From: Thermomicrobiales bacterium
GTDB lineage: Bacteria > Chloroflexota > Chloroflexia > Thermomicrobiales > UBA6265
Assembly: GCA_019637585.1 (NCBI GenBank)
Contig: JAHBVL010000016.1
Coordinates: forward strand, 1-53,956
DNA length: 53,956 bases
Direction of reading: 5' to 3'
Part shown: positions 1 through 53,956 of the stretch, piece after piece
Layout of the letters: each line of letters opens with the position of its first letter
How positions within the stretch are numbered: position 1 is the stretch's first letter
Notes under the pieces: model-generated
The model's database searches: none
Seen by the model: only the letters and a program-made list of their open reading frames with translations
Told to the model about the DNA's origin: nothing
Made by a program: the position numbers and the translations under genes

Positions 1-47
1 TCCATACCAGAGTTGTGCCCCGCTGTCACCTTAATGAATAATCCGGG

Positions 48-656
48 CTAGCGAATCTCGAACGAGACCGACTCGAGAAGATCGCTCCCGATCACGATGG
101 CGATCGAGTAGACGCCGCGTTGCGCGCCGCCGAACTGAAACGCAAAGCTCACCCATTGCGAACCAGCGGACGGCGGCGGAGTCTGGTCCACCCAGCTGAT
201 CGGATTGTTGTCTTCGTCACGCCAGACTGCGCTGACCACTTGCCCCGGCTGGATGTTGGCGATCCGGGCCACGGCATAGACGGTCTGGTTGCTGCTGGCC
301 GACACCAACTGCAGCGTGCTTCCCGGTGAACCGTCCGGATCGATCGAGCTGGCCAGGGCCAGATCGGAAATACCGGCGTGTGGTGTGACGGAGGGCATCG
401 GCGAGGCGTCTGGTGTGCCGAAGGTGGCGGCAAAATGCGTTTGCTGGGCGCCCGGCAGCTGAGGTGTCTGCTCTGCTTCCATAGCCTGGAAACGACGGGA
501 ATCGCTGGCCGAACCGGAAGAACAGGCTGCCAGGAAACCGATCATCACGATCAACGCCGCAATGCGGACGAACCTGGCGCTAATCGGCCGGAGCCCGGTA
601 GGAGCCGAAAGCGTCCTGGTACTCGTCTCCGACTTCGAGCGCGGTTTTGTGGACAT
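48..656 (-). CDS. Putative lipoprotein with C-terminal beta-sandwich-like domain
   Basis: The protein (about 202 aa) has a lipoprotein signal: basic residues (ARFVR), a hydrophobic stretch and the lipobox LAAC with Cys45, so it is probably anchored outside the membrane. After a Ser/Pro-rich linker, residues of about 100-200 look like an all-beta, Ig-like domain (TVYAVARIANIQPGQVVSAV). No catalytic motif is visible and I do not recognise the family. The ATG at 656 is the nearest one upstream of the signal peptide. It overlaps the end of the recombinase gene by 77 bases and gives a long n-region, so a start nearer 545-590 is possible. Confidence 0.6.
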   Translation of the reverse strand: MSTKPRSKSETSTRTLSAPTGLRPISARFVRIAALIVMIGFLAACSSGSASDSRRFQAMEAEQTPQLPGAQQTHFAATFGTPDASPMPSVTPHAGISDLALASSIDPDGSPGSTLQLVSASSNQTVYAVARIANIQPGQVVSAVWRDEDNNPISWVDQTPPPSAGSQWVSFAFQFGGAQRGVYSIAIVIGSDLLESVSFEIR

Positions 657-1635
657 AGATGCGGGTGGTTTGAGGTGAGGCATGTCCAAGGATGGTCTGA
701 ACGGTCGATTCGCGTACGCGGCGGCGGACCATTTCCGTCGCCAGTCCATGCCGGAATGAATGCGGCGTGATCTCTGACTCGATATCGAGCTCCCGGCAGA
801 GCTCGGCCACGATATGCTCGACGGTGCGGGCGCTGATGGCGGTTCCGGCCGATCCCGGTTTGTCTCGTCCGCTGAACGCCGGCAGTGGTCCGGCGCCGCG
901 CGCTTCGTCACCCCGCGCTCGCCAGTATTGCACCAGAGCCTGAGCCGTCTCAACGTCGAAATGAACCGTGCGGCTCTTTCCTCCCTTGGCCCGGAAGATA
1001 TGAGCGGTGCCGTCTTGCAGGTCGACGTCCCGTCGCCGTAGCGCGCAGAGCTCCGACACCCGGACCCCCGTGCGGTACAGAAAGAGGATCATCGCCCGAA
1101 TCTTTAAACGGCGAAGCTCCAGATGTGGTTTCTCGACCGGCTGTCCATTGCGCACCGCGTCGACAATTCGCTCCAGATCGGAGAGCTTCACATCGGGCGG
1201 CGGCGGCGTGAAGCGGGGCATCATCGCCGAAATGCGCACGCGAAGCCGGTCGGTGGCCAGCGAGGGGTGAAGATCGTATGCCGCGATGTAGGCGCAGAAT
1301 TTCCGGACCGCCGAGAGATTGTTCTGGGCCGTCCGCATCTGCGACACCTCTTCCGGGGTGCGGATGTCGTTCGGCACGAGCAGCGACGCGAACGAGGTCA
1401 CATGATCGGCGGTGATGACGGTCACCGACGCCATCGCCGGGTTGATGCCCTCGTACTGCTCGAGATGCCGCAGGAACTTGTCGATGCCATGCCGGTAGGT
1501 TTTCTTGGAGCGCGGCGCCAGTCGCATATCGCCAAAGAACATCTCGACCGCCGTGGCGATCGTGACACCACCCTCCCGGGCATGATTGGTGAGGTCTTCC
1601 GCCGATCTGGCTCGTGGCTGGGCTTCGATGGACAT
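580..1635 (-). CDS. Tyrosine recombinase (XerC/XerD-like integrase)
   Basis: A 351-aa tyrosine recombinase with an N-terminal SAM-like core-binding domain (about residues 25-125) and a C-terminal catalytic domain. The catalytic set is complete: Arg192 in TGVRVSEL, a Lys near 217-220, His292 and Arg295 in HSFRH, His318 in LGH and the nucleophile Tyr327 in TTRIYVH. It should cut and rejoin DNA at a specific site, either as a chromosome-dimer XerC/D relative or as the integrase of a lost element. No attachment site or element cargo is visible nearby. The frame stays open far upstream to 2454, but homology begins only at the ATG at 1635. The gap to the divergent isomerase gene holds palindromes. 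Confidence 0.9.
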   Translation of the reverse strand: MSIEAQPRARSAEDLTNHAREGGVTIATAVEMFFGDMRLAPRSKKTYRHGIDKFLRHLEQYEGINPAMASVTVITADHVTSFASLLVPNDIRTPEEVSQMRTAQNNLSAVRKFCAYIAAYDLHPSLATDRLRVRISAMMPRFTPPPPDVKLSDLERIVDAVRNGQPVEKPHLELRRLKIRAMILFLYRTGVRVSELCALRRRDVDLQDGTAHIFRAKGGKSRTVHFDVETAQALVQYWRARGDEARGAGPLPAFSGRDKPGSAGTAISARTVEHIVAELCRELDIESEITPHSFRHGLATEMVRRRVRESTVQTILGHASPQTTRIYVHKTALEVGDEYQDAFGSYRAPAD

Positions 1636-1671
1636 CTGGGATGGGTGCTCCGGCAGGTTCGAACAGACATT

Positions 1672-1690
1672 CTGTACGTACAGACTGTAC
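1672..1690. promoter_or_regulatory. Overlapping palindromes in a divergent promoter region
   Basis: The 12-bp perfect palindrome CTGTACGTACAG (1672-1683) overlaps a second inverted repeat, GTACAG-A-CTGTAC (1678-1690), giving three alternating half-sites. It lies 37 bp upstream of the recombinase start and 90 bp upstream of the isomerase start. A regulator binding here could act on both genes. A near-identical core occurs at 34634-34643. Binding is inferred from symmetry only. Confidence 0.5.
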
Positions 1691-1779
1691 GGGTATGCGT
1701 CCACGGAGTCAAGGCACGGTCCAGCGATTACACTTCTCCCCAACGGAACTCTGTCGAGAATAGGAAGTGAGCCCTGTCC

Positions 1780-2523
1780 GTGGATATCGCGATTCAGCTC
1801 TATACGGTGCGAGACCGCACAGCGGTGGACATGCTCGGGACGCTGGAGCTGCTTGCGGCTCTCGGCTACCAGTCGATCGAATCCGCAGGCTACGGAAACT
1901 CGAATCCCGCGGCAATGCGTGCGGTTCTCGACCAGACCGGCATGACCGCAGTATCCGCGCATGTTTCCCTCGACCGGCTGGTCGATGAGCGGGCACAGGT
2001 GATCGAAGAGATGCACACGCTCGGTGTCCAGCAGATCATCGTTCCCTGGCTGGCTCCGGAGCGCCGCACCGCCGCCTACACCACGACATTGATCGCTCAC
2101 CTGAACGAGCTGGCTCCCGCTCTGGGCGAAGAAGGCTTCACCTTCGGCTATCACAACCATGAGTTCGAATTCACACCGCTGGAAGACGGCAAAACGATCA
2201 TGGAACGGGTCATCGCCGAAACGGATCCGTCTCAGGTCCTGCTGCAGATCGATCTCGGCTGGGCGCAATTCGCCGGGGCCGACCCGGTCGCACTGATCGA
2301 GGAGAACGCGGGCCGGGTGCCGACTCTGCACTGCAAAGATCTGGCGCCAGACAACGGTCCCATCACCACTGGCGACGGGATCCTGGCCTGGGGCGAGATC
2401 ATCGCGGCGGGCCGTCAGGCGGGAACACGCTGTCTGATCGTGGAAAACGACCAACCGGGCGACGACTCGCTCGACGACGCAGCCAGATCGCTCACGAATC
2501 TGCAGCGGCTCCTGACCGCCTAG
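1780..2523 (+). CDS. Sugar phosphate isomerase/epimerase-like TIM-barrel protein
   Basis: A 247-aa protein of the xylose-isomerase-like TIM-barrel (AP endonuclease family 2) fold. Typical motifs are an N-terminal IAIQLYTVRD strand, YHNHEFEF, LQIDLGWAQFAGADP, LHCKDL and a late IVENDQPGDD. Together these supply the usual Glu/Asp/His metal ligands. Relatives isomerise or epimerise keto-sugars or cyclitols such as inosose; the substrate cannot be told here. The start is a GTG at 1780, preceded by a GGAAGTGA ribosome-binding site about 10 bases upstream. It stands alone on the plus strand. Confidence 0.85.
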   Translation: MDIAIQLYTVRDRTAVDMLGTLELLAALGYQSIESAGYGNSNPAAMRAVLDQTGMTAVSAHVSLDRLVDERAQVIEEMHTLGVQQIIVPWLAPERRTAAYTTTLIAHLNELAPALGEEGFTFGYHNHEFEFTPLEDGKTIMERVIAETDPSQVLLQIDLGWAQFAGADPVALIEENAGRVPTLHCKDLAPDNGPITTGDGILAWGEIIAAGRQAGTRCLIVENDQPGDDSLDDAARSLTNLQRLLTA

Positions 2524-2597
2524 CCCAGATTGTTCATTGCCCGCATTGGTGCCCGCACGTAGAGATGTGTGCGGGCATCATCCGCCATCCGCCAAAC

Positions 2598-2697
2598 CCG
2601 CCCGGCCGTAACGGGCCGGGCTCACAGTGCCATGGTCCTTCGGACCAGGCCCCGGCAGGGGCATCGCACCGTGAGCGCCGCCGTTTACGGCGTCGCG
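2598..2697 (+). repeat. Dispersed hairpin repeat, copy A (overlaps end of pncB)
   Basis: An approximately 100-bp element containing GGCCGTAACGGGCC, GGTCCTTCGGACC, CCCCGGCAGGGGCATCGC and GCCGTTTACGGC, each able to fold. The same ordered blocks occur at 38469-38583 and, inverted, at 49968-50080. All three copies lie immediately downstream of a gene. Copy A runs into the last codons of pncB, and its GTTTACGG block supplies that gene's TAA stop at 2685-2687. Confidence 0.75.
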
Positions 2698-4091
2698 GTC
2701 CCGCGGAGATCGCGCTCTGCGACCGGTTGATCGCCAATCCCCACCCGCTCCATGGCATCGTCCCGAAGCGCCAGAAGGCGATCCGACCAGCGGACCGGGT
2801 AGGCGGGCGGGTTGTCGAGCGCGTGGTAGGGAGCGAGGAGTCTACCGAGTTCCGCGGCGGCGCGGTTCCGGATCGTTTCCAGAGGCTCTACCGCATCCTC
2901 GGTCAGCGCACCTTCCCGCATCACCTCGACGAGGAGGGGTCGCCCCTCCTCGGGCGTGGATTCCTCGCTCAGCTGGATAACGTCTTCTTCAAACGCTCCG
3001 ATCCGCACAACTTGTTTGATCCCTGGCCAGGTGCTCTTCTCTCCAGCGATTTTCACTGGCGGCTCGCCACCCTCGACCCAGACCAGCTTGAACACGCCAC
3101 CTAGCGCGGTCCCTTCCGATTTGTGCAGGATCGAGCCATTTCCCGTCGAGAGCGATGTGCCGGCGCCGAATCCATCGATCGGCGCGCCGGTCGACACCAG
3201 ATCGCGAATCTTCCACTCATCGAGATCGCCGCTGACCAGAATGCGAACATCGTTCAGACCAGCGTTGTCGAGCATCCGCCGAACGGTGACGGCATCGGCG
3301 GCTAGATCGCCGCTGTCCAGTCGCACCGAGGCGAGCCGGTGCCCCGACCTCGCTGCTTCGAGCTGAGCAACCTCGATCGCGGTTTCAGTCGCCGCGTGGA
3401 CATCGTAGGTGTCGAGGAGGAGACTGTAACGCTCGATCGACGACGCGACCGCCGCAAACGCTTCCCGCTCGGTGGGAAAGAGCTCGACCAGGGCATGAGG
3501 GATCGTGCCGGAGGTCGGAAGACCATACCGATGGGCCGCATCGACAAAGGAGGTGCTGCTACACCCGCCGATGATTGCCGAGCGAGCAGCAAGATGGGGC
3601 GCCTGGGCGCGGCGAAAGCCGAACTCGGCAACCGTGCGGCCGGCGGCGGCATGAACCAGACGGCTGGCCTTTGTGGCGATTAGGGTGGAGACGCCGATCG
3701 TATGCAGCAGCACCGATTCGAGCATCAGCGCTTCCCGGAAGGGGCCGGTCACGCGCATCAGCGGTTCGTTGGCGAACGCGATCTCGCCTTCGCGAATGGC
3801 GTGGATCGAACCGGAAAAGCGCGAACGGGCCAGCTCCGCCAGAAACGCGTCGTCGAAATCGCCAGTCGAGCGCAGATAGGCGATATCTTCGGCACCCAAC
3901 CCCCAGCCGGCCGCCAACCCGAGCGCGATGTCGAGCCCGGCCACCAGCAGATACGCACCTCCGAAGGGGAGGCGCCTGGTGTAGAGATCGAAGGTCACAA
4001 CCGGATTGTGCCCGGTTTTCCAGCTCACATAGGCGGAATCGATGTGATATCGATCGACCAGCAACCCGCCATTCGTCGCACCCGCCAGCAT
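2685..4091 (-). CDS. pncB: Nicotinate phosphoribosyltransferase
   Basis: A 468-aa enzyme joining nicotinate and PRPP, with ATP, to give nicotinate mononucleotide in the Preiss-Handler NAD salvage pathway (cytosolic). The N-terminal LLVDRYHIDSAYV region, EFGFRRAQ, SGTIPHALVE with the expected phospho-His (His199), VRLDSGDL and LVSGDLDEWKI are diagnostic. Length is normal for the family. The start is the ATG at 4091, after a modest AGAAG ribosome-binding site. The C-terminus reads out inside an intergenic repeat element that provides the stop codon, so the last few residues may differ from relatives. It appears to be a single-gene unit. Confidence 0.95.
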   Translation of the reverse strand: MLAGATNGGLLVDRYHIDSAYVSWKTGHNPVVTFDLYTRRLPFGGAYLLVAGLDIALGLAAGWGLGAEDIAYLRSTGDFDDAFLAELARSRFSGSIHAIREGEIAFANEPLMRVTGPFREALMLESVLLHTIGVSTLIATKASRLVHAAAGRTVAEFGFRRAQAPHLAARSAIIGGCSSTSFVDAAHRYGLPTSGTIPHALVELFPTEREAFAAVASSIERYSLLLDTYDVHAATETAIEVAQLEAARSGHRLASVRLDSGDLAADAVTVRRMLDNAGLNDVRILVSGDLDEWKIRDLVSTGAPIDGFGAGTSLSTGNGSILHKSEGTALGGVFKLVWVEGGEPPVKIAGEKSTWPGIKQVVRIGAFEEDVIQLSEESTPEEGRPLLVEVMREGALTEDAVEPLETIRNRAAAELGRLLAPYHALDNPPAYPVRWSDRLLALRDDAMERVGIGDQPVAERDLRGTATP

Positions 4092-4213
4092 CGTTCTTCT
4101 CGCGGCATGGTTCTCACCGGTTCACTCGAACCCGGTTTCTCCAAGTCTCTCATTTTTGCGGACGGGCACGCGCCAACCCGGACTATTCAATAGGGCACTG
4201 CTCTGTGTTTGTC

Positions 4214-4380
4214 TGTAGTCGCAGACCCCCGTGTCTGCTTTCTCAGGGGACGCAACGCATCCTTTGGCGGCGACTTCTCGTCACGTGCCGATGCAGGGTC
4301 GCGGTGCTTGCGCATGAGGATGGTGGCGAGCGATCGCAGCGTCGCCCATACGAGTGCAGACACGGGGGTCTGCAGCTACA
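4214..4380. repeat. MITE-like element with ~25-bp terminal inverted repeats
   Basis: The 18-bp sequence GCAGACCCCCGTGTCTGC at 4221-4238 is repeated exactly in inverted orientation at 4356-4373. Counting the outer TGTAG/CTACA, the matching arms reach about 25 bp with two mismatches, bounding 167 bp. Each arm is itself partly palindromic (GCAGAC...GTCTGC). No convincing coding frame lies inside. This fills most of the 353-bp gene-free stretch 4092-4444. It looks like a non-autonomous miniature element or a large extragenic palindrome. Confidence 0.6.
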
Positions 4381-4444
4381 TGGCGATGAGATCGCTGCCA
4401 AAGGTCGTGTTTATCACCTAATGAACAGTCCGTGTCAGGAGAGG

Positions 4445-4717
4445 CTATTTCAGCGTTGGCAAGGTGCTTCCGGACAGCTCACGAGAGGGCTGACTCATCT
4501 GAGCGCCGCGCAGGGCGATCTCGGGACGGGTCAGGCGTCCGGGCGGAGGTGATGTTCGCGGCTGTGACGGGGTGGATGACGGCTGCTCCGCCGGTTTGGG
4601 TTCGGCGTGCGGGCGTTCCTGCGGTTGTCGCTGCTGCCGTTTCGGTTCCGGTCGTGTGGCCACGAAAACCAGAAACACCGCAGCAATGACCAGGCTGACG
4701 GAGATCACCGTCGTCAT
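4445..4717 (-). CDS. Small single-pass membrane protein, Pro/Gln-rich tail
   Basis: A 90-aa protein with one N-terminal transmembrane helix (MTTVISVSLVIAAVFLVFV) followed by a basic, Pro/Gln/Ser-rich, probably disordered tail. The start at 4717 is supported by a clear GGAGGGGAA ribosome-binding site. I do not recognise a family and assign no function. It lies 118 bp downstream of the half-length glycosyltransferase-like gene on the same strand and could be co-transcribed with it. Confidence 0.55.
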   Translation of the reverse strand: MTTVISVSLVIAAVFLVFVATRPEPKRQQRQPQERPHAEPKPAEQPSSTPSQPRTSPPPGRLTRPEIALRGAQMSQPSRELSGSTLPTLK

Positions 4718-4835
4718 GCTGTTCCCCTCCCGTACAAAGACCCACCATCGGCGGCGGTCTGCAACCCGCCACTCTCTGGAACGAACCTGATTCAGGATCG
4801 GTTCCGCTGAGTCACGGGCCGGCAGACCGGGAGGT

Positions 4836-5387
4836 TCACATGCGAATGCCCGCAGCTCGCCAGGCACTCTCGATGACGCCTGCGACGGACGAGGCTCCGT
4901 CGCCAGGCGACGGGTGGTACTGCGTGACAACCGCCCCGGTTGTCGTGTCGACCAGCCGGCTGCCGTCCTCCCCGTCGATCTCGTGCAACCGGACGACGTG
5001 AGGCGCCTGCAGACGGGCGTAGAGGTCGGGAAGAGCAGCGGGAGCATCGAGCAGCAGAATCATCAGATCCGCGGTCGATGCCTCGAGACCCAGCCAGACC
5101 CCCAGTTCCCGGGGCGGGGGTGGGTCGTACGAGCGATAGCGGATATCCGGATGGGATTCGTCGAACGCGAACACCGCCGCCGAACCCTCCGCTTTCATCT
5201 GACCGATGACGGCGTCGTTGCGCCGCTCCTCGAGAAAGACCACGTCGTGGCCCCGATCGATCAGCGCGCGAACGAGCGCACGATGCGTCAGCGCCCGCGG
5301 ATTCCGCCAATCCGATCGAATCGAGCGACCGATGATGACGATGCGCAGCTCCCGGTCGGGGGCCGCGCCATTCAGGTCAGCTGACAT
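4836..5387 (-). CDS. Glycosyltransferase N-terminal-like (CgeB-type) protein, half length
   Basis: A 183-aa protein whose first 120 residues resemble the N-terminal Rossmann half of CgeB-like glycosyltransferases. It has RIVIIGRSI, then the pattern WRNPRALTHRALVRALIDRG followed by HDVVFLEER, and LMILLLDAP later. The C-terminal nucleotide-sugar-binding half is absent, so activity as a transferase is doubtful. It is either a naturally short family or a truncated relative. Its start overlaps the end of the aminotransferase gene by 11 bases, which implies translational coupling and a shared transcript. Confidence 0.6.
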   Translation of the reverse strand: MSADLNGAAPDRELRIVIIGRSIRSDWRNPRALTHRALVRALIDRGHDVVFLEERRNDAVIGQMKAEGSAAVFAFDESHPDIRYRSYDPPPPRELGVWLGLEASTADLMILLLDAPAALPDLYARLQAPHVVRLHEIDGEDGSRLVDTTTGAVVTQYHPSPGDGASSVAGVIESAWRAAGIRM

Positions 5388-6741
5388 ACGCCATCAGCTT
5401 GGGCGATATCGCTGTCAGACTCTCGTCCAGAACCGACACGAGATCGTCGACCTGGCCGCGGGTGATGATCAATGGGGGCGCGTAGAGGATATGGTCGCCA
5501 CTGACCCCATCGGCGCTTCCCTGCAATGGATACGAAATCAGCCCGCGCGACTGCGTTTCCAGCGAGATCTGCTTCGATACCCGCAATTCCACCGGGAATG
5601 GCGTTTTCGTCGCCCGGTCGGCAACCAGCTCCACACCGGCCAGCAGACCGATACCCCTGACATCGCCGATGATCTCGTGACGCTCCATGAGCTGACGAAG
5701 CGACTGCTGGAAGTAGGCGCCAGTGTCGCGGGCGTTCTCGATGAGGTTGTTGTCCAGGATATAGCGCATCACCGCCACACCCGTGGCGCAGGACAATGGA
5801 TTCCCTGACGCCGTATGTCCGATCACGAACGAAGCGCCCCGCTGGCGAACCTCGCCAACGATCTCGGGAGACGTGATCACCGCGCCCAGCGGCGTGTATC
5901 CACCGGAGATCCCCTTGGCCGTGGCGATGAGATCGGGTTTGACGCCCCAGTGATCGATTCCCATCTTCATGCCGGTGCGGCCAAATCCGCTCATCACCTC
6001 ATCCGCGATGAAGAGCACGCCGTAGCGATCGCAGATTTCCCGGATCGTCTGGAAATAGCCATCGGACGCCGGAGACGCGCCGAGGGTGGCGCCGACCACT
6101 GGCTCCGCAACGAACGCCGCAACGTTGTCCGCGCCAACCTGCTTGATCACATATTCGAGCTGATGCGCGCAGCTGAGATCGCATTCCGATCCATTTCGGT
6201 TGCACTGGCTCCGGTAGGCGTGGCACGCGGGTATGTGTTCGGTGTGCATCAGATTGGGCGCGTACTTGGCCCGGCGGGCGGCATTGCCGCCGGCGGCGAG
6301 CGTGGCGAATGACCCACCGTGGTAGCTGCCCCACCGGCCGATGATCATGTGCCGCGTGCCGTTTCCCCGGTCGCGATGGTATTGAATCGCCATCTTGATC
6401 GCGTTCTCCACCGCTTCCGAGCCACCCGAAACAAACCAGACCTTGCCGAAGCCCTCCGGGGAGAACTCCTCCACGATGAGCTGGGCGCACTCTTCTACGG
6501 CTCGTGTGGAAAACGCATGAGTCGGCGAACAGGCGATTTTGGACAGCTGTTCGGTGATCGCGTCGACCACTTCGGGCACGCCATGCCCGATCGCCGTCAC
6601 CGCCGACGAACCTCCCGAGCCGTCGATGTAGCGATTGCCATCCTCATCAAAGAGGTAGATGCCCTCGCCCCGCTCGACGATCGGCAGATCGGCATGCATG
6701 TCCCGGTGAATGACGCGTGTACGTTCCTGATCGATGACCAT
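5377..6741 (-). CDS. Class III aminotransferase (PLP-dependent)
   Basis: A 454-aa fold-type I aminotransferase of the ornithine/omega-amino-acid group. VSGGSEAVENAIK (104-116) binds the cofactor phosphate, DEVMSGFGRTG carries the ring-N Asp247, and ATAKGISGGYTPLGA carries the PLP Lys276. It moves an amino group between an omega-amino acid or amine and a keto acid; the substrate is not evident. An unusual Cys-rich insertion (Cys173, 180, 187, 191) interrupts the region after the phosphate-binding helix. It is followed by the overlapping short glycosyltransferase-like gene. Confidence 0.9.
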   Translation of the reverse strand: MVIDQERTRVIHRDMHADLPIVERGEGIYLFDEDGNRYIDGSGGSSAVTAIGHGVPEVVDAITEQLSKIACSPTHAFSTRAVEECAQLIVEEFSPEGFGKVWFVSGGSEAVENAIKMAIQYHRDRGNGTRHMIIGRWGSYHGGSFATLAAGGNAARRAKYAPNLMHTEHIPACHAYRSQCNRNGSECDLSCAHQLEYVIKQVGADNVAAFVAEPVVGATLGASPASDGYFQTIREICDRYGVLFIADEVMSGFGRTGMKMGIDHWGVKPDLIATAKGISGGYTPLGAVITSPEIVGEVRQRGASFVIGHTASGNPLSCATGVAVMRYILDNNLIENARDTGAYFQQSLRQLMERHEIIGDVRGIGLLAGVELVADRATKTPFPVELRVSKQISLETQSRGLISYPLQGSADGVSGDHILYAPPLIITRGQVDDLVSVLDESLTAISPKLMAYVS

Positions 6742-6790
6742 GTGGTTCTCCCTCGGACGGCTCAGTCGTTGGGTGAATCATACGCGGAGG

Positions 6791-6898
6791 GCCTCACCCC
6801 CCGGCCCCCTCTCCTTCACAGGAGAGAGGGAGATTGGCGACTCCGACGATTCGTGATCCATCGTTCACCCTCTCCTTCAGGGGAGAGGGGGAGATGCT
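6791..6898. repeat. GC-rich CTCACCCCC-type hairpin repeat (two hairpins)
   Basis: This gap between the aminotransferase start and the end of the MMPL gene holds two related hairpins. CCCTCTCC pairs with GGAGAGaGGG across TTCACA, and CCCTCTCC pairs with GGGGAGAGGG across TTCA. The leading CTCACCCCCCGGCCCC block matches the repeat units at 9739-10080. It may act as a 3'-end structure for the MMPL transcript, though there is no U-tract. Confidence 0.6.
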
Positions 6899-6899
6899 T

Positions 6900-9176
6900 T
6901 CAGTCGCCCGGGGCCAGGACGTGTCCGGTTTCGTCATGTTCGGGACGCGGCGTACCTTCAATGCGAAGGTCGGGCAACCAGTTCAGCCATGAGGGCAGGT
7001 ACCAGTTCCAATTGCCGAGCAACCGCATCGCGGCCGGCACCAGGATCGAACGGACGATGGTGGCGTCAATGGCGATCGCCACCGCCAGGCCAAAGCCCAT
7101 CTGCTGCAGTGAGGACAACTGCCCTGCCGCGAACCCGGAGAAGACCACCACCATGATCGCGGCGGCGCCGGTGATCAGCTTGGCGGTCAGCTGCAAACCG
7201 GTGGCCACGGCATGGGTGTTGTTGCCGGTCAAATCGAACTGTTCCCGGATACGGCTGATCAGGAAAACCTGGTAGTCCATCGAAAGACCAAAGAGCACGC
7301 AGAAGAGCATCAACGGCAGCCACGCTTCGATCGTCGGCGTCTGCGTGAATCCGAAGAACCCGGCGCCGTGACCTTCCTGGAAGACGAGCACCAGGAGACC
7401 GTAGGCCGCTCCGACCGAGAGAAGATTCATCACGATCGCCTTGAGCGGAATGACGATCGACCGGAACGCGATCATCAGCAGGATGAAGCTGAAACCGAGC
7501 ACGAAGGCGAAAACCCACGGCGTGCGCTGGTCGGTCAGATCGAAAAAGTCCTGGTTGAACGCGGTGTCGCCGGTGACATACACGCGCGCGTCCACGCCGT
7601 CGAACGCAGCCGGCACCAGGTCGGACCGCAGCACCGCCAACGCGTCATACGCGGCTTCGGCGTTCGGATCGGCCTCCGAGAAAACCTGGAAATGCGCCAG
7701 ATCGTTCTCCGGACTCCACATCGTGTCGCCGGCTGATGCGAATCCGGCCTCAGACGTCAGCGAGCTCTTCAGCGTTTCGATTGCGGCATTGACGTCGTCT
7801 GTGTTTTCGGCATCGACGACGATATCGAATGGTGAGAGCCGGCCAGCCGCGAACTTCTCATCGAGAACCATGAAGGCGGTTTTGACGTCGCTCTCAGGCA
7901 TGGTGGCGAACCCTTCGAATCCCTTGTTCATGTTGAAATAGGGAATCGACAGCGCCACCAGCAATCCGCCGGCCAGCAGCACACATGGCCAGGGGTGCGT
8001 CATGACCACACGGGAGACTCGTCCCCAGAAGCCTTTGTGAATGAGCTCCGCATCCTTCTTATAGGCAGCTGCGACGGCCGCATCGTCATATTTGAACCGG
8101 CGGGGCCAGTCGAGCTTGTTGCCGAGCAGACTGATGATCGCCGGAATGAGCGTCATCACCGCCAGCACAGCCACGATCACAACCAGAATCGCCCCTGTAC
8201 CAAGCGACTGAAAGATCGAGTTCGGCATGATGAAGAGCCCGAGCAGCGCAATGACCACGGTCAGACCCGAGAAGAGGACGGCCTTGCTGGCGGTGCCGCC
8301 GGCTTCCTCGATCGCATCGAGTTTCGACCGGCCGTGGCGGCGTTCTTCCCGATATCGCTCGACGACGAAGAGGGAATAGTCGATGCCGACCGCCAGACCG
8401 ATCAGGGTGATCATGTTGGTGACCAGGAAGGACAGGTCGCGGAAGTTGCCGATGAACGCCGCCAAACCGATGGCCACAAAGATCGCCACCAGCGCCAGCA
8501 CGATCGGCACGAACGCCGCCACGATGGCGCCGAAGACGACAATCAGGATGATGAAGGCGATCGGGATGCCGATCCCTTCGCCGCGTTGTAGGTCCTGCTC
8601 CGAGATCTCGTTGAACGCCACATTGAGCGACATCGACCCGACGCTGATCACGTCGATCTCATCGGTGGCGTGCTGGTCGAGGACGTCGAGATAGTCGTCG
8701 CTGTGATCGCTGACTTCATCAAGCGAACCAACCAGCGTGACCGGCACAATGACGGCGCTGCCGTCCTCGGCAACCAGTCCCTCCGCTTGCGAAGCGACTG
8801 CCGGGTCGTCCGATTCCGCGAACTCGTAGTAGCTGATTACGGAATCCGGATCGATGAACTCAGTCTGGCCGCGCAGATCCGCCACCACGCCATCGACAAC
8901 AGCCCGAAACGCCGGATCGTCGGCCGTCACCGAATCGGATGTGATGACCACCGTCTCCCGCTCGGGATCGGGATATTGCATCCGCTCTTCGAGCAGGTGC
9001 AGACCGGTCACCGAATCCTGATCGGCGTAGCTTTCGAAATCGGTCGTCAATGCGTCGCCGAGCCATGTCGCGGTCGACGCGCCAGCGACGACCATGGCGA
9101 TGATCCAGCCAAGAATGACCCACCAGGGTTTTTCGGCACTCCGTCTGGAAATGCCAGAAGTCGACAACAATGCCAT
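6900..9176 (-). CDS. MMPL/RND-family transporter
   Basis: A 758-aa inner-membrane transporter with two MMPL repeats. Each has an N-terminal helix, a large extracytoplasmic loop (about residues 45-190 and 400-530) and five to six helices. Typical features are GLAVGIDYSLFVVERYREE in the first repeat and the matching FGLSMDYQVFLISRIREQ in the second, carrying the intramembrane Asp. It probably exports a lipid or hydrophobic compound using the proton gradient. The start at 9176 has an AGGGGGAAT ribosome-binding site. The frame stays open upstream to 9962 without homology. A good promoter and a TetR-type palindrome sit just upstream, but no regulator gene is adjacent. Confidence 0.9.
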   Translation of the reverse strand: MALLSTSGISRRSAEKPWWVILGWIIAMVVAGASTATWLGDALTTDFESYADQDSVTGLHLLEERMQYPDPERETVVITSDSVTADDPAFRAVVDGVVADLRGQTEFIDPDSVISYYEFAESDDPAVASQAEGLVAEDGSAVIVPVTLVGSLDEVSDHSDDYLDVLDQHATDEIDVISVGSMSLNVAFNEISEQDLQRGEGIGIPIAFIILIVVFGAIVAAFVPIVLALVAIFVAIGLAAFIGNFRDLSFLVTNMITLIGLAVGIDYSLFVVERYREERRHGRSKLDAIEEAGGTASKAVLFSGLTVVIALLGLFIMPNSIFQSLGTGAILVVIVAVLAVMTLIPAIISLLGNKLDWPRRFKYDDAAVAAAYKKDAELIHKGFWGRVSRVVMTHPWPCVLLAGGLLVALSIPYFNMNKGFEGFATMPESDVKTAFMVLDEKFAAGRLSPFDIVVDAENTDDVNAAIETLKSSLTSEAGFASAGDTMWSPENDLAHFQVFSEADPNAEAAYDALAVLRSDLVPAAFDGVDARVYVTGDTAFNQDFFDLTDQRTPWVFAFVLGFSFILLMIAFRSIVIPLKAIVMNLLSVGAAYGLLVLVFQEGHGAGFFGFTQTPTIEAWLPLMLFCVLFGLSMDYQVFLISRIREQFDLTGNNTHAVATGLQLTAKLITGAAAIMVVVFSGFAAGQLSSLQQMGFGLAVAIAIDATIVRSILVPAAMRLLGNWNWYLPSWLNWLPDLRIEGTPRPEHDETGHVLAPGD

Positions 9177-9227
9177 GTGATTCCCCCTGAACCAACGGTC
9201 AGACAGCAACTCAGTCAATCGCTGCGC

Positions 9228-9237
9228 TGAACGTTCA
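9228..9237. promoter_or_regulatory. Palindromic operator candidate at MMPL promoter
   Basis: The perfect palindrome TGAACGTTCA starts 3 bases downstream of the -10 element of the MMPL promoter, the position where a repressor blocks initiation. The symmetry resembles operators of TetR-family repressors of exporters. No such regulator is encoded next to it, so any regulator must be elsewhere. Confidence 0.5.
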
Positions 9238-9240
9238 CTT

Positions 9241-9269
9241 ATCCTATGGTCGGTCTGGAGTGGAGTCAA
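9241..9269 (-). promoter_or_regulatory. Sigma70-type promoter for the MMPL gene
   Basis: Read on the minus strand: -35 TTGACT (9264-9269), exactly 17 bp spacer, -10 TAGGAT (9241-9246). It would start transcription near 9233, inside the palindromic operator and about 57 bases before the MMPL start codon. Confidence 0.6.
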
Positions 9270-9317
9270 TCGACACCGCGCATCACTTTTTCGTGCGATT
9301 TTCAGGAGAAGCGGCCA

Positions 9318-9716
9318 GTGAACGACCAAGCGGCGAACTCGAAAACTCGCTTGCTTCTGCTGAATCGCGATCTCATGGCAGGAATCGCGGTAACCAATGC
9401 CGCGAAGACGCTCGACCTGCGTGTCGATCGCGCGACAAGTGCGTCGGAACTGGTGGAACGGTGGAGTTCGGCGAAAGAGCAGGTCGCGGTCGTCGTGCTC
9501 GACCTGAACATGCCGGTCGAGTGGGACGACCTCGCCGAAATGCTGACTGGAGCCGAGGGCGATCCGCCGGTGATCGGATTCGGCCCGCATGTCGATGTCG
9601 AGGGACGGCGAGCCGCGAAACAGGCCGGTCTGAAGCGGATCTATTCCAACGGTGACTTCCACCGGCAGATGGGCGAGATCATCGCCCGGTACGCAGGAAT
9701 CGATCCCCAACACTGA
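9318..9716 (+). CDS. Stand-alone degenerate receiver-like protein
   Basis: A 132-aa protein with the alternating beta/alpha pattern of a response-regulator receiver and no output domain. The phosphoacceptor position is present as Asp62 in VVVLDLNMP. The usual acidic pair after strand 1 is replaced (LLLLNRD), the Thr/Ser position reads FGPH, and the conserved Lys-Pro is missing (KRIYSNGD). It is therefore likely a pseudo-receiver used for binding rather than phospho-signalling. The start is GTG 9318 with an AGGAGAAG ribosome-binding site; an ATG at 9246 lies inside the MMPL promoter. It is divergent from the MMPL gene. Confidence 0.65.
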   Translation: MNDQAANSKTRLLLLNRDLMAGIAVTNAAKTLDLRVDRATSASELVERWSSAKEQVAVVVLDLNMPVEWDDLAEMLTGAEGDPPVIGFGPHVDVEGRRAAKQAGLKRIYSNGDFHRQMGEIIARYAGIDPQH

Positions 9717-9738
9717 TCTTCGCCTGACCGCGGATTGT

Positions 9739-10080
9739 CCCTCACCCCCGACCCCTCTCCCGACCGCGGGATATCCCTCACCCCCAACCCCTCTCCCGAC
9801 CGCGGGATATCCCTCACCCCCGACCCCTCTCCCGACCGCGGGAGAGGGGAGAGGGTCTCCTTCTTCGCGACGTCTTGCTCGCCGTCTTCCCGTCTTGCCG
9901 TCTTGCCGTCTTGCCGTCTCCGTCCTCACCCTGCCCTCTCCCGACCGCGGGATATCCCTCACCCCCGACCCCTCTCCCGACCGCGGGAGAGGGGAGAGGG
10001 TCTACTTCTTCGCGACGTCTTGCTCGCCGTCTTCCCGTCTTCCCGTCTTGCCGTCTCCGTCCTCACCCTGCCCTCCCCCT
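9739..10080. repeat. Tandem and nested GC-rich repeat array
   Basis: A 36-bp unit beginning CCCTCACCCCCGACCCC and ending CGACCGCGGGATAT starts at 9739, 9775 and 9811, and recurs near 9955. The unit at 9811 and the later one both continue into the same ~100-bp tail. That tail has the hairpin CCTCTCCCgaccgcGGGAGAGG, then CTTCTTCGCGACGTCTTGCTCG, and a run of short GTCTTGCC/GTCTTCCC repeats. Related hairpins lie at 6791-6898. The array fills the 433-bp gene-free gap 9717-10149. Spacers are absent, so it is not CRISPR. Confidence 0.85.
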
Positions 10081-10149
10081 TTGCCAATCCCCTCTCACCT
10101 CGTACCATTCCTCCACGACACTCGCGCGTGAGAGAAATGAGTTCCATCC

Positions 10150-12585
10150 ATGCGGTCATCGGCTCATACGGTCATCGTCGGTGCAGGAATCGTTGGGGTT
10201 TCGGCGGCGTGGGAACTGGCGAAACGGGGACGATCCGGGATCCTGGTCATCGATCAGAAACCGCTCTTTCGGACCGGCGGCTCCACGTCCCATGCGCCGG
10301 GAGGCGTGTTTCAGAACAACCCCAGTCGCACGGTGTCGACACTGGCCCAGTGGACGGTCGATACCTTCATTGATGTGTCGGACGAAGGCTCCCCGACCTA
10401 CTTCCCGGTGAGCAGTCTGGAAATCGCCACCACGCGGGAGCGGTGGACCGATCTCCACCGCAAAGCCGGTTACGCCACAAGCTGGGGACTCGACGCCCGG
10501 TTGCTCGATCCGGATGCAACGGGACAGCTCCTTCCCCATCTGAATACCTCGCTCATCTACGGATCGATCCAGGTGCAACGGGACGGCATCGTCCGCGCTG
10601 TGCCGACCGTCGAGCGAATCGCGCGCCGGGCCGAAGCACTGGGGGTCGAATTCGCCGGTGAAATTACTCTGACCGGTGTGCGAATCGAGCGGGGCCGCGT
10701 GGTCGGGATCGACACCGACCGCGGACCGATCGCCTGCGAACGAGTCGTCCTTTGCACGGGAATCTGGGGACCGCTGGTCGGCGAGATGGCCGGCATCCGG
10801 GTGCCGATTCAGCCATGCGCTCACCCCTATGTCCGGAGCGCGCCGCTGCCCCAGCTGAGGGGGTTGGTCGAAATCGAGCAGCCACTCTGGCGCCACCAGG
10901 ACCACTCGATGTACCTCTGGCAGGATGGCGACCGTCTGGGCGTCGGCAACTACCAGCACGAACCGCATCTCGTCCTATCGCGGGCAATCCGCAACGAGCT
11001 CGCCTCTCCCGCCGAACTCCCCTTCGATGCGTCGATGATCGAACCAGGCATCCGCGAAGCCGAGCGCCTCCTGCCGAAACTGGCCGGGTTCCCCATCGAG
11101 GACCGGGTCTATGGGATGTTTTCATTCACGCCGGATGGCAACGCACTGATCGGAGAGGTATCCGGGACCCGCGGGCTCTGGTCGGCCATGGCCATCTGGG
11201 TCACACACTCGGCCGGATCGGGCCGGCTCCTGGCTGAACTGATGGAGGAAGGCGCGGCCGAGCTCGACTGGCGTGATGTCGACGTCAACCGCTTCGCCGA
11301 GCATCAGGCAACCTGGTCGTATGTGGAGACGCGAGGCGGCCAACAGTACCGCGAGGTCTACGACATCATTCACCCCCGTCAGCAGATCAGCGAGCCCCGA
11401 CGGCTCCGCCGGGCGCCCTGGTACGAGCGGCAGCTCGATCTGGGAGCGGTGTTCGCCGAATCGAACGGCTGGGAACGTCCGCAGTGGTATGAAGCGAACG
11501 ACGACCTGCCCCGCCCGCTGTATGGAGCCGCGCGCGACAGCTGGTCGGCGCAGGAATGGTCGCCAATCTGCGCGTCTGAGCATCTGGCCACGCGCTCGGC
11601 GATTGGGTTGTTCGATATGAGCACTTTCATGCGCATCGAGCTGGAAGGCGCGGATGCCCTCCCAGCGCTGGAACGCCTGACCTGCAGCCGAGTCGACCGC
11701 CCAGTCGGCAGGGTGACCTACAGTCTGCTGCTCAATGAACGAGGCGGCATCGAAAGCGACGTAACGATCGCCCGGCTGGCGGAAGACCGGTTCATGATGA
11801 TGGCCGGTAGCGCCAGCGGACCGCGTGACCTGGCCTGGGTTCGCCGGCAGACCCAGGATTTCGAGCGGCTCCACGTGGCAGATGTCACGTCAGCATGGTG
11901 CGCTCTTGGCGTCTGGGGACCGAACGCGCAGACGTTGATCGACAACATCGGGGAAGGCGTGGCGCTCGACGAGCTCCCCCCATACCAAATCCAATCGATC
12001 ATCATCGCCGGAATCCCGGTGCTGGCGATGCGCATGTCCTACGTCGGCGAAAACGGTTTGGAGTTGCATACAACAACAGAATTCGGCGGCGCGCTCTTCG
12101 AGGCGATCTGGAACGCCGGCGAGGATCTGGGCATCGTCGCTGCAGGCGGCGGCGCAATGGATACGCTCCGTCTCGAAGCGGGATACCGCGCCCTGGGGAC
12201 TGATCTGCGGGGCGAATACACACCCTTCGAGGCAGGATTGGGATTCGCCGTCGACCGATCGCGCCAGAACTCCATTGGGGCAACCGCTCTCGCGGACCGG
12301 CCCATCCGGAAATGTCTCACCAGCCTGGGGTTCGACGATCGAGGCGTGATGCCACTGGGCAAGGAACCGGTCTTCGCCGGCGAATCGCTGGCCGGATATG
12401 TCACCAGCGCCGGGTTCGGATACACCGTTGGGTGCGGTATCGCCCTCGCCTATCTGCCCACCGATCTCGATCCGAACACGCCGCTTTCCTTTGAATACTT
12501 CGGGCAACGGTACCCGTTGCGCAGACTGAGCGAGCCACCCCTGCCGAAACCGTCGATGAGGGAAAATCGCCCACTTTCGCACTGA
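10150..12585 (+). CDS. FAD-dependent dimethylglycine/sarcosine dehydrogenase-like protein with GcvT domain
   Basis: An 811-aa two-part enzyme. The N-terminal half (about 1-380) is a DAO-type flavoprotein with VIVGAGIVGVSAAWELAKRG and TGGSTSHAPGG. The second motif aligns with the WHAAG segment that holds covalently linked FAD in dimethylglycine dehydrogenase. The C-terminal half (about 440-800) is an aminomethyltransferase (GcvT) fold that in relatives passes the released one-carbon unit to tetrahydrofolate. It probably oxidatively demethylates an N-methyl amino acid. It is the first gene after the repeat array and precedes the sugar transporter cluster. Whether it belongs to that transcript is unclear, because several hairpins follow it. 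Confidence 0.88.
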   Translation: MRSSAHTVIVGAGIVGVSAAWELAKRGRSGILVIDQKPLFRTGGSTSHAPGGVFQNNPSRTVSTLAQWTVDTFIDVSDEGSPTYFPVSSLEIATTRERWTDLHRKAGYATSWGLDARLLDPDATGQLLPHLNTSLIYGSIQVQRDGIVRAVPTVERIARRAEALGVEFAGEITLTGVRIERGRVVGIDTDRGPIACERVVLCTGIWGPLVGEMAGIRVPIQPCAHPYVRSAPLPQLRGLVEIEQPLWRHQDHSMYLWQDGDRLGVGNYQHEPHLVLSRAIRNELASPAELPFDASMIEPGIREAERLLPKLAGFPIEDRVYGMFSFTPDGNALIGEVSGTRGLWSAMAIWVTHSAGSGRLLAELMEEGAAELDWRDVDVNRFAEHQATWSYVETRGGQQYREVYDIIHPRQQISEPRRLRRAPWYERQLDLGAVFAESNGWERPQWYEANDDLPRPLYGAARDSWSAQEWSPICASEHLATRSAIGLFDMSTFMRIELEGADALPALERLTCSRVDRPVGRVTYSLLLNERGGIESDVTIARLAEDRFMMMAGSASGPRDLAWVRRQTQDFERLHVADVTSAWCALGVWGPNAQTLIDNIGEGVALDELPPYQIQSIIIAGIPVLAMRMSYVGENGLELHTTTEFGGALFEAIWNAGEDLGIVAAGGGAMDTLRLEAGYRALGTDLRGEYTPFEAGLGFAVDRSRQNSIGATALADRPIRKCLTSLGFDDRGVMPLGKEPVFAGESLAGYVTSAGFGYTVGCGIALAYLPTDLDPNTPLSFEYFGQRYPLRRLSEPPLPKPSMRENRPLSH

Positions 12586-12609
12586 TCCCTGCGGGGGATG
12601 CCGCTCCGC

Positions 12610-12722
12610 CGTTGTGGGTCGCCGCACAACGACGCGCTTCAACGCCATCTCCCCGGCGTTGCGATGCAAGCCGGGACGGTTCGTGCCAGAGAGATACCCA
12701 TTTCAGGAGAAATTTGGGTATC
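12610..12722 (+). promoter_or_regulatory. Three-hairpin leader before first sugar-binding protein
   Basis: Three inverted repeats fill the gap after the dehydrogenase gene: CGTTGTG/CACAACG (12610-12631), AACGCC/GGCGTT (12641-12660), and GATACCCA-TTTC-AGGA-GAAA-TT-TGGGTATC (12693-12722). The third places AGGA in its loop and ends 2 bases before the GTG at 12725. It could be an operator or an RNA structure controlling translation. No known riboswitch was recognised. Confidence 0.5.
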
Positions 12723-12724
12723 CT

Positions 12725-13870
12725 GTGAACAGTCAAGTGCGAAGGAGCACGACAATTTCACTTGTGCGGACGCTGACCAGACAGACTTTCCTCCGGGCCT
12801 CCGCTATTGCGGCCGCTGCAGGGTTGTGCCGGACACGAGTTGGGTCATTCGTCGCTGACGCGCTCGCCGACGAGCACGATCCCGATACGCTGGTTCGAAC
12901 CCTCAAACCCTCCGATCTCCCGAGCGACTGGAAACTTCCCGCCCACACCGGCCATGTCGTCGACTATCAGGTCAGTGAGTGGAATCAGTACCTGATCCAG
13001 GGCGAATCAGACCGGGCCGCGGACTACGGCATCACCTTCACCGTTGTCGATGCCGGACTCGATCCCGAAGCGTCGCTGGCGGGTATCGAAGAACTGATGG
13101 CGGGCGGGGTCAACGTGCTGAACTTCACCGCCGTCGATCCCCGATCCGCAGCCGACAGTATCGCCGCTGTTGCCTCGGAAGGCGTTCCGGTGATCTGTGC
13201 AACTTCTGCCGTCGACGGCTGCTCGACCGTCGTCTCGGCGGACAATTATGGCGCGGCCTTCGCTGTCGGGGTCTGGGCGGGCAACGATGTCAAGGAGCGG
13301 CTCGGCGGTTCCGCGGTGGTGCTCGATGTCGGATACGCCGCGCTCGAGAGCACCGTCCAGCGATCGAAGGGGTTTCTGGATGGCATCACCTCGATTCTGG
13401 GCGAAGAGCAGGTCACCGCGGTTTCGGTCGACGGCAACGGCCTGAAAGATGTATCCGTCACCGTCGCCACAGAAGTTCTCCTCGAGCAGCCGGATGTCAA
13501 CGTCATTTTTGGGATCAATGACGATTCGGCCATCGGCGCGCTTCAGGCGTACGAAGCGGCTGGATTCAATCTGGAGAGCCTGCTGGTGGTGGGGTTCGGA
13601 TGCGACGGCACCGCCTGCAAGGATCTGCTCCAGGAAGAAGGTCCGTACAAGGTATCGGCGGCAACCTTTCCTGAGTATCAGGGGCGCCTGCTCATCGACG
13701 CCGGTGTCGCCGCGTTCAACGACGTCGATCTTCCCGACACGCTCGTCGCCCCTTCGGTGCCGATGACCGCGCTCAACCTGAAGCAGTACTACTCGGTCGA
13801 CGACGACACGTATGTGCCCAACTTCGACGCGATTTCCGCAATTCCGATCGAGCTCATCCGGCGGCACTGA
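12725..13870 (+). CDS. Sugar ABC transporter substrate-binding protein (first paralog)
   Basis: A periplasmic-binding-protein family 1 (RbsB-like) solute receptor of about 381 aa, exported and feeding the permeases downstream. The mature part reads as two alpha/beta lobes, with markers VNVLNFTAVDP, VVSADNYGAAFAVGVWAG, VNVIFGINDDSAIGA and LLVVGFGCDG. It is a close paralog of the next gene. The N-terminus TRQTFLRASAIAAAAG resembles a Tat signal with the second Arg replaced by Gln. The start is uncertain: GTG 12725 or GTG 12764; the AAGGAG at 12742 is 16 bases from the latter. The frame upstream to 12614 lacks homology. Confidence 0.85.
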   Translation: MNSQVRRSTTISLVRTLTRQTFLRASAIAAAAGLCRTRVGSFVADALADEHDPDTLVRTLKPSDLPSDWKLPAHTGHVVDYQVSEWNQYLIQGESDRAADYGITFTVVDAGLDPEASLAGIEELMAGGVNVLNFTAVDPRSAADSIAAVASEGVPVICATSAVDGCSTVVSADNYGAAFAVGVWAGNDVKERLGGSAVVLDVGYAALESTVQRSKGFLDGITSILGEEQVTAVSVDGNGLKDVSVTVATEVLLEQPDVNVIFGINDDSAIGALQAYEAAGFNLESLLVVGFGCDGTACKDLLQEEGPYKVSAATFPEYQGRLLIDAGVAAFNDVDLPDTLVAPSVPMTALNLKQYYSVDDDTYVPNFDAISAIPIELIRRH

Positions 13871-13976
13871 CCGACCGTGTAGTGATCTCTGAGGTTCGGC
13901 GGTCCGGCTCCGCATCGCTGTGTGCGGCGGACTCCTGTCCCACGCCGCCGCAAATGCCCGAAGTCGCTTTCGCGAG

Positions 13977-14005
13977 TTGACAATGTTTGCGCATATCTCC
14001 AGAAT
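13977..14005 (+). promoter_or_regulatory. Promoter candidate with long leader before second binding protein
   Basis: TTGACA (13977-13982), a 17-bp spacer and CAGAAT (14000-14005) form a good -35 and a fair -10. Transcription would begin near 14012, leaving a ~380-base leader before the GTG at 14393. The leader includes a perfect hairpin CCACCCG-GACATA-CGGGTGG (14078-14097). I saw no gene in the 522-bp stretch 13871-14392. Confidence 0.45.
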
Positions 14006-14392
14006 GGCGGAAACAAGCAGGATGGTTCGGCCACGAGGGCGCACATGTCTCCACATTGGCCACACAACAACGATCGACCACCCGGACATACGGGTGGAAC
14101 GAGCGTGGAACTCGTCTGCCTGGCGGATTCTGGCTTTCGAATCGCCCCAAGATCGGTCGATCGACGCCAGGTGAGACGTTCATGAATCCATCGACATGGC
14201 AGGTTCGACAGGAAGGTGCGAGTTTGGGGCTGAGGCTCCGGCACGATCGCGTCCTTCGAGAAGCAAAACAACGCTCATTCCTGGATATTTGGTAGTTCTC
14301 GTGGCACGCAGAGGAGGGCTTGCCGCGCTGATGCACTGGTGGCGTTCGATCATCTTCGGGTCACAGAGATCCGAGGGATAAAGGAGAATGTC

Positions 14393-15499
14393 GTGACGAA
14401 ACAACGCAACCGAAACCGCTGGTTCGTGCAGATCGGGTTTGCACTGGCCGCGTTCCTGGCATTCAGCCAGATCGCGATCGCCCAGGATTCCTCTCCCACC
14501 GCCGCGGAGATGGAAGGGGACGCGATGGTCCGCAGCATGGACCCATCCGCTCTGCCCGACGGCTGGACACTGCCGGAGAAGGTTGGCCACGTGACCAACT
14601 ATCTGGTGCATGAGTGGTATCAGAACCTGACCAAGGGCGAGCAGGCCCGCGCCGATGAGTGGGGCATCAGCTTCTCCATCAACGACGCCAATCTCGACCT
14701 GGAAACCTCCCTTGCCGCTGTCGACGATCTCGTCTCGCAGGGCGTCGATGTCCTGAACTTCACGCCGGTGAACGAGGAAGCGTCCGGCCCGAAGATCACC
14801 GAAGTCGCCGCGACGGGTCTGCCCATCATCTGCGAGTCATCGCCGACCGCTGGGTGCACAACCCTCGTCTCAATCGATGACTACGCGGCCGGCTTCAAAG
14901 TCGGTGTCTGGGCTGGCAACTACGTCAATGAGAATCTCGGTGGCCAGGCAGTCGTTCTCGATGTCGGTCTGCCGGCATTGACGACGACGGTTGCTCGGTC
15001 GACCGGTTTCTGGGACGGTCTCGTCTCGGTTCTCGGCGACAACGCCACGCTCGCCCAGTCGGTTGACGGACAGGGGCTCAAGGACCAGGCAGTGACTGTC
15101 TCCGCCGACGCCTTGACCGCGCATCCGGATGTGAATGTCATCTTCGGCATCAATGACGACTCCGCTCTGGGCGGCATGCAGTCGTACGAAGCGGCCGGTC
15201 TCGATATGGACGCGCTGCTCGTGGTCGGCTTTGGCTGCGAAGGCAACGCCTGCAAGGACGCTCTTGCAGAAGGCAGCCCGTACAAGGTCTCGGCAGCAAT
15301 GTTCCCTGAGTATCAGGGACGCCTGCTGATCGATGCCGGTATCGTCGCCTTCAATGGCGTCGAGTTGCCGCCGCATCTGATTGCTCCGTCGACCCCGATC
15401 ACAGCTGACAACCTCGGCGACTTCTACACCCTCGAAGACGGCGCCTACTCCGCCAACTTCGATGCCATCGCCCAGATCTCTGTCGAAGGCGAGAGCTAG
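14393..15499 (+). CDS. Sugar ABC transporter substrate-binding protein (second paralog)
   Basis: A 368-aa secreted solute-binding protein with a standard Sec signal peptide (basic start, FVQIGFALAAFLAF, cleavage near AIAQ). It shares long blocks with the preceding receptor, including VNVIFGINDDSA, LVVGFGC(D/E)G and FPEYQGRLLIDAG, so the two arose by tandem duplication. It should capture a sugar or sugar-like solute for the two permeases and ATPase that follow. The start is GTG 14393 with AAAGGAGAA upstream. A perfect 13-bp stem-loop follows its stop codon. Confidence 0.92.
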   Translation: MTKQRNRNRWFVQIGFALAAFLAFSQIAIAQDSSPTAAEMEGDAMVRSMDPSALPDGWTLPEKVGHVTNYLVHEWYQNLTKGEQARADEWGISFSINDANLDLETSLAAVDDLVSQGVDVLNFTPVNEEASGPKITEVAATGLPIICESSPTAGCTTLVSIDDYAAGFKVGVWAGNYVNENLGGQAVVLDVGLPALTTTVARSTGFWDGLVSVLGDNATLAQSVDGQGLKDQAVTVSADALTAHPDVNVIFGINDDSALGGMQSYEAAGLDMDALLVVGFGCEGNACKDALAEGSPYKVSAAMFPEYQGRLLIDAGIVAFNGVELPPHLIAPSTPITADNLGDFYTLEDGAYSANFDAIAQISVEGES

Positions 15500-15511
15500 T
15501 CGCAATGACCT

Positions 15512-15542
15512 CGCTGGTGACCGCGTCATGCGGTCACCAGCG
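15512..15542 (+). promoter_or_regulatory. Intercistronic stem-loop after binding-protein gene
   Basis: CGCTGGTGACCGC pairs perfectly with GCGGTCACCAGCG across the loop GTCAT, 12 bases after the binding-protein stop and 21 bases before the permease start. There is no U-tract. Such structures usually protect the upstream mRNA, or partly terminate transcription, so that the receptor is made in excess over the membrane parts. Confidence 0.7.
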
Positions 15543-15563
15543 TGTTCCAGAAAAGGAGCATGA

Positions 15564-16589
15564 ATGAGCGCTGAAATCTCGACTCCGGCCAGATCGGTCG
15601 GTGCATCAGGGCAGAGCTCATTGCAAGACTTCCTCCGCCGCCTCTTCGGCAGCCAGGAAGGGGTGCTCTTTCTCATCGTGGCCGTCCTCTGGCTCTACCT
15701 CATGTCGCGGTCCGACGTCTTCTTCACCCAACGCAATATCGGGGTCATGCTGAGCCAGGTTTCCATGATCGCCATCACTGGATTCGGCATGACGATGTTG
15801 ATGATCGCCCGCGAGGTCGATCTGTCGGTCGGATCGATGCAGGCGTTCGCTGGCGTGACGGCGATGCAGGCGCTCAACGAATCGCACAGCCTGATCGTCG
15901 GTCTACTGGCTGCGCTGGCGGTCGGCGCCATCGTCGGGGCGATCAACGCCGGCGCCACACTCGGGCTCAAGATCAGCTCGTTCATCGTCACCCTGGCGAT
16001 GATGCAGATCGTGCGCGGCCTGGCATATACGAGCACAAACGCCGCCGTTCAGAACGAGCACAAGCTGGCGTCGTTCAAGAAGGTGTTCAACGGCGCATTC
16101 ATCGAAAACCCCGTTCGTATTCCGAATCCTGTTTTGACGATGGTCATTATCTTCATCATATTTGGATTGATTCTCAGCCGGACGACATTTGGACGATCGA
16201 TCTACGCAATTGGCGGCAATCCGGAAGCCGCTGCGCTTTCCGGCATTCCGGTGAATCGGATCAAGGCTATCTGTTTCATCATCACCGGCATGCTGGCCGC
16301 ACTGAGCGCCTTCATGCTGATCGCACGCATGAATTCCGGACAAAACAACGCCGGTTTCGGCTTCGAGCTCCAGGTCATCGGTTCGGTGCTGCTAGGCGGC
16401 GCCAGTCTGGCCGGCGGTAAGGGAACGCTGGTCGGCACCCTCCTGGCCGCGGTTCTGCTTGGGACTGTGAACAACGGCATCGTTCTCCTCGGATACAACT
16501 CGAACTGGCAGACTGCCGTGGTCGGTCTGATGATCCTCACCGCGGTTTTCCTCGACACGATGCGCCGCCGCATGACCGGGCAGAGTTAG
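15564..16589 (+). CDS. Sugar ABC transporter permease (first)
   Basis: A 341-aa integral membrane protein of the BPD_transp_2 family (RbsC/XylH type) with about nine to ten hydrophobic helices. Family hallmarks are GFGMTMLMIAREVDLSVGSM near residue 75 and the late GSVLLGGASLAGGKGTLVGT loop. It forms half of the membrane channel. A good AAAAGGAG ribosome-binding site precedes the ATG. The ATPase gene follows after 7 bases. Confidence 0.95.
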   Translation: MSAEISTPARSVGASGQSSLQDFLRRLFGSQEGVLFLIVAVLWLYLMSRSDVFFTQRNIGVMLSQVSMIAITGFGMTMLMIAREVDLSVGSMQAFAGVTAMQALNESHSLIVGLLAALAVGAIVGAINAGATLGLKISSFIVTLAMMQIVRGLAYTSTNAAVQNEHKLASFKKVFNGAFIENPVRIPNPVLTMVIIFIIFGLILSRTTFGRSIYAIGGNPEAAALSGIPVNRIKAICFIITGMLAALSAFMLIARMNSGQNNAGFGFELQVIGSVLLGGASLAGGKGTLVGTLLAAVLLGTVNNGIVLLGYNSNWQTAVVGLMILTAVFLDTMRRRMTGQS

Positions 16590-16596
16590 GAGAACC

Positions 16597-18120
16597 ATGG
16601 CGACCACGACCAGCGCCCCCCTTCTCACACTCGCCGGCATTCGCAAGGAGTTCCCCGGCGTCGTCGCATTGGCCGGAGTCAATTTCGAGCTCCTGCCGGG
16701 CGAGGTGCATGCGCTTGTCGGCGAGAACGGCGCCGGCAAGAGCACGATGATCAAAATCATCTCGGGCCTCTACCGGCCCGATGCCGGGGAGATGGCGGTG
16801 GGCGGAGAGGTTGCCGAGTTCCGGTCACCCGCTGACTCGATTGCCCGGCGCATCAAGGTCGTTTATCAGGAGCTCGACCTGGTGCCGGACATGTCGGTTG
16901 CCGAGAATGTTTTCCTCGGCGGCTACCCCAAAACACCGCGAGGCTTGGTCGACTGGGCCGCGTTGAACAGCCGCACCGAGAGCCTGCTGGCCGAGCTCGG
17001 TCTCGATATCGACCCGGGCACCCCGGTCGGAGAGCTGCGCGTCGCCGAACAGCAGCTCGTCGAGATCGCCCGAGCCCTGTCGCAACAAGCGCAAATCGTG
17101 ATCATGGACGAACCGACCTCCGCGCTCAGTCCGGGCGAAGTCGACCGGCTCTTCGCCGTCATCGAACAGCTCCAGCAGCGGGGAGTCGGGATCATTTACG
17201 TCTCCCACAAGCTCGACGAGATTTTCCGCATCGCCGACCGCGTCACCGTGTTCCGCGACGGTCAATTGGTGACCACCACGCCAATCGCGGAGACCTCGAT
17301 CCAGCAGCTGGTGACCTGGATGGTCGGGCGGGAACTGAGCGATCTCTATCCGAAGTCACCCGCGGTCATCGGGGAACCGCTGCTGCGCGTCAGCAACGTT
17401 TCCGGACCAGGAATCTACGATCTCTCGCTGACCGTTCATGCCGGAGAAGTGGTCGGTATCTTCGGACTGATGGGCGCCGGCATCAATTCGGTGGGCCGGG
17501 TGATCTTCGGAGCCAGTCCGCGCACCGCCGGGCAAGTGACACTGGCCGGGCAGGAGGTTGGGGCTGGATCGCCGGGCGACGCCATGGAGAAGGGACTCGC
17601 GCTCCTGACCGAAAACCGCAAAGAAGACGGTCTCGTTCTACCCCTCTCGGTCAAGAACAACATGACCCTCGCCTCCCTGCGCAAGTTCGCCACGTTTGGC
17701 TGGCTCTGGCCGCGGCAGGAGATCAAGGAATCGGCCGACTATGTCAACCGCCTCTCGATCAAGACACCGTCGCTCAGGCAGCAGGTCCGCTTCCTGAGCG
17801 GCGGGAATCAGCAGAAGGTGCTGATGGCCCGCTGGATGATGCGCGATCCGAAAGTGCTGCTCCTGACCGAGCCGACCCGCGGCATCGATGTCGGTTCCAA
17901 GGCCGAGATCTATCGACTGATCGACGAAATGGCCCACCGTGGACTGGGAATTCTCTTTATGTCGACCGAAATCCCGGAGATTCTGGGAATCGCCGACCGG
18001 ATTCTGGTGATGCGCGAGGGGCGTATCGTGGCGGCGTTCGGCCGGAACGAAGCGACCCAGGAACGGCTGGTGGCGGCGGCCGCTTCTGATCTGAACGACG
18101 CGATCGTAGAAGCAGGATAG
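16597..18120 (+). CDS. Sugar ABC transporter ATP-binding protein (dual NBD)
   Basis: A 507-aa RbsA/MglA/XylG-type protein with two fused nucleotide-binding domains. The first has Walker A GENGAGKST (42-50), a signature-like LRVAEQQLVEIARALS and Walker B VIMDEPTSAL. The second has the degenerate GLMGAGINSVG in place of Walker A, which is usual for this family, and LSGGNQQKV as signature. It powers import by the flanking permeases. Start and stop are tightly spaced with both neighbours (7 and 2 bases). Confidence 0.96.
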   Translation: MATTTSAPLLTLAGIRKEFPGVVALAGVNFELLPGEVHALVGENGAGKSTMIKIISGLYRPDAGEMAVGGEVAEFRSPADSIARRIKVVYQELDLVPDMSVAENVFLGGYPKTPRGLVDWAALNSRTESLLAELGLDIDPGTPVGELRVAEQQLVEIARALSQQAQIVIMDEPTSALSPGEVDRLFAVIEQLQQRGVGIIYVSHKLDEIFRIADRVTVFRDGQLVTTTPIAETSIQQLVTWMVGRELSDLYPKSPAVIGEPLLRVSNVSGPGIYDLSLTVHAGEVVGIFGLMGAGINSVGRVIFGASPRTAGQVTLAGQEVGAGSPGDAMEKGLALLTENRKEDGLVLPLSVKNNMTLASLRKFATFGWLWPRQEIKESADYVNRLSIKTPSLRQQVRFLSGGNQQKVLMARWMMRDPKVLLLTEPTRGIDVGSKAEIYRLIDEMAHRGLGILFMSTEIPEILGIADRILVMREGRIVAAFGRNEATQERLVAAAASDLNDAIVEAG

Positions 18121-18122
18121 CA

Positions 18123-19169
18123 ATGAGCAGTGTCTTCGCCTCTCCGCAGGAGAACGGCTGGCAGAAGTGGAAAGCGGTGTGGGCGCGCAACGAAGCGCTG
18201 AGCCTGCTGGTGCTGCTCGCCGGGGTCATCGCGCTGTTCATGGTCATCGAACCAACCATGCGCAAGTCGTCCGTCTATTGGGATCTGCTGCGCCAAGTCT
18301 CGCCGACGATGGTCGCCGCCGTCGGCATCACATTGCTTCTGCTTTCCGGGGAGTTCGATCTGACCGTCGGTTCAATGCTGGCGTTGACCGGCATCGTCAT
18401 CGTCGACACGTTCAACCGCACTGACAACATGTGGCTGGGCATCCTGGCCGGGTTGCTGACCGGACTGGTCATCGGCGCGATCAACGGCACATTCGTCACC
18501 GTGATCGGCATGGAATCGCTGATGACGACTCTCGGTATGATGTTCGCCATCCGGGGTCTGGTTTACGTCTACACGAACCAAACGCCGATTGTCGATCAGA
18601 ACCGGTTCACGCAGTTCACCCGTCTCTGGTTCAAGAATTTCGGCCCGGTTCCCTCGCCGATCATCGTGGCGCTGGTGCTAGTGGCACTGGCCTACTTCCT
18701 GGCGACGCGAACCGAGTTCGGCCGCAACACCTACGCCATCGGCGGCAACGCCAACGCAGCGCGCGTCTCGGGTATCAATGTCCGTCGCGTGAAGTTCACC
18801 CTGTTCGTGATCAGCGGTCTCATGGCTTCGGTCGCGGGGCTCCTCTATACGGCACAAACCGACACGGGCTATTTCAACGCCGGTCTGGGCTTCGAGTTGG
18901 AGGTCCTGGCGGCGGTGGTGTTGGGCGGCGCCAGCCTGGCCGGCGGTCAGGGAAACGTGACCAGCACCGCGCTGGCGGTGTTGATCATCGGCACGATCGG
19001 CAAGGGCATGCGGTTGATGTCGATCGACACGACCCAGCAATTGCTCGTCATCGGTATCGTGATGCTGATCGCCGTCTACTACCACCGCATTCGCAAGCAG
19101 ACTGCGGCACGATTGACGCAGGAAGCGTACGCCGCCCGCCAGGCGGCACGAGGGAATGTTCTGGCATGA
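18123..19169 (+). CDS. Sugar ABC transporter permease (second)
   Basis: A 348-aa BPD_transp_2 permease, homologous to the first (GITLLLLSGEFDLTVGSM; VLGGASLAGGQGNVT). It supplies the other half of the channel, implying a heterodimeric translocator. It begins 2 bases after the ATPase stop and ends with an ATGA overlap into the next gene, so import and catabolism are translationally coupled. Confidence 0.95.
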   Translation: MSSVFASPQENGWQKWKAVWARNEALSLLVLLAGVIALFMVIEPTMRKSSVYWDLLRQVSPTMVAAVGITLLLLSGEFDLTVGSMLALTGIVIVDTFNRTDNMWLGILAGLLTGLVIGAINGTFVTVIGMESLMTTLGMMFAIRGLVYVYTNQTPIVDQNRFTQFTRLWFKNFGPVPSPIIVALVLVALAYFLATRTEFGRNTYAIGGNANAARVSGINVRRVKFTLFVISGLMASVAGLLYTAQTDTGYFNAGLGFELEVLAAVVLGGASLAGGQGNVTSTALAVLIIGTIGKGMRLMSIDTTQQLLVIGIVMLIAVYYHRIRKQTAARLTQEAYAARQAARGNVLA

Positions 19170-20242
19170 GCGCCTGTTTCGCCGAAGAGATCGCCCTGCC
19201 GCAGGGGATCTCGGCATACCGGTTCGGCAACGAGCTGGTTTCCATGACCATCCTCCCCGAAAAGGGAGCAGATATCCACGAATGGGTACATCGCCGGACC
19301 GGCACCGATGTGCTCTGGAAAAGCCCCTGGGGTTTACGCCGGCACCGCAACAACACCACCAGCTCGGTTTCGACGATGGTGGCCTGGATGGACGCCTATC
19401 AAGGTGGCTGGCAAGTCCTCTTCCCCAGTGGCGGGGGGCCGAGTCAATACCGCGGCGTCGAGCTGAACTTTCATGGCGAGGCGTCGGCCGTGGCCTGGGA
19501 TCTCGAAGAGTTTGGCGCGTCGACTGATGGCGCCGGGCTCCGGTGCAGCACACGGTTAGCCCGCAGCCCGTTTCACATTTCCCGATCGATCCATCTCGCT
19601 CCCGGCGCGTCGCACATCGTCATCGACGAAACGATCACGAACGACGGAGGTGAAGCGGTCGACTACATGTGGGGACACCATCCGGCGTATGGAGCGCCCT
19701 TCATCGGAGCGGATACGGTCATCGACACGAATGCCGCGACGGTCTCGGTCGATGAGGGATTGACTGGCGCCACGAGTCTCCTGGAAGCCGGCGCCACCTT
19801 TCCCTGGCCGGGAGCGACCCAGCATGGCAACGAGGTCGATCTGCGCACCATCCCAGCCGAAGGAGCCGGGATGGCGAACATGGCCTACATCCATGATTTC
19901 CCCGGAGATGTGGGCTGGTATGGGTTCACCAACCGGAAACTCGGATTCGGAGCAGGTCTCTCCTGGCGAACAGATGACTTCCCCTGCGCCTGGTTCTGGC
20001 AGGAACTGAATGGCACGTCGGGCTATCCCTGGTGGAAGGGCGAATACGTGCTGGCGATCGAGCCGAACACCAGTTTCCCGGGGCATGGTCTGGCCGCCGT
20101 GAAAACACGAGGGATGTCCCGTTCCCTGGAGCCCGGCGAATCGGCGACGGCCAGGATGACCGCCGTCATGTACGAATCGACGACCGGCGTTTCCAGTATC
20201 GATCTGGACGGCAACGTGACGGTGCGGCAGGAGAGAAGCTGA
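19166..20242 (+). CDS. Aldose 1-epimerase-like (mutarotase-fold) protein
   Basis: A 358-aa galactose-mutarotase-fold protein. Supporting motifs are the opening SMTILPEKGADIHEW, the central YMWGHHPAYGAPF with candidate catalytic His, and the late VLAIEPNTSFPGHG with a candidate Glu. It probably interconverts anomers of the imported sugar, or belongs to the DUF4432-like branch. The ATG at 19166 overlaps the permease stop (ATGA); the frame upstream to 18431 is the permease's shadow. Its stop overlaps the next start by one base. Confidence 0.82.
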   Translation: MSACFAEEIALPQGISAYRFGNELVSMTILPEKGADIHEWVHRRTGTDVLWKSPWGLRRHRNNTTSSVSTMVAWMDAYQGGWQVLFPSGGGPSQYRGVELNFHGEASAVAWDLEEFGASTDGAGLRCSTRLARSPFHISRSIHLAPGASHIVIDETITNDGGEAVDYMWGHHPAYGAPFIGADTVIDTNAATVSVDEGLTGATSLLEAGATFPWPGATQHGNEVDLRTIPAEGAGMANMAYIHDFPGDVGWYGFTNRKLGFGAGLSWRTDDFPCAWFWQELNGTSGYPWWKGEYVLAIEPNTSFPGHGLAAVKTRGMSRSLEPGESATARMTAVMYESTTGVSSIDLDGNVTVRQERS

Positions 20243-21126
20243 TGAGCGGCCGAAGCTGGGACATCACCGCTTCCCTCCCTGAAACGCTCCTGCCGATCTC
20301 CGCTTTCGCTCCATTCGTCGAAGGACTCGATCATCCCGAAGGCGTGGCGACTGGTTCGGACGGAACGCTCTACGCCGGGGGCGAAGCGGGACAGATCTAC
20401 CGGGTTTCGCTGAACGGGACGTTCGAGGAAATCGGATCGACGGGCGGCTTCAATCTCGGGCTTTGTCTGGATGCTTCTGACAACGTTTACGTCTGCGACA
20501 ACGGGGCTCACGTGGTGAAGAAGGTCACACCCGAAGGAACGGTCACCACGTACTCCTCAGGCGCGCCGAATCGATCGATGAAGACTCCCAACTATCCCGT
20601 TTTCGATGCTGCCGGCAACCTCTACGTCAGTGACTCCGGCGACTGGAATGCGAACAACGGCTGTGTGTTCCGGGTAGCATCCGGTGGTGAGACAGAGGTG
20701 TTCACGACGGCGGTTTCGGCGTTCCCGAACGGTATGTGCCTGCATCCGGGTGGATCGCACCTGTATGTGGTCGAGTCACAGACATCATCGGTGATCAGGG
20801 TCGAGATCGGCGCCGATGGCTCTGCGGGATCGGTGGAGAAGGTCGTCGAGCTGCCGCATAACGTGCCCGACGGGTTGGCATTCGATGAAGAGGGGAATCT
20901 CTACATCAGCTGCTATTCGCCGGACGTCATCTACCGGCTGACTCCAGCTGGTGAACTCGACCTTCTCGCCGCCGATTGGGAGCGCGTCACTCTGGCTGCG
21001 CCGACGAATCTCGCCTTCTGCGGACCCAAACGCAAAACGCTCGTCGTTGGTTCGCTGGGGCGCTGGCATCTGAGCAAGGCAACGATGGACATCCCAGGCG
21101 CCCGGCTCAACTATCCGGTTTTCTGA
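20242..21126 (+). CDS. SMP-30/gluconolactonase-like beta-propeller
   Basis: A 294-aa six-bladed propeller of the SMP-30/gluconolaconase/LRE family. Repeated blades read HPEGVATGSDGTLYAGGEAG, LGLCLDASDNVYVCDNG and VPDGLAFDEEGNLYISCYSP. Relatives hydrolyse sugar lactones with a divalent metal. Following a mutarotase-like gene and preceding an SDR dehydrogenase, it fits lactone opening after oxidation of the sugar's C1. It starts on a one-base stop/start overlap (TGATG) with the preceding gene. Confidence 0.88.
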   Translation: MSGRSWDITASLPETLLPISAFAPFVEGLDHPEGVATGSDGTLYAGGEAGQIYRVSLNGTFEEIGSTGGFNLGLCLDASDNVYVCDNGAHVVKKVTPEGTVTTYSSGAPNRSMKTPNYPVFDAAGNLYVSDSGDWNANNGCVFRVASGGETEVFTTAVSAFPNGMCLHPGGSHLYVVESQTSSVIRVEIGADGSAGSVEKVVELPHNVPDGLAFDEEGNLYISCYSPDVIYRLTPAGELDLLAADWERVTLAAPTNLAFCGPKRKTLVVGSLGRWHLSKATMDIPGARLNYPVF

Positions 21127-21145
21127 TAAGCACGCGAGGAATCCC

Positions 21146-21940
21146 ATGGCAGACAGAAACAATCGATTCGCCGGCAAGGTCGTCGTCATCACTGGCGCAG
21201 CGATGGGCATCGGCCGGGCCTGTGCCGAAGCATTCGCCGCCGAGGGCGGCTCGGTCGTGATCGGCGATATCAACGAAGCGGCCCGGAACGAAACGGTCGA
21301 GCTGATCACAAACGGGGGCGGGAAAGCGGTTGCCGTCCATTGTGATGTGCGTGTCGCTGCCGACGTCCAAAACCTCGTGCAAACCGCCGTTTCCACATTC
21401 GGCGGCATTGATGTCCTCTACAACGCCGCTGGTGTCGTTCGGTATGGCACCGTCGAGGAATTGACCGAAGACGATTGGGATTTCCAGATCGACATCAACC
21501 TGAAGGGCTCCTTCCTGACCGCCAAGTACGTCATTCCCGAAATGCGCAAGCGGGGTGGCGGATCGATTGTCAACACGGCGTCGGTCCAGGCGTTCGCGTC
21601 GCAGAAAACGGTCGCCGCCTATGCGGCGTCCAAGGGTGGGATCGTCAGTTTCACAACCACGGTGGCGCTCGATCACGCGCACGAGGGCATTCGCTGCAAC
21701 TGCATCGCGCCTGGTTCGATCAGAACGCCGATGCTGGAAGACGCGGCGAACACCTTCGGCGAAGACGATCCCGAAGGAGCGATCGTCGAATGGGGCAGGT
21801 TGCACCCGCTGGGCCGGGTCGGAACGCCGTCGGAAGTAGCCAACCTTGTCCTTTTCCTGGGAAGCGACGAATCATCGTTCTGCACCGGCGGCTGCTATCG
21901 CGTCGACGGCGGACTCCTCTCGCCCCTCTTCAACGGATAG
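21146..21940 (+). CDS. SDR-family dehydrogenase
   Basis: A 264-aa classical short-chain dehydrogenase. The NAD(P)-binding motif is TGAAMGIG. Asp59-type acidic residues after strand 2 (GDINEA) favour NAD. The catalytic Ser, Tyr and Lys lie in NTASVQAF and AAYAASKGG, and the usual VDGG end is present. In this context it may oxidise the imported sugar to its lactone, the SMP-30 substrate, or act on a later keto/hydroxy acid. It starts 19 bases after the lactonase gene. Confidence 0.9.
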   Translation: MADRNNRFAGKVVVITGAAMGIGRACAEAFAAEGGSVVIGDINEAARNETVELITNGGGKAVAVHCDVRVAADVQNLVQTAVSTFGGIDVLYNAAGVVRYGTVEELTEDDWDFQIDINLKGSFLTAKYVIPEMRKRGGGSIVNTASVQAFASQKTVAAYAASKGGIVSFTTTVALDHAHEGIRCNCIAPGSIRTPMLEDAANTFGEDDPEGAIVEWGRLHPLGRVGTPSEVANLVLFLGSDESSFCTGGCYRVDGGLLSPLFNG

Positions 21941-22031
21941 CGTGCGATGCTGCTATTGTGACGAGCGTGGCAGTCCCATGATCTTGGGTCGACATGCTGC
22001 CGTCCGGCGTCCGGGGGCAGCAGAACGCACC

Positions 22032-22135
22032 GTCATCCTGAGCGAAGCGAAGGATCTCCTGCCGCAGCAGTCTCCAGGGAGACGACGGTCGTGGCAGGAG
22101 ACGAGGGAGAGATCCTGCAGTTCGTTCAGGATGAC
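22032..22135. repeat. Long inverted repeat, GTCATCCTGAGCGAAGCG type
   Basis: The outer arms GTCATCCTGA (22032-22041) and TCAGGATGAC (22126-22135) are perfect inverted repeats. Further inward, AAGGATCTC pairs roughly with GAGATCCT, and CTCCTGCC (22056-22063) pairs with GGCAGGAG (22093-22100), allowing a ~104-bp cruciform. I recall this sequence type as a common dispersed intergenic repeat in several phyla. It lies in the gap between the SDR and CoA-transferase genes. Confidence 0.7.
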
Positions 22136-22193
22136 ACAGGGATTCGACGGCGAACAAGACGATTTCGCAATGCACTGAAAGGGAGTTCTTAAG

Positions 22194-23378
22194 ATGCCAG
22201 GACCGCTGGAAGGTCTGCGGGTCGCTGACTTCACACAACTTGCTCAAGGGCCATTCTCGACTCAGATTCTCGGCGACCTGGGTGCGGACATCATCAAGAT
22301 CGAACCGATCAAGGGCGACTGGATGCGCCATTGGTCGATGAACAACACCTGGGTGAACGGCGTCGGCGTCTCCTTCCTCACCCTGAACCGGAACAAGCGC
22401 TCGATCGCCATCGATCTCAAGCAGGAAAAGGGCCGCGAGGTCGCCCTGCGGATCATCGGCGCGTCGGACGTGCTCACCGAGAACTTCCGCCCCGGGGTGA
22501 TGAAGCGACTCGGGCTCGACTATGAATTCCTGCACGAACAGTTCCCCGAGCTGGTCTATGTGGCCAGCACCGGTTGGGGATCGACCGGTCCGTACCTCAC
22601 CCGCCCCGGTCAGGACCTCCTAGCCCAGGCCGTGTCTGGCACGAGCTATCTCCAGGGCGAAGAAGGCGGTCCACCGCAGGCAACCGCGGTGGGCGTCGCC
22701 GATTTCACCGCCGGTTTTCATATCGTGATTGCGGCGCTGGCCGGCGTGTTCCGCCGGCAACAGTCGGGACAGGGACAGCGCGTCGATGTCGACCTGCTCA
22801 GCTCGATGATGCATCTCTATATCCAGGAATACGCCGTCTATCTGAACGGGGGCGGCGATCCTGTGCGGAGCAATTCAGGCATTCCCAACGCCTATCTCGG
22901 CGCGCCCTATGGCTACTTCGAGACGGCCGATGGCTACATCGCCATTCCCATGAATCCGATCGGCAAGGTGGCCGGGCTGATCGGCGTCGAGGGATACGAA
23001 GGGGTGACGGAAACCCAGATCATGGAAGGACGGGACAAGATCCGAGAAGACCTGGCCCGCGGCTTCCTGAAAAAGACGACCGACGAGTGGCTGGACATTC
23101 TCCTGGCCGAGGACATCTGGTGCGCGAAAGTGCAGGATTTCAAGGATGCCGAAAACGATCCGCAGATCGCCGAGAACGAGATGATCGTCGAGTGGGAACA
23201 TCCCGATGCCGGCAAAGTCCGGACGACCGGCGTTCCCTTCCGACTGACCGAGACCCCGGGCGGTGTGTTCATGCCCCCGCCCCGCCTCTCAGAGCACGCC
23301 GATGCGATTCTGGCCGATGTAGCCGGGTATAGCGCTACGGAAATCGATGCGCTCCACGCTGAAGGGACAGTCGCGTAA
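22194..23378 (+). CDS. Class III CoA-transferase (CaiB/BaiF family)
   Basis: A 394-aa CoA-transferase of the formyl-CoA/carnitine-CoA transferase family. The opening LEGLRVADFTQLAQGP, LGADIIKIEP and LNRNKRSIAIDL, and the catalytic Asp141 in RPGQDLLAQA, are diagnostic. It moves CoA between carboxylic acids. It overlaps the following CoA-transferase gene by one base (TAATG). Two mechanistically different CoA-transferases in tandem behind a sugar importer is unusual. The 250-bp repeat-containing gap upstream leaves membership of the sugar operon open. Confidence 0.93.
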   Translation: MPGPLEGLRVADFTQLAQGPFSTQILGDLGADIIKIEPIKGDWMRHWSMNNTWVNGVGVSFLTLNRNKRSIAIDLKQEKGREVALRIIGASDVLTENFRPGVMKRLGLDYEFLHEQFPELVYVASTGWGSTGPYLTRPGQDLLAQAVSGTSYLQGEEGGPPQATAVGVADFTAGFHIVIAALAGVFRRQQSGQGQRVDVDLLSSMMHLYIQEYAVYLNGGGDPVRSNSGIPNAYLGAPYGYFETADGYIAIPMNPIGKVAGLIGVEGYEGVTETQIMEGRDKIREDLARGFLKKTTDEWLDILLAEDIWCAKVQDFKDAENDPQIAENEMIVEWEHPDAGKVRTTGVPFRLTETPGGVFMPPPRLSEHADAILADVAGYSATEIDALHAEGTVA

Positions 23379-25150
23379 TGGCCACCCCACTCTTTTCTCG
23401 CCCACCTGGCAAACGCAACAGACCCGATTTCGTCGATCTCGACACCCTGGCCGGTATGGTTTCCGATGGCGACCGCATTGCCATGGGCGGATTCCATTTC
23501 TCGCGCCTCCCCGTCGCCCTTTGCGCCGCCGTGGCCAAACGGGGTGTCAAAGATCTGCACTATATCGCCTGGGGTGGCAGCCTCGGGCTGGAAGTGCTGC
23601 TCGAAGGAAACTGCATCGGCAAACTGGGCATTTGCTTCAACAGCCTGGATGTCTTCGGTTTGGCTCCCCGTTTCAGAGCAGCTGTCGAATCAGGCTCGAT
23701 TCCCATGGAAGACCTGACCGATACCGTGCTTATGGAGGGCCAGCGGGCTGCCCAATACGGTATGGACTCGCTGGGATTCGTGGCGCCGCTGGGTTCGAAC
23801 CTGCTCGACCGGACCTCGATGGGCAACATGGCAAGCGATCCGCTGAGCGGTCGTCCCATCGGCATTGCCGAACCGATTCCGCTCGATTGCTTTTTGCTCC
23901 ATGCCCAGCGGGCCGACGAAGATGGCAACATCGAGATACAGGGAGCCAGAAACCTCGATCTGACCGCCGGATTCGCCAGCCGGGACATTCTGGTGACCGT
24001 CGAGGAAATCGTGCCGCGCGGCACCTTCCAGCAGGAAGGCAGTCCGCGCGCCTATATCTTGCCGCGCACCTTCGTCCGGGCGATCTCGCATGTGCCGTTC
24101 GGGGCGTATCCGACCTCCTGCCTCCCCTACTACCCAACCGACTACCGCGACCTGGCGCGCGTCACGTCGGGCGAAACGCTCGATATCCAGACCCCTGACC
24201 AGGATCGGGCTGCGTATCTGCGCAAAGCGGCGAACGTACGCACCAGTCAGATCACCGGATCGCTACTGCTGACGAAGCGCACCGACCCCGAACCAGACGA
24301 CGCTCCAGCCACGATCGACGAAGTCATGGTCGGGTGGCTGGCCAATGAGTACGACAACGACAGCGTTTGCTCCGTCGGCTCATTCACGCCTCTGGCGTTT
24401 TGCAGCTATCTCCTGGCTAAGAAAACGCATGCGCCCGACCTAGTGCTCATGGGGTTCAATGGCGGACTGGTCGATGTCGGCGAACGCCCCATGAGTCTCT
24501 GCCTGGCCGAACCGCTCGATTTCTGGTCTGCGCCGGTGCATATGGGTGGCGACGACTCGTTCCATTGGTACTACCAGCGCGGCCTGATCACGCATGAAGT
24601 CGTTTCCGCGGCGCAGATCGACAAGCACTGCAACACCAACAACTTCGAAGTCACCTCACCGAGCGGCAAGAGGATTCGCCTTCCCGGTCAAGGCGGTATG
24701 GCCGACGTGGCCAACATGCACCAGCACTTCATGCTCTACCTGCCCCGTCACTCAAAACTCACCTTAGTGGAACAGGTGGAAACGATCAGCGCGGCTCGGG
24801 CCTTGTTCACCGACGAGGAACGCATCCGGGCCGGTTTCCAGCCGGGCAAGATCCGGTTGATCACCAACCTCTGCGTCTTCCACTTCGACGAAGCTTCGCG
24901 CGAACTCGAACTGGCCTCCATCCATCCGGGCATCACATTCGACGAGGTTCAGGAGAACACCGGCTTCACCCTCCGCCAAGCCCCGACGGTAGGCGTCACG
25001 GCAACACCGTCATCAGAACAACTCCACATCCTCCGCGGGGAGATCGACCCGCTCGGCATGCGTCGGACCGAGTTCGTGGCCGGCAAGGAGCGAGGGCCGC
25101 TGTTGATGTCGCTGATCGACGCGGAAGAGTCGGTGGTGCGGGAGTTGTAG
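23378..25150 (+). CDS. Fused alpha/beta class I CoA-transferase
   Basis: A 590-aa protein joining two CoA-transferase family I subunits. The alpha-like half (about 1-300) starts DLDTLAGMVSDGDRIAMGGF and contains FVAPLGSNLLDR. The beta-like half (about 315-590) contains VCSVGSFTPLAFCSYLLAKK, LPGQGGMADVAN and LVEQVETISAARALFT. It resembles glutaconate CoA-transferase/IpdAB-type proteins more than acetate transferases. The classic active-site Glu of the beta subunit was not located with confidence, so it could be a CoA-transferase or a ring-opening hydrolase like IpdAB. It is translationally coupled to the preceding gene. Confidence 0.85.
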   Translation: MATPLFSRPPGKRNRPDFVDLDTLAGMVSDGDRIAMGGFHFSRLPVALCAAVAKRGVKDLHYIAWGGSLGLEVLLEGNCIGKLGICFNSLDVFGLAPRFRAAVESGSIPMEDLTDTVLMEGQRAAQYGMDSLGFVAPLGSNLLDRTSMGNMASDPLSGRPIGIAEPIPLDCFLLHAQRADEDGNIEIQGARNLDLTAGFASRDILVTVEEIVPRGTFQQEGSPRAYILPRTFVRAISHVPFGAYPTSCLPYYPTDYRDLARVTSGETLDIQTPDQDRAAYLRKAANVRTSQITGSLLLTKRTDPEPDDAPATIDEVMVGWLANEYDNDSVCSVGSFTPLAFCSYLLAKKTHAPDLVLMGFNGGLVDVGERPMSLCLAEPLDFWSAPVHMGGDDSFHWYYQRGLITHEVVSAAQIDKHCNTNNFEVTSPSGKRIRLPGQGGMADVANMHQHFMLYLPRHSKLTLVEQVETISAARALFTDEERIRAGFQPGKIRLITNLCVFHFDEASRELELASIHPGITFDEVQENTGFTLRQAPTVGVTATPSSEQLHILRGEIDPLGMRRTEFVAGKERGPLLMSLIDAEESVVREL

Positions 25151-25263
25151 ACGGCAAAGGAACGTGTCGCCGCAGCGGCTCGCGCGAGGAGTCCTTTGGC
25201 CAGAGCTGATTCCGGGGGAGCGGCTTGCCTTGCTGTTGTCCGGGTTTGGCGTCTGACATCAAG

Positions 25264-25406
25264 GCAGGCGCTCTTCCAGCAGATGGAGGAAGGGAACGCG
25301 GCTGGATGCGGTGATCCGGGAGAACTCGAAGGGGCTGGGGTTTGGCAGACAAGAAGAAGCAAGAGGCCATTGTTCCAATTTTCCAACAAGCCGTTGGAGA
25401 TTCTGA
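25264..25406 (+). pseudogene. Possible frameshifted C-terminal remnant of a DNA methylase (HsdM-like)
   Basis: Just upstream of, and overlapping, the DUF1016 start, ALFQQMEEGN in one frame continues as RLDAVIRENSKGLGFG in another if one base is ignored. This reads like the tail of a type I restriction N6-adenine methylase. DUF1016 genes often sit in such loci. The match is from memory, short and frameshifted, so this is weak. Confidence 0.2.
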
Positions 25407-26475
25407 GACCTTGTCCACCACGTACCGGCTCACGCTCGATCAACTCAAGAACCGAATACGAACTGCACAGATCAAAGCTGCGATTTCAGTCAATCGAGAG
25501 CTGATCGCCTTGTATTGGGACATCGGCAAACTGATCGCAGAACGTCAGCAGACCGAAGGTTGGGGCAGGTCAACTGTCGAGCGCCTTGCCGCGGACCTTA
25601 AGCATGAATTCGAGGGGGTCAGCGGATTCTCGACTCAGAATCTCTGGTATATGCGCGGGTTCTACCTGGCGTGGACACGGGATGTCAAAGAACTCCAACA
25701 GCCTGTTGGAGATTTGGATGGCGAGAATCTGCCACAACCTGTGGCGGAAATCCCGTGGGGACACAACATCCAGCTGGTAACGAAAATCAAAGACCCCGCT
25801 GAGCGGATTTGGTATGCACAGAAAACGCTCGAGAACGGTTGGTCGCGGAACGTCCTCGTCCATCAGATCGAGTCTGATCTTTACCGGCGTCAGGGAGGGG
25901 CGATCAGCAACTTCCATGCAACATTGCCCGCGCCGCAGTCGGACCTGGCTCACCAACTGCTGAAAGACCCCTACACTTTCGATTTTCTGACGCTCGCGGA
26001 GGCCGTGCAGGAACGCGATCTGGAGCAAGGGCTGATCGACCACATCCAGAAGTTCCTGCTCGAGCTGGGGATGGGATTCGCCTTTGTCGGACGGCAGTAC
26101 CACCTCGATGTCGGCGGCGAAGACTTCTATCTCGACCTTCTTTTCTACCACCTGCAGCTGCGCTGCTATGTGGTGATCGACCTAAAGGTGGAGAAGTTCA
26201 AGCCGGAGTTCGCCGGCAAGATGAACTTCTATCTGGCGGCCGTCGACGACCTGATCCGCCACCCCAACGACCAGCCGAGCATCGGGCTGATCATCTGCAA
26301 GGAACGCAATCGGGTGATCGTCGAGTACTCGCTTCGGGATACGAGAAAGCCGATGGGGGTTGCGGAGTATGTGCTAACTCAGCGCCTTCCAACGAACCTA
26401 AGCGAGAAACTGCCCGCAGTGACTGACTTGGCAGCCACAATCAATGCTGAGGCGATCGTGACGAGGGATAGATAG
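25342..26475 (+). CDS. DUF1016 / YhcG-family PD-(D/E)XK nuclease-like protein
   Basis: A 377-aa YhcG/DUF1016 protein. The N-terminal helical domain (about 25-180) contains ALYWDIGKLI, then WGRSTVERLAADL and FSTQNLWYMRGFY. The C-terminal nuclease-fold domain (about 225-350) contains GGEDFYLDLLFYHLQLRCYV followed by IDLK, with the Asp...Asp-x-Lys arrangement of PD-(D/E)XK enzymes. The family is found near restriction-modification and transposition genes; its role is uncertain. The start is TTG 25342, preceded by GAAGGGG. It is isolated, with a possible methylase remnant upstream and IS-like debris downstream. Confidence 0.85.
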   Translation: MADKKKQEAIVPIFQQAVGDSETLSTTYRLTLDQLKNRIRTAQIKAAISVNRELIALYWDIGKLIAERQQTEGWGRSTVERLAADLKHEFEGVSGFSTQNLWYMRGFYLAWTRDVKELQQPVGDLDGENLPQPVAEIPWGHNIQLVTKIKDPAERIWYAQKTLENGWSRNVLVHQIESDLYRRQGGAISNFHATLPAPQSDLAHQLLKDPYTFDFLTLAEAVQERDLEQGLIDHIQKFLLELGMGFAFVGRQYHLDVGGEDFYLDLLFYHLQLRCYVVIDLKVEKFKPEFAGKMNFYLAAVDDLIRHPNDQPSIGLIICKERNRVIVEYSLRDTRKPMGVAEYVLTQRLPTNLSEKLPAVTDLAATINAEAIVTRDR

Positions 26476-26502
26476 CTGCAGAGGGTGGAGCGGTTGCCCA
26501 GA

Positions 26503-26570
26503 GTTGCACCTGCGCTCCACGCAGCGGTGCAACCTATGTCTCCGCACGTGTGTTACCCATGTCCCCGGTC
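26503..26570. repeat. Hairpin plus twofold motif, possible insertion-sequence end remnant
   Basis: GTTGCACC/GGTGCAAC (26503-26533) forms a hairpin with an inner TGCG/CGCA stem. It is followed by two imperfect copies of a (C)CTATGTCTCCG / CCCATGTCCCCGG motif about 22 bp apart. Paired motifs of this kind occur at ends of some insertion sequences, but no transposase is present here. Confidence 0.3.
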
Positions 26571-26641
26571 CATACACCGACCGCAGGAGAGGGTTCTGAC
26601 TGACTGCGGGACGCAATCTACGATGCTGCGGACTCCGGACC

Positions 26642-27712
26642 TCACTCCGACTCGATCATCGTCAGCGCGGCTTTCATGTACCCCAACGCAAACGCCATCC
26701 CCGCATGCCATGGCGCGTCGCAGGTCATTTGAGGGGTGTGGTCGGGGATGATGACGCCGTCGTAGCCGTTGCGGTGGTAGATGCGGAGACACTCGATCAT
26801 ATCGACGTCTCCCTCGTCGACGAAGACCTCGTCGTACTTCGGCACTTTCCCCTTCACATTGCGGAAATGGACATAGCCGATCGCGTCCTGCTTGCTGTAC
26901 CGATCGATCGCCTCATAGACATCGATCTCCCCCTGCATTTCGGCGAGGGTTCCCTGGCAAAGTTCGAGAGCGTTGCTGCGTGAGGGGTAGATATCGAGGA
27001 GCTTCTGATAGAGCTCGGGTTTGTGAACGAGACGGGCGTGACCGCGAATCGCGGGCATGGGTGGGTCGTCGGGATGGGCGGCCAACCGCACTCCCGCCTC
27101 CTCGGCAACCGGCACGACATCGTGCAGGAAGCGGTTGAGCCGGTCCCAGAGTTGGTCACTGCTCGTGTCCGGCAACGCTCCGCTGGGCGCGTCCGGATCG
27201 TAGACCATGTTCCAGACCTGACCGTTGGGGATCGGCGATTCGGCCGGACCATCCGGTCCGTGAAAGCCGACCGACTCCGCCCCACCCCGTGCCCAGGGGC
27301 CGACCACATGCCCCCACACGCCGGCGATGCTGAAGTTGTAGCCCATTACCGGGATGCCCACGGCGCCCATGTCGCGAATCAGTTGCTGGATGCCGGCGAC
27401 CTGCTCATCGCGTTTTGGTCCATCGAGGAGAACATCGTGCCAGAAGGACGGATCGAAATTCTCCAGGGCGCCAAGCTCGAGCCCCTCGGCATTTACCGCG
27501 TCTTTCAACGCCTGAAGCTCCTGCCGGGACCATGGCACGCCGCTGCCTGCCGCTCCCCAGCCCGAACCCTCGCTTTCCGATTGCGGGATGCGTGGACCGC
27601 TGGCAAAGTAGTCGGTCAAATGGGCGACGATATGGGTCGCGCCTGCCTGGCGGGCGAACTGGAAGTTCTCCGCCGTGAGCATCTGCCGGTAGAGACCAAG
27701 TCCGAGCTTCAT
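26642..27712 (-). CDS. uxuA: Mannonate dehydratase (UxuA-like)
   Basis: A 356-aa TIM-barrel enzyme that dehydrates D-mannonate (or a related aldonate) to 2-keto-3-deoxygluconate. Motifs include GIPVMGYNFSIAGVWGHV, the metal-binding RLAAHPDDPP, ELCQGTLAEM, IGYVHFRNVKGKVPKYDEVF and the C-terminal IIPDHTPQM. Length is slightly shorter than E. coli UxuA but usual for the short bacterial type. It sits downstream of malate synthase, 57 bases away on the same strand. Together with the sugar-oxidising cluster to the left it could continue an aldonate route. Confidence 0.88.
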   Translation of the reverse strand: MKLGLGLYRQMLTAENFQFARQAGATHIVAHLTDYFASGPRIPQSESEGSGWGAAGSGVPWSRQELQALKDAVNAEGLELGALENFDPSFWHDVLLDGPKRDEQVAGIQQLIRDMGAVGIPVMGYNFSIAGVWGHVVGPWARGGAESVGFHGPDGPAESPIPNGQVWNMVYDPDAPSGALPDTSSDQLWDRLNRFLHDVVPVAEEAGVRLAAHPDDPPMPAIRGHARLVHKPELYQKLLDIYPSRSNALELCQGTLAEMQGEIDVYEAIDRYSKQDAIGYVHFRNVKGKVPKYDEVFVDEGDVDMIECLRIYHRNGYDGVIIPDHTPQMTCDAPWHAGMAFALGYMKAALTMIESE

Positions 27713-27769
27713 GGCTGCTCCTCAGATCGATGGTGACCGACCAACTCGACCGCCGCGCGGTCCGCATCG

Positions 27770-29344
27770 CTAGTCTAGATAGGAATAGGCAGGGATGGTG
27801 AGAAACTCGACGAAGTCGTCGTTGAGGATCAGACCGTCGAGAATCTCCGCGGCATCCCGATACCGATTCGCGTCGATCCCACCCAGATCGGCGATCGCCG
27901 CATCACGAACCGCTTGATAGCGGTCGCGATCGACAAGCTGGCCGTCGCTCGTCGAAACGCCATGGCGAATCCACTGCCATACCTGGGCGCGGGAGATTTC
28001 CGCCGTGGCCGCATCCTCCATCAGGTTGTTGATGGCGGCCGCGCCATTGCCCCGCAACCAGTTGTCGATGTACTGCAAGGCAACGCTGACGTTCAGGTAG
28101 AGTCCGTCGCCGGTCACCTGCCCGCCGTCGATCGCCGTGGCCAGCAACGCGCCGGCATCGGGGACGACGTCGTCGCGCTGTCTCGTTTTCTGGTTCGGCT
28201 GATCTCCCAGCACCGCGTCGAAACACTCCATCGCCACCGGAACCAACCCCGGATGCGCCACCCAGGTGCCGTCGAAACCGGCGTTCGACTCCCGCTCCTT
28301 GTCCTCCCGTACAGCGGCAAAGGCTCGCTCGTTCACTTCCGCGTCCCGCCGGGTCGGGATGAACGCGGACATTCCGCCGATCGCGTGCGCTCCACGTTTG
28401 TGACAGGTTTTGACCAGCAGATTCGAATATGCCGACATGAATGGCACCTTCATAGTGACCTGAGCGCGATCCGGGAGGATGTGTTCGCTGCTCTCCCGGA
28501 GGAATTTGATCATGCTGAAGATGTAGTCCCAACGACCCGCATTGAGCCCCGCGGCGTGGTCGCGCAGCTCGTAGAGAATCTCCTCCATCTCGAATGCCGC
28601 CAGAATCGTTTCGATCAGCACCGTGGCGCGCACTGTTCCGTAGGGGATGCCCAGTTGCTCCTCGGCATAGGTGAAGACGTCGTTCCAGAGTCTCGCTTCG
28701 AGATGGCTCTCCATCTTCGGCAGGTAGAAATAGGGTCCCGATCCCCGGTCGAGCGCTGCCTGGGCGTTGTTGAAGAAGTAGAGACCGAAATCGAACAGAC
28801 TCGCTGAGCAGGGTTCCCCGTCGATCTCCACGTGGCTCTCGATAAGATGCCAGCCGCGCGGTCGCAGAAGGAGCGTGGCCGGATTGTCGTTGAGCTCGTA
28901 GACGCGCCCATCTTCCTGCTCGAACCGGATCGCCTTGCGCACCGCATCGGCCAGATTCTTCTGACCTACAGTGACGTTTTCCCAGGTCGGGGAGAGCGCA
29001 TCCTCGTGATCGGCCATGAAAACCTTCGCGCCAGAATTGAGGGCATTGATCAGCATCTTGCGGTCGGTTGGACCGGTGATCTCGACGCGCCGGTCGTTGA
29101 GATCGGCAGGAGCGGGCGCAACCTGCCAATCCCCCGCGCGGATATCCGCTGTCTCGGCAAGAAAATCGGGCACGGCGCCATTCAGAATGGCGGCATGGCG
29201 GGCTCGTCGCCGTTGGAGAAGTTCCTCGCGCCGCGGATTGAAGGTCCGGTGGAGCGAGGCGACGAATGCCAGCGCCTCCGGACTGACGGCATCTCCAGCT
29301 TCGGCCGGAACCTCGGTGACAAGACGGTAGGAATCAGTCATCAC
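27770..29344 (-). CDS. aceB: Malate synthase A
   Basis: A 524-aa malate synthase, condensing glyoxylate with acetyl-CoA to malate. Diagnostic stretches are [20 protein letters not shown], then [41 protein letters not shown], and [20 protein letters not shown] with the active-site Arg/Glu. Size matches isoform A. No isocitrate lyase gene is seen in the window, so the glyoxylate may come from another route such as glycolate or aldonate breakdown. It begins at ATG 29344 and lies immediately upstream of the mannonate dehydratase gene. Confidence 0.95.
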
Positions 29345-29511
29345 GCATCGACCCCTGACGAAAAGTTCGCTTCAAACCCCGGCAGACTGCCCGAACCAGC
29401 GCAAACTGTCAACTCATGCCCTGCTGGCCAAGGGCTCGCTTCGTCGGGCCACGGGTGCCCGAACTACCCCCGCCCCCTGGCCATCTTCTCCTCTCCGCCT
29501 TTCCGCCTCGG

Positions 29512-30294
29512 TCAGGGGGTCGGCGAAGGGGATGGCGTCGCGGAGGAGATGGGGCTGGCAACAGGCGAACCCACGGGCGATGCCATCGGTGAGGCGGCGG
29601 CCGGAGATGCGGCAGGAGAGCTTTCTGCCGTCGTCGCGGTCGGGTCGGGGCGCGTCGTCGTCGTTGCTGTCGCAGCCTCAGTCGGCGTGCTCGTTGGGGA
29701 GCTGGTTGCTGACGGGGCGACGGTTGCCGACGGTTCCGTGGTCGGGGACGGTTCAGCGGTCGGCGACCGCTCGGGAGTCGACGTGCTCAGCAGACCGGTC
29801 GGCACCTCCTGCCGGAGATAGTCGACATCGATTCGCTGACCCCCACCGGCCGCGTTGTAGAGCGACACCGCGCCGAGAAGCTGGTAGAGACCATCGCGAT
29901 TGTCGGCTCCTTCGGGCAGCCGCCGGCATTCGCCGTCTGCCAACTGCAGCTGAATTGCCGTCAGGCCCTTGAGTGGATCCTCCTGATCGAGCAGCACGTC
30001 GACTTGCTCGACCTCTCCCGCGAGAACCGCCTCCGCGGCCCGTTCGGCGGTGATATCCAGGCAGAGGGGCAGCCGTCCGCCACTGTCATTCCGGGACGAG
30101 AGCCAGACGATCAGGAGGAGCAGAGCGAGAACCACCGCTCCCGCGGCAAGCGCGGCTTTGACCAGGTGGGAACTTCCCCTCCCTACTGGCGGTTCCGGGG
30201 TTTCGGCGTCCACGACCGAACCGTCCGGAATCTGAGGAGCGACGGCGCCGGAGTCTGGATTCGGGCCGTCGCTCTGTTCCTGGTCGGTCGTCAT
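29512..30294 (-). CDS. Membrane-anchored protein with Ser/Thr/Pro-rich tail
   Basis: A 260-aa protein: a cytosolic, acidic N-terminus (1-43), one transmembrane helix (44-65), a small extracytoplasmic domain (about 70-165, with two Cys in LPLCLDI and DGECRRL), and a long low-complexity Ser/Thr/Pro/Ala tail (about 170-260). The tail looks like a cell-wall spanning or glycosylated region. No family is recognised. An upstream hairpin GGATGCC/GGCATCC (30324-30342) sits in its leader. An intrinsic terminator separates it from the peptide-binding protein gene. Confidence 0.6.
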   Translation of the reverse strand: MTTDQEQSDGPNPDSGAVAPQIPDGSVVDAETPEPPVGRGSSHLVKAALAAGAVVLALLLLIVWLSSRNDSGGRLPLCLDITAERAAEAVLAGEVEQVDVLLDQEDPLKGLTAIQLQLADGECRRLPEGADNRDGLYQLLGAVSLYNAAGGGQRIDVDYLRQEVPTGLLSTSTPERSPTAEPSPTTEPSATVAPSATSSPTSTPTEAATATTTTRPDPTATTAESSPAASPAAASPMASPVGSPVASPISSATPSPSPTP

Positions 30295-30395
30295 TCCTGC
30301 AAAAGCCCTCGGTGCGAAAAGCTGGATGCCCTATTGGCATCCATTGCGTGGACAATACCGGAGATTGTACCGGCATACCCCGACGCGTTGGCTCC

Positions 30396-30428
30396 AAAAA
30401 GCGAGTGGGAGGGCAAATGCCCTCCCAC
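30396..30428 (-). terminator. Intrinsic terminator after peptide-binding protein gene
   Basis: Read on the minus strand: GTGGGAGGGC, loop ATTT, GCCCTCCCAC, then TCGCTTTTT. The 10-bp perfect stem and short U-run, 38 bases after the stop codon, make a good rho-independent terminator. Confidence 0.8.
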
Positions 30429-30466
30429 GTTGTCGTTCCTCTGCGGACAGACCGCCTGGCGGCCGC

Positions 30467-32326
30467 CTATTCGGGAACTGTGCGCCAGTTGGCGACATTC
30501 CAGTAGAGCGGCTCCCAGTCGCTTGCAGCGACATTGTCGTTGAGAAGACGGTTGGAGATACCGTACTTCTCACCAGCGCGGGAGACGATCTGAACCATGA
30601 CGAACTCATTGATCACGATGTCGTTCATCCCAATGAACAGCTCCGCTGCCCGCTCGGGATCGGTGGTCGCGATCAGCTCGTCATACAGCGCGTCATACTC
30701 AGGATTGATGTAGCGCTGGTTGTTGGCGCCGCTCCACTGGTTGAATTTCTGGGAGACGTTGTAGTTGTCCTCGCCCGCGTAGGCGTCGAGCATGTAGGCA
30801 ACCGGCAACGGCGACTGCGGGTTGTTCGTGTACATCTGAACGTCCCGGTAGTTCTTGAAATAGGTCTGGTCGTTGCCGGGTGCGCTGGCAAAGAAGACCG
30901 ACGCGTCGACCTGGCCGAGCTGCACCTTCACGCCGATCTGCTCCCAGCCATTCTTGATGACGGCCTGGGTCTTCTGCCGAACCGGGTTGGTCGACGTGTA
31001 GAAGGTCAGCTTCAGTTCGACGCCATCCTTGGAGCGGACATCGCCATCGAGCGCCCAGCCAGCTTCATCGAGAATCTGGTTGGCTTTGTCGATGTTGAAC
31101 TCCCAGGAGGTGTTTGGCGACTCGAGACCGGCCAGTCCCGTCACCCAGTTCAGTCCAGGCGGTTCGCCGGGGGCGCCCATGTAGAACTGCTCGGCGACTG
31201 TTTCTCGGTCGATCGCCAGCGCAAGGGCTTCGCGAACGGCTTTGTCGCTCAACCGCGGATTCGGCACCTCCAGGCTGGCACGTTCACCGTCGACCTCGAC
31301 ATTCGGGTCGGCGAAGTTGAACATGACGCGCTCGGTGTTGGTCGGCGGGGTACCATAGACCCTTCCCTGGCCGCCTGACTCCTCATACTGGTCGAGGATG
31401 TCCTGACCCACCTGCAGATTCCAGGCGAAGTCCCAGTCGCCCGTCTGCAGAACGGCGATAGCCGCCGAGTCGGCGTCACCGCCGCCCTTCAGGTTGACCG
31501 TGGCGAAATAGGGCTTGTTGGGTTCGCGGTAGTTCTCATTGGCCACATAGATGACCTGGTCGTTCTCTTTGAACGACTCGACCACATACGGACCTGTGCC
31601 AATCGGATTGGTCAGGAACGCATTGGTCACCGCTTCGGCGTCCTGGCCCTCCCAGGCATGCTTCGGAATGATCGTGCCGAAGCCCGCGCCGGCAACCGGC
31701 GCATACCAGACGATCGACGGCACCGCGAAGGTGTACTTGACCTGGGTCGGGCTGAGGGCTTCGACCGACGTCACCGGCTCCCACACCGCCCGGCTGGTCG
31801 AGGCGTTGGCGGGATCGAGCACCCACTGCCAGGTGAAGACGACGTCGTCCGCGGTGAACGGCTCTCCGTCACTCCACAGCACGCCCTCCTTGAGGTTGAT
31901 GGTGGCGGTCAGGAGATCCTCGGAAAGTCCGCCGTTTTCGATCGTCGGCACCTCTGCCGCCAGAGTCGGAATCATCGTGCCGTCTGGTGCGAATGAAATC
32001 AGTGGCTCGGCGACAAGACTCGCCGCCAGCAAGTCCTTTGTGCCTGTCCCCTTGTGCGCGAATGCAATCGATGCCGCCTGATGCTGCAGAATCCTCAGCT
32101 CGCCGCCTTCGCCTCGGGTCTGGTTCTCCGTGCCGATCTCTGGCCGAATCGACGTCGAAAGCTCCTCCTGCGCGGCCGCAGGATCGATCTTCACGGTGTT
32201 GAGGACGAAGAGGGTAACGGGCAGCCCGACACCAAGTGCCGTCGCCCGGGCGATAAATTCGCGACGGGTGATCTCACCAGCCTTCAGCTGCTGATAAACA
32301 CCCCAGAACGGACCCTTTGGAACCAT
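30467..32326 (-). CDS. Peptide/opine-type ABC transporter substrate-binding protein (family 5)
   Basis: A 619-aa SBP_bac_5 extracellular receptor with a clear Tat signal (EITRREFIARATALGVG near residues 18-34, then a hydrophobic stretch). Characteristic segments are LITFAPDG-type (LISFAPDGTMIPTLAAEVP), FTADDVVFTWQWVLDP, IGTGPYVVESF, and LSDKAVREALALAIDRE. Relatives bind oligopeptides, nickel or opines and deliver them to Dpp/Opp permeases. No cognate permease or ATPase lies next to it, so it is an orphan receptor. It is separated from the cupredoxin-like gene upstream by a strong GC hairpin and ends at an intrinsic terminator. Confidence 0.93.
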   Translation of the reverse strand: MVPKGPFWGVYQQLKAGEITRREFIARATALGVGLPVTLFVLNTVKIDPAAAQEELSTSIRPEIGTENQTRGEGGELRILQHQAASIAFAHKGTGTKDLLAASLVAEPLISFAPDGTMIPTLAAEVPTIENGGLSEDLLTATINLKEGVLWSDGEPFTADDVVFTWQWVLDPANASTSRAVWEPVTSVEALSPTQVKYTFAVPSIVWYAPVAGAGFGTIIPKHAWEGQDAEAVTNAFLTNPIGTGPYVVESFKENDQVIYVANENYREPNKPYFATVNLKGGGDADSAAIAVLQTGDWDFAWNLQVGQDILDQYEESGGQGRVYGTPPTNTERVMFNFADPNVEVDGERASLEVPNPRLSDKAVREALALAIDRETVAEQFYMGAPGEPPGLNWVTGLAGLESPNTSWEFNIDKANQILDEAGWALDGDVRSKDGVELKLTFYTSTNPVRQKTQAVIKNGWEQIGVKVQLGQVDASVFFASAPGNDQTYFKNYRDVQMYTNNPQSPLPVAYMLDAYAGEDNYNVSQKFNQWSGANNQRYINPEYDALYDELIATTDPERAAELFIGMNDIVINEFVMVQIVSRAGEKYGISNRLLNDNVAASDWEPLYWNVANWRTVPE

Positions 32327-32380
32327 GTGAAACTCCTTGATTGACTGCTTCGACCGTTGAATTCCAATGTGTTGATCACC

Positions 32381-32404
32381 GGGACGGGGCTCGCGCCCCG
32401 TCCC
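32381..32404 (-). promoter_or_regulatory. Intergenic stem-loop after cupredoxin-like gene
   Basis: GGGACGGGGC pairs perfectly with GCCCCGTCCC across a 4-base loop, between the cupredoxin-like gene's stop (32421) and the peptide-binding protein's start (32326). There is no U-tract, so it is more likely an mRNA-stabilising or weak termination structure. Confidence 0.55.
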
Positions 32405-32420
32405 AGACGTTCACAAGGTG

Positions 32421-33416
32421 TTACGCAGCCGCCGCCACAACGTCGAACTGGGCGACCATGCCATTCACGATGTGTGGCGCGCCGTCCGGGCCGGGGAAGA
32501 AGCAGACGAGTGTGTAGGTGCCAGGATCGAGATTCAGGAGAGACATCTCAACGGTCTGTCCCGGGAAGATCGGCACGGCGACGCCAAGCAGGGTCATGTC
32601 CTCGAACGACACTGAGCCGTCGAGCAGGCCCATGGGATCAGCTCCGTCCGGCAGCTGAACCAGAATCGCTTCGTGCGGCTCAACGCCCTGATTCGAGAAG
32701 TTCAGCGTGGTGACCTCAGTCGCCGTCACTGTCGGCGAGCCGAGGAACTGGAAGGCATAGGTCACTGCGCCAGACGCTTCATCCGTCTCCTCGGTGATGT
32801 TGATGCCGACGACAGTCACGCTATCGGCGAAGGAGGTGTCGGCCTGCTCGAAGACTTCCTCGTCGTAGAGCCAGACACCATCCTGCTCGACGAAGAACGC
32901 GCGAAGGTTGGCCAGCCAGTGGCCGCCGACCAGCGCATCGATGTTGACGCTGGCTCGTCCATCCTCGTAGACCTGCTGGTTGGAGAGCCCGCGAAGCTCC
33001 ACCGAGCTGAAGCCGCCTTCGGATTCGGAGGCGACGCGATCCCAGGGATTCGGCGATCCCCACATATTCTCGGATTCGAGTGCGACATAGAGCGACGGAT
33101 CTCCCGTGGCCCAACCCTCGGCAAGACAGGCAACGTAATTGGTGGCTGCGGCGTCGAGCGCAGCCAGGACATCCCCCTCGGCAGGGGTGCCAACCGGCAT
33201 CTCTGGCACTGCGGGCATTTCCATGGACTCAGGTGAGGCCATGTCCATGTCCATCTCTTCGCCCATTTCGTCCATCGGAGTCGGCGTGCCCGGCGGGAGG
33301 CCGGGGGAAACGCACGCCATCGCCTCCTGCGCACTTATCGTGGCTCCACCAATACCCCCGACGATCAGCAGGGCAGAACTGGCGGCCAGCATCGCGTACT
33401 TCAAGCGATTCAACAT
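32421..33416 (-). CDS. Secreted protein with Met-rich segment, NTF2-like middle and cupredoxin-like C-terminus
   Basis: A 331-aa exported protein (signal peptide 1-30). A Met-rich stretch at 48-73 (eight Met) recalls copper-handling proteins. Residues about 80-195 look like an NTF2/SnoaL-type fold. Residues about 215-330 look like a cupredoxin: FSNQGVEPHEAILVQL (His248), then YTLVCFFPG (Cys305), His315 and Met320 in the order of a type 1 copper site. The Cys-to-His loop is longer than usual. Start 33416 has GGAGGATG upstream. It is paralogous to the next upstream gene. Copper binding is inferred. Confidence 0.7.
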   Translation of the reverse strand: MLNRLKYAMLAASSALLIVGGIGGATISAQEAMACVSPGLPPGTPTPMDEMGEEMDMDMASPESMEMPAVPEMPVGTPAEGDVLAALDAAATNYVACLAEGWATGDPSLYVALESENMWGSPNPWDRVASESEGGFSSVELRGLSNQQVYEDGRASVNIDALVGGHWLANLRAFFVEQDGVWLYDEEVFEQADTSFADSVTVVGINITEETDEASGAVTYAFQFLGSPTVTATEVTTLNFSNQGVEPHEAILVQLPDGADPMGLLDGSVSFEDMTLLGVAVPIFPGQTVEMSLLNLDPGTYTLVCFFPGPDGAPHIVNGMVAQFDVVAAAA

Positions 33417-33518
33417 TCGCGAACATCCTCCTCTATCGACGGATACGCATCCCGCCGCACTTGCGCGGCTCACATTGTGGATAGCAAGCAGTGTAATGCA
33501 CCCCTTGCGGGAAGTCAC

Positions 33519-33583
33519 CTGTTTTGCACACTCTGTTTTGCAATCCACGGCAAGGTTTTCGGGCAGTTACAACAAGATGTAAC
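33519..33583. promoter_or_regulatory. Direct repeat and palindrome upstream of cupredoxin-like gene
   Basis: CTGTTTTGCA occurs twice, at 33519-33528 and 33533-33542 (14-bp period). The inverted repeat GTTACA-N6-TGTAAC is at 33566-33583. All lie 100-170 bp upstream of the 33416 start and after the stop of the upstream paralog, so they are candidate operator sites for a separate promoter. Confidence 0.4.
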
Positions 33584-33624
33584 AGCCTGACAGTATCCCA
33601 CGAATTTCGGACCCCGGATCGGTC

Positions 33625-34590
33625 CTATTTCACGTCGAGGGTCGCCTTCTGGCCAAAAGAGAGGTGAGGAATGCCGTCTTCGTCGGGGAGGAGGCAGGCG
33701 ATCACATACCGTCCCGGCTCCAGGTCGACGAGAATCAGTTCACCCGTTTCGCCAGGGAGAAGTGTCAGTTCGCCAATGATTGCGATTCCCGCCGGGAATC
33801 CGGAAGACGGGAGCAACAGGTCCTCCACCTTGGCCGAGGGCGCCAGCTGGATCACCAGCATCTCGTGCGCTTCGTCTCCGTCGTTCCGGCCGGTCAGCAT
33901 GATGTTCGGCCCGTTCACCGACACCTTGTCCAGGCGAATCCGGTACTCGTCGAGGCGCACCCCGACGCGACTGACATCTCCAGGCTCATCAACGGGAAGG
34001 GGCTGGATCCGGTGGGCTCGCCAGACTCCCTGTCCGTCCGCGACCGGGGTGCCGGTGTCGCCCGACACTTCCCTGAAGAGGAAGGTCCACCGCTCGTGAA
34101 AGAGCTGATGACCGCGAATCAGCTGCACGTCCGCGCTCACCGTCAGCATCCCGTCGAAGGTGGCGTTGCTCACGCTGATCACCTGCGTTTCGACAAGCGG
34201 CGCGCTCGAGACGATCGCCAGATAGTCCTCGAGCGAGAGGCGCTCCCCTCCCCCATACAGATCGCCGCGGTACTCGGCAGTCGTCAGTTCGCCGACCGCC
34301 ACGGCATTGCCGCTCGAGATGCAGGCCGCCAGCGAGCGGGCCAGCGCGTCCACCTCCGCGGTCACGTCATTCGTCGCGGGGATGGCGGCGCGAGGCGCAG
34401 CAGCTTCCGGGGTTGCTCCGGGTGATGCCGCTGGCGCGGCCACCGTTGGAACGGCGGGAAAATCAGGTGTGGGAACGAGAAGACCGGTCTGGCATTGGTC
34501 GGCGGTCGGTGTCGATTGCTGGGCGGTGGCTTGCTGAGAAACAACAATTGACGCCAGAATAGCCAGTGCTATGAAGATGTTCCGTCTCAT
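33625..34590 (-). CDS. Secreted paralog: NTF2-like middle and cupredoxin-like C-terminus with axial Gln
   Basis: A 321-aa exported protein (signal peptide to about residue 23, ATAQ) with an Ala/Pro-rich linker. An NTF2/SnoaL-like part (about 75-200) is followed by a cupredoxin-like part (about 210-321). It matches the neighbour at 32421 in layout. The candidate copper ligands are His242 (DEAHEMLVIQL), Cys299 (YVIACLLP) and His309, but the fourth position is Gln314 instead of Met, as in stellacyanins. It lacks the Met-rich stretch. The two genes are tandem on the minus strand and probably a duplicated pair. Confidence 0.7.
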   Translation of the reverse strand: MRRNIFIALAILASIVVSQQATAQQSTPTADQCQTGLLVPTPDFPAVPTVAAPAASPGATPEAAAPRAAIPATNDVTAEVDALARSLAACISSGNAVAVGELTTAEYRGDLYGGGERLSLEDYLAIVSSAPLVETQVISVSNATFDGMLTVSADVQLIRGHQLFHERWTFLFREVSGDTGTPVADGQGVWRAHRIQPLPVDEPGDVSRVGVRLDEYRIRLDKVSVNGPNIMLTGRNDGDEAHEMLVIQLAPSAKVEDLLLPSSGFPAGIAIIGELTLLPGETGELILVDLEPGRYVIACLLPDEDGIPHLSFGQKATLDVK

Positions 34591-34633
34591 TCAGTCCCAT
34601 ACCTCAAATGTTCTGCCTGCCAGGCCGCTCCAT

Positions 34634-34643
34634 TGTACGTACA
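34634..34643 (-). promoter_or_regulatory. TGTACGTACA palindrome with -10-like TACAAT
   Basis: The palindrome TGTACGTACA lies 44 bp upstream of the 34590 start. On the minus strand it runs into TACAAT, a good -10 hexamer, with no convincing -35. The same core is in the palindrome at 1672-1683 upstream of the recombinase gene. Confidence 0.4.
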
Positions 34644-34807
34644 GTATGCCAGAGCTTGCGGATAACTCTCCATCTCGCATGCCGCGCTACCGTACCCTTC
34701 CCTCTGACAGAGACGCATTTCGGCCCTGTTTGGTAACGCGTGATGAGTAAACTCCTCCGGTTTTGCACCGGTCGGGCTGCGGCGGGCGCGCCGGGCGAGG
34801 CGCGACG

Positions 34808-35113
34808 ATGACCGGTCTGCCAAACGGCAACCACGCCAATGCCGAGCGAGAAGCGATCGAAGCGCTGACCCTGGTCGTGGCCCATCTGGCCGCCCAGCTG
34901 ACGATGACGCAGATCAGGCTCCGCGGTCTGGCGACCTACCTTGCCGACCAGGAAGGATTCGACCCGGATGCCGTGCGCGGTCATGTGACGCGGGTTGCCG
35001 ACGCTGAAGCGGGGTTTTATCTCCGGGAGAATCTGGGCGAACAGCTGGTGAATCTCATCGACGTCGAGCAGCTGACCCGGGACATCATCGAATTCGTCAG
35101 CAATCCGCAATAG
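34808..35113 (+). CDS. Small hypothetical protein
   Basis: A 101-aa soluble, mostly helical, acidic protein (EAIEALTLVVAHLAAQLTMT; a C-terminal VEQLTRDIIEFV). It has no signal peptide, membrane helix or metal motif. The ATG at 34808 follows GAGG; upstream in-frame residues are low-complexity Gly/Arg and less likely real. I do not recognise it. It is followed closely by the DUF6220-like gene. Confidence 0.5.
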   Translation: MTGLPNGNHANAEREAIEALTLVVAHLAAQLTMTQIRLRGLATYLADQEGFDPDAVRGHVTRVADAEAGFYLRENLGEQLVNLIDVEQLTRDIIEFVSNPQ

Positions 35114-35201
35114 GCTCGTCTAGAGCGATTCGCTCCCCACCGATCGCAAATCAATGAATCGGCTGAACCGCCGAACGATGAACGAAAGGAATCCTCCCGA
35201 G

Positions 35202-35606
35202 ATGTCGAACGCGTTGGCCAAACCGGAACTTCTCAAACCGTACCGGGTGTTGACACTCCTCACGGCAGTGCTGGTCCTCTTGCAGGCGTTCTTTGCCGGC
35301 CAGTGGATCTTCAAGGGGAATGCGGATCTCCTCGACCTGCACGAGATCATGGCCAATGTCCTTTTCCTGGGGTTGGTGGTGCAATTCTTCCTGGCCACGC
35401 TGATCAGGTTCCCGGGCCAGGCTGGCCGGGTGATCGTGGGGGCCAACGCCCTCATGGTGCTGTTGACAACCGCGCAGATCGGTTTGGGCTATTCCGGCAG
35501 CAACTCGGCGGACGCCAGAGCGTGGCACGTTCCGCTCGGTGTGCTTCTCTTCGGGTTGGCGATCGCCATCGCCTCATATTCCTGGCGGCCGACCGAGAGC
35601 GACTAG
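35202..35606 (+). CDS. DUF6220-like four-helix membrane protein
   Basis: A 134-aa integral membrane protein with four helices (VLTLLTAVLVLLQAFFAGQW; a NVLFLGLVVQFFLATL helix; VIVGANALMVLLTTAQIGL; and a GVLLFGLAIAIAS helix). Two conserved His are at LHEIMAN and WHVPLGV, a pattern of the DUF6220 family, where His may ligate heme. Start choice is uncertain: ATG 35202 after AAAGGA, or ATGs at 35178 and 35154. It converges on the acetyltransferase gene; both stop codons share the palindrome CTAG at 35603-35606. Confidence 0.7.
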   Translation: MSNALAKPELLKPYRVLTLLTAVLVLLQAFFAGQWIFKGNADLLDLHEIMANVLFLGLVVQFFLATLIRFPGQAGRVIVGANALMVLLTTAQIGLGYSGSNSADARAWHVPLGVLLFGLAIAIASYSWRPTESD

Positions 35607-36115
35607 CGAGCCGGGGGCGGGTCGGTATCGAGCAACAGCTCCATGACGATGGTGTCCACCCACCGGCCCTCCAGAACGCCCTGTTCGCGATAGATCCCCA
35701 CTACGCGGAAACCATGCCGGGCATAGAGCCGCATCCCGGCTTCATTGAATGGAAACGCGGCGAGAACGAGCTTGTGATAACCGGCGCCTCGCGCTGCTTC
35801 GATGAGCTCGCCGATGAGCGCCGATCCGACGCCGGCGCCCCGGGCCGATCGCCCCACGTAGACGGAGAAATCGGCGACGAACCGGTACGCCGGCCGGGGA
35901 TTGAAGGTATTGAGCGATCCCCACCCAAGCACCTCGCCATCTCGCTCCCCCACGAACACCGGCGTGCGGGCTGTGCGCTGTTCCAGCCAGATCGACCGTT
36001 CCTCTTCGGTGCGCGGTTCGGTTTCGAGGGTAGCCACCCGGTCGGCGATGCCTTCGTTGTAGATCCGGGTGATCGCCGGAACGTCGTCGACCGTCGCACG
36101 CCTGACACTGATCAT
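35603..36115 (-). CDS. GNAT N-acetyltransferase (ArsN1/phosphinothricin acetyltransferase-like)
   Basis: A 170-aa GNAT enzyme that transfers acetyl from acetyl-CoA to an amine. SVRRATVDDVPAITRIYNEG and LETEPRTEEE at the start, FSVYVGRSARGAGVGSALI as the acetyl-CoA-binding motif A, and FPFNEAGMRLYARHGFRVVG then WVDTIVMELLL are typical of the phosphinothricin/arsinothricin and methionine-sulfone acetyltransferase branch. The likely role is detoxification of an amino-acid analogue. Start 36115 has AGGAGAA upstream; residues encoded further upstream do not fit the family. Confidence 0.88.
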   Translation of the reverse strand: MISVRRATVDDVPAITRIYNEGIADRVATLETEPRTEEERSIWLEQRTARTPVFVGERDGEVLGWGSLNTFNPRPAYRFVADFSVYVGRSARGAGVGSALIGELIEAARGAGYHKLVLAAFPFNEAGMRLYARHGFRVVGIYREQGVLEGRWVDTIVMELLLDTDPPPAR

Positions 36116-36309
36116 TCGATTCTCCTCGCGAGCTCGATTCCCAGTCGATCCGAATGTGACACGTGCCGCAACCTGGCGCAATGTGAGAATTGCATCGAAG
36201 CGCCACCAGCGCTTGTGGCTGAGAGCGCTATAGTTACCCGCTGGGAAGGCGCTGGAGGAAGCCGGCGCTACAACATGAGCAACTCCCCAACGCTAGACAG
36301 GGATGATGC

Positions 36310-38448
36310 ATGAGCACGTCAAGAACAGAAGCGCCTGAGGTCGACGAGTCGCTGACCCAGGCCGAGGATGTCGCCGCGTCGGTGGATGCGGCGGCTTCCC
36401 AGGCAGTCGAGGATGAGGCATCTGAAGGCGATGCCACCGAAATCGCGCTCGATTCGGCGGCGATGGTCGCCGAGGGCGGACCGGTGGCCGAACCGGCGGA
36501 TGACGAGGCGGCCGCCGGCACGCCGGCCGGCGAAGAAACCGCTCCGGACGCTTCCGCCGCCCCCGCAAAAGCGGAGGAGCCTGTCGAATCGCTCGCTGCG
36601 GCAGCCTTGCGAAACAACTGGGGCCCCGTTCCCGATCCTCCCGAACCCGGTCCGGCCAATCCCTCTCCGGATGGAGAGACGCTGGCCTTCCTGGCCGCCG
36701 ACGAAACCGGAGAAACGCGGCTCTGGCTCTATGCCGTTGATGGATCGACTCGCCGGTCTGTCGGATTACCTTTCATCCCTGTTGTCGATACCGACGGTCC
36801 CCAGTGGTCGCCGGATGGAACCTGGATTGCGCTGACCGGTCGTCGTTTCCATGCCGGGCCATCAGCGATCTGGCTGGCACCGGCGAACGGGGGCGATTGC
36901 ATCATCGTTGCCAATCATCAGGCATCCGACCGCCAGCCCCGCTGGTCGCCCGACGGGTCGTTGATCGCGTTCGTCTCCCACCGGGATGGTCGCGACACGA
37001 TCTGCGTGTCGTTGCCGGCAGGAGACGGACCGATCATTCAGCTGACATGGGGGCTTCCCGGCCAGAATGACAGCGAACCAACCTGGTCGGACGACAGCTC
37101 GCGCATCGCGTTCCTGCGAAGCTTCATCGACGGTGAGACCGCGGGCGATCACGTCTGGACTGTGTCGATCGCCACCGGCGAAACCAAACAGGCCACCAAG
37201 AAGATTGCCAACCGGCACGGGCTGCGCTGGAATCCCGGCAAGATCCAGGTCGGCTTCATCACCGATGAAGGGGAGTGGCTCAACGTCGGCGTGGTCAATC
37301 CGGACAACTCGGCCGGATGGAATCTGGCCAGCGAGGCTGGCGACAAAGACGATCCGCAATACAACTCAGACGGCGCCAGGATGCTCTACACCCGCGGTTT
37401 GAAGGGAGAAGTGCGGCTCGGTGAGCGCGCCACCAGCGGCGCCAGCGCCGACCTTCTCGACCCAGGTATGGGAATCGCCAGCTCGCCGCGCTGGTTGCCT
37501 GGCAAGCGGGTTGTTTACCGCTTCGCGCCAGCAACGGGAGCGCCCCACTTCATCGTCCAGGACGCGAAGAAAGATGCTGAACGATCGATCCTCCTCCCGC
37601 CCGCTGAGTGGGACGCGGGGCGGCCGCTCATCGTTCCGGCGTTTGTCGAAATCGAAACGGCCAGTGGCGCGAAGCTGGGAGGGCTGTTCTATCGCGACCC
37701 GGCGGCCGACGGTTTGACGCCGGCTGTGCTTCTGCTGCGGGATGCGCCCTATGCCCGGAATGACGCCGGGTTCCGGCCAGTCGAGCAAGCGCTGGCCGCG
37801 GCCGGATTTGCCGTGTTCGTGCCCACGATGCCCGGTTCCCCCGGTCTGGGCAAGAAAAGCCAGAGCAGCCTGCGCGACGCCACATCACCGGAAGCCGATT
37901 CGCTCCTCATCCTGGAGATCGCCAAAGCGATGCTCGAGTTCGAGACAGTGCATGGCGACACCGTGGCGCTGGTCGGAGAGGGCTATGGCGGCGCGCAAGC
38001 GCTGGTGCTGGCCGGTGCCCGGCCAGGCAGTGTTGCCGCGGTCGCTGCAATCGACCCAATCGCTGACTGGGACGACGAATTCGACCAGGGCACGCCGGAA
38101 TGGCGAGCATGGCAATCGAAATTCTTCGGCCTGCCCACCCTCAACCGGGGGAGCCACGCACTGCGAACGCCTGCCACATTGGCCGGTGTGATCGAATGCC
38201 CCCTGATGGTGATCGACTCTGGCCGGGTTTCGGAGGGGCGTTCACGCCAGATCGAGAATCTGGCCGGAATCCTCCAGGAACTCGACGTCCAGCACACCTG
38301 GCTGCAAACGCAGGGCGAGTCGCGCTGGTCGACCGGCGAGCGTGCCGCGGCGTTTCTGCGTGAGACCCTGGGGCCGAATCGCCTGCCTGAACCCGAACCC
38401 GCTCCCGCGGCGCCGGAACCAGAAGGCGACAGGGCGGAAGACATCTAG
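36310..38448 (+). CDS. Beta-propeller plus S9-like alpha/beta-hydrolase with lost catalytic residues
   Basis: A 712-aa protein with an acidic Ala/Glu-rich disordered N-terminus (1-105), a TolB/PD40-type WD-like beta-propeller (about 110-430; repeated PxWSPDGxxIAF) and a C-terminal prolyl-oligopeptidase-like alpha/beta-hydrolase (about 440-690). Where S9 peptidases have GxSYGG, this has GEGYGG with Gly558 in place of the nucleophile Ser. The expected catalytic His in a GxGH context is replaced (QGESRW, near 671), and HGGP reads RDAP. It is therefore probably a pseudo-peptidase acting as a binding or scaffold protein. No signal peptide is seen, suggesting a cytosolic location. Confidence 0.82.
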   Translation: MSTSRTEAPEVDESLTQAEDVAASVDAAASQAVEDEASEGDATEIALDSAAMVAEGGPVAEPADDEAAAGTPAGEETAPDASAAPAKAEEPVESLAAAALRNNWGPVPDPPEPGPANPSPDGETLAFLAADETGETRLWLYAVDGSTRRSVGLPFIPVVDTDGPQWSPDGTWIALTGRRFHAGPSAIWLAPANGGDCIIVANHQASDRQPRWSPDGSLIAFVSHRDGRDTICVSLPAGDGPIIQLTWGLPGQNDSEPTWSDDSSRIAFLRSFIDGETAGDHVWTVSIATGETKQATKKIANRHGLRWNPGKIQVGFITDEGEWLNVGVVNPDNSAGWNLASEAGDKDDPQYNSDGARMLYTRGLKGEVRLGERATSGASADLLDPGMGIASSPRWLPGKRVVYRFAPATGAPHFIVQDAKKDAERSILLPPAEWDAGRPLIVPAFVEIETASGAKLGGLFYRDPAADGLTPAVLLLRDAPYARNDAGFRPVEQALAAAGFAVFVPTMPGSPGLGKKSQSSLRDATSPEADSLLILEIAKAMLEFETVHGDTVALVGEGYGGAQALVLAGARPGSVAAVAAIDPIADWDDEFDQGTPEWRAWQSKFFGLPTLNRGSHALRTPATLAGVIECPLMVIDSGRVSEGRSRQIENLAGILQELDVQHTWLQTQGESRWSTGERAAAFLRETLGPNRLPEPEPAPAAPEPEGDRAEDI

Positions 38449-38468
38449 CGCGGATCTGAGGACGCCAA

Positions 38469-38583
38469 GTCCGTCCGGCCGTAAACGGCCGGGCTCACAG
38501 TACAAAGGTCCTTCGGACCTGCGGTTCAGCCCCGGCAGGGGCATCGCCCTGTGAGCGGGGCCGTAAACGGCGCCGCGGCGTGA
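38469..38583 (+). repeat. Dispersed hairpin repeat, copy B
   Basis: Same ordered blocks as copy A: GGCCGTAAACGGCC, GGTCCTTCGGACC, CCCCGGCAGGGGCATCGC, and GCCGTAAACGGC. It begins 20 bases after the stop of the propeller/hydrolase gene, in the gap before the convergent oxidoreductase gene. It could serve as a bidirectional transcript end, though no U-tract is present. Confidence 0.75.
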
Positions 38584-38618
38584 ATTACGGCATCGGATGA
38601 AGCACCGTGGCGTGCGCG

Positions 38619-39878
38619 TCAGGCCATGCGACCGAACCGGGCCGGATCGAACGGCTTCAGCACGTCCGGTTGCCGTCCCGTCGTCATCAGATCGGCAAGC
38701 GCCTCGCCGGTGGATGCCGAAAGGGAGAGGCCGAGCATGCCGTGTCCGGCCGCGATGCTCAGGTTGCGATATCCCTTCAGCCAGCCGATCAAGGGCAACC
38801 CGTCGGCGGACAGCGGACGCATACCGCTGCCGATCGTCGGGATGCGCACATCGGTTGGCCACCCCTGGAAGGTCCGCGCCGCACTGCGGATGATCGCTTC
38901 GACCCGTTCCGGCCGGATGCGCTCGTTGATGCCCGAAAGCTCCATCGTTCCGGCCAGACGGGTCATGCCATCGAAGGGCGACACGGCGTGCCGGCCGGCA
39001 TCGACGCTGAGCTGGTTCCGCAGTTCGACCGGCGCCGGCGTGTAGTCGAGCGAGTAGCCCTTGCCAGGCTGGATCGGCACTCGCCGGCCGGCCATTTTCG
39101 CCAGAATGGGCGACCATGTACCGGCGGCGATGACCACCGCATCGGTTTCCAGCCGGCCCGATGCAAAACGGACATCGGTGACCCGGCCATTGCTGACATC
39201 GAGACCGGTCACTTCGGTTTTGGTGCGAATCTCGACGCCGCGCTCCGTCAACCAGTCGGCCAGACCCGCGGTGAGGGAATCGGGGCGGACCAACCGGTCT
39301 TCATGCACCATGTATCCACCGATCACGTGATCGCTCAGGGCTGGTTCGAGCTGGCGCAGATCGTCGCCGAGAATCATCTCCGAAACATGAAGATCACCGT
39401 TCGACCTGAATTCCTCGGACGCTCGCGTATCGGCCTCGAGCCGGGCGCGCGATTCGTAGACGTGCAATGTCCCCCGGTCGTGCTCCTCGAATTCGACGCC
39501 GCTGGCCCGAATCGCGGCGAGTTGCTCGACCGTCTGCCGCCCCAGCTCCGCCATGGCCGCGGAACCGGTGTCGTAGCTCTTCTGGTTGCAGTGCCGCCAG
39601 AAGATGTAGAGAAAGCGGCTCAAGTCGGGGCTCGGCCGTGGCTGGATATAGAGCGGGCTGTCGGAGCGCCGCATCCACTCGATCGACTGCTTGACCAGCC
39701 CCGGCGCCGGCACGGGATCGGAATGGGTCGGGCAAATACGACCAGCATTGACCCGCGATGCCCCATATCCGGGCGTTCTGGCATCGACCACCGTCACCCG
39801 CCATCCCCGCTGGTGGAGAGACCAGGCCGTCGTCAGCCCGACGATACCAGCACCGATGACAATGACGCGTTCACTCAT
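38619..39878 (-). CDS. FAD-dependent D-amino-acid dehydrogenase-like oxidoreductase
   Basis: A 419-aa DAO-family flavoprotein of the DadA type. The N-terminal VIVIGAGIVGLTTAWSLHQR dinucleotide-binding motif, the RVNAGRICP segment after it, TDAVVIAAGTWSP, QPGKGYSLDY and the C-terminal NLSIAAGHGMLGLSLSA are characteristic. It oxidises amino or imino acids and passes electrons to the quinone pool. The ATG at 39878 follows AAGGACC; the frame upstream to 39965 only encodes a GGCAAAAGG-type repeat. It is convergent with the preceding gene across repeat copy B. Confidence 0.9.
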   Translation of the reverse strand: MSERVIVIGAGIVGLTTAWSLHQRGWRVTVVDARTPGYGASRVNAGRICPTHSDPVPAPGLVKQSIEWMRRSDSPLYIQPRPSPDLSRFLYIFWRHCNQKSYDTGSAAMAELGRQTVEQLAAIRASGVEFEEHDRGTLHVYESRARLEADTRASEEFRSNGDLHVSEMILGDDLRQLEPALSDHVIGGYMVHEDRLVRPDSLTAGLADWLTERGVEIRTKTEVTGLDVSNGRVTDVRFASGRLETDAVVIAAGTWSPILAKMAGRRVPIQPGKGYSLDYTPAPVELRNQLSVDAGRHAVSPFDGMTRLAGTMELSGINERIRPERVEAIIRSAARTFQGWPTDVRIPTIGSGMRPLSADGLPLIGWLKGYRNLSIAAGHGMLGLSLSASTGEALADLMTTGRQPDVLKPFDPARFGRMA

Positions 39879-39899
39879 GGTTGGTCCTTGTTTGGCAAT

Positions 39900-40060
39900 G
39901 GGCAAAAGGCAAAGGGCAATGGGCAACGAATGGGCAAAGGGCAATGGGCAAAAGGCAAAGGCCACGGGGAAACGGTAGGATCAACCGGCGATAGCTTGGG
40001 GTCGGCGCCGGACAGCGAGCTGTCACCCACCTTTGCCTTTTGCCCTTTGCCTCTTGCCCT
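39900..40060. repeat. GGGCAAAAGGCAAAGG inverted-repeat element
   Basis: GGGCAAAAGGCAAAGG (39900-39915) is matched perfectly in inverted orientation by CCTTTGCCTTTTGCCC (40030-40045). Each arm is followed by further GGGCAAT/GGGCAAA-type short repeats. The 160-bp element occupies the gap upstream of the oxidoreductase gene and up to the stop of the next. It resembles low-complexity dispersed repeats, with no coding content. Confidence 0.65.
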
Positions 40061-40065
40061 ACTCG

Positions 40066-40548
40066 TCACTTCTTGAACAATCCCGAAAAGATCGGCACGA
40101 TGGTCGAGCGGACTTTCGGATCGGACAGCATTCCGACGAGACCAATACGGCGAATCTTGCCGATTGGGGTCATCGAAAGCGCGGCTCCCGAAACCCCGCC
40201 GCCACCCATGGCCAGCTGCAGGAACCTGAGCGTGCCCTCGATCCCCTTTTCGCTTTTCGCCGTGCGCGCCAGCAACTGGCCGATCGCCTTTGGATCGCCG
40301 CTTCGAACCTCGGCGGGCATGTCGATGCCATGCTCGACCCCGTAGTCGGCAAGGCGCACGCCCAGACTCCGAATCTTTTCCTGATCGAGCTGGGCGATCG
40401 ACGCCGCGATTCGCGACGAGATTTCCTCCTGGCTGAGGCTCTCGATACGCGTCTGGATGGCCGCTACGCCCGGCATTCCACCCGGAAAGACCTTGTTGAA
40501 ATCAGAATTGTTGATCTTGGTTGCGACAACGTCGCGCAATCCCGCCAT
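40066..40548 (-). CDS. Hypothetical protein
   Basis: A 160-aa protein of unknown family. It is mostly helical (IESLSQEEISSRIAASIAQL; a KAIGQLLARTAKSEKGIEG helix) with a Gly-rich stretch MGGGGVSGA and a hydrophobic C-terminal part ending VPIFSGLFKK. No signal peptide or catalytic motif is seen. The start at 40548 is supported by AGGGGAAA; the open frame to 40866 has no conserved look. It is divergent from the MFS exporter gene. Confidence 0.55.
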   Translation of the reverse strand: MAGLRDVVATKINNSDFNKVFPGGMPGVAAIQTRIESLSQEEISSRIAASIAQLDQEKIRSLGVRLADYGVEHGIDMPAEVRSGDPKAIGQLLARTAKSEKGIEGTLRFLQLAMGGGGVSGAALSMTPIGKIRRIGLVGMLSDPKVRSTIVPIFSGLFKK

Positions 40549-40756
40549 ATCGTTTTCCCCTGGATGCGTCGTTTCCGCCGGAAAGCGGCGCTCTGCATTA
40601 CCCGTCATGGTACCGCGAACGCACGATCGGGACGCGGCGCCGGCCGGCATTGTTGCGAACCCCGGTCGCTGGTAGGATGCGGTGCGCGGCTGCAGCGCCG
40701 CAAGACCTGACATGAGCGGTCGATGACCTGCGACGTGGGCATCGACGAGGTAATGC

Positions 40757-42043
40757 GTGAGCGCCTCGACGACCGATCCGATCCAGCCAGCGAAGGCTTC
40801 CAAACGGGACATCCTGCGCAACCGCTCGCTGCTCACCCTGTCGCTTGGACATCTGACGGTCGACATGTACTCCGGCGTTCTGCCGATCCTCTATCCCCTG
40901 CTGACTGACAAATTCGAGCTGAATCTGAAAACGGTGGGCCTGGTTTCGCTCGCCTATGGCGGCGCGGCCTCGCTGACGCAGCCCATCTTTGGCTACATCA
41001 CCGATAAGCGAGGCACCCGCTTGATCGGTCTGGCCTTGATGTGGACGGCGATCACCTTTTCGCTTTTGGGTCTGGCGCCGAGCTTTGGCGTCCTCCTCGC
41101 GCTGGCTGCCCTGGCCGGAATCGGATCCGGCGCCTATCACCCGATGGGCGCGGTCACCGCCGCGGCGGTGATTCCCGACGAACAACGCAATACTGCGATG
41201 TCGTTTTATGTCACGGGCGGTACGCTGGGGGTGGCGATCGGACCATTGGTCGCGGCGATTGTCTTTGCCCTGGCTGGCATTCATGGCACCGTGGCCATGG
41301 TTCTGCCCGGCGGATTGATCGCCATCTTCATGATCGTGCAGATGCGCAGCGTCACGGCAAACCTGAGGAAACGCCAAGCGGTTTCCGGTGTACCTCCCCC
41401 GATTCCATGGAAACCGCTCAGCAGCGTCATCAGCCTGATGATGATGCGGGCCTGGGTGCTCTTCGGGATCAGCGCCTTCATTCCGCTCTGGTATGAGGAC
41501 ATGGGGTACTCGACCACCTTCTACGCGGCACTGTCGACGACGTTGCTCATTGCCAGCGCGCTGGGCACGGTTGGGGTCGGCACGCTCGCTGACCGGCACG
41601 GACGAAAACAGCTGCTGGTCCTCTCCTCCATCCTGACGATCCCGGCCGTGCTGCTCTTCGCCCAGTTCCCCGGCTATCCCGGGTTTCTCTTTGCCATCAT
41701 GATCGGTTTCCTGGCCAGCTCGACCGGTCCGCTGCTGCTGGTCATGGCGCAACAGATGATGGTCGGCCGGGCCGGCGTCGCGTCCGGACTGATTCTCGGT
41801 ATGGGTTTCGTGATGGGAGCGATCGGCGTGCCAATGATGGGCGCCGTGGCCGATGCGTACGGTATTCAGGACGCCATGCGCACCTGGGCCATCGTCGGCA
41901 TCGTCGCCATCGGTCTGGCCTTCCTGTTGCCTAGCGACGCGGAAATCCTGCGCCTGTCCAAGCGATCGTCCGGACCGCCGCCCGAACCTGTCGCCGTTGC
42001 TCCCGCTGCGGCGGCCGAACCCGGGATGCCTGGCCATGCCTGA
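40757..42043 (+). CDS. MFS transporter, fosmidomycin-resistance (Fsr)-like
   Basis: A 428-aa, 12-helix major facilitator. The opening [20 protein letters not shown], followed by YPLL and [15 protein letters not shown] (the loop 2-3 motif), and [17 protein letters not shown], match the Fsr family closely. Such proteins export small hydrophilic compounds, including fosmidomycin, by proton antiport. The start is GTG 40757, giving a short cytosolic N-terminus. It overlaps the PLP-enzyme gene by 8 bases, suggesting that the exporter and that enzyme work on related compounds. Confidence 0.88.
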
Positions 42044-43415
42044 TCCCTGGAGTGAGACAGCCGCCGCCGCAACAGCGCGAATCGCCGAATGGGAAGCGCT
42101 CTGGCCCGCATTCAACAGCTCGCCAACCCTGGCGCTCCCCGAGGAGCGCACCAGCGCCATCCTCGCTGATCTCGCGGAGCGCCTGTGGGAGAACTACCCT
42201 TTCTTTCACCCGTCGTACGCCGGCCAGATGCTGAAACCACCCCATCCGATCGCTGCGGCGGCGTACGCGATGGCTCAACGCATCAATCCCAACAACCATG
42301 CGCTCGATGGCGGGCCCGCCACGGCCCATCTGGAGATCGAGGTCGTCCGGGACCTCGCTTCAATGATCGGATTCGACGCGCTCCACTCACTCGGCCACCT
42401 GACCTCGAGCGGCACCATCGCCAATCTCGAAGCGCTCTGGGTGGCCCGGGAAAGCCACCCGGAAAAAGGCATCCTCTGTTCCGATGCCGCCCACTACACC
42501 CATCAGCGGATGGCCGATCTGCTTCGCATGCCAGTCACGGTGGTGGGTGCGGACCCTACGGGCCGCATGGACCTCGATGCGCTGGAAACGGCTCTGGCCG
42601 GCGGCAGCATCGGCACCGTCGTGGCGACAGCGGGGACGACGGCGACCGGCGCGGTTGACGACATCGCGGCCATCCTGGATTTGGCGAGCGCCCACGGAGT
42701 TCGCGTCCACGTTGATGCGGCATACGGCGGCTTTTTCCGGTTGCTGGCCGGCGCCGATGACGATGCGCTCCGGCCGGACACCGCGGCGGCGTTCCGGGCT
42801 ATCGCCCGAGCCGACAGCGTGGTCATCGATCCCCACAAACATGGTCTCCAGCCATATGGGTGTGGATCGGTGCTCTTTCGGGACCCGGCAGTGGGGCGTT
42901 TCTACGCCCACGATTCGCCCTACACCTACTTCACCTCTGCAGCGTTGCACCTGGGCGAAATCAGTCTCGAATGCTCGCGAGCTGGAGCGTCGGCAGCCGC
43001 GCTCTGGGCGACGCTTCAGGCATTTCCGTTGCGCCCAGACGGACTTGGCGCAATTCTTCGCCAGACGCGGCAAGCCGCCGTGACCTGGGCGTCCCTCCTC
43101 CAGGACGAACCGACCGCTCGCTTGATCGCCGACCCGGAGCTGGACATCATTGCGTTCTATCTCATGCCCAAGGGTGGCGACCGGCGCACCTCGGCGATTT
43201 CGGCGTTGACCCAGGAGCGATTCGACCGACTCATGAACGCGCCGCGTGATCCCGTCTATCTGGCGACGCTGCGAGTGCCTTCCGCCCACCTCGGCGATCA
43301 CGATCTGGAGTGGGACACCGACACGCTGCTGGCATTCCGGTCGGTTTTGATGAAACCGGAACACCTCGACGCCGTGCCAGCGCTGCACGATCGGGTCGTG
43401 CACTTCACGGAGTGA
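42036..43415 (+). CDS. Group II PLP-dependent decarboxylase-like enzyme
   Basis: A 459-aa PLP enzyme of the aromatic-amino-acid/glutamate decarboxylase group. Segments are [50 protein letters not shown] with the ring-stacking His, VHVDAAYGG (Asp227) and [13 protein letters not shown] with the PLP Lys268. It decarboxylates or otherwise modifies an amino acid; the substrate is unknown. It starts at ATG 42036 inside the end of the MFS gene. The open frame upstream to 41853 belongs to the overlap. An osmoprotectant transporter operon follows after 100 bases. Confidence 0.9.
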
Positions 43416-43515
43416 GCCGTTGCCCCGCCTCACGGTTCGGCAGCCAGGACGTTCTACACTCATGGCACGCTTCGTGCGCTGGTGATCTCGTACAGCGGGG
43501 AGTGTCGATCGCTTC

Positions 43516-44190
43516 GTGAATCTGCTTCGAGAGAGTTGGGACTACATCCAGACGCACCAGGATCGCTTCCTGGAAGCGCTTCGGGTGCATGTCGAGTTGA
43601 GCGTCTATTCGCTGCTCCTGGCGATGATCGTTTTTCTGCCGCTGGGCGTGTTGGCGGCCCGCTCGAACCGCATCGGGCCGGCGATCGTAGGATTCGTCTC
43701 CGCAGCGCGGGTCGTGCCGAGTATCGCGGTGCTCTTTCTCCTCTATCCCTACCGCAGGGAACTGGGGGATCTGGCGCCCTTCTGGCCGACATCGTTTGCC
43801 CTGGCGGTCATCGCGCTCACCCTGCTCGCCGGTCCGCCGCTGATCATCAATGCCGACGCGGGACTGCGCGCCGTCGACGTCTCCATTCTGGAGAATGCGC
43901 GCGGTCTCGGCATGACCGAATGGCAGGTTTTCTCGCGGGTTCAGGTTCCGCTGGCTCTGCCGGTGGCGATCGCCGGTATCCGGACGGCTGCTGTGGAAGT
44001 GATCGCCAGCGCCACACTGGCCGCTTTCATCGGCGCCGGCGGACTGGGCCGGTTCATCACCAGTGGATTGACGCTCTACGACTACAGCTTGCTGCTCGTG
44101 GGCGCGATCCCGGTCACCTTACTCGCGTTGAGCGCCGAGTTGTCGCTGGCCGGTCTGGAGCGGCTGGTCACGCCACCGGCGACGACCTGA
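43516..44190 (+). CDS. Osmoprotectant ABC transporter permease (OpuCB/ProW-like, first)
   Basis: A 224-aa permease with five to six helices and the BPD_transp_1 EAA-like motif (VDVSILENARGLGMTEWQVF). The N-terminal RFLEALRVHVELSVYSLLLA and VVPSIAVLFLLYP are typical of glycine betaine/carnitine/choline permeases. It starts at GTG 43516. It is the first of four genes making a full importer: permease, binding protein, ATPase, permease. Confidence 0.92.
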   Translation: MNLLRESWDYIQTHQDRFLEALRVHVELSVYSLLLAMIVFLPLGVLAARSNRIGPAIVGFVSAARVVPSIAVLFLLYPYRRELGDLAPFWPTSFALAVIALTLLAGPPLIINADAGLRAVDVSILENARGLGMTEWQVFSRVQVPLALPVAIAGIRTAAVEVIASATLAAFIGAGGLGRFITSGLTLYDYSLLLVGAIPVTLLALSAELSLAGLERLVTPPATT

Positions 44191-44240
44191 CTAGCGTTTT
44201 TACAAACGGTTCCCGTGGGGAACGAAATGGAGATGAAGGT

Positions 44241-45224
44241 ATGCAGAAGATCACACGTCGAACCGTCATGCAGGGCTCACTTGCTTCAGCCGCAGCTCTC
44301 CTGGCCACGAGGGTCGATGTCGGCCATGCCCAGGACGCGGTGCGCGTTGGTTCCAAAGACTTCGCCGAATCGATCATCCTCGGCGAGATGTACGCCCTCC
44401 TTCTCGAAGAAGCGGGAATCTCGGTCGAGCGAAAGCTGAACCTGGGCGGCACCGTTATCGCTCACGAAGCCCTCCTTGCCGACGAGCTGGACATCTATCC
44501 GGAATACACCGGCACGGGGTTGCTGGTGGTGCTCGGCTCGACCGTCGATGCCGCCACGAGCGGCACTGCGGATGAGGGGGCAACACCCGAAGCGGCGTCT
44601 CCATCGCCAGCCGGCAGCACGGCGGAAGCGGTCTACAACTACGTCCGCGACGAGTACAAATCCCAGTTCGATCTCGTCTGGCTCACGCCAACCCCCATGA
44701 GCAATTCGCAGGCCCTAGCCGTCCAACGCGCATTTGCCGAGGAGCACAGTCTGTCCACAATTTCCGATCTCGTTGCCCTGGCCGCCGAGGTCGATATCGT
44801 CATTTCGGCCCCGGTCGACTTCGAAGAGCGCGAGGATGGGTTGCTCGGATTACGGGCCGTCTATGGCGACTTCGACGCCACGGTCAATGGCGTAGCGCCT
44901 GGCATCAAGTACCAGGCCTTGATGGATGGCGACGCCAACGTCGTGCTGGCGTTCTCCACCGATGCCGAGATCGCCATCAACGACCTCGTCGTCCTCACCG
45001 ACGACCAGGAGCTCTGGCCCCCATACAACGTGTCGCCGGTTGTCCGGCAAGCGGCGATCGATGCCAACCCAGGTATTCCCGACGCTCTCAACGCGCTGGC
45101 TCCGATCATCACCGATGACGTGATGATCGAGCTGAATGGTCAGGTAATCGGCAACGATGGTCTCGAACCGGAGATCGTCGCCCGGGAGTTTCTGATCAAT
45201 CAGGGACTGATTGCCGCAGGTTGA
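44241..45224 (+). CDS. Osmoprotectant-binding protein (OpuAC/ProX-like)
   Basis: A 327-aa quaternary-amine-binding protein with a Tat signal (KITRRTVMQGSLASAAALLA, RR at 6-7). Family motifs are VRVGSKDFAESIILGEMYAL, LNLGGTVIAHEALLADELDI then YPEYTGTG, and a late NVSPVVRQAAIDANPGIPDAL. A Thr/Ala/Pro-rich insertion near residues 95-130 separates the YPEYTGTG loop from the rest. It would capture glycine betaine, choline or a similar osmolyte outside the cell. The ATG at 44241 is preceded by GGAGATGAAGGT. Two stem-loops follow it before the ATPase gene. Confidence 0.93.
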   Translation: MQKITRRTVMQGSLASAAALLATRVDVGHAQDAVRVGSKDFAESIILGEMYALLLEEAGISVERKLNLGGTVIAHEALLADELDIYPEYTGTGLLVVLGSTVDAATSGTADEGATPEAASPSPAGSTAEAVYNYVRDEYKSQFDLVWLTPTPMSNSQALAVQRAFAEEHSLSTISDLVALAAEVDIVISAPVDFEEREDGLLGLRAVYGDFDATVNGVAPGIKYQALMDGDANVVLAFSTDAEIAINDLVVLTDDQELWPPYNVSPVVRQAAIDANPGIPDALNALAPIITDDVMIELNGQVIGNDGLEPEIVAREFLINQGLIAAG

Positions 45225-45253
45225 CCGCGGCTGGAGCCCTCGATATCGATGAT

Positions 45254-45277
45254 GAGCGCGGGCGCCCGCCTGCGCTC
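45254..45277 (+). promoter_or_regulatory. Intercistronic GC hairpin after osmoprotectant-binding protein
   Basis: GAGCGCGGGCGCCCGCCTGCGCTC contains the 12-bp perfect palindrome GCGGGCGCCCGC flanked by GAGC/GCTC, 30 bases after the binding-protein stop. This parallels the stem-loop at 15512 after the sugar-binding protein and probably sets the receptor-to-transporter ratio. Confidence 0.6.
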
Positions 45278-45285
45278 GTCCCATG

Positions 45286-45299
45286 GTGACCGGAGTCAC
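45286..45299 (+). promoter_or_regulatory. Small hairpin holding the ATPase ribosome-binding site
   Basis: GTGAC-CGGA-GTCAC places most of the only Shine-Dalgarno-like sequence (CGGAG) of the GTG 45302 start in the loop of a 5-bp hairpin. It could dampen translation initiation of the ATPase. Confidence 0.4.
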
Positions 45300-45301
45300 G
45301 C

Positions 45302-46306
45302 GTGCCGCTGAGCGATCATTTGCCAAATTCAGGGAGGCACGGCAGCCGGATCGAGTTCGACCGGGTGAGCCGGGTCTACTCCGGCGCCGACCACGCGGCG
45401 GTTTCCGATGTCATCCTCACAATCGAACCGGGTCGCTTTGTGGTGCTGCTGGGACCGTCCGGCTGCGGCAAAACCACTTTGCTGAAGATGGTCAATCGCC
45501 TGATCGAACCGACATCGGGCACGATCCGGATCGACGGCGAGGACATCCGCCAGATGAACGCGGCGACGCTGCGCAGGCGGATCGGCTATGTGATCCAACA
45601 GACGGGTCTCTTCCCGCATATGCGGATCGAGGAGAACATCGCGGTCGTGCCGCGATTGCTGGGTTGGCCCAAGGAATCGATTTCGCAGCGAGTCGACGAG
45701 CTCCTCGATCTGATCGGCCTTCCCCACGCATACCGCAGGCGGTATCCAGCCCAGCTCTCCGGCGGCGAACAGCAACGCGTCGGGCTGGCCCGGGCGCTGG
45801 CGGTCGACCCCTCCATGATGCTGATGGACGAACCGTTCGGCGCCCTGGATGCCATCACCCGCCTGCGACTGCAGGACGAGCTCCTCGCCATTCACCGGCA
45901 GCTTGGCCAAACGATCCTCTTTGTCACCCACGATATCGATGAAGCGATCCGGCTCGCCGACGAAATCGTCGTCCTGCGCGCCGGCCAGGTGATTCAGCAT
46001 GGCTCGCCACTCGACATCGTCACCGCGCCCGCCGACGATTTCGTTCGCGACCTCGTGGGAGGCGGTGAAGCGCTCCGCCGGTTGAGTCTCATCGATGCCG
46101 GCAGCGCGCTCAACCGCAACGGAAACGTGCGCAACGAAGGCTTGCCAGCGGTGACGAGCGATGCCAATCTGCGGACGGTGCTGAATCTTCTGCTGCAGAC
46201 CGGCACTCAGAAAGTGACAGTGACAGACGAAAACGGCGCCCCGGTGGGAACGCTGGGCATCCCTGACATCTGGAGTGCCGGGCTCGAGCGAGGCACCGAG
46301 TCGTGA
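45302..46306 (+). CDS. Osmoprotectant ABC transporter ATP-binding protein (OpuCA/ProV-like)
   Basis: A 334-aa ATPase. Walker A is GPSGCGKTT (51-59), signature LSGGEQQRVGLARAL, Walker B MMLMDEPFGALD and the switch His in VTHDIDEA. After the nucleotide-binding domain, about 90 residues end with a CBS-like half (LLLQTGTQKVTVTDENGAPV then GTL), shorter than the tandem CBS pair that senses ionic strength in OpuA. The start is GTG 45302, and it overlaps the second permease gene by 4 bases. Confidence 0.94.
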   Translation: MPLSDHLPNSGRHGSRIEFDRVSRVYSGADHAAVSDVILTIEPGRFVVLLGPSGCGKTTLLKMVNRLIEPTSGTIRIDGEDIRQMNAATLRRRIGYVIQQTGLFPHMRIEENIAVVPRLLGWPKESISQRVDELLDLIGLPHAYRRRYPAQLSGGEQQRVGLARALAVDPSMMLMDEPFGALDAITRLRLQDELLAIHRQLGQTILFVTHDIDEAIRLADEIVVLRAGQVIQHGSPLDIVTAPADDFVRDLVGGGEALRRLSLIDAGSALNRNGNVRNEGLPAVTSDANLRTVLNLLLQTGTQKVTVTDENGAPVGTLGIPDIWSAGLERGTES

Positions 46307-46956
46307 GCTTCGGCTATCTGCGCAACAACTGGTCCAGGGTGCTCGATCTGACGATCGAGCACATCGAGTTGAGCGCCCTGGCCCTGCTGGTCGGGCTGCT
46401 GGTAGCCATTCCCCTGACGATCCTGATCGTGTCGAACACGGGTTTGCGGTTGCCGTTGCTCATGGGGCTCAGCGCCATCTACACCATCCCCAGCCTGGCG
46501 TTTCTGGCGTTTCTGATTCCGTCGCTTGGGCTCGGCCGCGATCCGGCAGTTGTCGTTCTGGCTGCCTATGCCCAACTGGCGCTGGTTCGCAACTTCTCCG
46601 CCGGACTCCGTGGCGTCGACGCCCAGATTCTCGAAGCCGCCGACGGTGTCGGGATGACGAAAACACAATCATTTCTGCGGGTCCGGCTGCCGCTGGCGCT
46701 GCCGGTGCTGATCGCTGGTCTCAGGATCGCCACCGTGAGCACGATCAGCCTGGCGACCGTGACGGCCTGGATCAACGCCGGTGGTCTCGGCTCTCTCCTG
46801 TTCGACGGCATCGCCAGGGACAATCCCTCGATGATCCTGGCCGGAACGGTCGCGATCGCCGCCCTGGCCCTGACGGCCGACCTCCTCTTCAGGGGAATGG
46901 AGTATCTGACTCCCGGAGCCAGGGTTCAGCGGATTGGGCGAGGCAGGACGGCGTGA
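46303..46956 (+). CDS. Osmoprotectant ABC transporter permease (OpuCD/ProW-like, second)
   Basis: A 217-aa permease homologous to the one at 43516: IEHIELSALALLVGLLVAIP, IYTIPSLAFLAFLIP and the motif VDAQILEAADGVGMTKTQSF. With its partner it forms the membrane channel. It starts at GTG 46303 within the ATPase stop (GTGA overlap) and ends the operon. It converges with the sorbosone-dehydrogenase-like gene, with only 4 bases between stops. Confidence 0.92.
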   Translation: MSFGYLRNNWSRVLDLTIEHIELSALALLVGLLVAIPLTILIVSNTGLRLPLLMGLSAIYTIPSLAFLAFLIPSLGLGRDPAVVVLAAYAQLALVRNFSAGLRGVDAQILEAADGVGMTKTQSFLRVRLPLALPVLIAGLRIATVSTISLATVTAWINAGGLGSLLFDGIARDNPSMILAGTVAIAALALTADLLFRGMEYLTPGARVQRIGRGRTA

Positions 46957-46960
46957 TCGC

Positions 46961-48208
46961 TCAGGCAGGCGTCAAACGATAGATGACGCCGCACGGCGTC
47001 GCGTGCGCCAGCGAATCCCCCACGCACATATCGGCCACATAGATCGCGTCGTCACTGGCGGCGAGGCTGTCCAGGTGCCCTACGCCAGGCGATCCCGACG
47101 GTACGACGATCGACACATCGAGTGAATCGAGATCGACGAACAGGAGAGCGTTTTCTTCGTTGTCTGGTCCCCATTGGTCGTACTGCCCGTGAAAGCCGAC
47201 CATCACCCCCGCTCCCATCACGGGAGCAAAGCTGGCGGGGGTGAAGACCATCGACGCCACCCCCTCGTTTTCCATCCCGTCGATCGGCACAAATGCCACA
47301 ACGGGCTGCACACCGTCGCTGCCAACGACTTCTCCGGTGTCATAGACCGTGAAGGTCGTGGGAAACCCGAAATCGACCGTTGCGCCGCCGATATCAGACG
47401 CGGCAATCACGTTCAACTCGTCGGCGCTGTACGACGCCCAGACATCCTCCAACCCATCGATACCGTTGTCGGTGATCCAGAGATCGCCCGTTTCCGGGTG
47501 GAATCCGAACGCCATGGCATTGCGCAAACCCGTGGCGATCTGCACTGGCTCACCCGTCGAGACACTCACGCCATCATCGGCGACCTCGGTCATGTAGATG
47601 CTGGAATCGATCAGGCTGGCATTCAGCAGACCGCCGACGGTCACGTAGCGCCCATCGGTGTCGTTGCCGGAAGCGCCGACATTGAAATAGAGCTCGATCA
47701 GATTGGGATCGGCGGGCGAGGGACGCGTCGCCAGACCGTATGACTGGTGCGCAAAACTCCGGAACGCAAAGGTGATCTCCCCCGACGCCGTGTAGCTCCC
47801 GGACCAGTCCTCCGTAGCTCTCAGGATCTGGATGCGTTCGCGACCCGATTCGACCGACGTGACAAAAACCAGGTCTCCCTGGACAGCCACCGCCGTCACC
47901 ATGCCCGCCAGATCGGAGGCGACGACCGCTGGCTCGCCATCGGCAACGCCATCGCCATCGAGGTCGGTCAACCGCAGGAGTTCACCGGTCGAGGAGAAGT
48001 AGCTTCCCGCGGTGGGCTTGCTCGATCCGACCAGGAGCGAACCATCGGGAAGCACGACCATCCCGACCGGAAAATTCAAGCCTTCGGCGAAAACGTTGGC
48101 ATTGAGCGGCACTCCCTCCTGCAGGGGGAGCGTGTTTTGCTGCGCCAACGCCGGAGCGGAGATGAGCGCAACGAGACCGGCAACGAAGAAAAGCCAACTG
48201 AATCGCAT
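46961..48208 (-). CDS. Secreted sorbosone/glucose dehydrogenase-like beta-propeller
   Basis: A 415-aa exported protein (signal peptide 1-22, ending APALAQ). It has the propeller pattern of PQQ-dependent glucose/sorbosone dehydrogenases: GLNFPVGMVVLPDGSLLVGS, LLRLTDLDGDGVADGEP with a DxDxDG calcium-type loop, GLRNAMAFGFHPETGDLWIT and GFHGQYDQWG. The His/Asp/Arg residues needed for PQQ use were not verified, so the activity is uncertain. The start is ATG 48208. It is divergent from the next gene across a 102-bp gap. Confidence 0.82.
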   Translation of the reverse strand: MRFSWLFFVAGLVALISAPALAQQNTLPLQEGVPLNANVFAEGLNFPVGMVVLPDGSLLVGSSKPTAGSYFSSTGELLRLTDLDGDGVADGEPAVVASDLAGMVTAVAVQGDLVFVTSVESGRERIQILRATEDWSGSYTASGEITFAFRSFAHQSYGLATRPSPADPNLIELYFNVGASGNDTDGRYVTVGGLLNASLIDSSIYMTEVADDGVSVSTGEPVQIATGLRNAMAFGFHPETGDLWITDNGIDGLEDVWASYSADELNVIAASDIGGATVDFGFPTTFTVYDTGEVVGSDGVQPVVAFVPIDGMENEGVASMVFTPASFAPVMGAGVMVGFHGQYDQWGPDNEENALLFVDLDSLDVSIVVPSGSPGVGHLDSLAASDDAIYVADMCVGDSLAHATPCGVIYRLTPA

Positions 48209-48310
48209 GGTGATCGCTTCCTGAGGGAATCCTGACAATCCTGCTCGTACAATACATCGTCGGCAGAAAAACGCTGGCTCACTTCCTGCCCAAGAAAGGT
48301 TCTCACGCGA

Positions 48311-49333
48311 ATGGCATTGCGCACGGGGATTTCGTACTTCGGTAACCGAACATTGCGGCATGTCGAGTCCGACATGAAGGATATTGCCGGCGCGGGTTTC
48401 GACTATGTCGTTCATTGTTTCACCGAGAGCGATCTCCTCTGGGGACTGGAATCGATGCGGGAGATCGTCGCCATCTCCCATGCCGCGGGACTCGAAGTCC
48501 ATCTCGATCCGTGGGGCGTGGCCGGAGTGTTCGGCGGTGAAGCGCTGAGCAAGATCGTCACCTGGAACACCGACGCCTGCCAGGTGCTGGGAGATGGAAC
48601 GGCGGTAGGCGTCATCTGTCTGAACCATCCCAAACTGTTGCCCTTCCTCAAAGAGTGGATCGACGCCGGGATCGATATCGGCGCCGACCTCATCTTTTTC
48701 GATGAACCCCACTGGTATCCGGGCGACCTCTGGTACATCGGCAAGCCGGCCGGCGACGCCGATCTTCGCTGGAGCTGCCGATGCCCGGTCTGCCTGGAAC
48801 GCTTCCGCGACGAAACCGGCCGGGATATGCCCCTCATCCGAGATGCCGAGGTCCAGCGCTTTCGCGCGGACGCGGTACTGCGGCTGACGACCGAGCTCAT
48901 CGGGTACACGCACAGCAAGCAGGTGACGACCGATCTCTGCCTGCTCCCGCATGGCATCACCTTCGATCTGGTGGGGGTCGACGACTGGGAACCCTTCGGC
49001 GCTTTTCCGGGACTCGACTACTTCGGCACCGATCCTTACTGGCGGGCGGGAGACACCGTACCGATGGAGCCATACGTGCGGCCCAACGCTGCCGCCGTCC
49101 GGCGACTCTGCGATGAGCACGGTCTCCGGGATCAATACTGGGTTCAGGGCTACGGCTTCCCCAGGGGCGCGGAGGACGAGATTGCCGCGGCCATCGACAT
49201 CGCGGTCGAGGAGGGGATGACCGACATCGCCATCTGGGGGTACCGGGCCAGCGAGTCGATGTCGCGGCTCTGGTCCGGCGATATCGATCGGACCTGGCAG
49301 GTCGTCGTCGACGCTCTGGCTCGACACCGATGA
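48311..49333 (+). CDS. Putative TIM-barrel (glycoside-hydrolase-like) protein
   Basis: A 340-aa protein with an alternating strand/helix pattern of a TIM barrel: ISYFGNRTLRHVESDMKDI, GLEVHLDPWGVAGVFGG, LIFFDEPHWYP, LDYFGTDPYW, WVQGYGFPRG and IAIWGYRAS. The candidate acids are in FFDEPH, where glycosidases often keep the proton donor. Two CxxC-like Cys (SCRCPVCLERF) could bind a metal. No signal peptide is seen. I cannot name the family. The start is ATG 48311. Confidence 0.65.
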   Translation: MALRTGISYFGNRTLRHVESDMKDIAGAGFDYVVHCFTESDLLWGLESMREIVAISHAAGLEVHLDPWGVAGVFGGEALSKIVTWNTDACQVLGDGTAVGVICLNHPKLLPFLKEWIDAGIDIGADLIFFDEPHWYPGDLWYIGKPAGDADLRWSCRCPVCLERFRDETGRDMPLIRDAEVQRFRADAVLRLTTELIGYTHSKQVTTDLCLLPHGITFDLVGVDDWEPFGAFPGLDYFGTDPYWRAGDTVPMEPYVRPNAAAVRRLCDEHGLRDQYWVQGYGFPRGAEDEIAAAIDIAVEEGMTDIAIWGYRASESMSRLWSGDIDRTWQVVVDALARHR

Positions 49334-49388
49334 ACCATCCGGAGCAATTTCCATCGGCGCTGATTGCGGCAACCACAAAGGACAGAAA

Positions 49389-49955
49389 ATGACGATCGGA
49401 ACGGTTTTCCTGGCGTTTGCGCTTGGTATCGATGTCTTCGCCGGCGGTCTGTCCCTTGGCGTCAGTGGCGCCAACCGCCGCCAGTGGCCCCGGATCGCTC
49501 TCTTGTTCGCGGCGATCGCCTTTTTGATGACGGCGCTTGGCGTGTTGTTTGCCCGGCTTCTCGGAGACGAGTTCGGCTCACATGCCTCCTATATCGCCGG
49601 GGCGATCCTGCTTGTGGTGGGCTTGCGAGCGCTTGCCGATGCCTGGTTGGGAGAGCACGACGATCAGGAGGTTTACGCGGTGCTCGGACCGTGGACGGTT
49701 TTCATGACCGGCGTGATGGTCTGCATCGACAAGCTGGCCATCGGTTTCTCCATGGCCTTTCTCGACATTTCGATCGCGGGTGCTATCGGCGCGCTGGTGG
49801 TCATCAGTTTCATCGCCACCACACTCGGCCTGTATTTCGGAAAGCGCCTGGGAGCCAAGGGTGAGCATATCGCCGAATATGTGGCTGGAGGGCTCTTCGT
49901 TTTGCTGGGCATCGCCGTGATCTGGCAAACCGCCACCGGCGACAAATGGCTCTAG
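49389..49955 (+). CDS. mntP: Manganese efflux pump MntP-like
   Basis: A 188-aa, six-helix membrane protein with the two inverted MntP repeats. ALGIDVFAGGLSLGVSGANR is in the first helix pair and CIDKLAIGFSMAFLDIS in the second, carrying the conserved intramembrane Asp residues. It would export excess Mn(II). The second motif has Lys after Asp where E. coli MntP has Ala, so specificity could differ. No yybP-ykoY riboswitch fits in the 55-bp gap upstream. It is followed by hairpin repeat copy C. Confidence 0.82.
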   Translation: MTIGTVFLAFALGIDVFAGGLSLGVSGANRRQWPRIALLFAAIAFLMTALGVLFARLLGDEFGSHASYIAGAILLVVGLRALADAWLGEHDDQEVYAVLGPWTVFMTGVMVCIDKLAIGFSMAFLDISIAGAIGALVVISFIATTLGLYFGKRLGAKGEHIAEYVAGGLFVLLGIAVIWQTATGDKWL

Positions 49956-49967
49956 GCGGCGTTCTGA

Positions 49968-50080
49968 CCGCGGCGCCGTAAACGGCGCCGCTCACTGCGC
50001 GATGCCCCTCCGGGGCGGGATGATCGGTCCGGAGGACCTTGGAGCCGCGAGCCCCGCCCCGTTCACCGGGCGGGGTCTCT
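49968..50080 (-). repeat. Dispersed hairpin repeat, copy C (inverted)
   Basis: The blocks of copies A and B in reverse order: GGCGCCGTAAACGGCGCC, GCGATGCCCCTCCGGGGC, GGTCCGGAGGACC and CCCCGCCCCGTTCACCGGGCG. It starts 13 bases after the mntP stop and fills the gap up to the 23-bp repeat leader. Confidence 0.72.
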
Positions 50081-50089
50081 TAAGTGCGT

Positions 50090-50181
50090 GCGAAACGGTA
50101 TCCTGGATGCCTGCGAAATAGACTCCTAGAACCCTGCGAAACAGACTCCTAGAGTCCCGCGAAATGGTATCCTTGGATCCA
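50090..50181 (+). repeat. Four 23-bp direct repeats in the leader of the DUF4143 ATPase gene
   Basis: Units start at exactly 50090, 50113, 50136 and 50159. Each opens with GCGAAA and contains TCCT about 11 bases on; units 1 and 4 share GGTATCCT and units 2 and 3 share AGACTCCTAGA. The last unit ends at the ATG of the ATPase gene. Even spacing just over two helical turns suggests cooperative binding of a regulator, possibly the ATPase itself; TATCCT could also be -10-like. Confidence 0.8.
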
Positions 50182-51485
50182 TGATGAGCGAATCTGCACG
50201 AGCAAACCCACCTTCCAGCTATCTCCCGCGGGTCGTCGACGGCGAGCTGGACGAGCTTCTGTCTCACTTACCTGCCATTGCCATCGAGGGTGCGAAGGGG
50301 GTCGGGAAATCACGGGCCGCATTGCAGCATGCCACCTCTGTGCGACGCCTCGATGAACCAACGGAGAGGATCATCGCCCAAGCCGACCCGGCCCGGCTGC
50401 TTGAAGGCGAACCGCCAGTCCTCATCGACGAGTGGCAACGCGTCCCGGAGGTTTGGGATCTCGTTCGCCGCGCCGTGGACGACGACAACAGCCCAGGACG
50501 TTTCATCCTCACCGGCTCGGCAGTTCCCGCTGAGTTGCCCGCGCATTCTGGAGCTGGCCGGATCGTCACCGTGCGGATGCGACCACTTTCCCTCGCCGAA
50601 CGGCAGATCGAGAGTCCGCAGATCAGCCTCGGGAGCCTGTTGTCCGGCACACAACCAAATATCCAGGGGCGAACCGACGTGACACTCGAACGCTATGTCG
50701 AGGAGATCATCGCCTCGGGATTCCCGGGTCTTCGCGGTTTGGCCGGACGACCACTACGCGCGCAACTCGACGGCTACATCCGATTGATCACTGAGCGCGA
50801 CTTCCCCGAACTGGGTCACACCGTCCGCAAGCCGGACACGCACATGCGATGGCTGCGCGCCTATGCGGCCGCTACAGCCACCACCGCGTCATACGAAACG
50901 ATTCGCGATGCGGCTACCAGCGACCGCGGCGAAAAGCCCTCCAAATCGGCGACCCAGCCCTACACCGATGTCCTGGAGCGGCTCTGGGTGCTCGACCGGG
51001 TCGACGCCTGGTTGCCGTCTCGCAACGCCATCAGCAGGCTATCGGCTCCGCCAAAACACCATCTCGTCGATCCAGCTCTCGCCGCCAGACTGCTGGGGGC
51101 CGGCGCCGACACTCTGCTCGCTGGCAAGGAACCCGGTCCGGTGATCCCGCGAGACGGCACCCTCCTCGGCGCGCTCTTCGAATCACTTGTTACGCAATCG
51201 GTGCGCGTCTATGCCCAGGCGGCGGAAGCACAGGTTCGCCATCTCCGGACCTATGGTGGCGATCACGAAGTCGATCTGATTGTGGTCCGGGACGACGGCA
51301 AGATCGTCGCAGTCGAAGTCAAGCTGAACCGAACGATCCTGGACGCTGACGTGCGCCATCTGACCTGGCTGCGGGAACGCGCAGGCGATGACCTCCTCGA
51401 CGCCGTCGTGATCTCGACGGGCCCGGAGGCCTACCGCCGGACCGACGGCATTGCGGTCGTTCCGGCGGCCCTCCTCGGGCCCTAG
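50181..51485 (+). CDS. AAA_14/DUF4143 ATP-binding protein
   Basis: A 434-aa protein with an N-terminal AAA ATPase domain (Walker A GAKGVGKS at 37-44; Walker B VLIDEW with Asp83/Glu84; sensor-like FILTGSA). The C-terminal DUF4143 domain ends in a nuclease-like fold (GGDHEVDLIVVRDDGKIVAV followed by EVK, an Asp...Glu-x-Lys arrangement). Such proteins are common, mobile and of unknown role. They are suspected of defence or toxin-antitoxin-like functions. The start is ATG 50181 or the adjacent ATG 50184. It is preceded by four regular 23-bp repeats and appears to stand alone. Confidence 0.9.
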   Translation: MMSESARANPPSSYLPRVVDGELDELLSHLPAIAIEGAKGVGKSRAALQHATSVRRLDEPTERIIAQADPARLLEGEPPVLIDEWQRVPEVWDLVRRAVDDDNSPGRFILTGSAVPAELPAHSGAGRIVTVRMRPLSLAERQIESPQISLGSLLSGTQPNIQGRTDVTLERYVEEIIASGFPGLRGLAGRPLRAQLDGYIRLITERDFPELGHTVRKPDTHMRWLRAYAAATATTASYETIRDAATSDRGEKPSKSATQPYTDVLERLWVLDRVDAWLPSRNAISRLSAPPKHHLVDPALAARLLGAGADTLLAGKEPGPVIPRDGTLLGALFESLVTQSVRVYAQAAEAQVRHLRTYGGDHEVDLIVVRDDGKIVAVEVKLNRTILDADVRHLTWLRERAGDDLLDAVVISTGPEAYRRTDGIAVVPAALLGP

Positions 51486-51677
51486 GTCGGATTCTCTGCC
51501 TCAGACCTCGATCTCGAAGATCGTCTCGATTTCGATCGGCACGTTGCCTTAGCAGCGCCTGGAGCCCGGCTTTCTAGGACGATCACACCCTCTCTGCGCT
51601 TGGAAGGCAGAGCCGCTCGCACGGTTAACCCCAAAATGCGCCCAGGAAGTCTCTGTCCTCGCCTATAGTTGCAGAAA

Positions 51678-51693
51678 TAGAACATTTGTACTA
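51678..51693. promoter_or_regulatory. LexA-box-like site upstream of zinc-ribbon gene
   Basis: TAGAACATTTGTACTA fits, on its reverse strand (AGTACAAATGTTCT), the RGTACNNNDGTWCB consensus that I recall for cyanobacterial LexA, and is one mismatch from a Gram-positive-type GAAC-N4-GTTC. It lies 22 bp before the ATG at 51716, a repressing position. SOS control is inferred. Confidence 0.5.
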
Positions 51694-51715
51694 TTCTCAA
51701 TCAACGATTGGCTTC

Positions 51716-51973
51716 ATGCCGCGACATTTCGGGGAAACGCGCGTGACTCGCACTATCTATAGCTGCCGCAACTGTGGATATCGCCTAGGAACGATTCGTC
51801 GCTCCGATGTTCTCCGCGTCGAGCACGCAGCGTCCGTCGTGTTTGACGACACTCCGGATAACCGAGGCAGCACGCGCATCGTCTGCCGTGTCTGCTTTCG
51901 TTCAAGGACGTTTCGCGGCAAGGTGATTATTGCTGCACGAGCACTCGGTGAGGACAAGGCGACTTCCGCTTAG
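51716..51973 (+). CDS. Small zinc-ribbon protein
   Basis: An 85-aa protein (76 aa if GTG 51743 is used) with two CxxC pairs, CRNCG and CRVC, about 40 residues apart, forming a likely Zn(II) ribbon. Basic residues surround them (RRSDVLR, RSRTFRGK), suggesting nucleic-acid or protein binding. No family is recognised. GTG 51743 has the better ribosome-binding site (GGGGA). The TTG at 51686 would lie inside the LexA-like site and is unlikely. Codon use is less GC-biased than most genes here. A strong terminator follows, so this is a monocistronic unit, possibly damage-inducible. Confidence 0.6.
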   Translation: MPRHFGETRVTRTIYSCRNCGYRLGTIRRSDVLRVEHAASVVFDDTPDNRGSTRIVCRVCFRSRTFRGKVIIAARALGEDKATSA

Positions 51974-52011
51974 CAGTCGCCACAATCGAATCTGTCCGTG
52001 GTGGACGAAGG

Positions 52012-52050
52012 GCCGCTGGATCGCAAGAGCGATGTCCAGCGGCTTTTTTT
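52012..52050 (+). terminator. Strong intrinsic terminator after zinc-ribbon gene
   Basis: GCCGCTGGA pairs with TCCAGCGGC, with the inner TCGC/GCGA stem extending it, followed by seven T residues (52044-52050), 39 bases after the stop. Confidence 0.92.
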
Positions 52051-52075
52051 AACAACGTCTTCCGAAGGAGGGAGC

Positions 52076-52792
52076 CTAGTGCTTCTCACGAATCATTCCG
52101 GCCATCCAGAAAGCGATCAGGCTCAACAGGCCCATCACCGCAAACAGCACAGGAATCGAGCTATGAGGCATTGCCGAGCCGGCCCCGGCCAGGACTTGAT
52201 TCGAGGCATATCCGGCTCCTCCAGCACCAGTGTTGGGCAACTCCGCAATCGTCTCAGTTCCCGAGCCATCTACACTGGCTATGCCCTCTTCCCGTGCAAG
52301 GTATCTGGAGAAGTACTGACAGGTGACACTGTCGTCTGGCTGGACACCGATCAGTTCAACGAGCCATCCATCATATCCGCCATCCGGGATCTGAGTCGTG
52401 ACTACTCCGCTTTCGCTTACGCAATTCACGATTGGACTATATGTCGCCGCACCATCGTACTCACTGCTGGGCCACTTCACCCGCAACAGCACGTCGCCCG
52501 AAGGGATGGTCGATCCAGCAACTCCAGTCTGATCAGTGGCCATGAACTCTATCTCGGACATGCCCGGTATCCCAACTCTCAGGTCGGCAAGCGGAATGGC
52601 ACAGTCCCCCGAGTAGTCCGCGCCCTGATAGTCGAATGGGCATTCCCACGCTTGGATCACCAAGCCAGCCCCGGATTCTTGAGCTTCACTGGAAGACGCG
52701 GCCAAGAGAAAACAGACAAACGCTGCAAAACAGACGCCGATCCATTGATGTCCCCTGGGTCTGGATGGACGACTCTGAACAATCTCACTCAT
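52076..52792 (-). CDS. Exported protein with LPNTG motif and C-terminal membrane helix
   Basis: A 238-aa protein with a signal peptide (to about residue 38), an extracytoplasmic domain with several Cys (51, 64, 124, 158), and a C-terminal LPNTG at 185-189, a hydrophobic helix (213-232) and a basic end (REKH). The order is that of a sortase sorting signal, though the 23-residue gap between LPNTG and helix is longer than usual, so plain membrane anchoring is possible. The ATG at 52792 follows GGAGG. No family is recognised. Confidence 0.65.
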   Translation of the reverse strand: MSEIVQSRPSRPRGHQWIGVCFAAFVCFLLAASSSEAQESGAGLVIQAWECPFDYQGADYSGDCAIPLADLRVGIPGMSEIEFMATDQTGVAGSTIPSGDVLLRVKWPSSEYDGAATYSPIVNCVSESGVVTTQIPDGGYDGWLVELIGVQPDDSVTCQYFSRYLAREEGIASVDGSGTETIAELPNTGAGGAGYASNQVLAGAGSAMPHSSIPVLFAVMGLLSLIAFWMAGMIREKH

Positions 52793-52944
52793 CGGGTTCT
52801 GACCTCCTTCGAACGGATTTGCCGGTCCCGCCTTGCGGAAGCCGCGTGCGCGTTGCGTGTCGAAATCGCAAATCGACCCCGCGCTCCTCCAAAAGAGCAA
52901 GCTCGGCGGCCGCTAGATTACATCGCGTCAAAAGGAGTCGAGAA

Positions 52945-53956
52945 ATGGCACTAACATTCGGCAAAGTCCCCCACCCTCCGTTTTCTGATCGACCCACTTC
53001 CAATAGCGAGAGTGTTGAGGGCGCTTCTTGGGATAGGGTATCTCCCCGCAAACCTGTCGGCACGTGCATCCATCGCATGGAGGGCACGCTTTGGGGCACC
53101 GACCAATTCTTCCGAGAGCCTTCGGTACATGCGCTAACTGACTTCGGCATCGGAGGCTCCCCAGACACTTGGGACAATAAGGATGGCGCCATCTTCCGGT
53201 GGAACGATCCCTACGGAATCCGAGCGCCGTGGGCAAATGGTGTCCCGGACGACATTGAAGGACACGGCGTGGCTTTCTACAGTCACTACGGAACCATCAA
53301 TGGCGGTATTAATGCAAACCTTGTCTCGATTGAAGTGTCCGGCTTTTCTGGTCTCGGCGACCAACCCGCCACGCCGGTGACAGAGAAACAACTCTTCGCA
53401 CTTGGATGGCTGATTGCCCATTTCCATGATGCTGCAGGGGTCCCCTGGGACGTATTTCCTCGGCACCCGACCTACGATATTGTAACGTGCATCGAACACT
53501 GGGAGTTCTCATCCAAAGCGTGCCCATTCTCCATCTTGCGGGGAATGCGCGATCAATATCAAAACCTCGCCAGAGAGATCATGAGGTACTACCAAACTGG
53601 AGGAACCAGTCCCACACCCCCAATCGGGACGGGTTTGGGCAACGGCACGGGCTCTCCATCAACTGGACAACCCGCCAATTTTCAGGTCAATGATCGGATC
53701 AAGGTCAGCATCGGCAATCCCATCAACCTCCGTACTGCGCCGAGCACAACGTCCTCGTCATTGGCGCTCGTGCCGAACAACGGCGAGCTGTGCGTCTTGA
53801 GCACCCCCACTGCCGCCCAAGGCTACCGATGGTATCAGTCAAAGGTGGTGGCCACCAACCAGGTGTATGGGATCACTACATATGAGACAGCTGCTCCGTG
53901 GCGAAGGAGCGGAGATAGTCCAGCGGGGTTTGCATCTGCAGCGCCTGATGTGGTCG
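52945..53956 (+). CDS. N-acetylmuramoyl-L-alanine amidase with SH3-like domain, interrupted and running off the window
   Basis: The first part (about residues 38-215) is an amidase_2/PGRP-like domain: GTCIHRMEGTLWGTDQFFR with a candidate metal His, ALTDFGIGG, AIFRWNDPYGIRAPWANG, LVSIEVSG, then FPRHPTYDIVTCIEHWEFSS with the second His. After a Gly/Pro/Thr linker an SH3b-like repeat begins (INLRTAPSTTSSSLALVPNN). It would cleave cell-wall cross-bridges or endolysin-type targets. AAAGGAG precedes the ATG. Near 53863-53876 the SH3 homology stops and the frame enters insertion-sequence DNA, so the C-terminus is not native. Confidence 0.75.
   Translation, partial: MALTFGKVPHPPFSDRPTSNSESVEGASWDRVSPRKPVGTCIHRMEGTLWGTDQFFREPSVHALTDFGIGGSPDTWDNKDGAIFRWNDPYGIRAPWANGVPDDIEGHGVAFYSHYGTINGGINANLVSIEVSGFSGLGDQPATPVTEKQLFALGWLIAHFHDAAGVPWDVFPRHPTYDIVTCIEHWEFSSKACPFSILRGMRDQYQNLAREIMRYYQTGGTSPTPPIGTGLGNGTGSPSTGQPANFQVNDRIKVSIGNPINLRTAPSTTSSSLALVPNNGELCVLSTPTAAQGYRWYQSKVVATNQVYGITTYETAAPWRRSGDSPAGFASAAPDVV
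53863..53956 (-). mobile_element. End of an insertion sequence (left part only)
   Basis: The last ~90 bases contain a transposase C-terminus on the minus strand, and the amidase homology ends immediately before it. A terminus is likely near the TGTATGGGATCACTACA stretch at about 53863-53879. The other end lies outside the window, so target duplication and family cannot be settled. Confidence 0.6.
53876..53956 (-). CDS. IS481/IS3-type transposase C-terminal fragment (partial)
   Basis: The minus-strand frame from the window edge encodes 26 residues and a TAG stop at 53876-53878. It begins RPHQALQMQTPLDYLRSF, the typical RPHQALxxxTPxDY tail of the rve_3 part of DDE integrase-type transposases. 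The remainder lies beyond the window. Confidence 0.8.
   Translation of the reverse strand, partial: RPHQALQMQTPLDYLRSFATEQLSHM

What the first reader, a model, noticed from the sequence alone, without database searches (positions are those of the whole stretch)
50090..50181. Four exactly 23-bp-spaced repeats ending at the start codon of a DUF4143 ATPase
The repeats start at 50090, 50113, 50136 and 50159, and the last one abuts the ATG. This regularity, in front of a mobile AAA ATPase with a nuclease-like C-terminus, looks like a cooperative operator or an autoregulatory element of an undescribed regulated system.
Basis: seen in the sequence. Interest (0 to 1): 0.6.

Follow-up and report, generated by a model that had tools for sequence, protein, structure and literature searches.

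The report
Self-regulating repeat switch of defence gene
Four copies of a 23-letter DNA word sit right in front of a gene from a very common but untested candidate anti-virus family, and the same exactly 23-spaced layout precedes its close relatives across several bacterial phyla, apparently as landing sites that the protein uses to control its own production.

Summary
Four 23-bp units (50089-50180) end at the ATG of an AAA_14+DUF4143 gene, which matches the PADLOC phage-defence candidate PDC-S01. Of 80 upstream regions scored (the window plus 79 homologues at 37-68% identity, from Actinobacteria, Chlorobi, Gemmatimonadota, Acidobacteria, Firmicutes and others), 76 have 23 bp (or 46) as their best self-match; other lags are at background. 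Blind DNA searches for the array in bacterial genomes found only further copies of this gene. The last copy overlaps a TAnnnT -10 box, 6-8 nt before the start codon in 44 of 75 loci, so the mRNA is probably leaderless and the array covers the promoter. Repeat sequence varies between genes and tracks the protein's own winged-helix recognition helix (residues 251-265) beyond overall relatedness, pointing to self-binding. A sister DUF4143 clade has one long palindrome at the same place instead. Viral contigs, several of them actinophages, carry the same 23-spaced motif with no DUF4143 match found. Autoregulation is strongly inferred, not shown; repression is more likely than activation; the phage arrays are unexplained. 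I found no description of these arrays in the held literature.

The parts
50089..50111 (+). repeat unit 1, TGCGAAACGGTATCCTGGATGCC
   Evidence: sequence; exact motif match
50112..50134 (+). repeat unit 2, TGCGAAATAGACTCCTAGAACCC
50135..50157 (+). repeat unit 3, TGCGAAACAGACTCCTAGAGTCC; its hexamer ACTCCT (50145-50150) lies where a -35 box would lie for the -10 in unit 4 (23 = 17 + 6)
   Evidence: the -35 position is arithmetic, its use is inferred
50158..50180 (+). repeat unit 4, CGCGAAATGGTATCCTTGGATCC, abutting the start codon
50168..50173 (+). probable -10 box TATCCT (TAnnnT, preceded by TGG), 7 nt before the ATG: leaderless transcript likely
   Evidence: across homologues the last unit holds TAnnnT in 84%, upstream units in 44%; start codon 6-8 nt after it in 44 of 75 loci
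50181..51485 (+). AAA_14 + DUF4143 ATPase gene, 434 aa: AAA+ ATPase (about 13-140), winged helix (about 217-292), PD-(D/E)XK-type nuclease-like domain (about 328-434); PADLOC PDC-S01
   Evidence: Pfam, PADLOC, AlphaFold2 model pLDDT 93, conserved G37/G42/K43, D83/E84, E363/D365/E379/K381
50931..50978 (+). codons 251-266, recognition-helix region of the winged helix, where residue similarity best tracks repeat sequence

Best explanation
The four repeats are a tandem operator that the downstream ATPase binds with its own winged helix, one protomer or dimer per 23-bp unit, as a cooperative AAA+ oligomer laid along the promoter. Because the last unit contains the -10 box and the transcript probably starts at or next to the ATG, binding most likely blocks RNA polymerase and keeps expression of a nuclease-like ATPase low (autorepression); ATP state or titration of the protein would release it. 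Shown here: the array, its exact 23-bp conservation, its exclusive link to this gene clade in the bacterial genomes searched, the -10-like element in the last unit, and co-variation with the recognition helix. Inferred: binding itself, cooperativity, the sign of regulation and the trigger.
For: Lag 23 (70 loci) or 46 (6 loci) is the best self-match in 76 of 80 upstream regions; mean score 19.96 at lag 23 against 3.4-4.3 at every other lag except 46. Blind pattern search of 396 actinobacterial genomes: 2 hits, both directly upstream of clade members; further motif sites in the genomes of L063, L036 and L022 also precede paralogues. Repeat similarity correlates with protein identity (Mantel r 0.41, 0 of 2000 permutations) and, after removing whole-protein identity, the winged helix is the region that stands out (partial r 0.23; sliding peak 251-265, top-30 columns enriched there p 3e-5, within-cluster permutation 0 of 1000; 35 disjoint pairs partial r 0.32, p 0.035). 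The last unit is enriched for TAnnnT next to the start codon. DNA homology between relatives in Frankia/Actinoplanes runs from the array to the stop codon only. The sister clade has a palindrome at the same place and operator type clusters on the tree.
Against: No binding, footprint or expression data. In STAND-type ATPases the winged helix is often a switch module rather than a DNA reader. Two of the strongest single co-varying columns (358, 359) lie outside the winged helix. The disjoint-pair test is only modestly significant. Some loci lack a start codon 6-8 nt after the -10, so leaderless transcription is not universal. Activation would give much the same layout.
Confidence: 0.78

Rival explanations
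1. The array is bound by a conserved host regulator or a stress- or phage-responsive activator, and the ATPase is only the regulated gene.
For: Phage contigs carry the same 23-spaced motif without a DUF4143 match, so something other than this gene's product may use it.
Against: Repeat sequence tracks the protein's own recognition helix; the gene is sporadic (own genome and one other of 101) and found in several phyla yet carries its array along; paralogues in one genome have repeats no more alike than a little above background (0.51-0.60 against 0.49).
Confidence: 0.12
2. The array is the protein's catalytic or mobility site (iteron-like origin, integration or cleavage target), with regulation secondary.
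For: Iteron-like layout; PD-(D/E)XK motif present; sharp array-to-stop homology blocks in different genomes; homologues on plasmids.
Against: A -10 box sits in the last unit and the array precedes the start codon in nearly all loci; no second copy in the window; the adjacent gene is not a Rep protein or transposase.
Confidence: 0.07
3. The repeats are a chance or neutral tandem duplication.
For: Tandem repeats arise readily by slippage.
Against: Exact 23-bp period in 76 of 80 loci with diverged unit sequences; absent at other lags.
Confidence: 0.01

Closest known systems
PDC-S01 (PADLOC phage defence candidate; ATPase fused to PD-(D/E)XK)
   Same: The protein matches PDLC04790 at 5e-81 over its whole length; same domain plan as described in PMC12988326.
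   Different: No operator, regulation or mechanism is given in the passages read; [quoted passage not shown]
Iteron operators of plasmid Rep proteins (general knowledge; a lead only)
   Same: Tandem direct repeats of about 17-22 bp near the promoter of the gene for a winged-helix protein that binds them and represses itself.
   Different: No Rep protein here; the presumed binder is an AAA+/PD-(D/E)XK protein, and the period is fixed at 23 bp across phyla.
Archaeal STAND-type ATPases PABY2304 (2qen) and SSO1545 (2fna)
   Same: Best structural matches to residues 9-306 (Z 15.3 and 14.0).
   Different: They align only to the ATPase and winged-helix part, at 16-20% identity; the nuclease-like domain is not covered.
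Sister DUF4143 clade with palindromic element (L086-L114)
   Same: Same domain pair; a cis element directly upstream of the start codon.
   Different: One long inverted repeat (21 of 29) instead of 23-bp direct repeats (0 of 29).

Membership tests
AAA_14 + DUF4143 (PF13173, PF13635) | Both domains above Pfam's cut-off | tested here: met
   50.9 and 90.1 bits, cut-offs 27 and 28.1
AAA+ / P-loop ATPase | Walker A and B residues conserved | tested here: met
   G37, G42, K43, D83, E84 invariant in 57 sequences; activity not tested
PD-(D/E)XK nuclease superfamily | Catalytic D...ExK residues | tested here: met
   D365 and E379 invariant, K381 at least 90%; activity not tested
PDC-S01 | Match to the PADLOC model over full length | tested here: met
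   PDLC04790, E 5.4e-81, residues 13-432
PDC-S01 as a defence system | Protects against phage | not testable with these tools
   PMC12988326 calls PDCs putative; validation pending for most
Autoregulatory operator | Bound by the product of the gene it controls | tested here: inconclusive
   Indirect only: co-variation with the recognition helix
Plasmid iterons | Adjacent Rep initiator gene | tested here: not met
   The adjacent gene is AAA_14+DUF4143, in a 3.9-Mb genome assembly
STAND ATPases | NBD-HD-winged helix fold | tested here: met
   Best VIA matches are archaeal STAND-like ATPases and NLR/CED-4; fold resemblance only

The most novel reading that the evidence does not exclude
The 23-bp array is a recognition code shared between this defence-candidate ATPase and phages: viruses, several of them of actinobacterial hosts, carry orphan copies near promoters and tRNA borders, either as decoys that titrate the protein, as operators that let the phage sense or exploit it, or as the sequence by which it senses infection. 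That would make the array both the self-control switch and the trigger or countermeasure point of one of the commonest unvalidated immune candidates.
Probability: 0.25. Interest if true: 0.9.

Novelty: new variant of a known kind. Interest (0 to 1): 0.7.

Why it matters
PDC-S01 is reported as the fourth most common defence system across prokaryotes, with experimental validation pending for most such candidates (PMC12988326). A conserved, apparently self-recognised operator gives a direct handle on its regulation: it predicts what the protein binds, lets its DNA specificity be read from sequence, and supplies a promoter reporter for finding the trigger. The same motif in phage contigs makes the question of how this candidate meets phage testable.

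Tried and rejected
Searching the window and the own genome for scattered sites: no other exact copies; 18 one-mismatch single sites in 3.9 Mb against 6 for the reversed control, not pursued. PDB sequence search found no relative. PHROGs and NCBIfam gave nothing useful. The first viral-contig pattern (GGTAGnGTA pairs) did not discriminate by count alone (42 at 23 bp, 19 at 22, 67 at 24); the signal came from unqueried flanking positions (10, 0 and 0 above threshold) and from a stricter pattern (16 at 23, 1 at 22; the 21 at 24 lie mostly inside long reading frames or simple repeats). Same-genome paralogue comparison was too small to be decisive. BLAST of a consensus array against cultured phages gave one weak hit. 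Literature searches for DUF4143, PF13635 and AAA_14 gave nothing on regulation. Iterons, chance duplication and a host regulator were considered and ranked as rivals.

Full report
Observation. The window contains four tandem 23-bp units at 50089-50180, the last ending one base before the ATG at 50181. The gene, 50181-51485, encodes AAA_14 plus DUF4143. It is single-copy in its genome, and of 101 genomes searched (the own genome and 100 relatives) only one other has a homologue at E 1e-10, at 29% identity, so it was probably acquired horizontally.

Generality. A scan of species genomes gave 80 homologues and a plasmid search gave more. Reading upstream of them showed tandem units nearly everywhere. 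I scored 80 upstream regions: 76 from the genome scan, three from plasmids and the window. Lag 23 was the best self-match in 70 and lag 46 in 6; the mean score was 19.96 at lag 23, 12.5 at 46 and 3.4-4.3 at all other lags from 12 to 60; 90% exceed the 99th percentile of control windows. The unit sequence differs between genes but shares a frame, roughly nGCnAAnnGGTAGnGTAG. More distant plasmid relatives from Collinsella, Bacteroides, Mycobacterium and Spartinivicinus also show 23 bp; a Rhizobium one does not, and a Thermus one shows a weak 22.

Specific link to the gene. A DNA pattern with no protein information (two GGTAGnGTA at 23 bp) hit 2 of 396 actinobacterial genomes; both hits lie directly upstream of clade members scoring over 600 bits. 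In 16 genomes already known to have the gene, scanning for GGTAGnnTAG exposed further sites that, on inspection, precede paralogous DUF4143 genes in three of them. The pattern covers only one flavour of repeat, so this shows specificity, not completeness.

Promoter. In the last unit TAnnnT occurs in 84% against 44% of upstream units, and the first in-frame start codon follows it by 6-8 nt in 44 of 75 loci. In the window this is TATCCT, 7 nt, ATG. This is the layout of a leaderless promoter as known from Actinobacteria (general knowledge). A 23-bp period also puts the previous unit's hexamer at a -35 distance; whether that is used is unknown.

The protein. An AlphaFold2 model from 57 sequences has mean pLDDT 93. 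Its ATPase and winged-helix part resembles the archaeal STAND-like ATPases 2qen and 2fna (Z 15.3, 14.0) and more weakly NLR/CED-4. Walker and PD-(D/E)XK residues are conserved. PADLOC's PDC-S01 model matches the full length at 5e-81.

Who reads the repeats. Similarity of repeats between loci correlates with protein identity (Mantel r 0.41, 0 of 2000 permutations). With whole-protein identity regressed out, the winged helix (217-292) keeps partial r 0.23, the AAA domain 0.04, and the other regions are near zero or negative. A 15-residue sliding window peaks at 251-265, the modelled recognition helix; 10 of the top 30 columns fall in 236-268 (p 3e-5); permuting repeats within sequence clusters never reached the observed value (0 of 1000). 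With 35 disjoint nearest pairs the partial rank correlation is 0.32 (p 0.035), against 0.03 for the nuclease domain and 0.12 for the AAA domain. The two strongest single columns (358, 359) are in the nuclease domain, so the signal is not confined to the helix. This is indirect evidence that the protein binds its own array.

Sister clade. In 29 upstream regions from the more distant DUF4143 clade none has the 23-bp array and 21 have a long inverted repeat (score at least 9, shuffled mean 5.4) directly before the gene. On an 82-row tree the operator types are strongly clustered (16 changes against 32.4 in shuffles), with the direct-repeat type making up 43 of 48 rows on the window's side. A few direct-repeat members lie on the other side, so a single origin is not shown.

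Unit of inheritance. DNA similarity between Frankia, Actinoplanes and relatives starts at the array and stops at the stop codon in many pairs. This fits array plus gene as the conserved or transferred unit, though selection on these parts alone could give the same picture.

Phage arrays. In IMG/VR contigs the strict pattern (two AAnGGTAnnGTA) gave 16 contigs at 23-bp spacing, 1 at 22 and 21 at 24; most of the 24-spaced hits lie in long reading frames or simple repeats, while most 23-spaced ones lie in or beside short intergenic gaps. One of the 16 (L256) looks like a coding match, and near-identical contigs leave about nine independent cases. A search of 26 viral contigs from the first pattern found no PF13635 match; they are often fragments. 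Two related contigs have the pair before an Hsp20-like gene, others sit next to tRNA-like sequences, a terminase-like gene or convergent genes (by inspection). Several encode WhiB-like or actinophage-type proteins, by inspection and BLAST. Viral contigs rarely carry the gene itself (8 loci at 30-35% identity). What the arrays do in phages is unknown; decoy, hijacked operator and trigger are all open, as is an unrelated phage promoter class with a similar word.

Verdict. The feature is real, conserved and tied to one gene clade. Autoregulation by the encoded ATPase is the best explanation (0.78), most likely repression. The gene family was already listed as a defence candidate; I found no description of the operator in the held papers, which cover only openly licensed literature.

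Noticed in passing
L086-L114 (upstream of DUF4143 genes in the window's phylum): The sister DUF4143 clade has a single long palindrome just before the gene, e.g. CTCGGCTAATTCAAAATCAAACTTTGAATTAGCCGAG, instead of direct repeats.
   Followed up: partly
L125, L127, L128, L129, L132, L134, L143, L146, L148, L154, L164, L255, L257, L258 (viral contigs): Orphan 23-bp-spaced copies of the array motif, mostly intergenic, without a DUF4143 match where searched.
   Followed up: partly
L076 (Corynebacterium glucuronolyticum MAG): The homologue has an in-frame stop and its upstream array is no longer detectable.
   Followed up: no
L134 and L143, left of the array: Further GGGATACTATCTGNATAG repeats about 23-24 bp apart lie beside the array, possibly a second or inverted operator.
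   Followed up: no
window 9726-10056: A 36-bp tandem array (GACCGCGGGATATCCCTCACCCCCGACCCCTCTCCC) inside a 145-bp duplication.
   Followed up: no
own genome, 18 scattered sites: One-mismatch matches to the window's repeat are more frequent than the reversed control (18 against 6); dinucleotide composition was not controlled.
   Followed up: no
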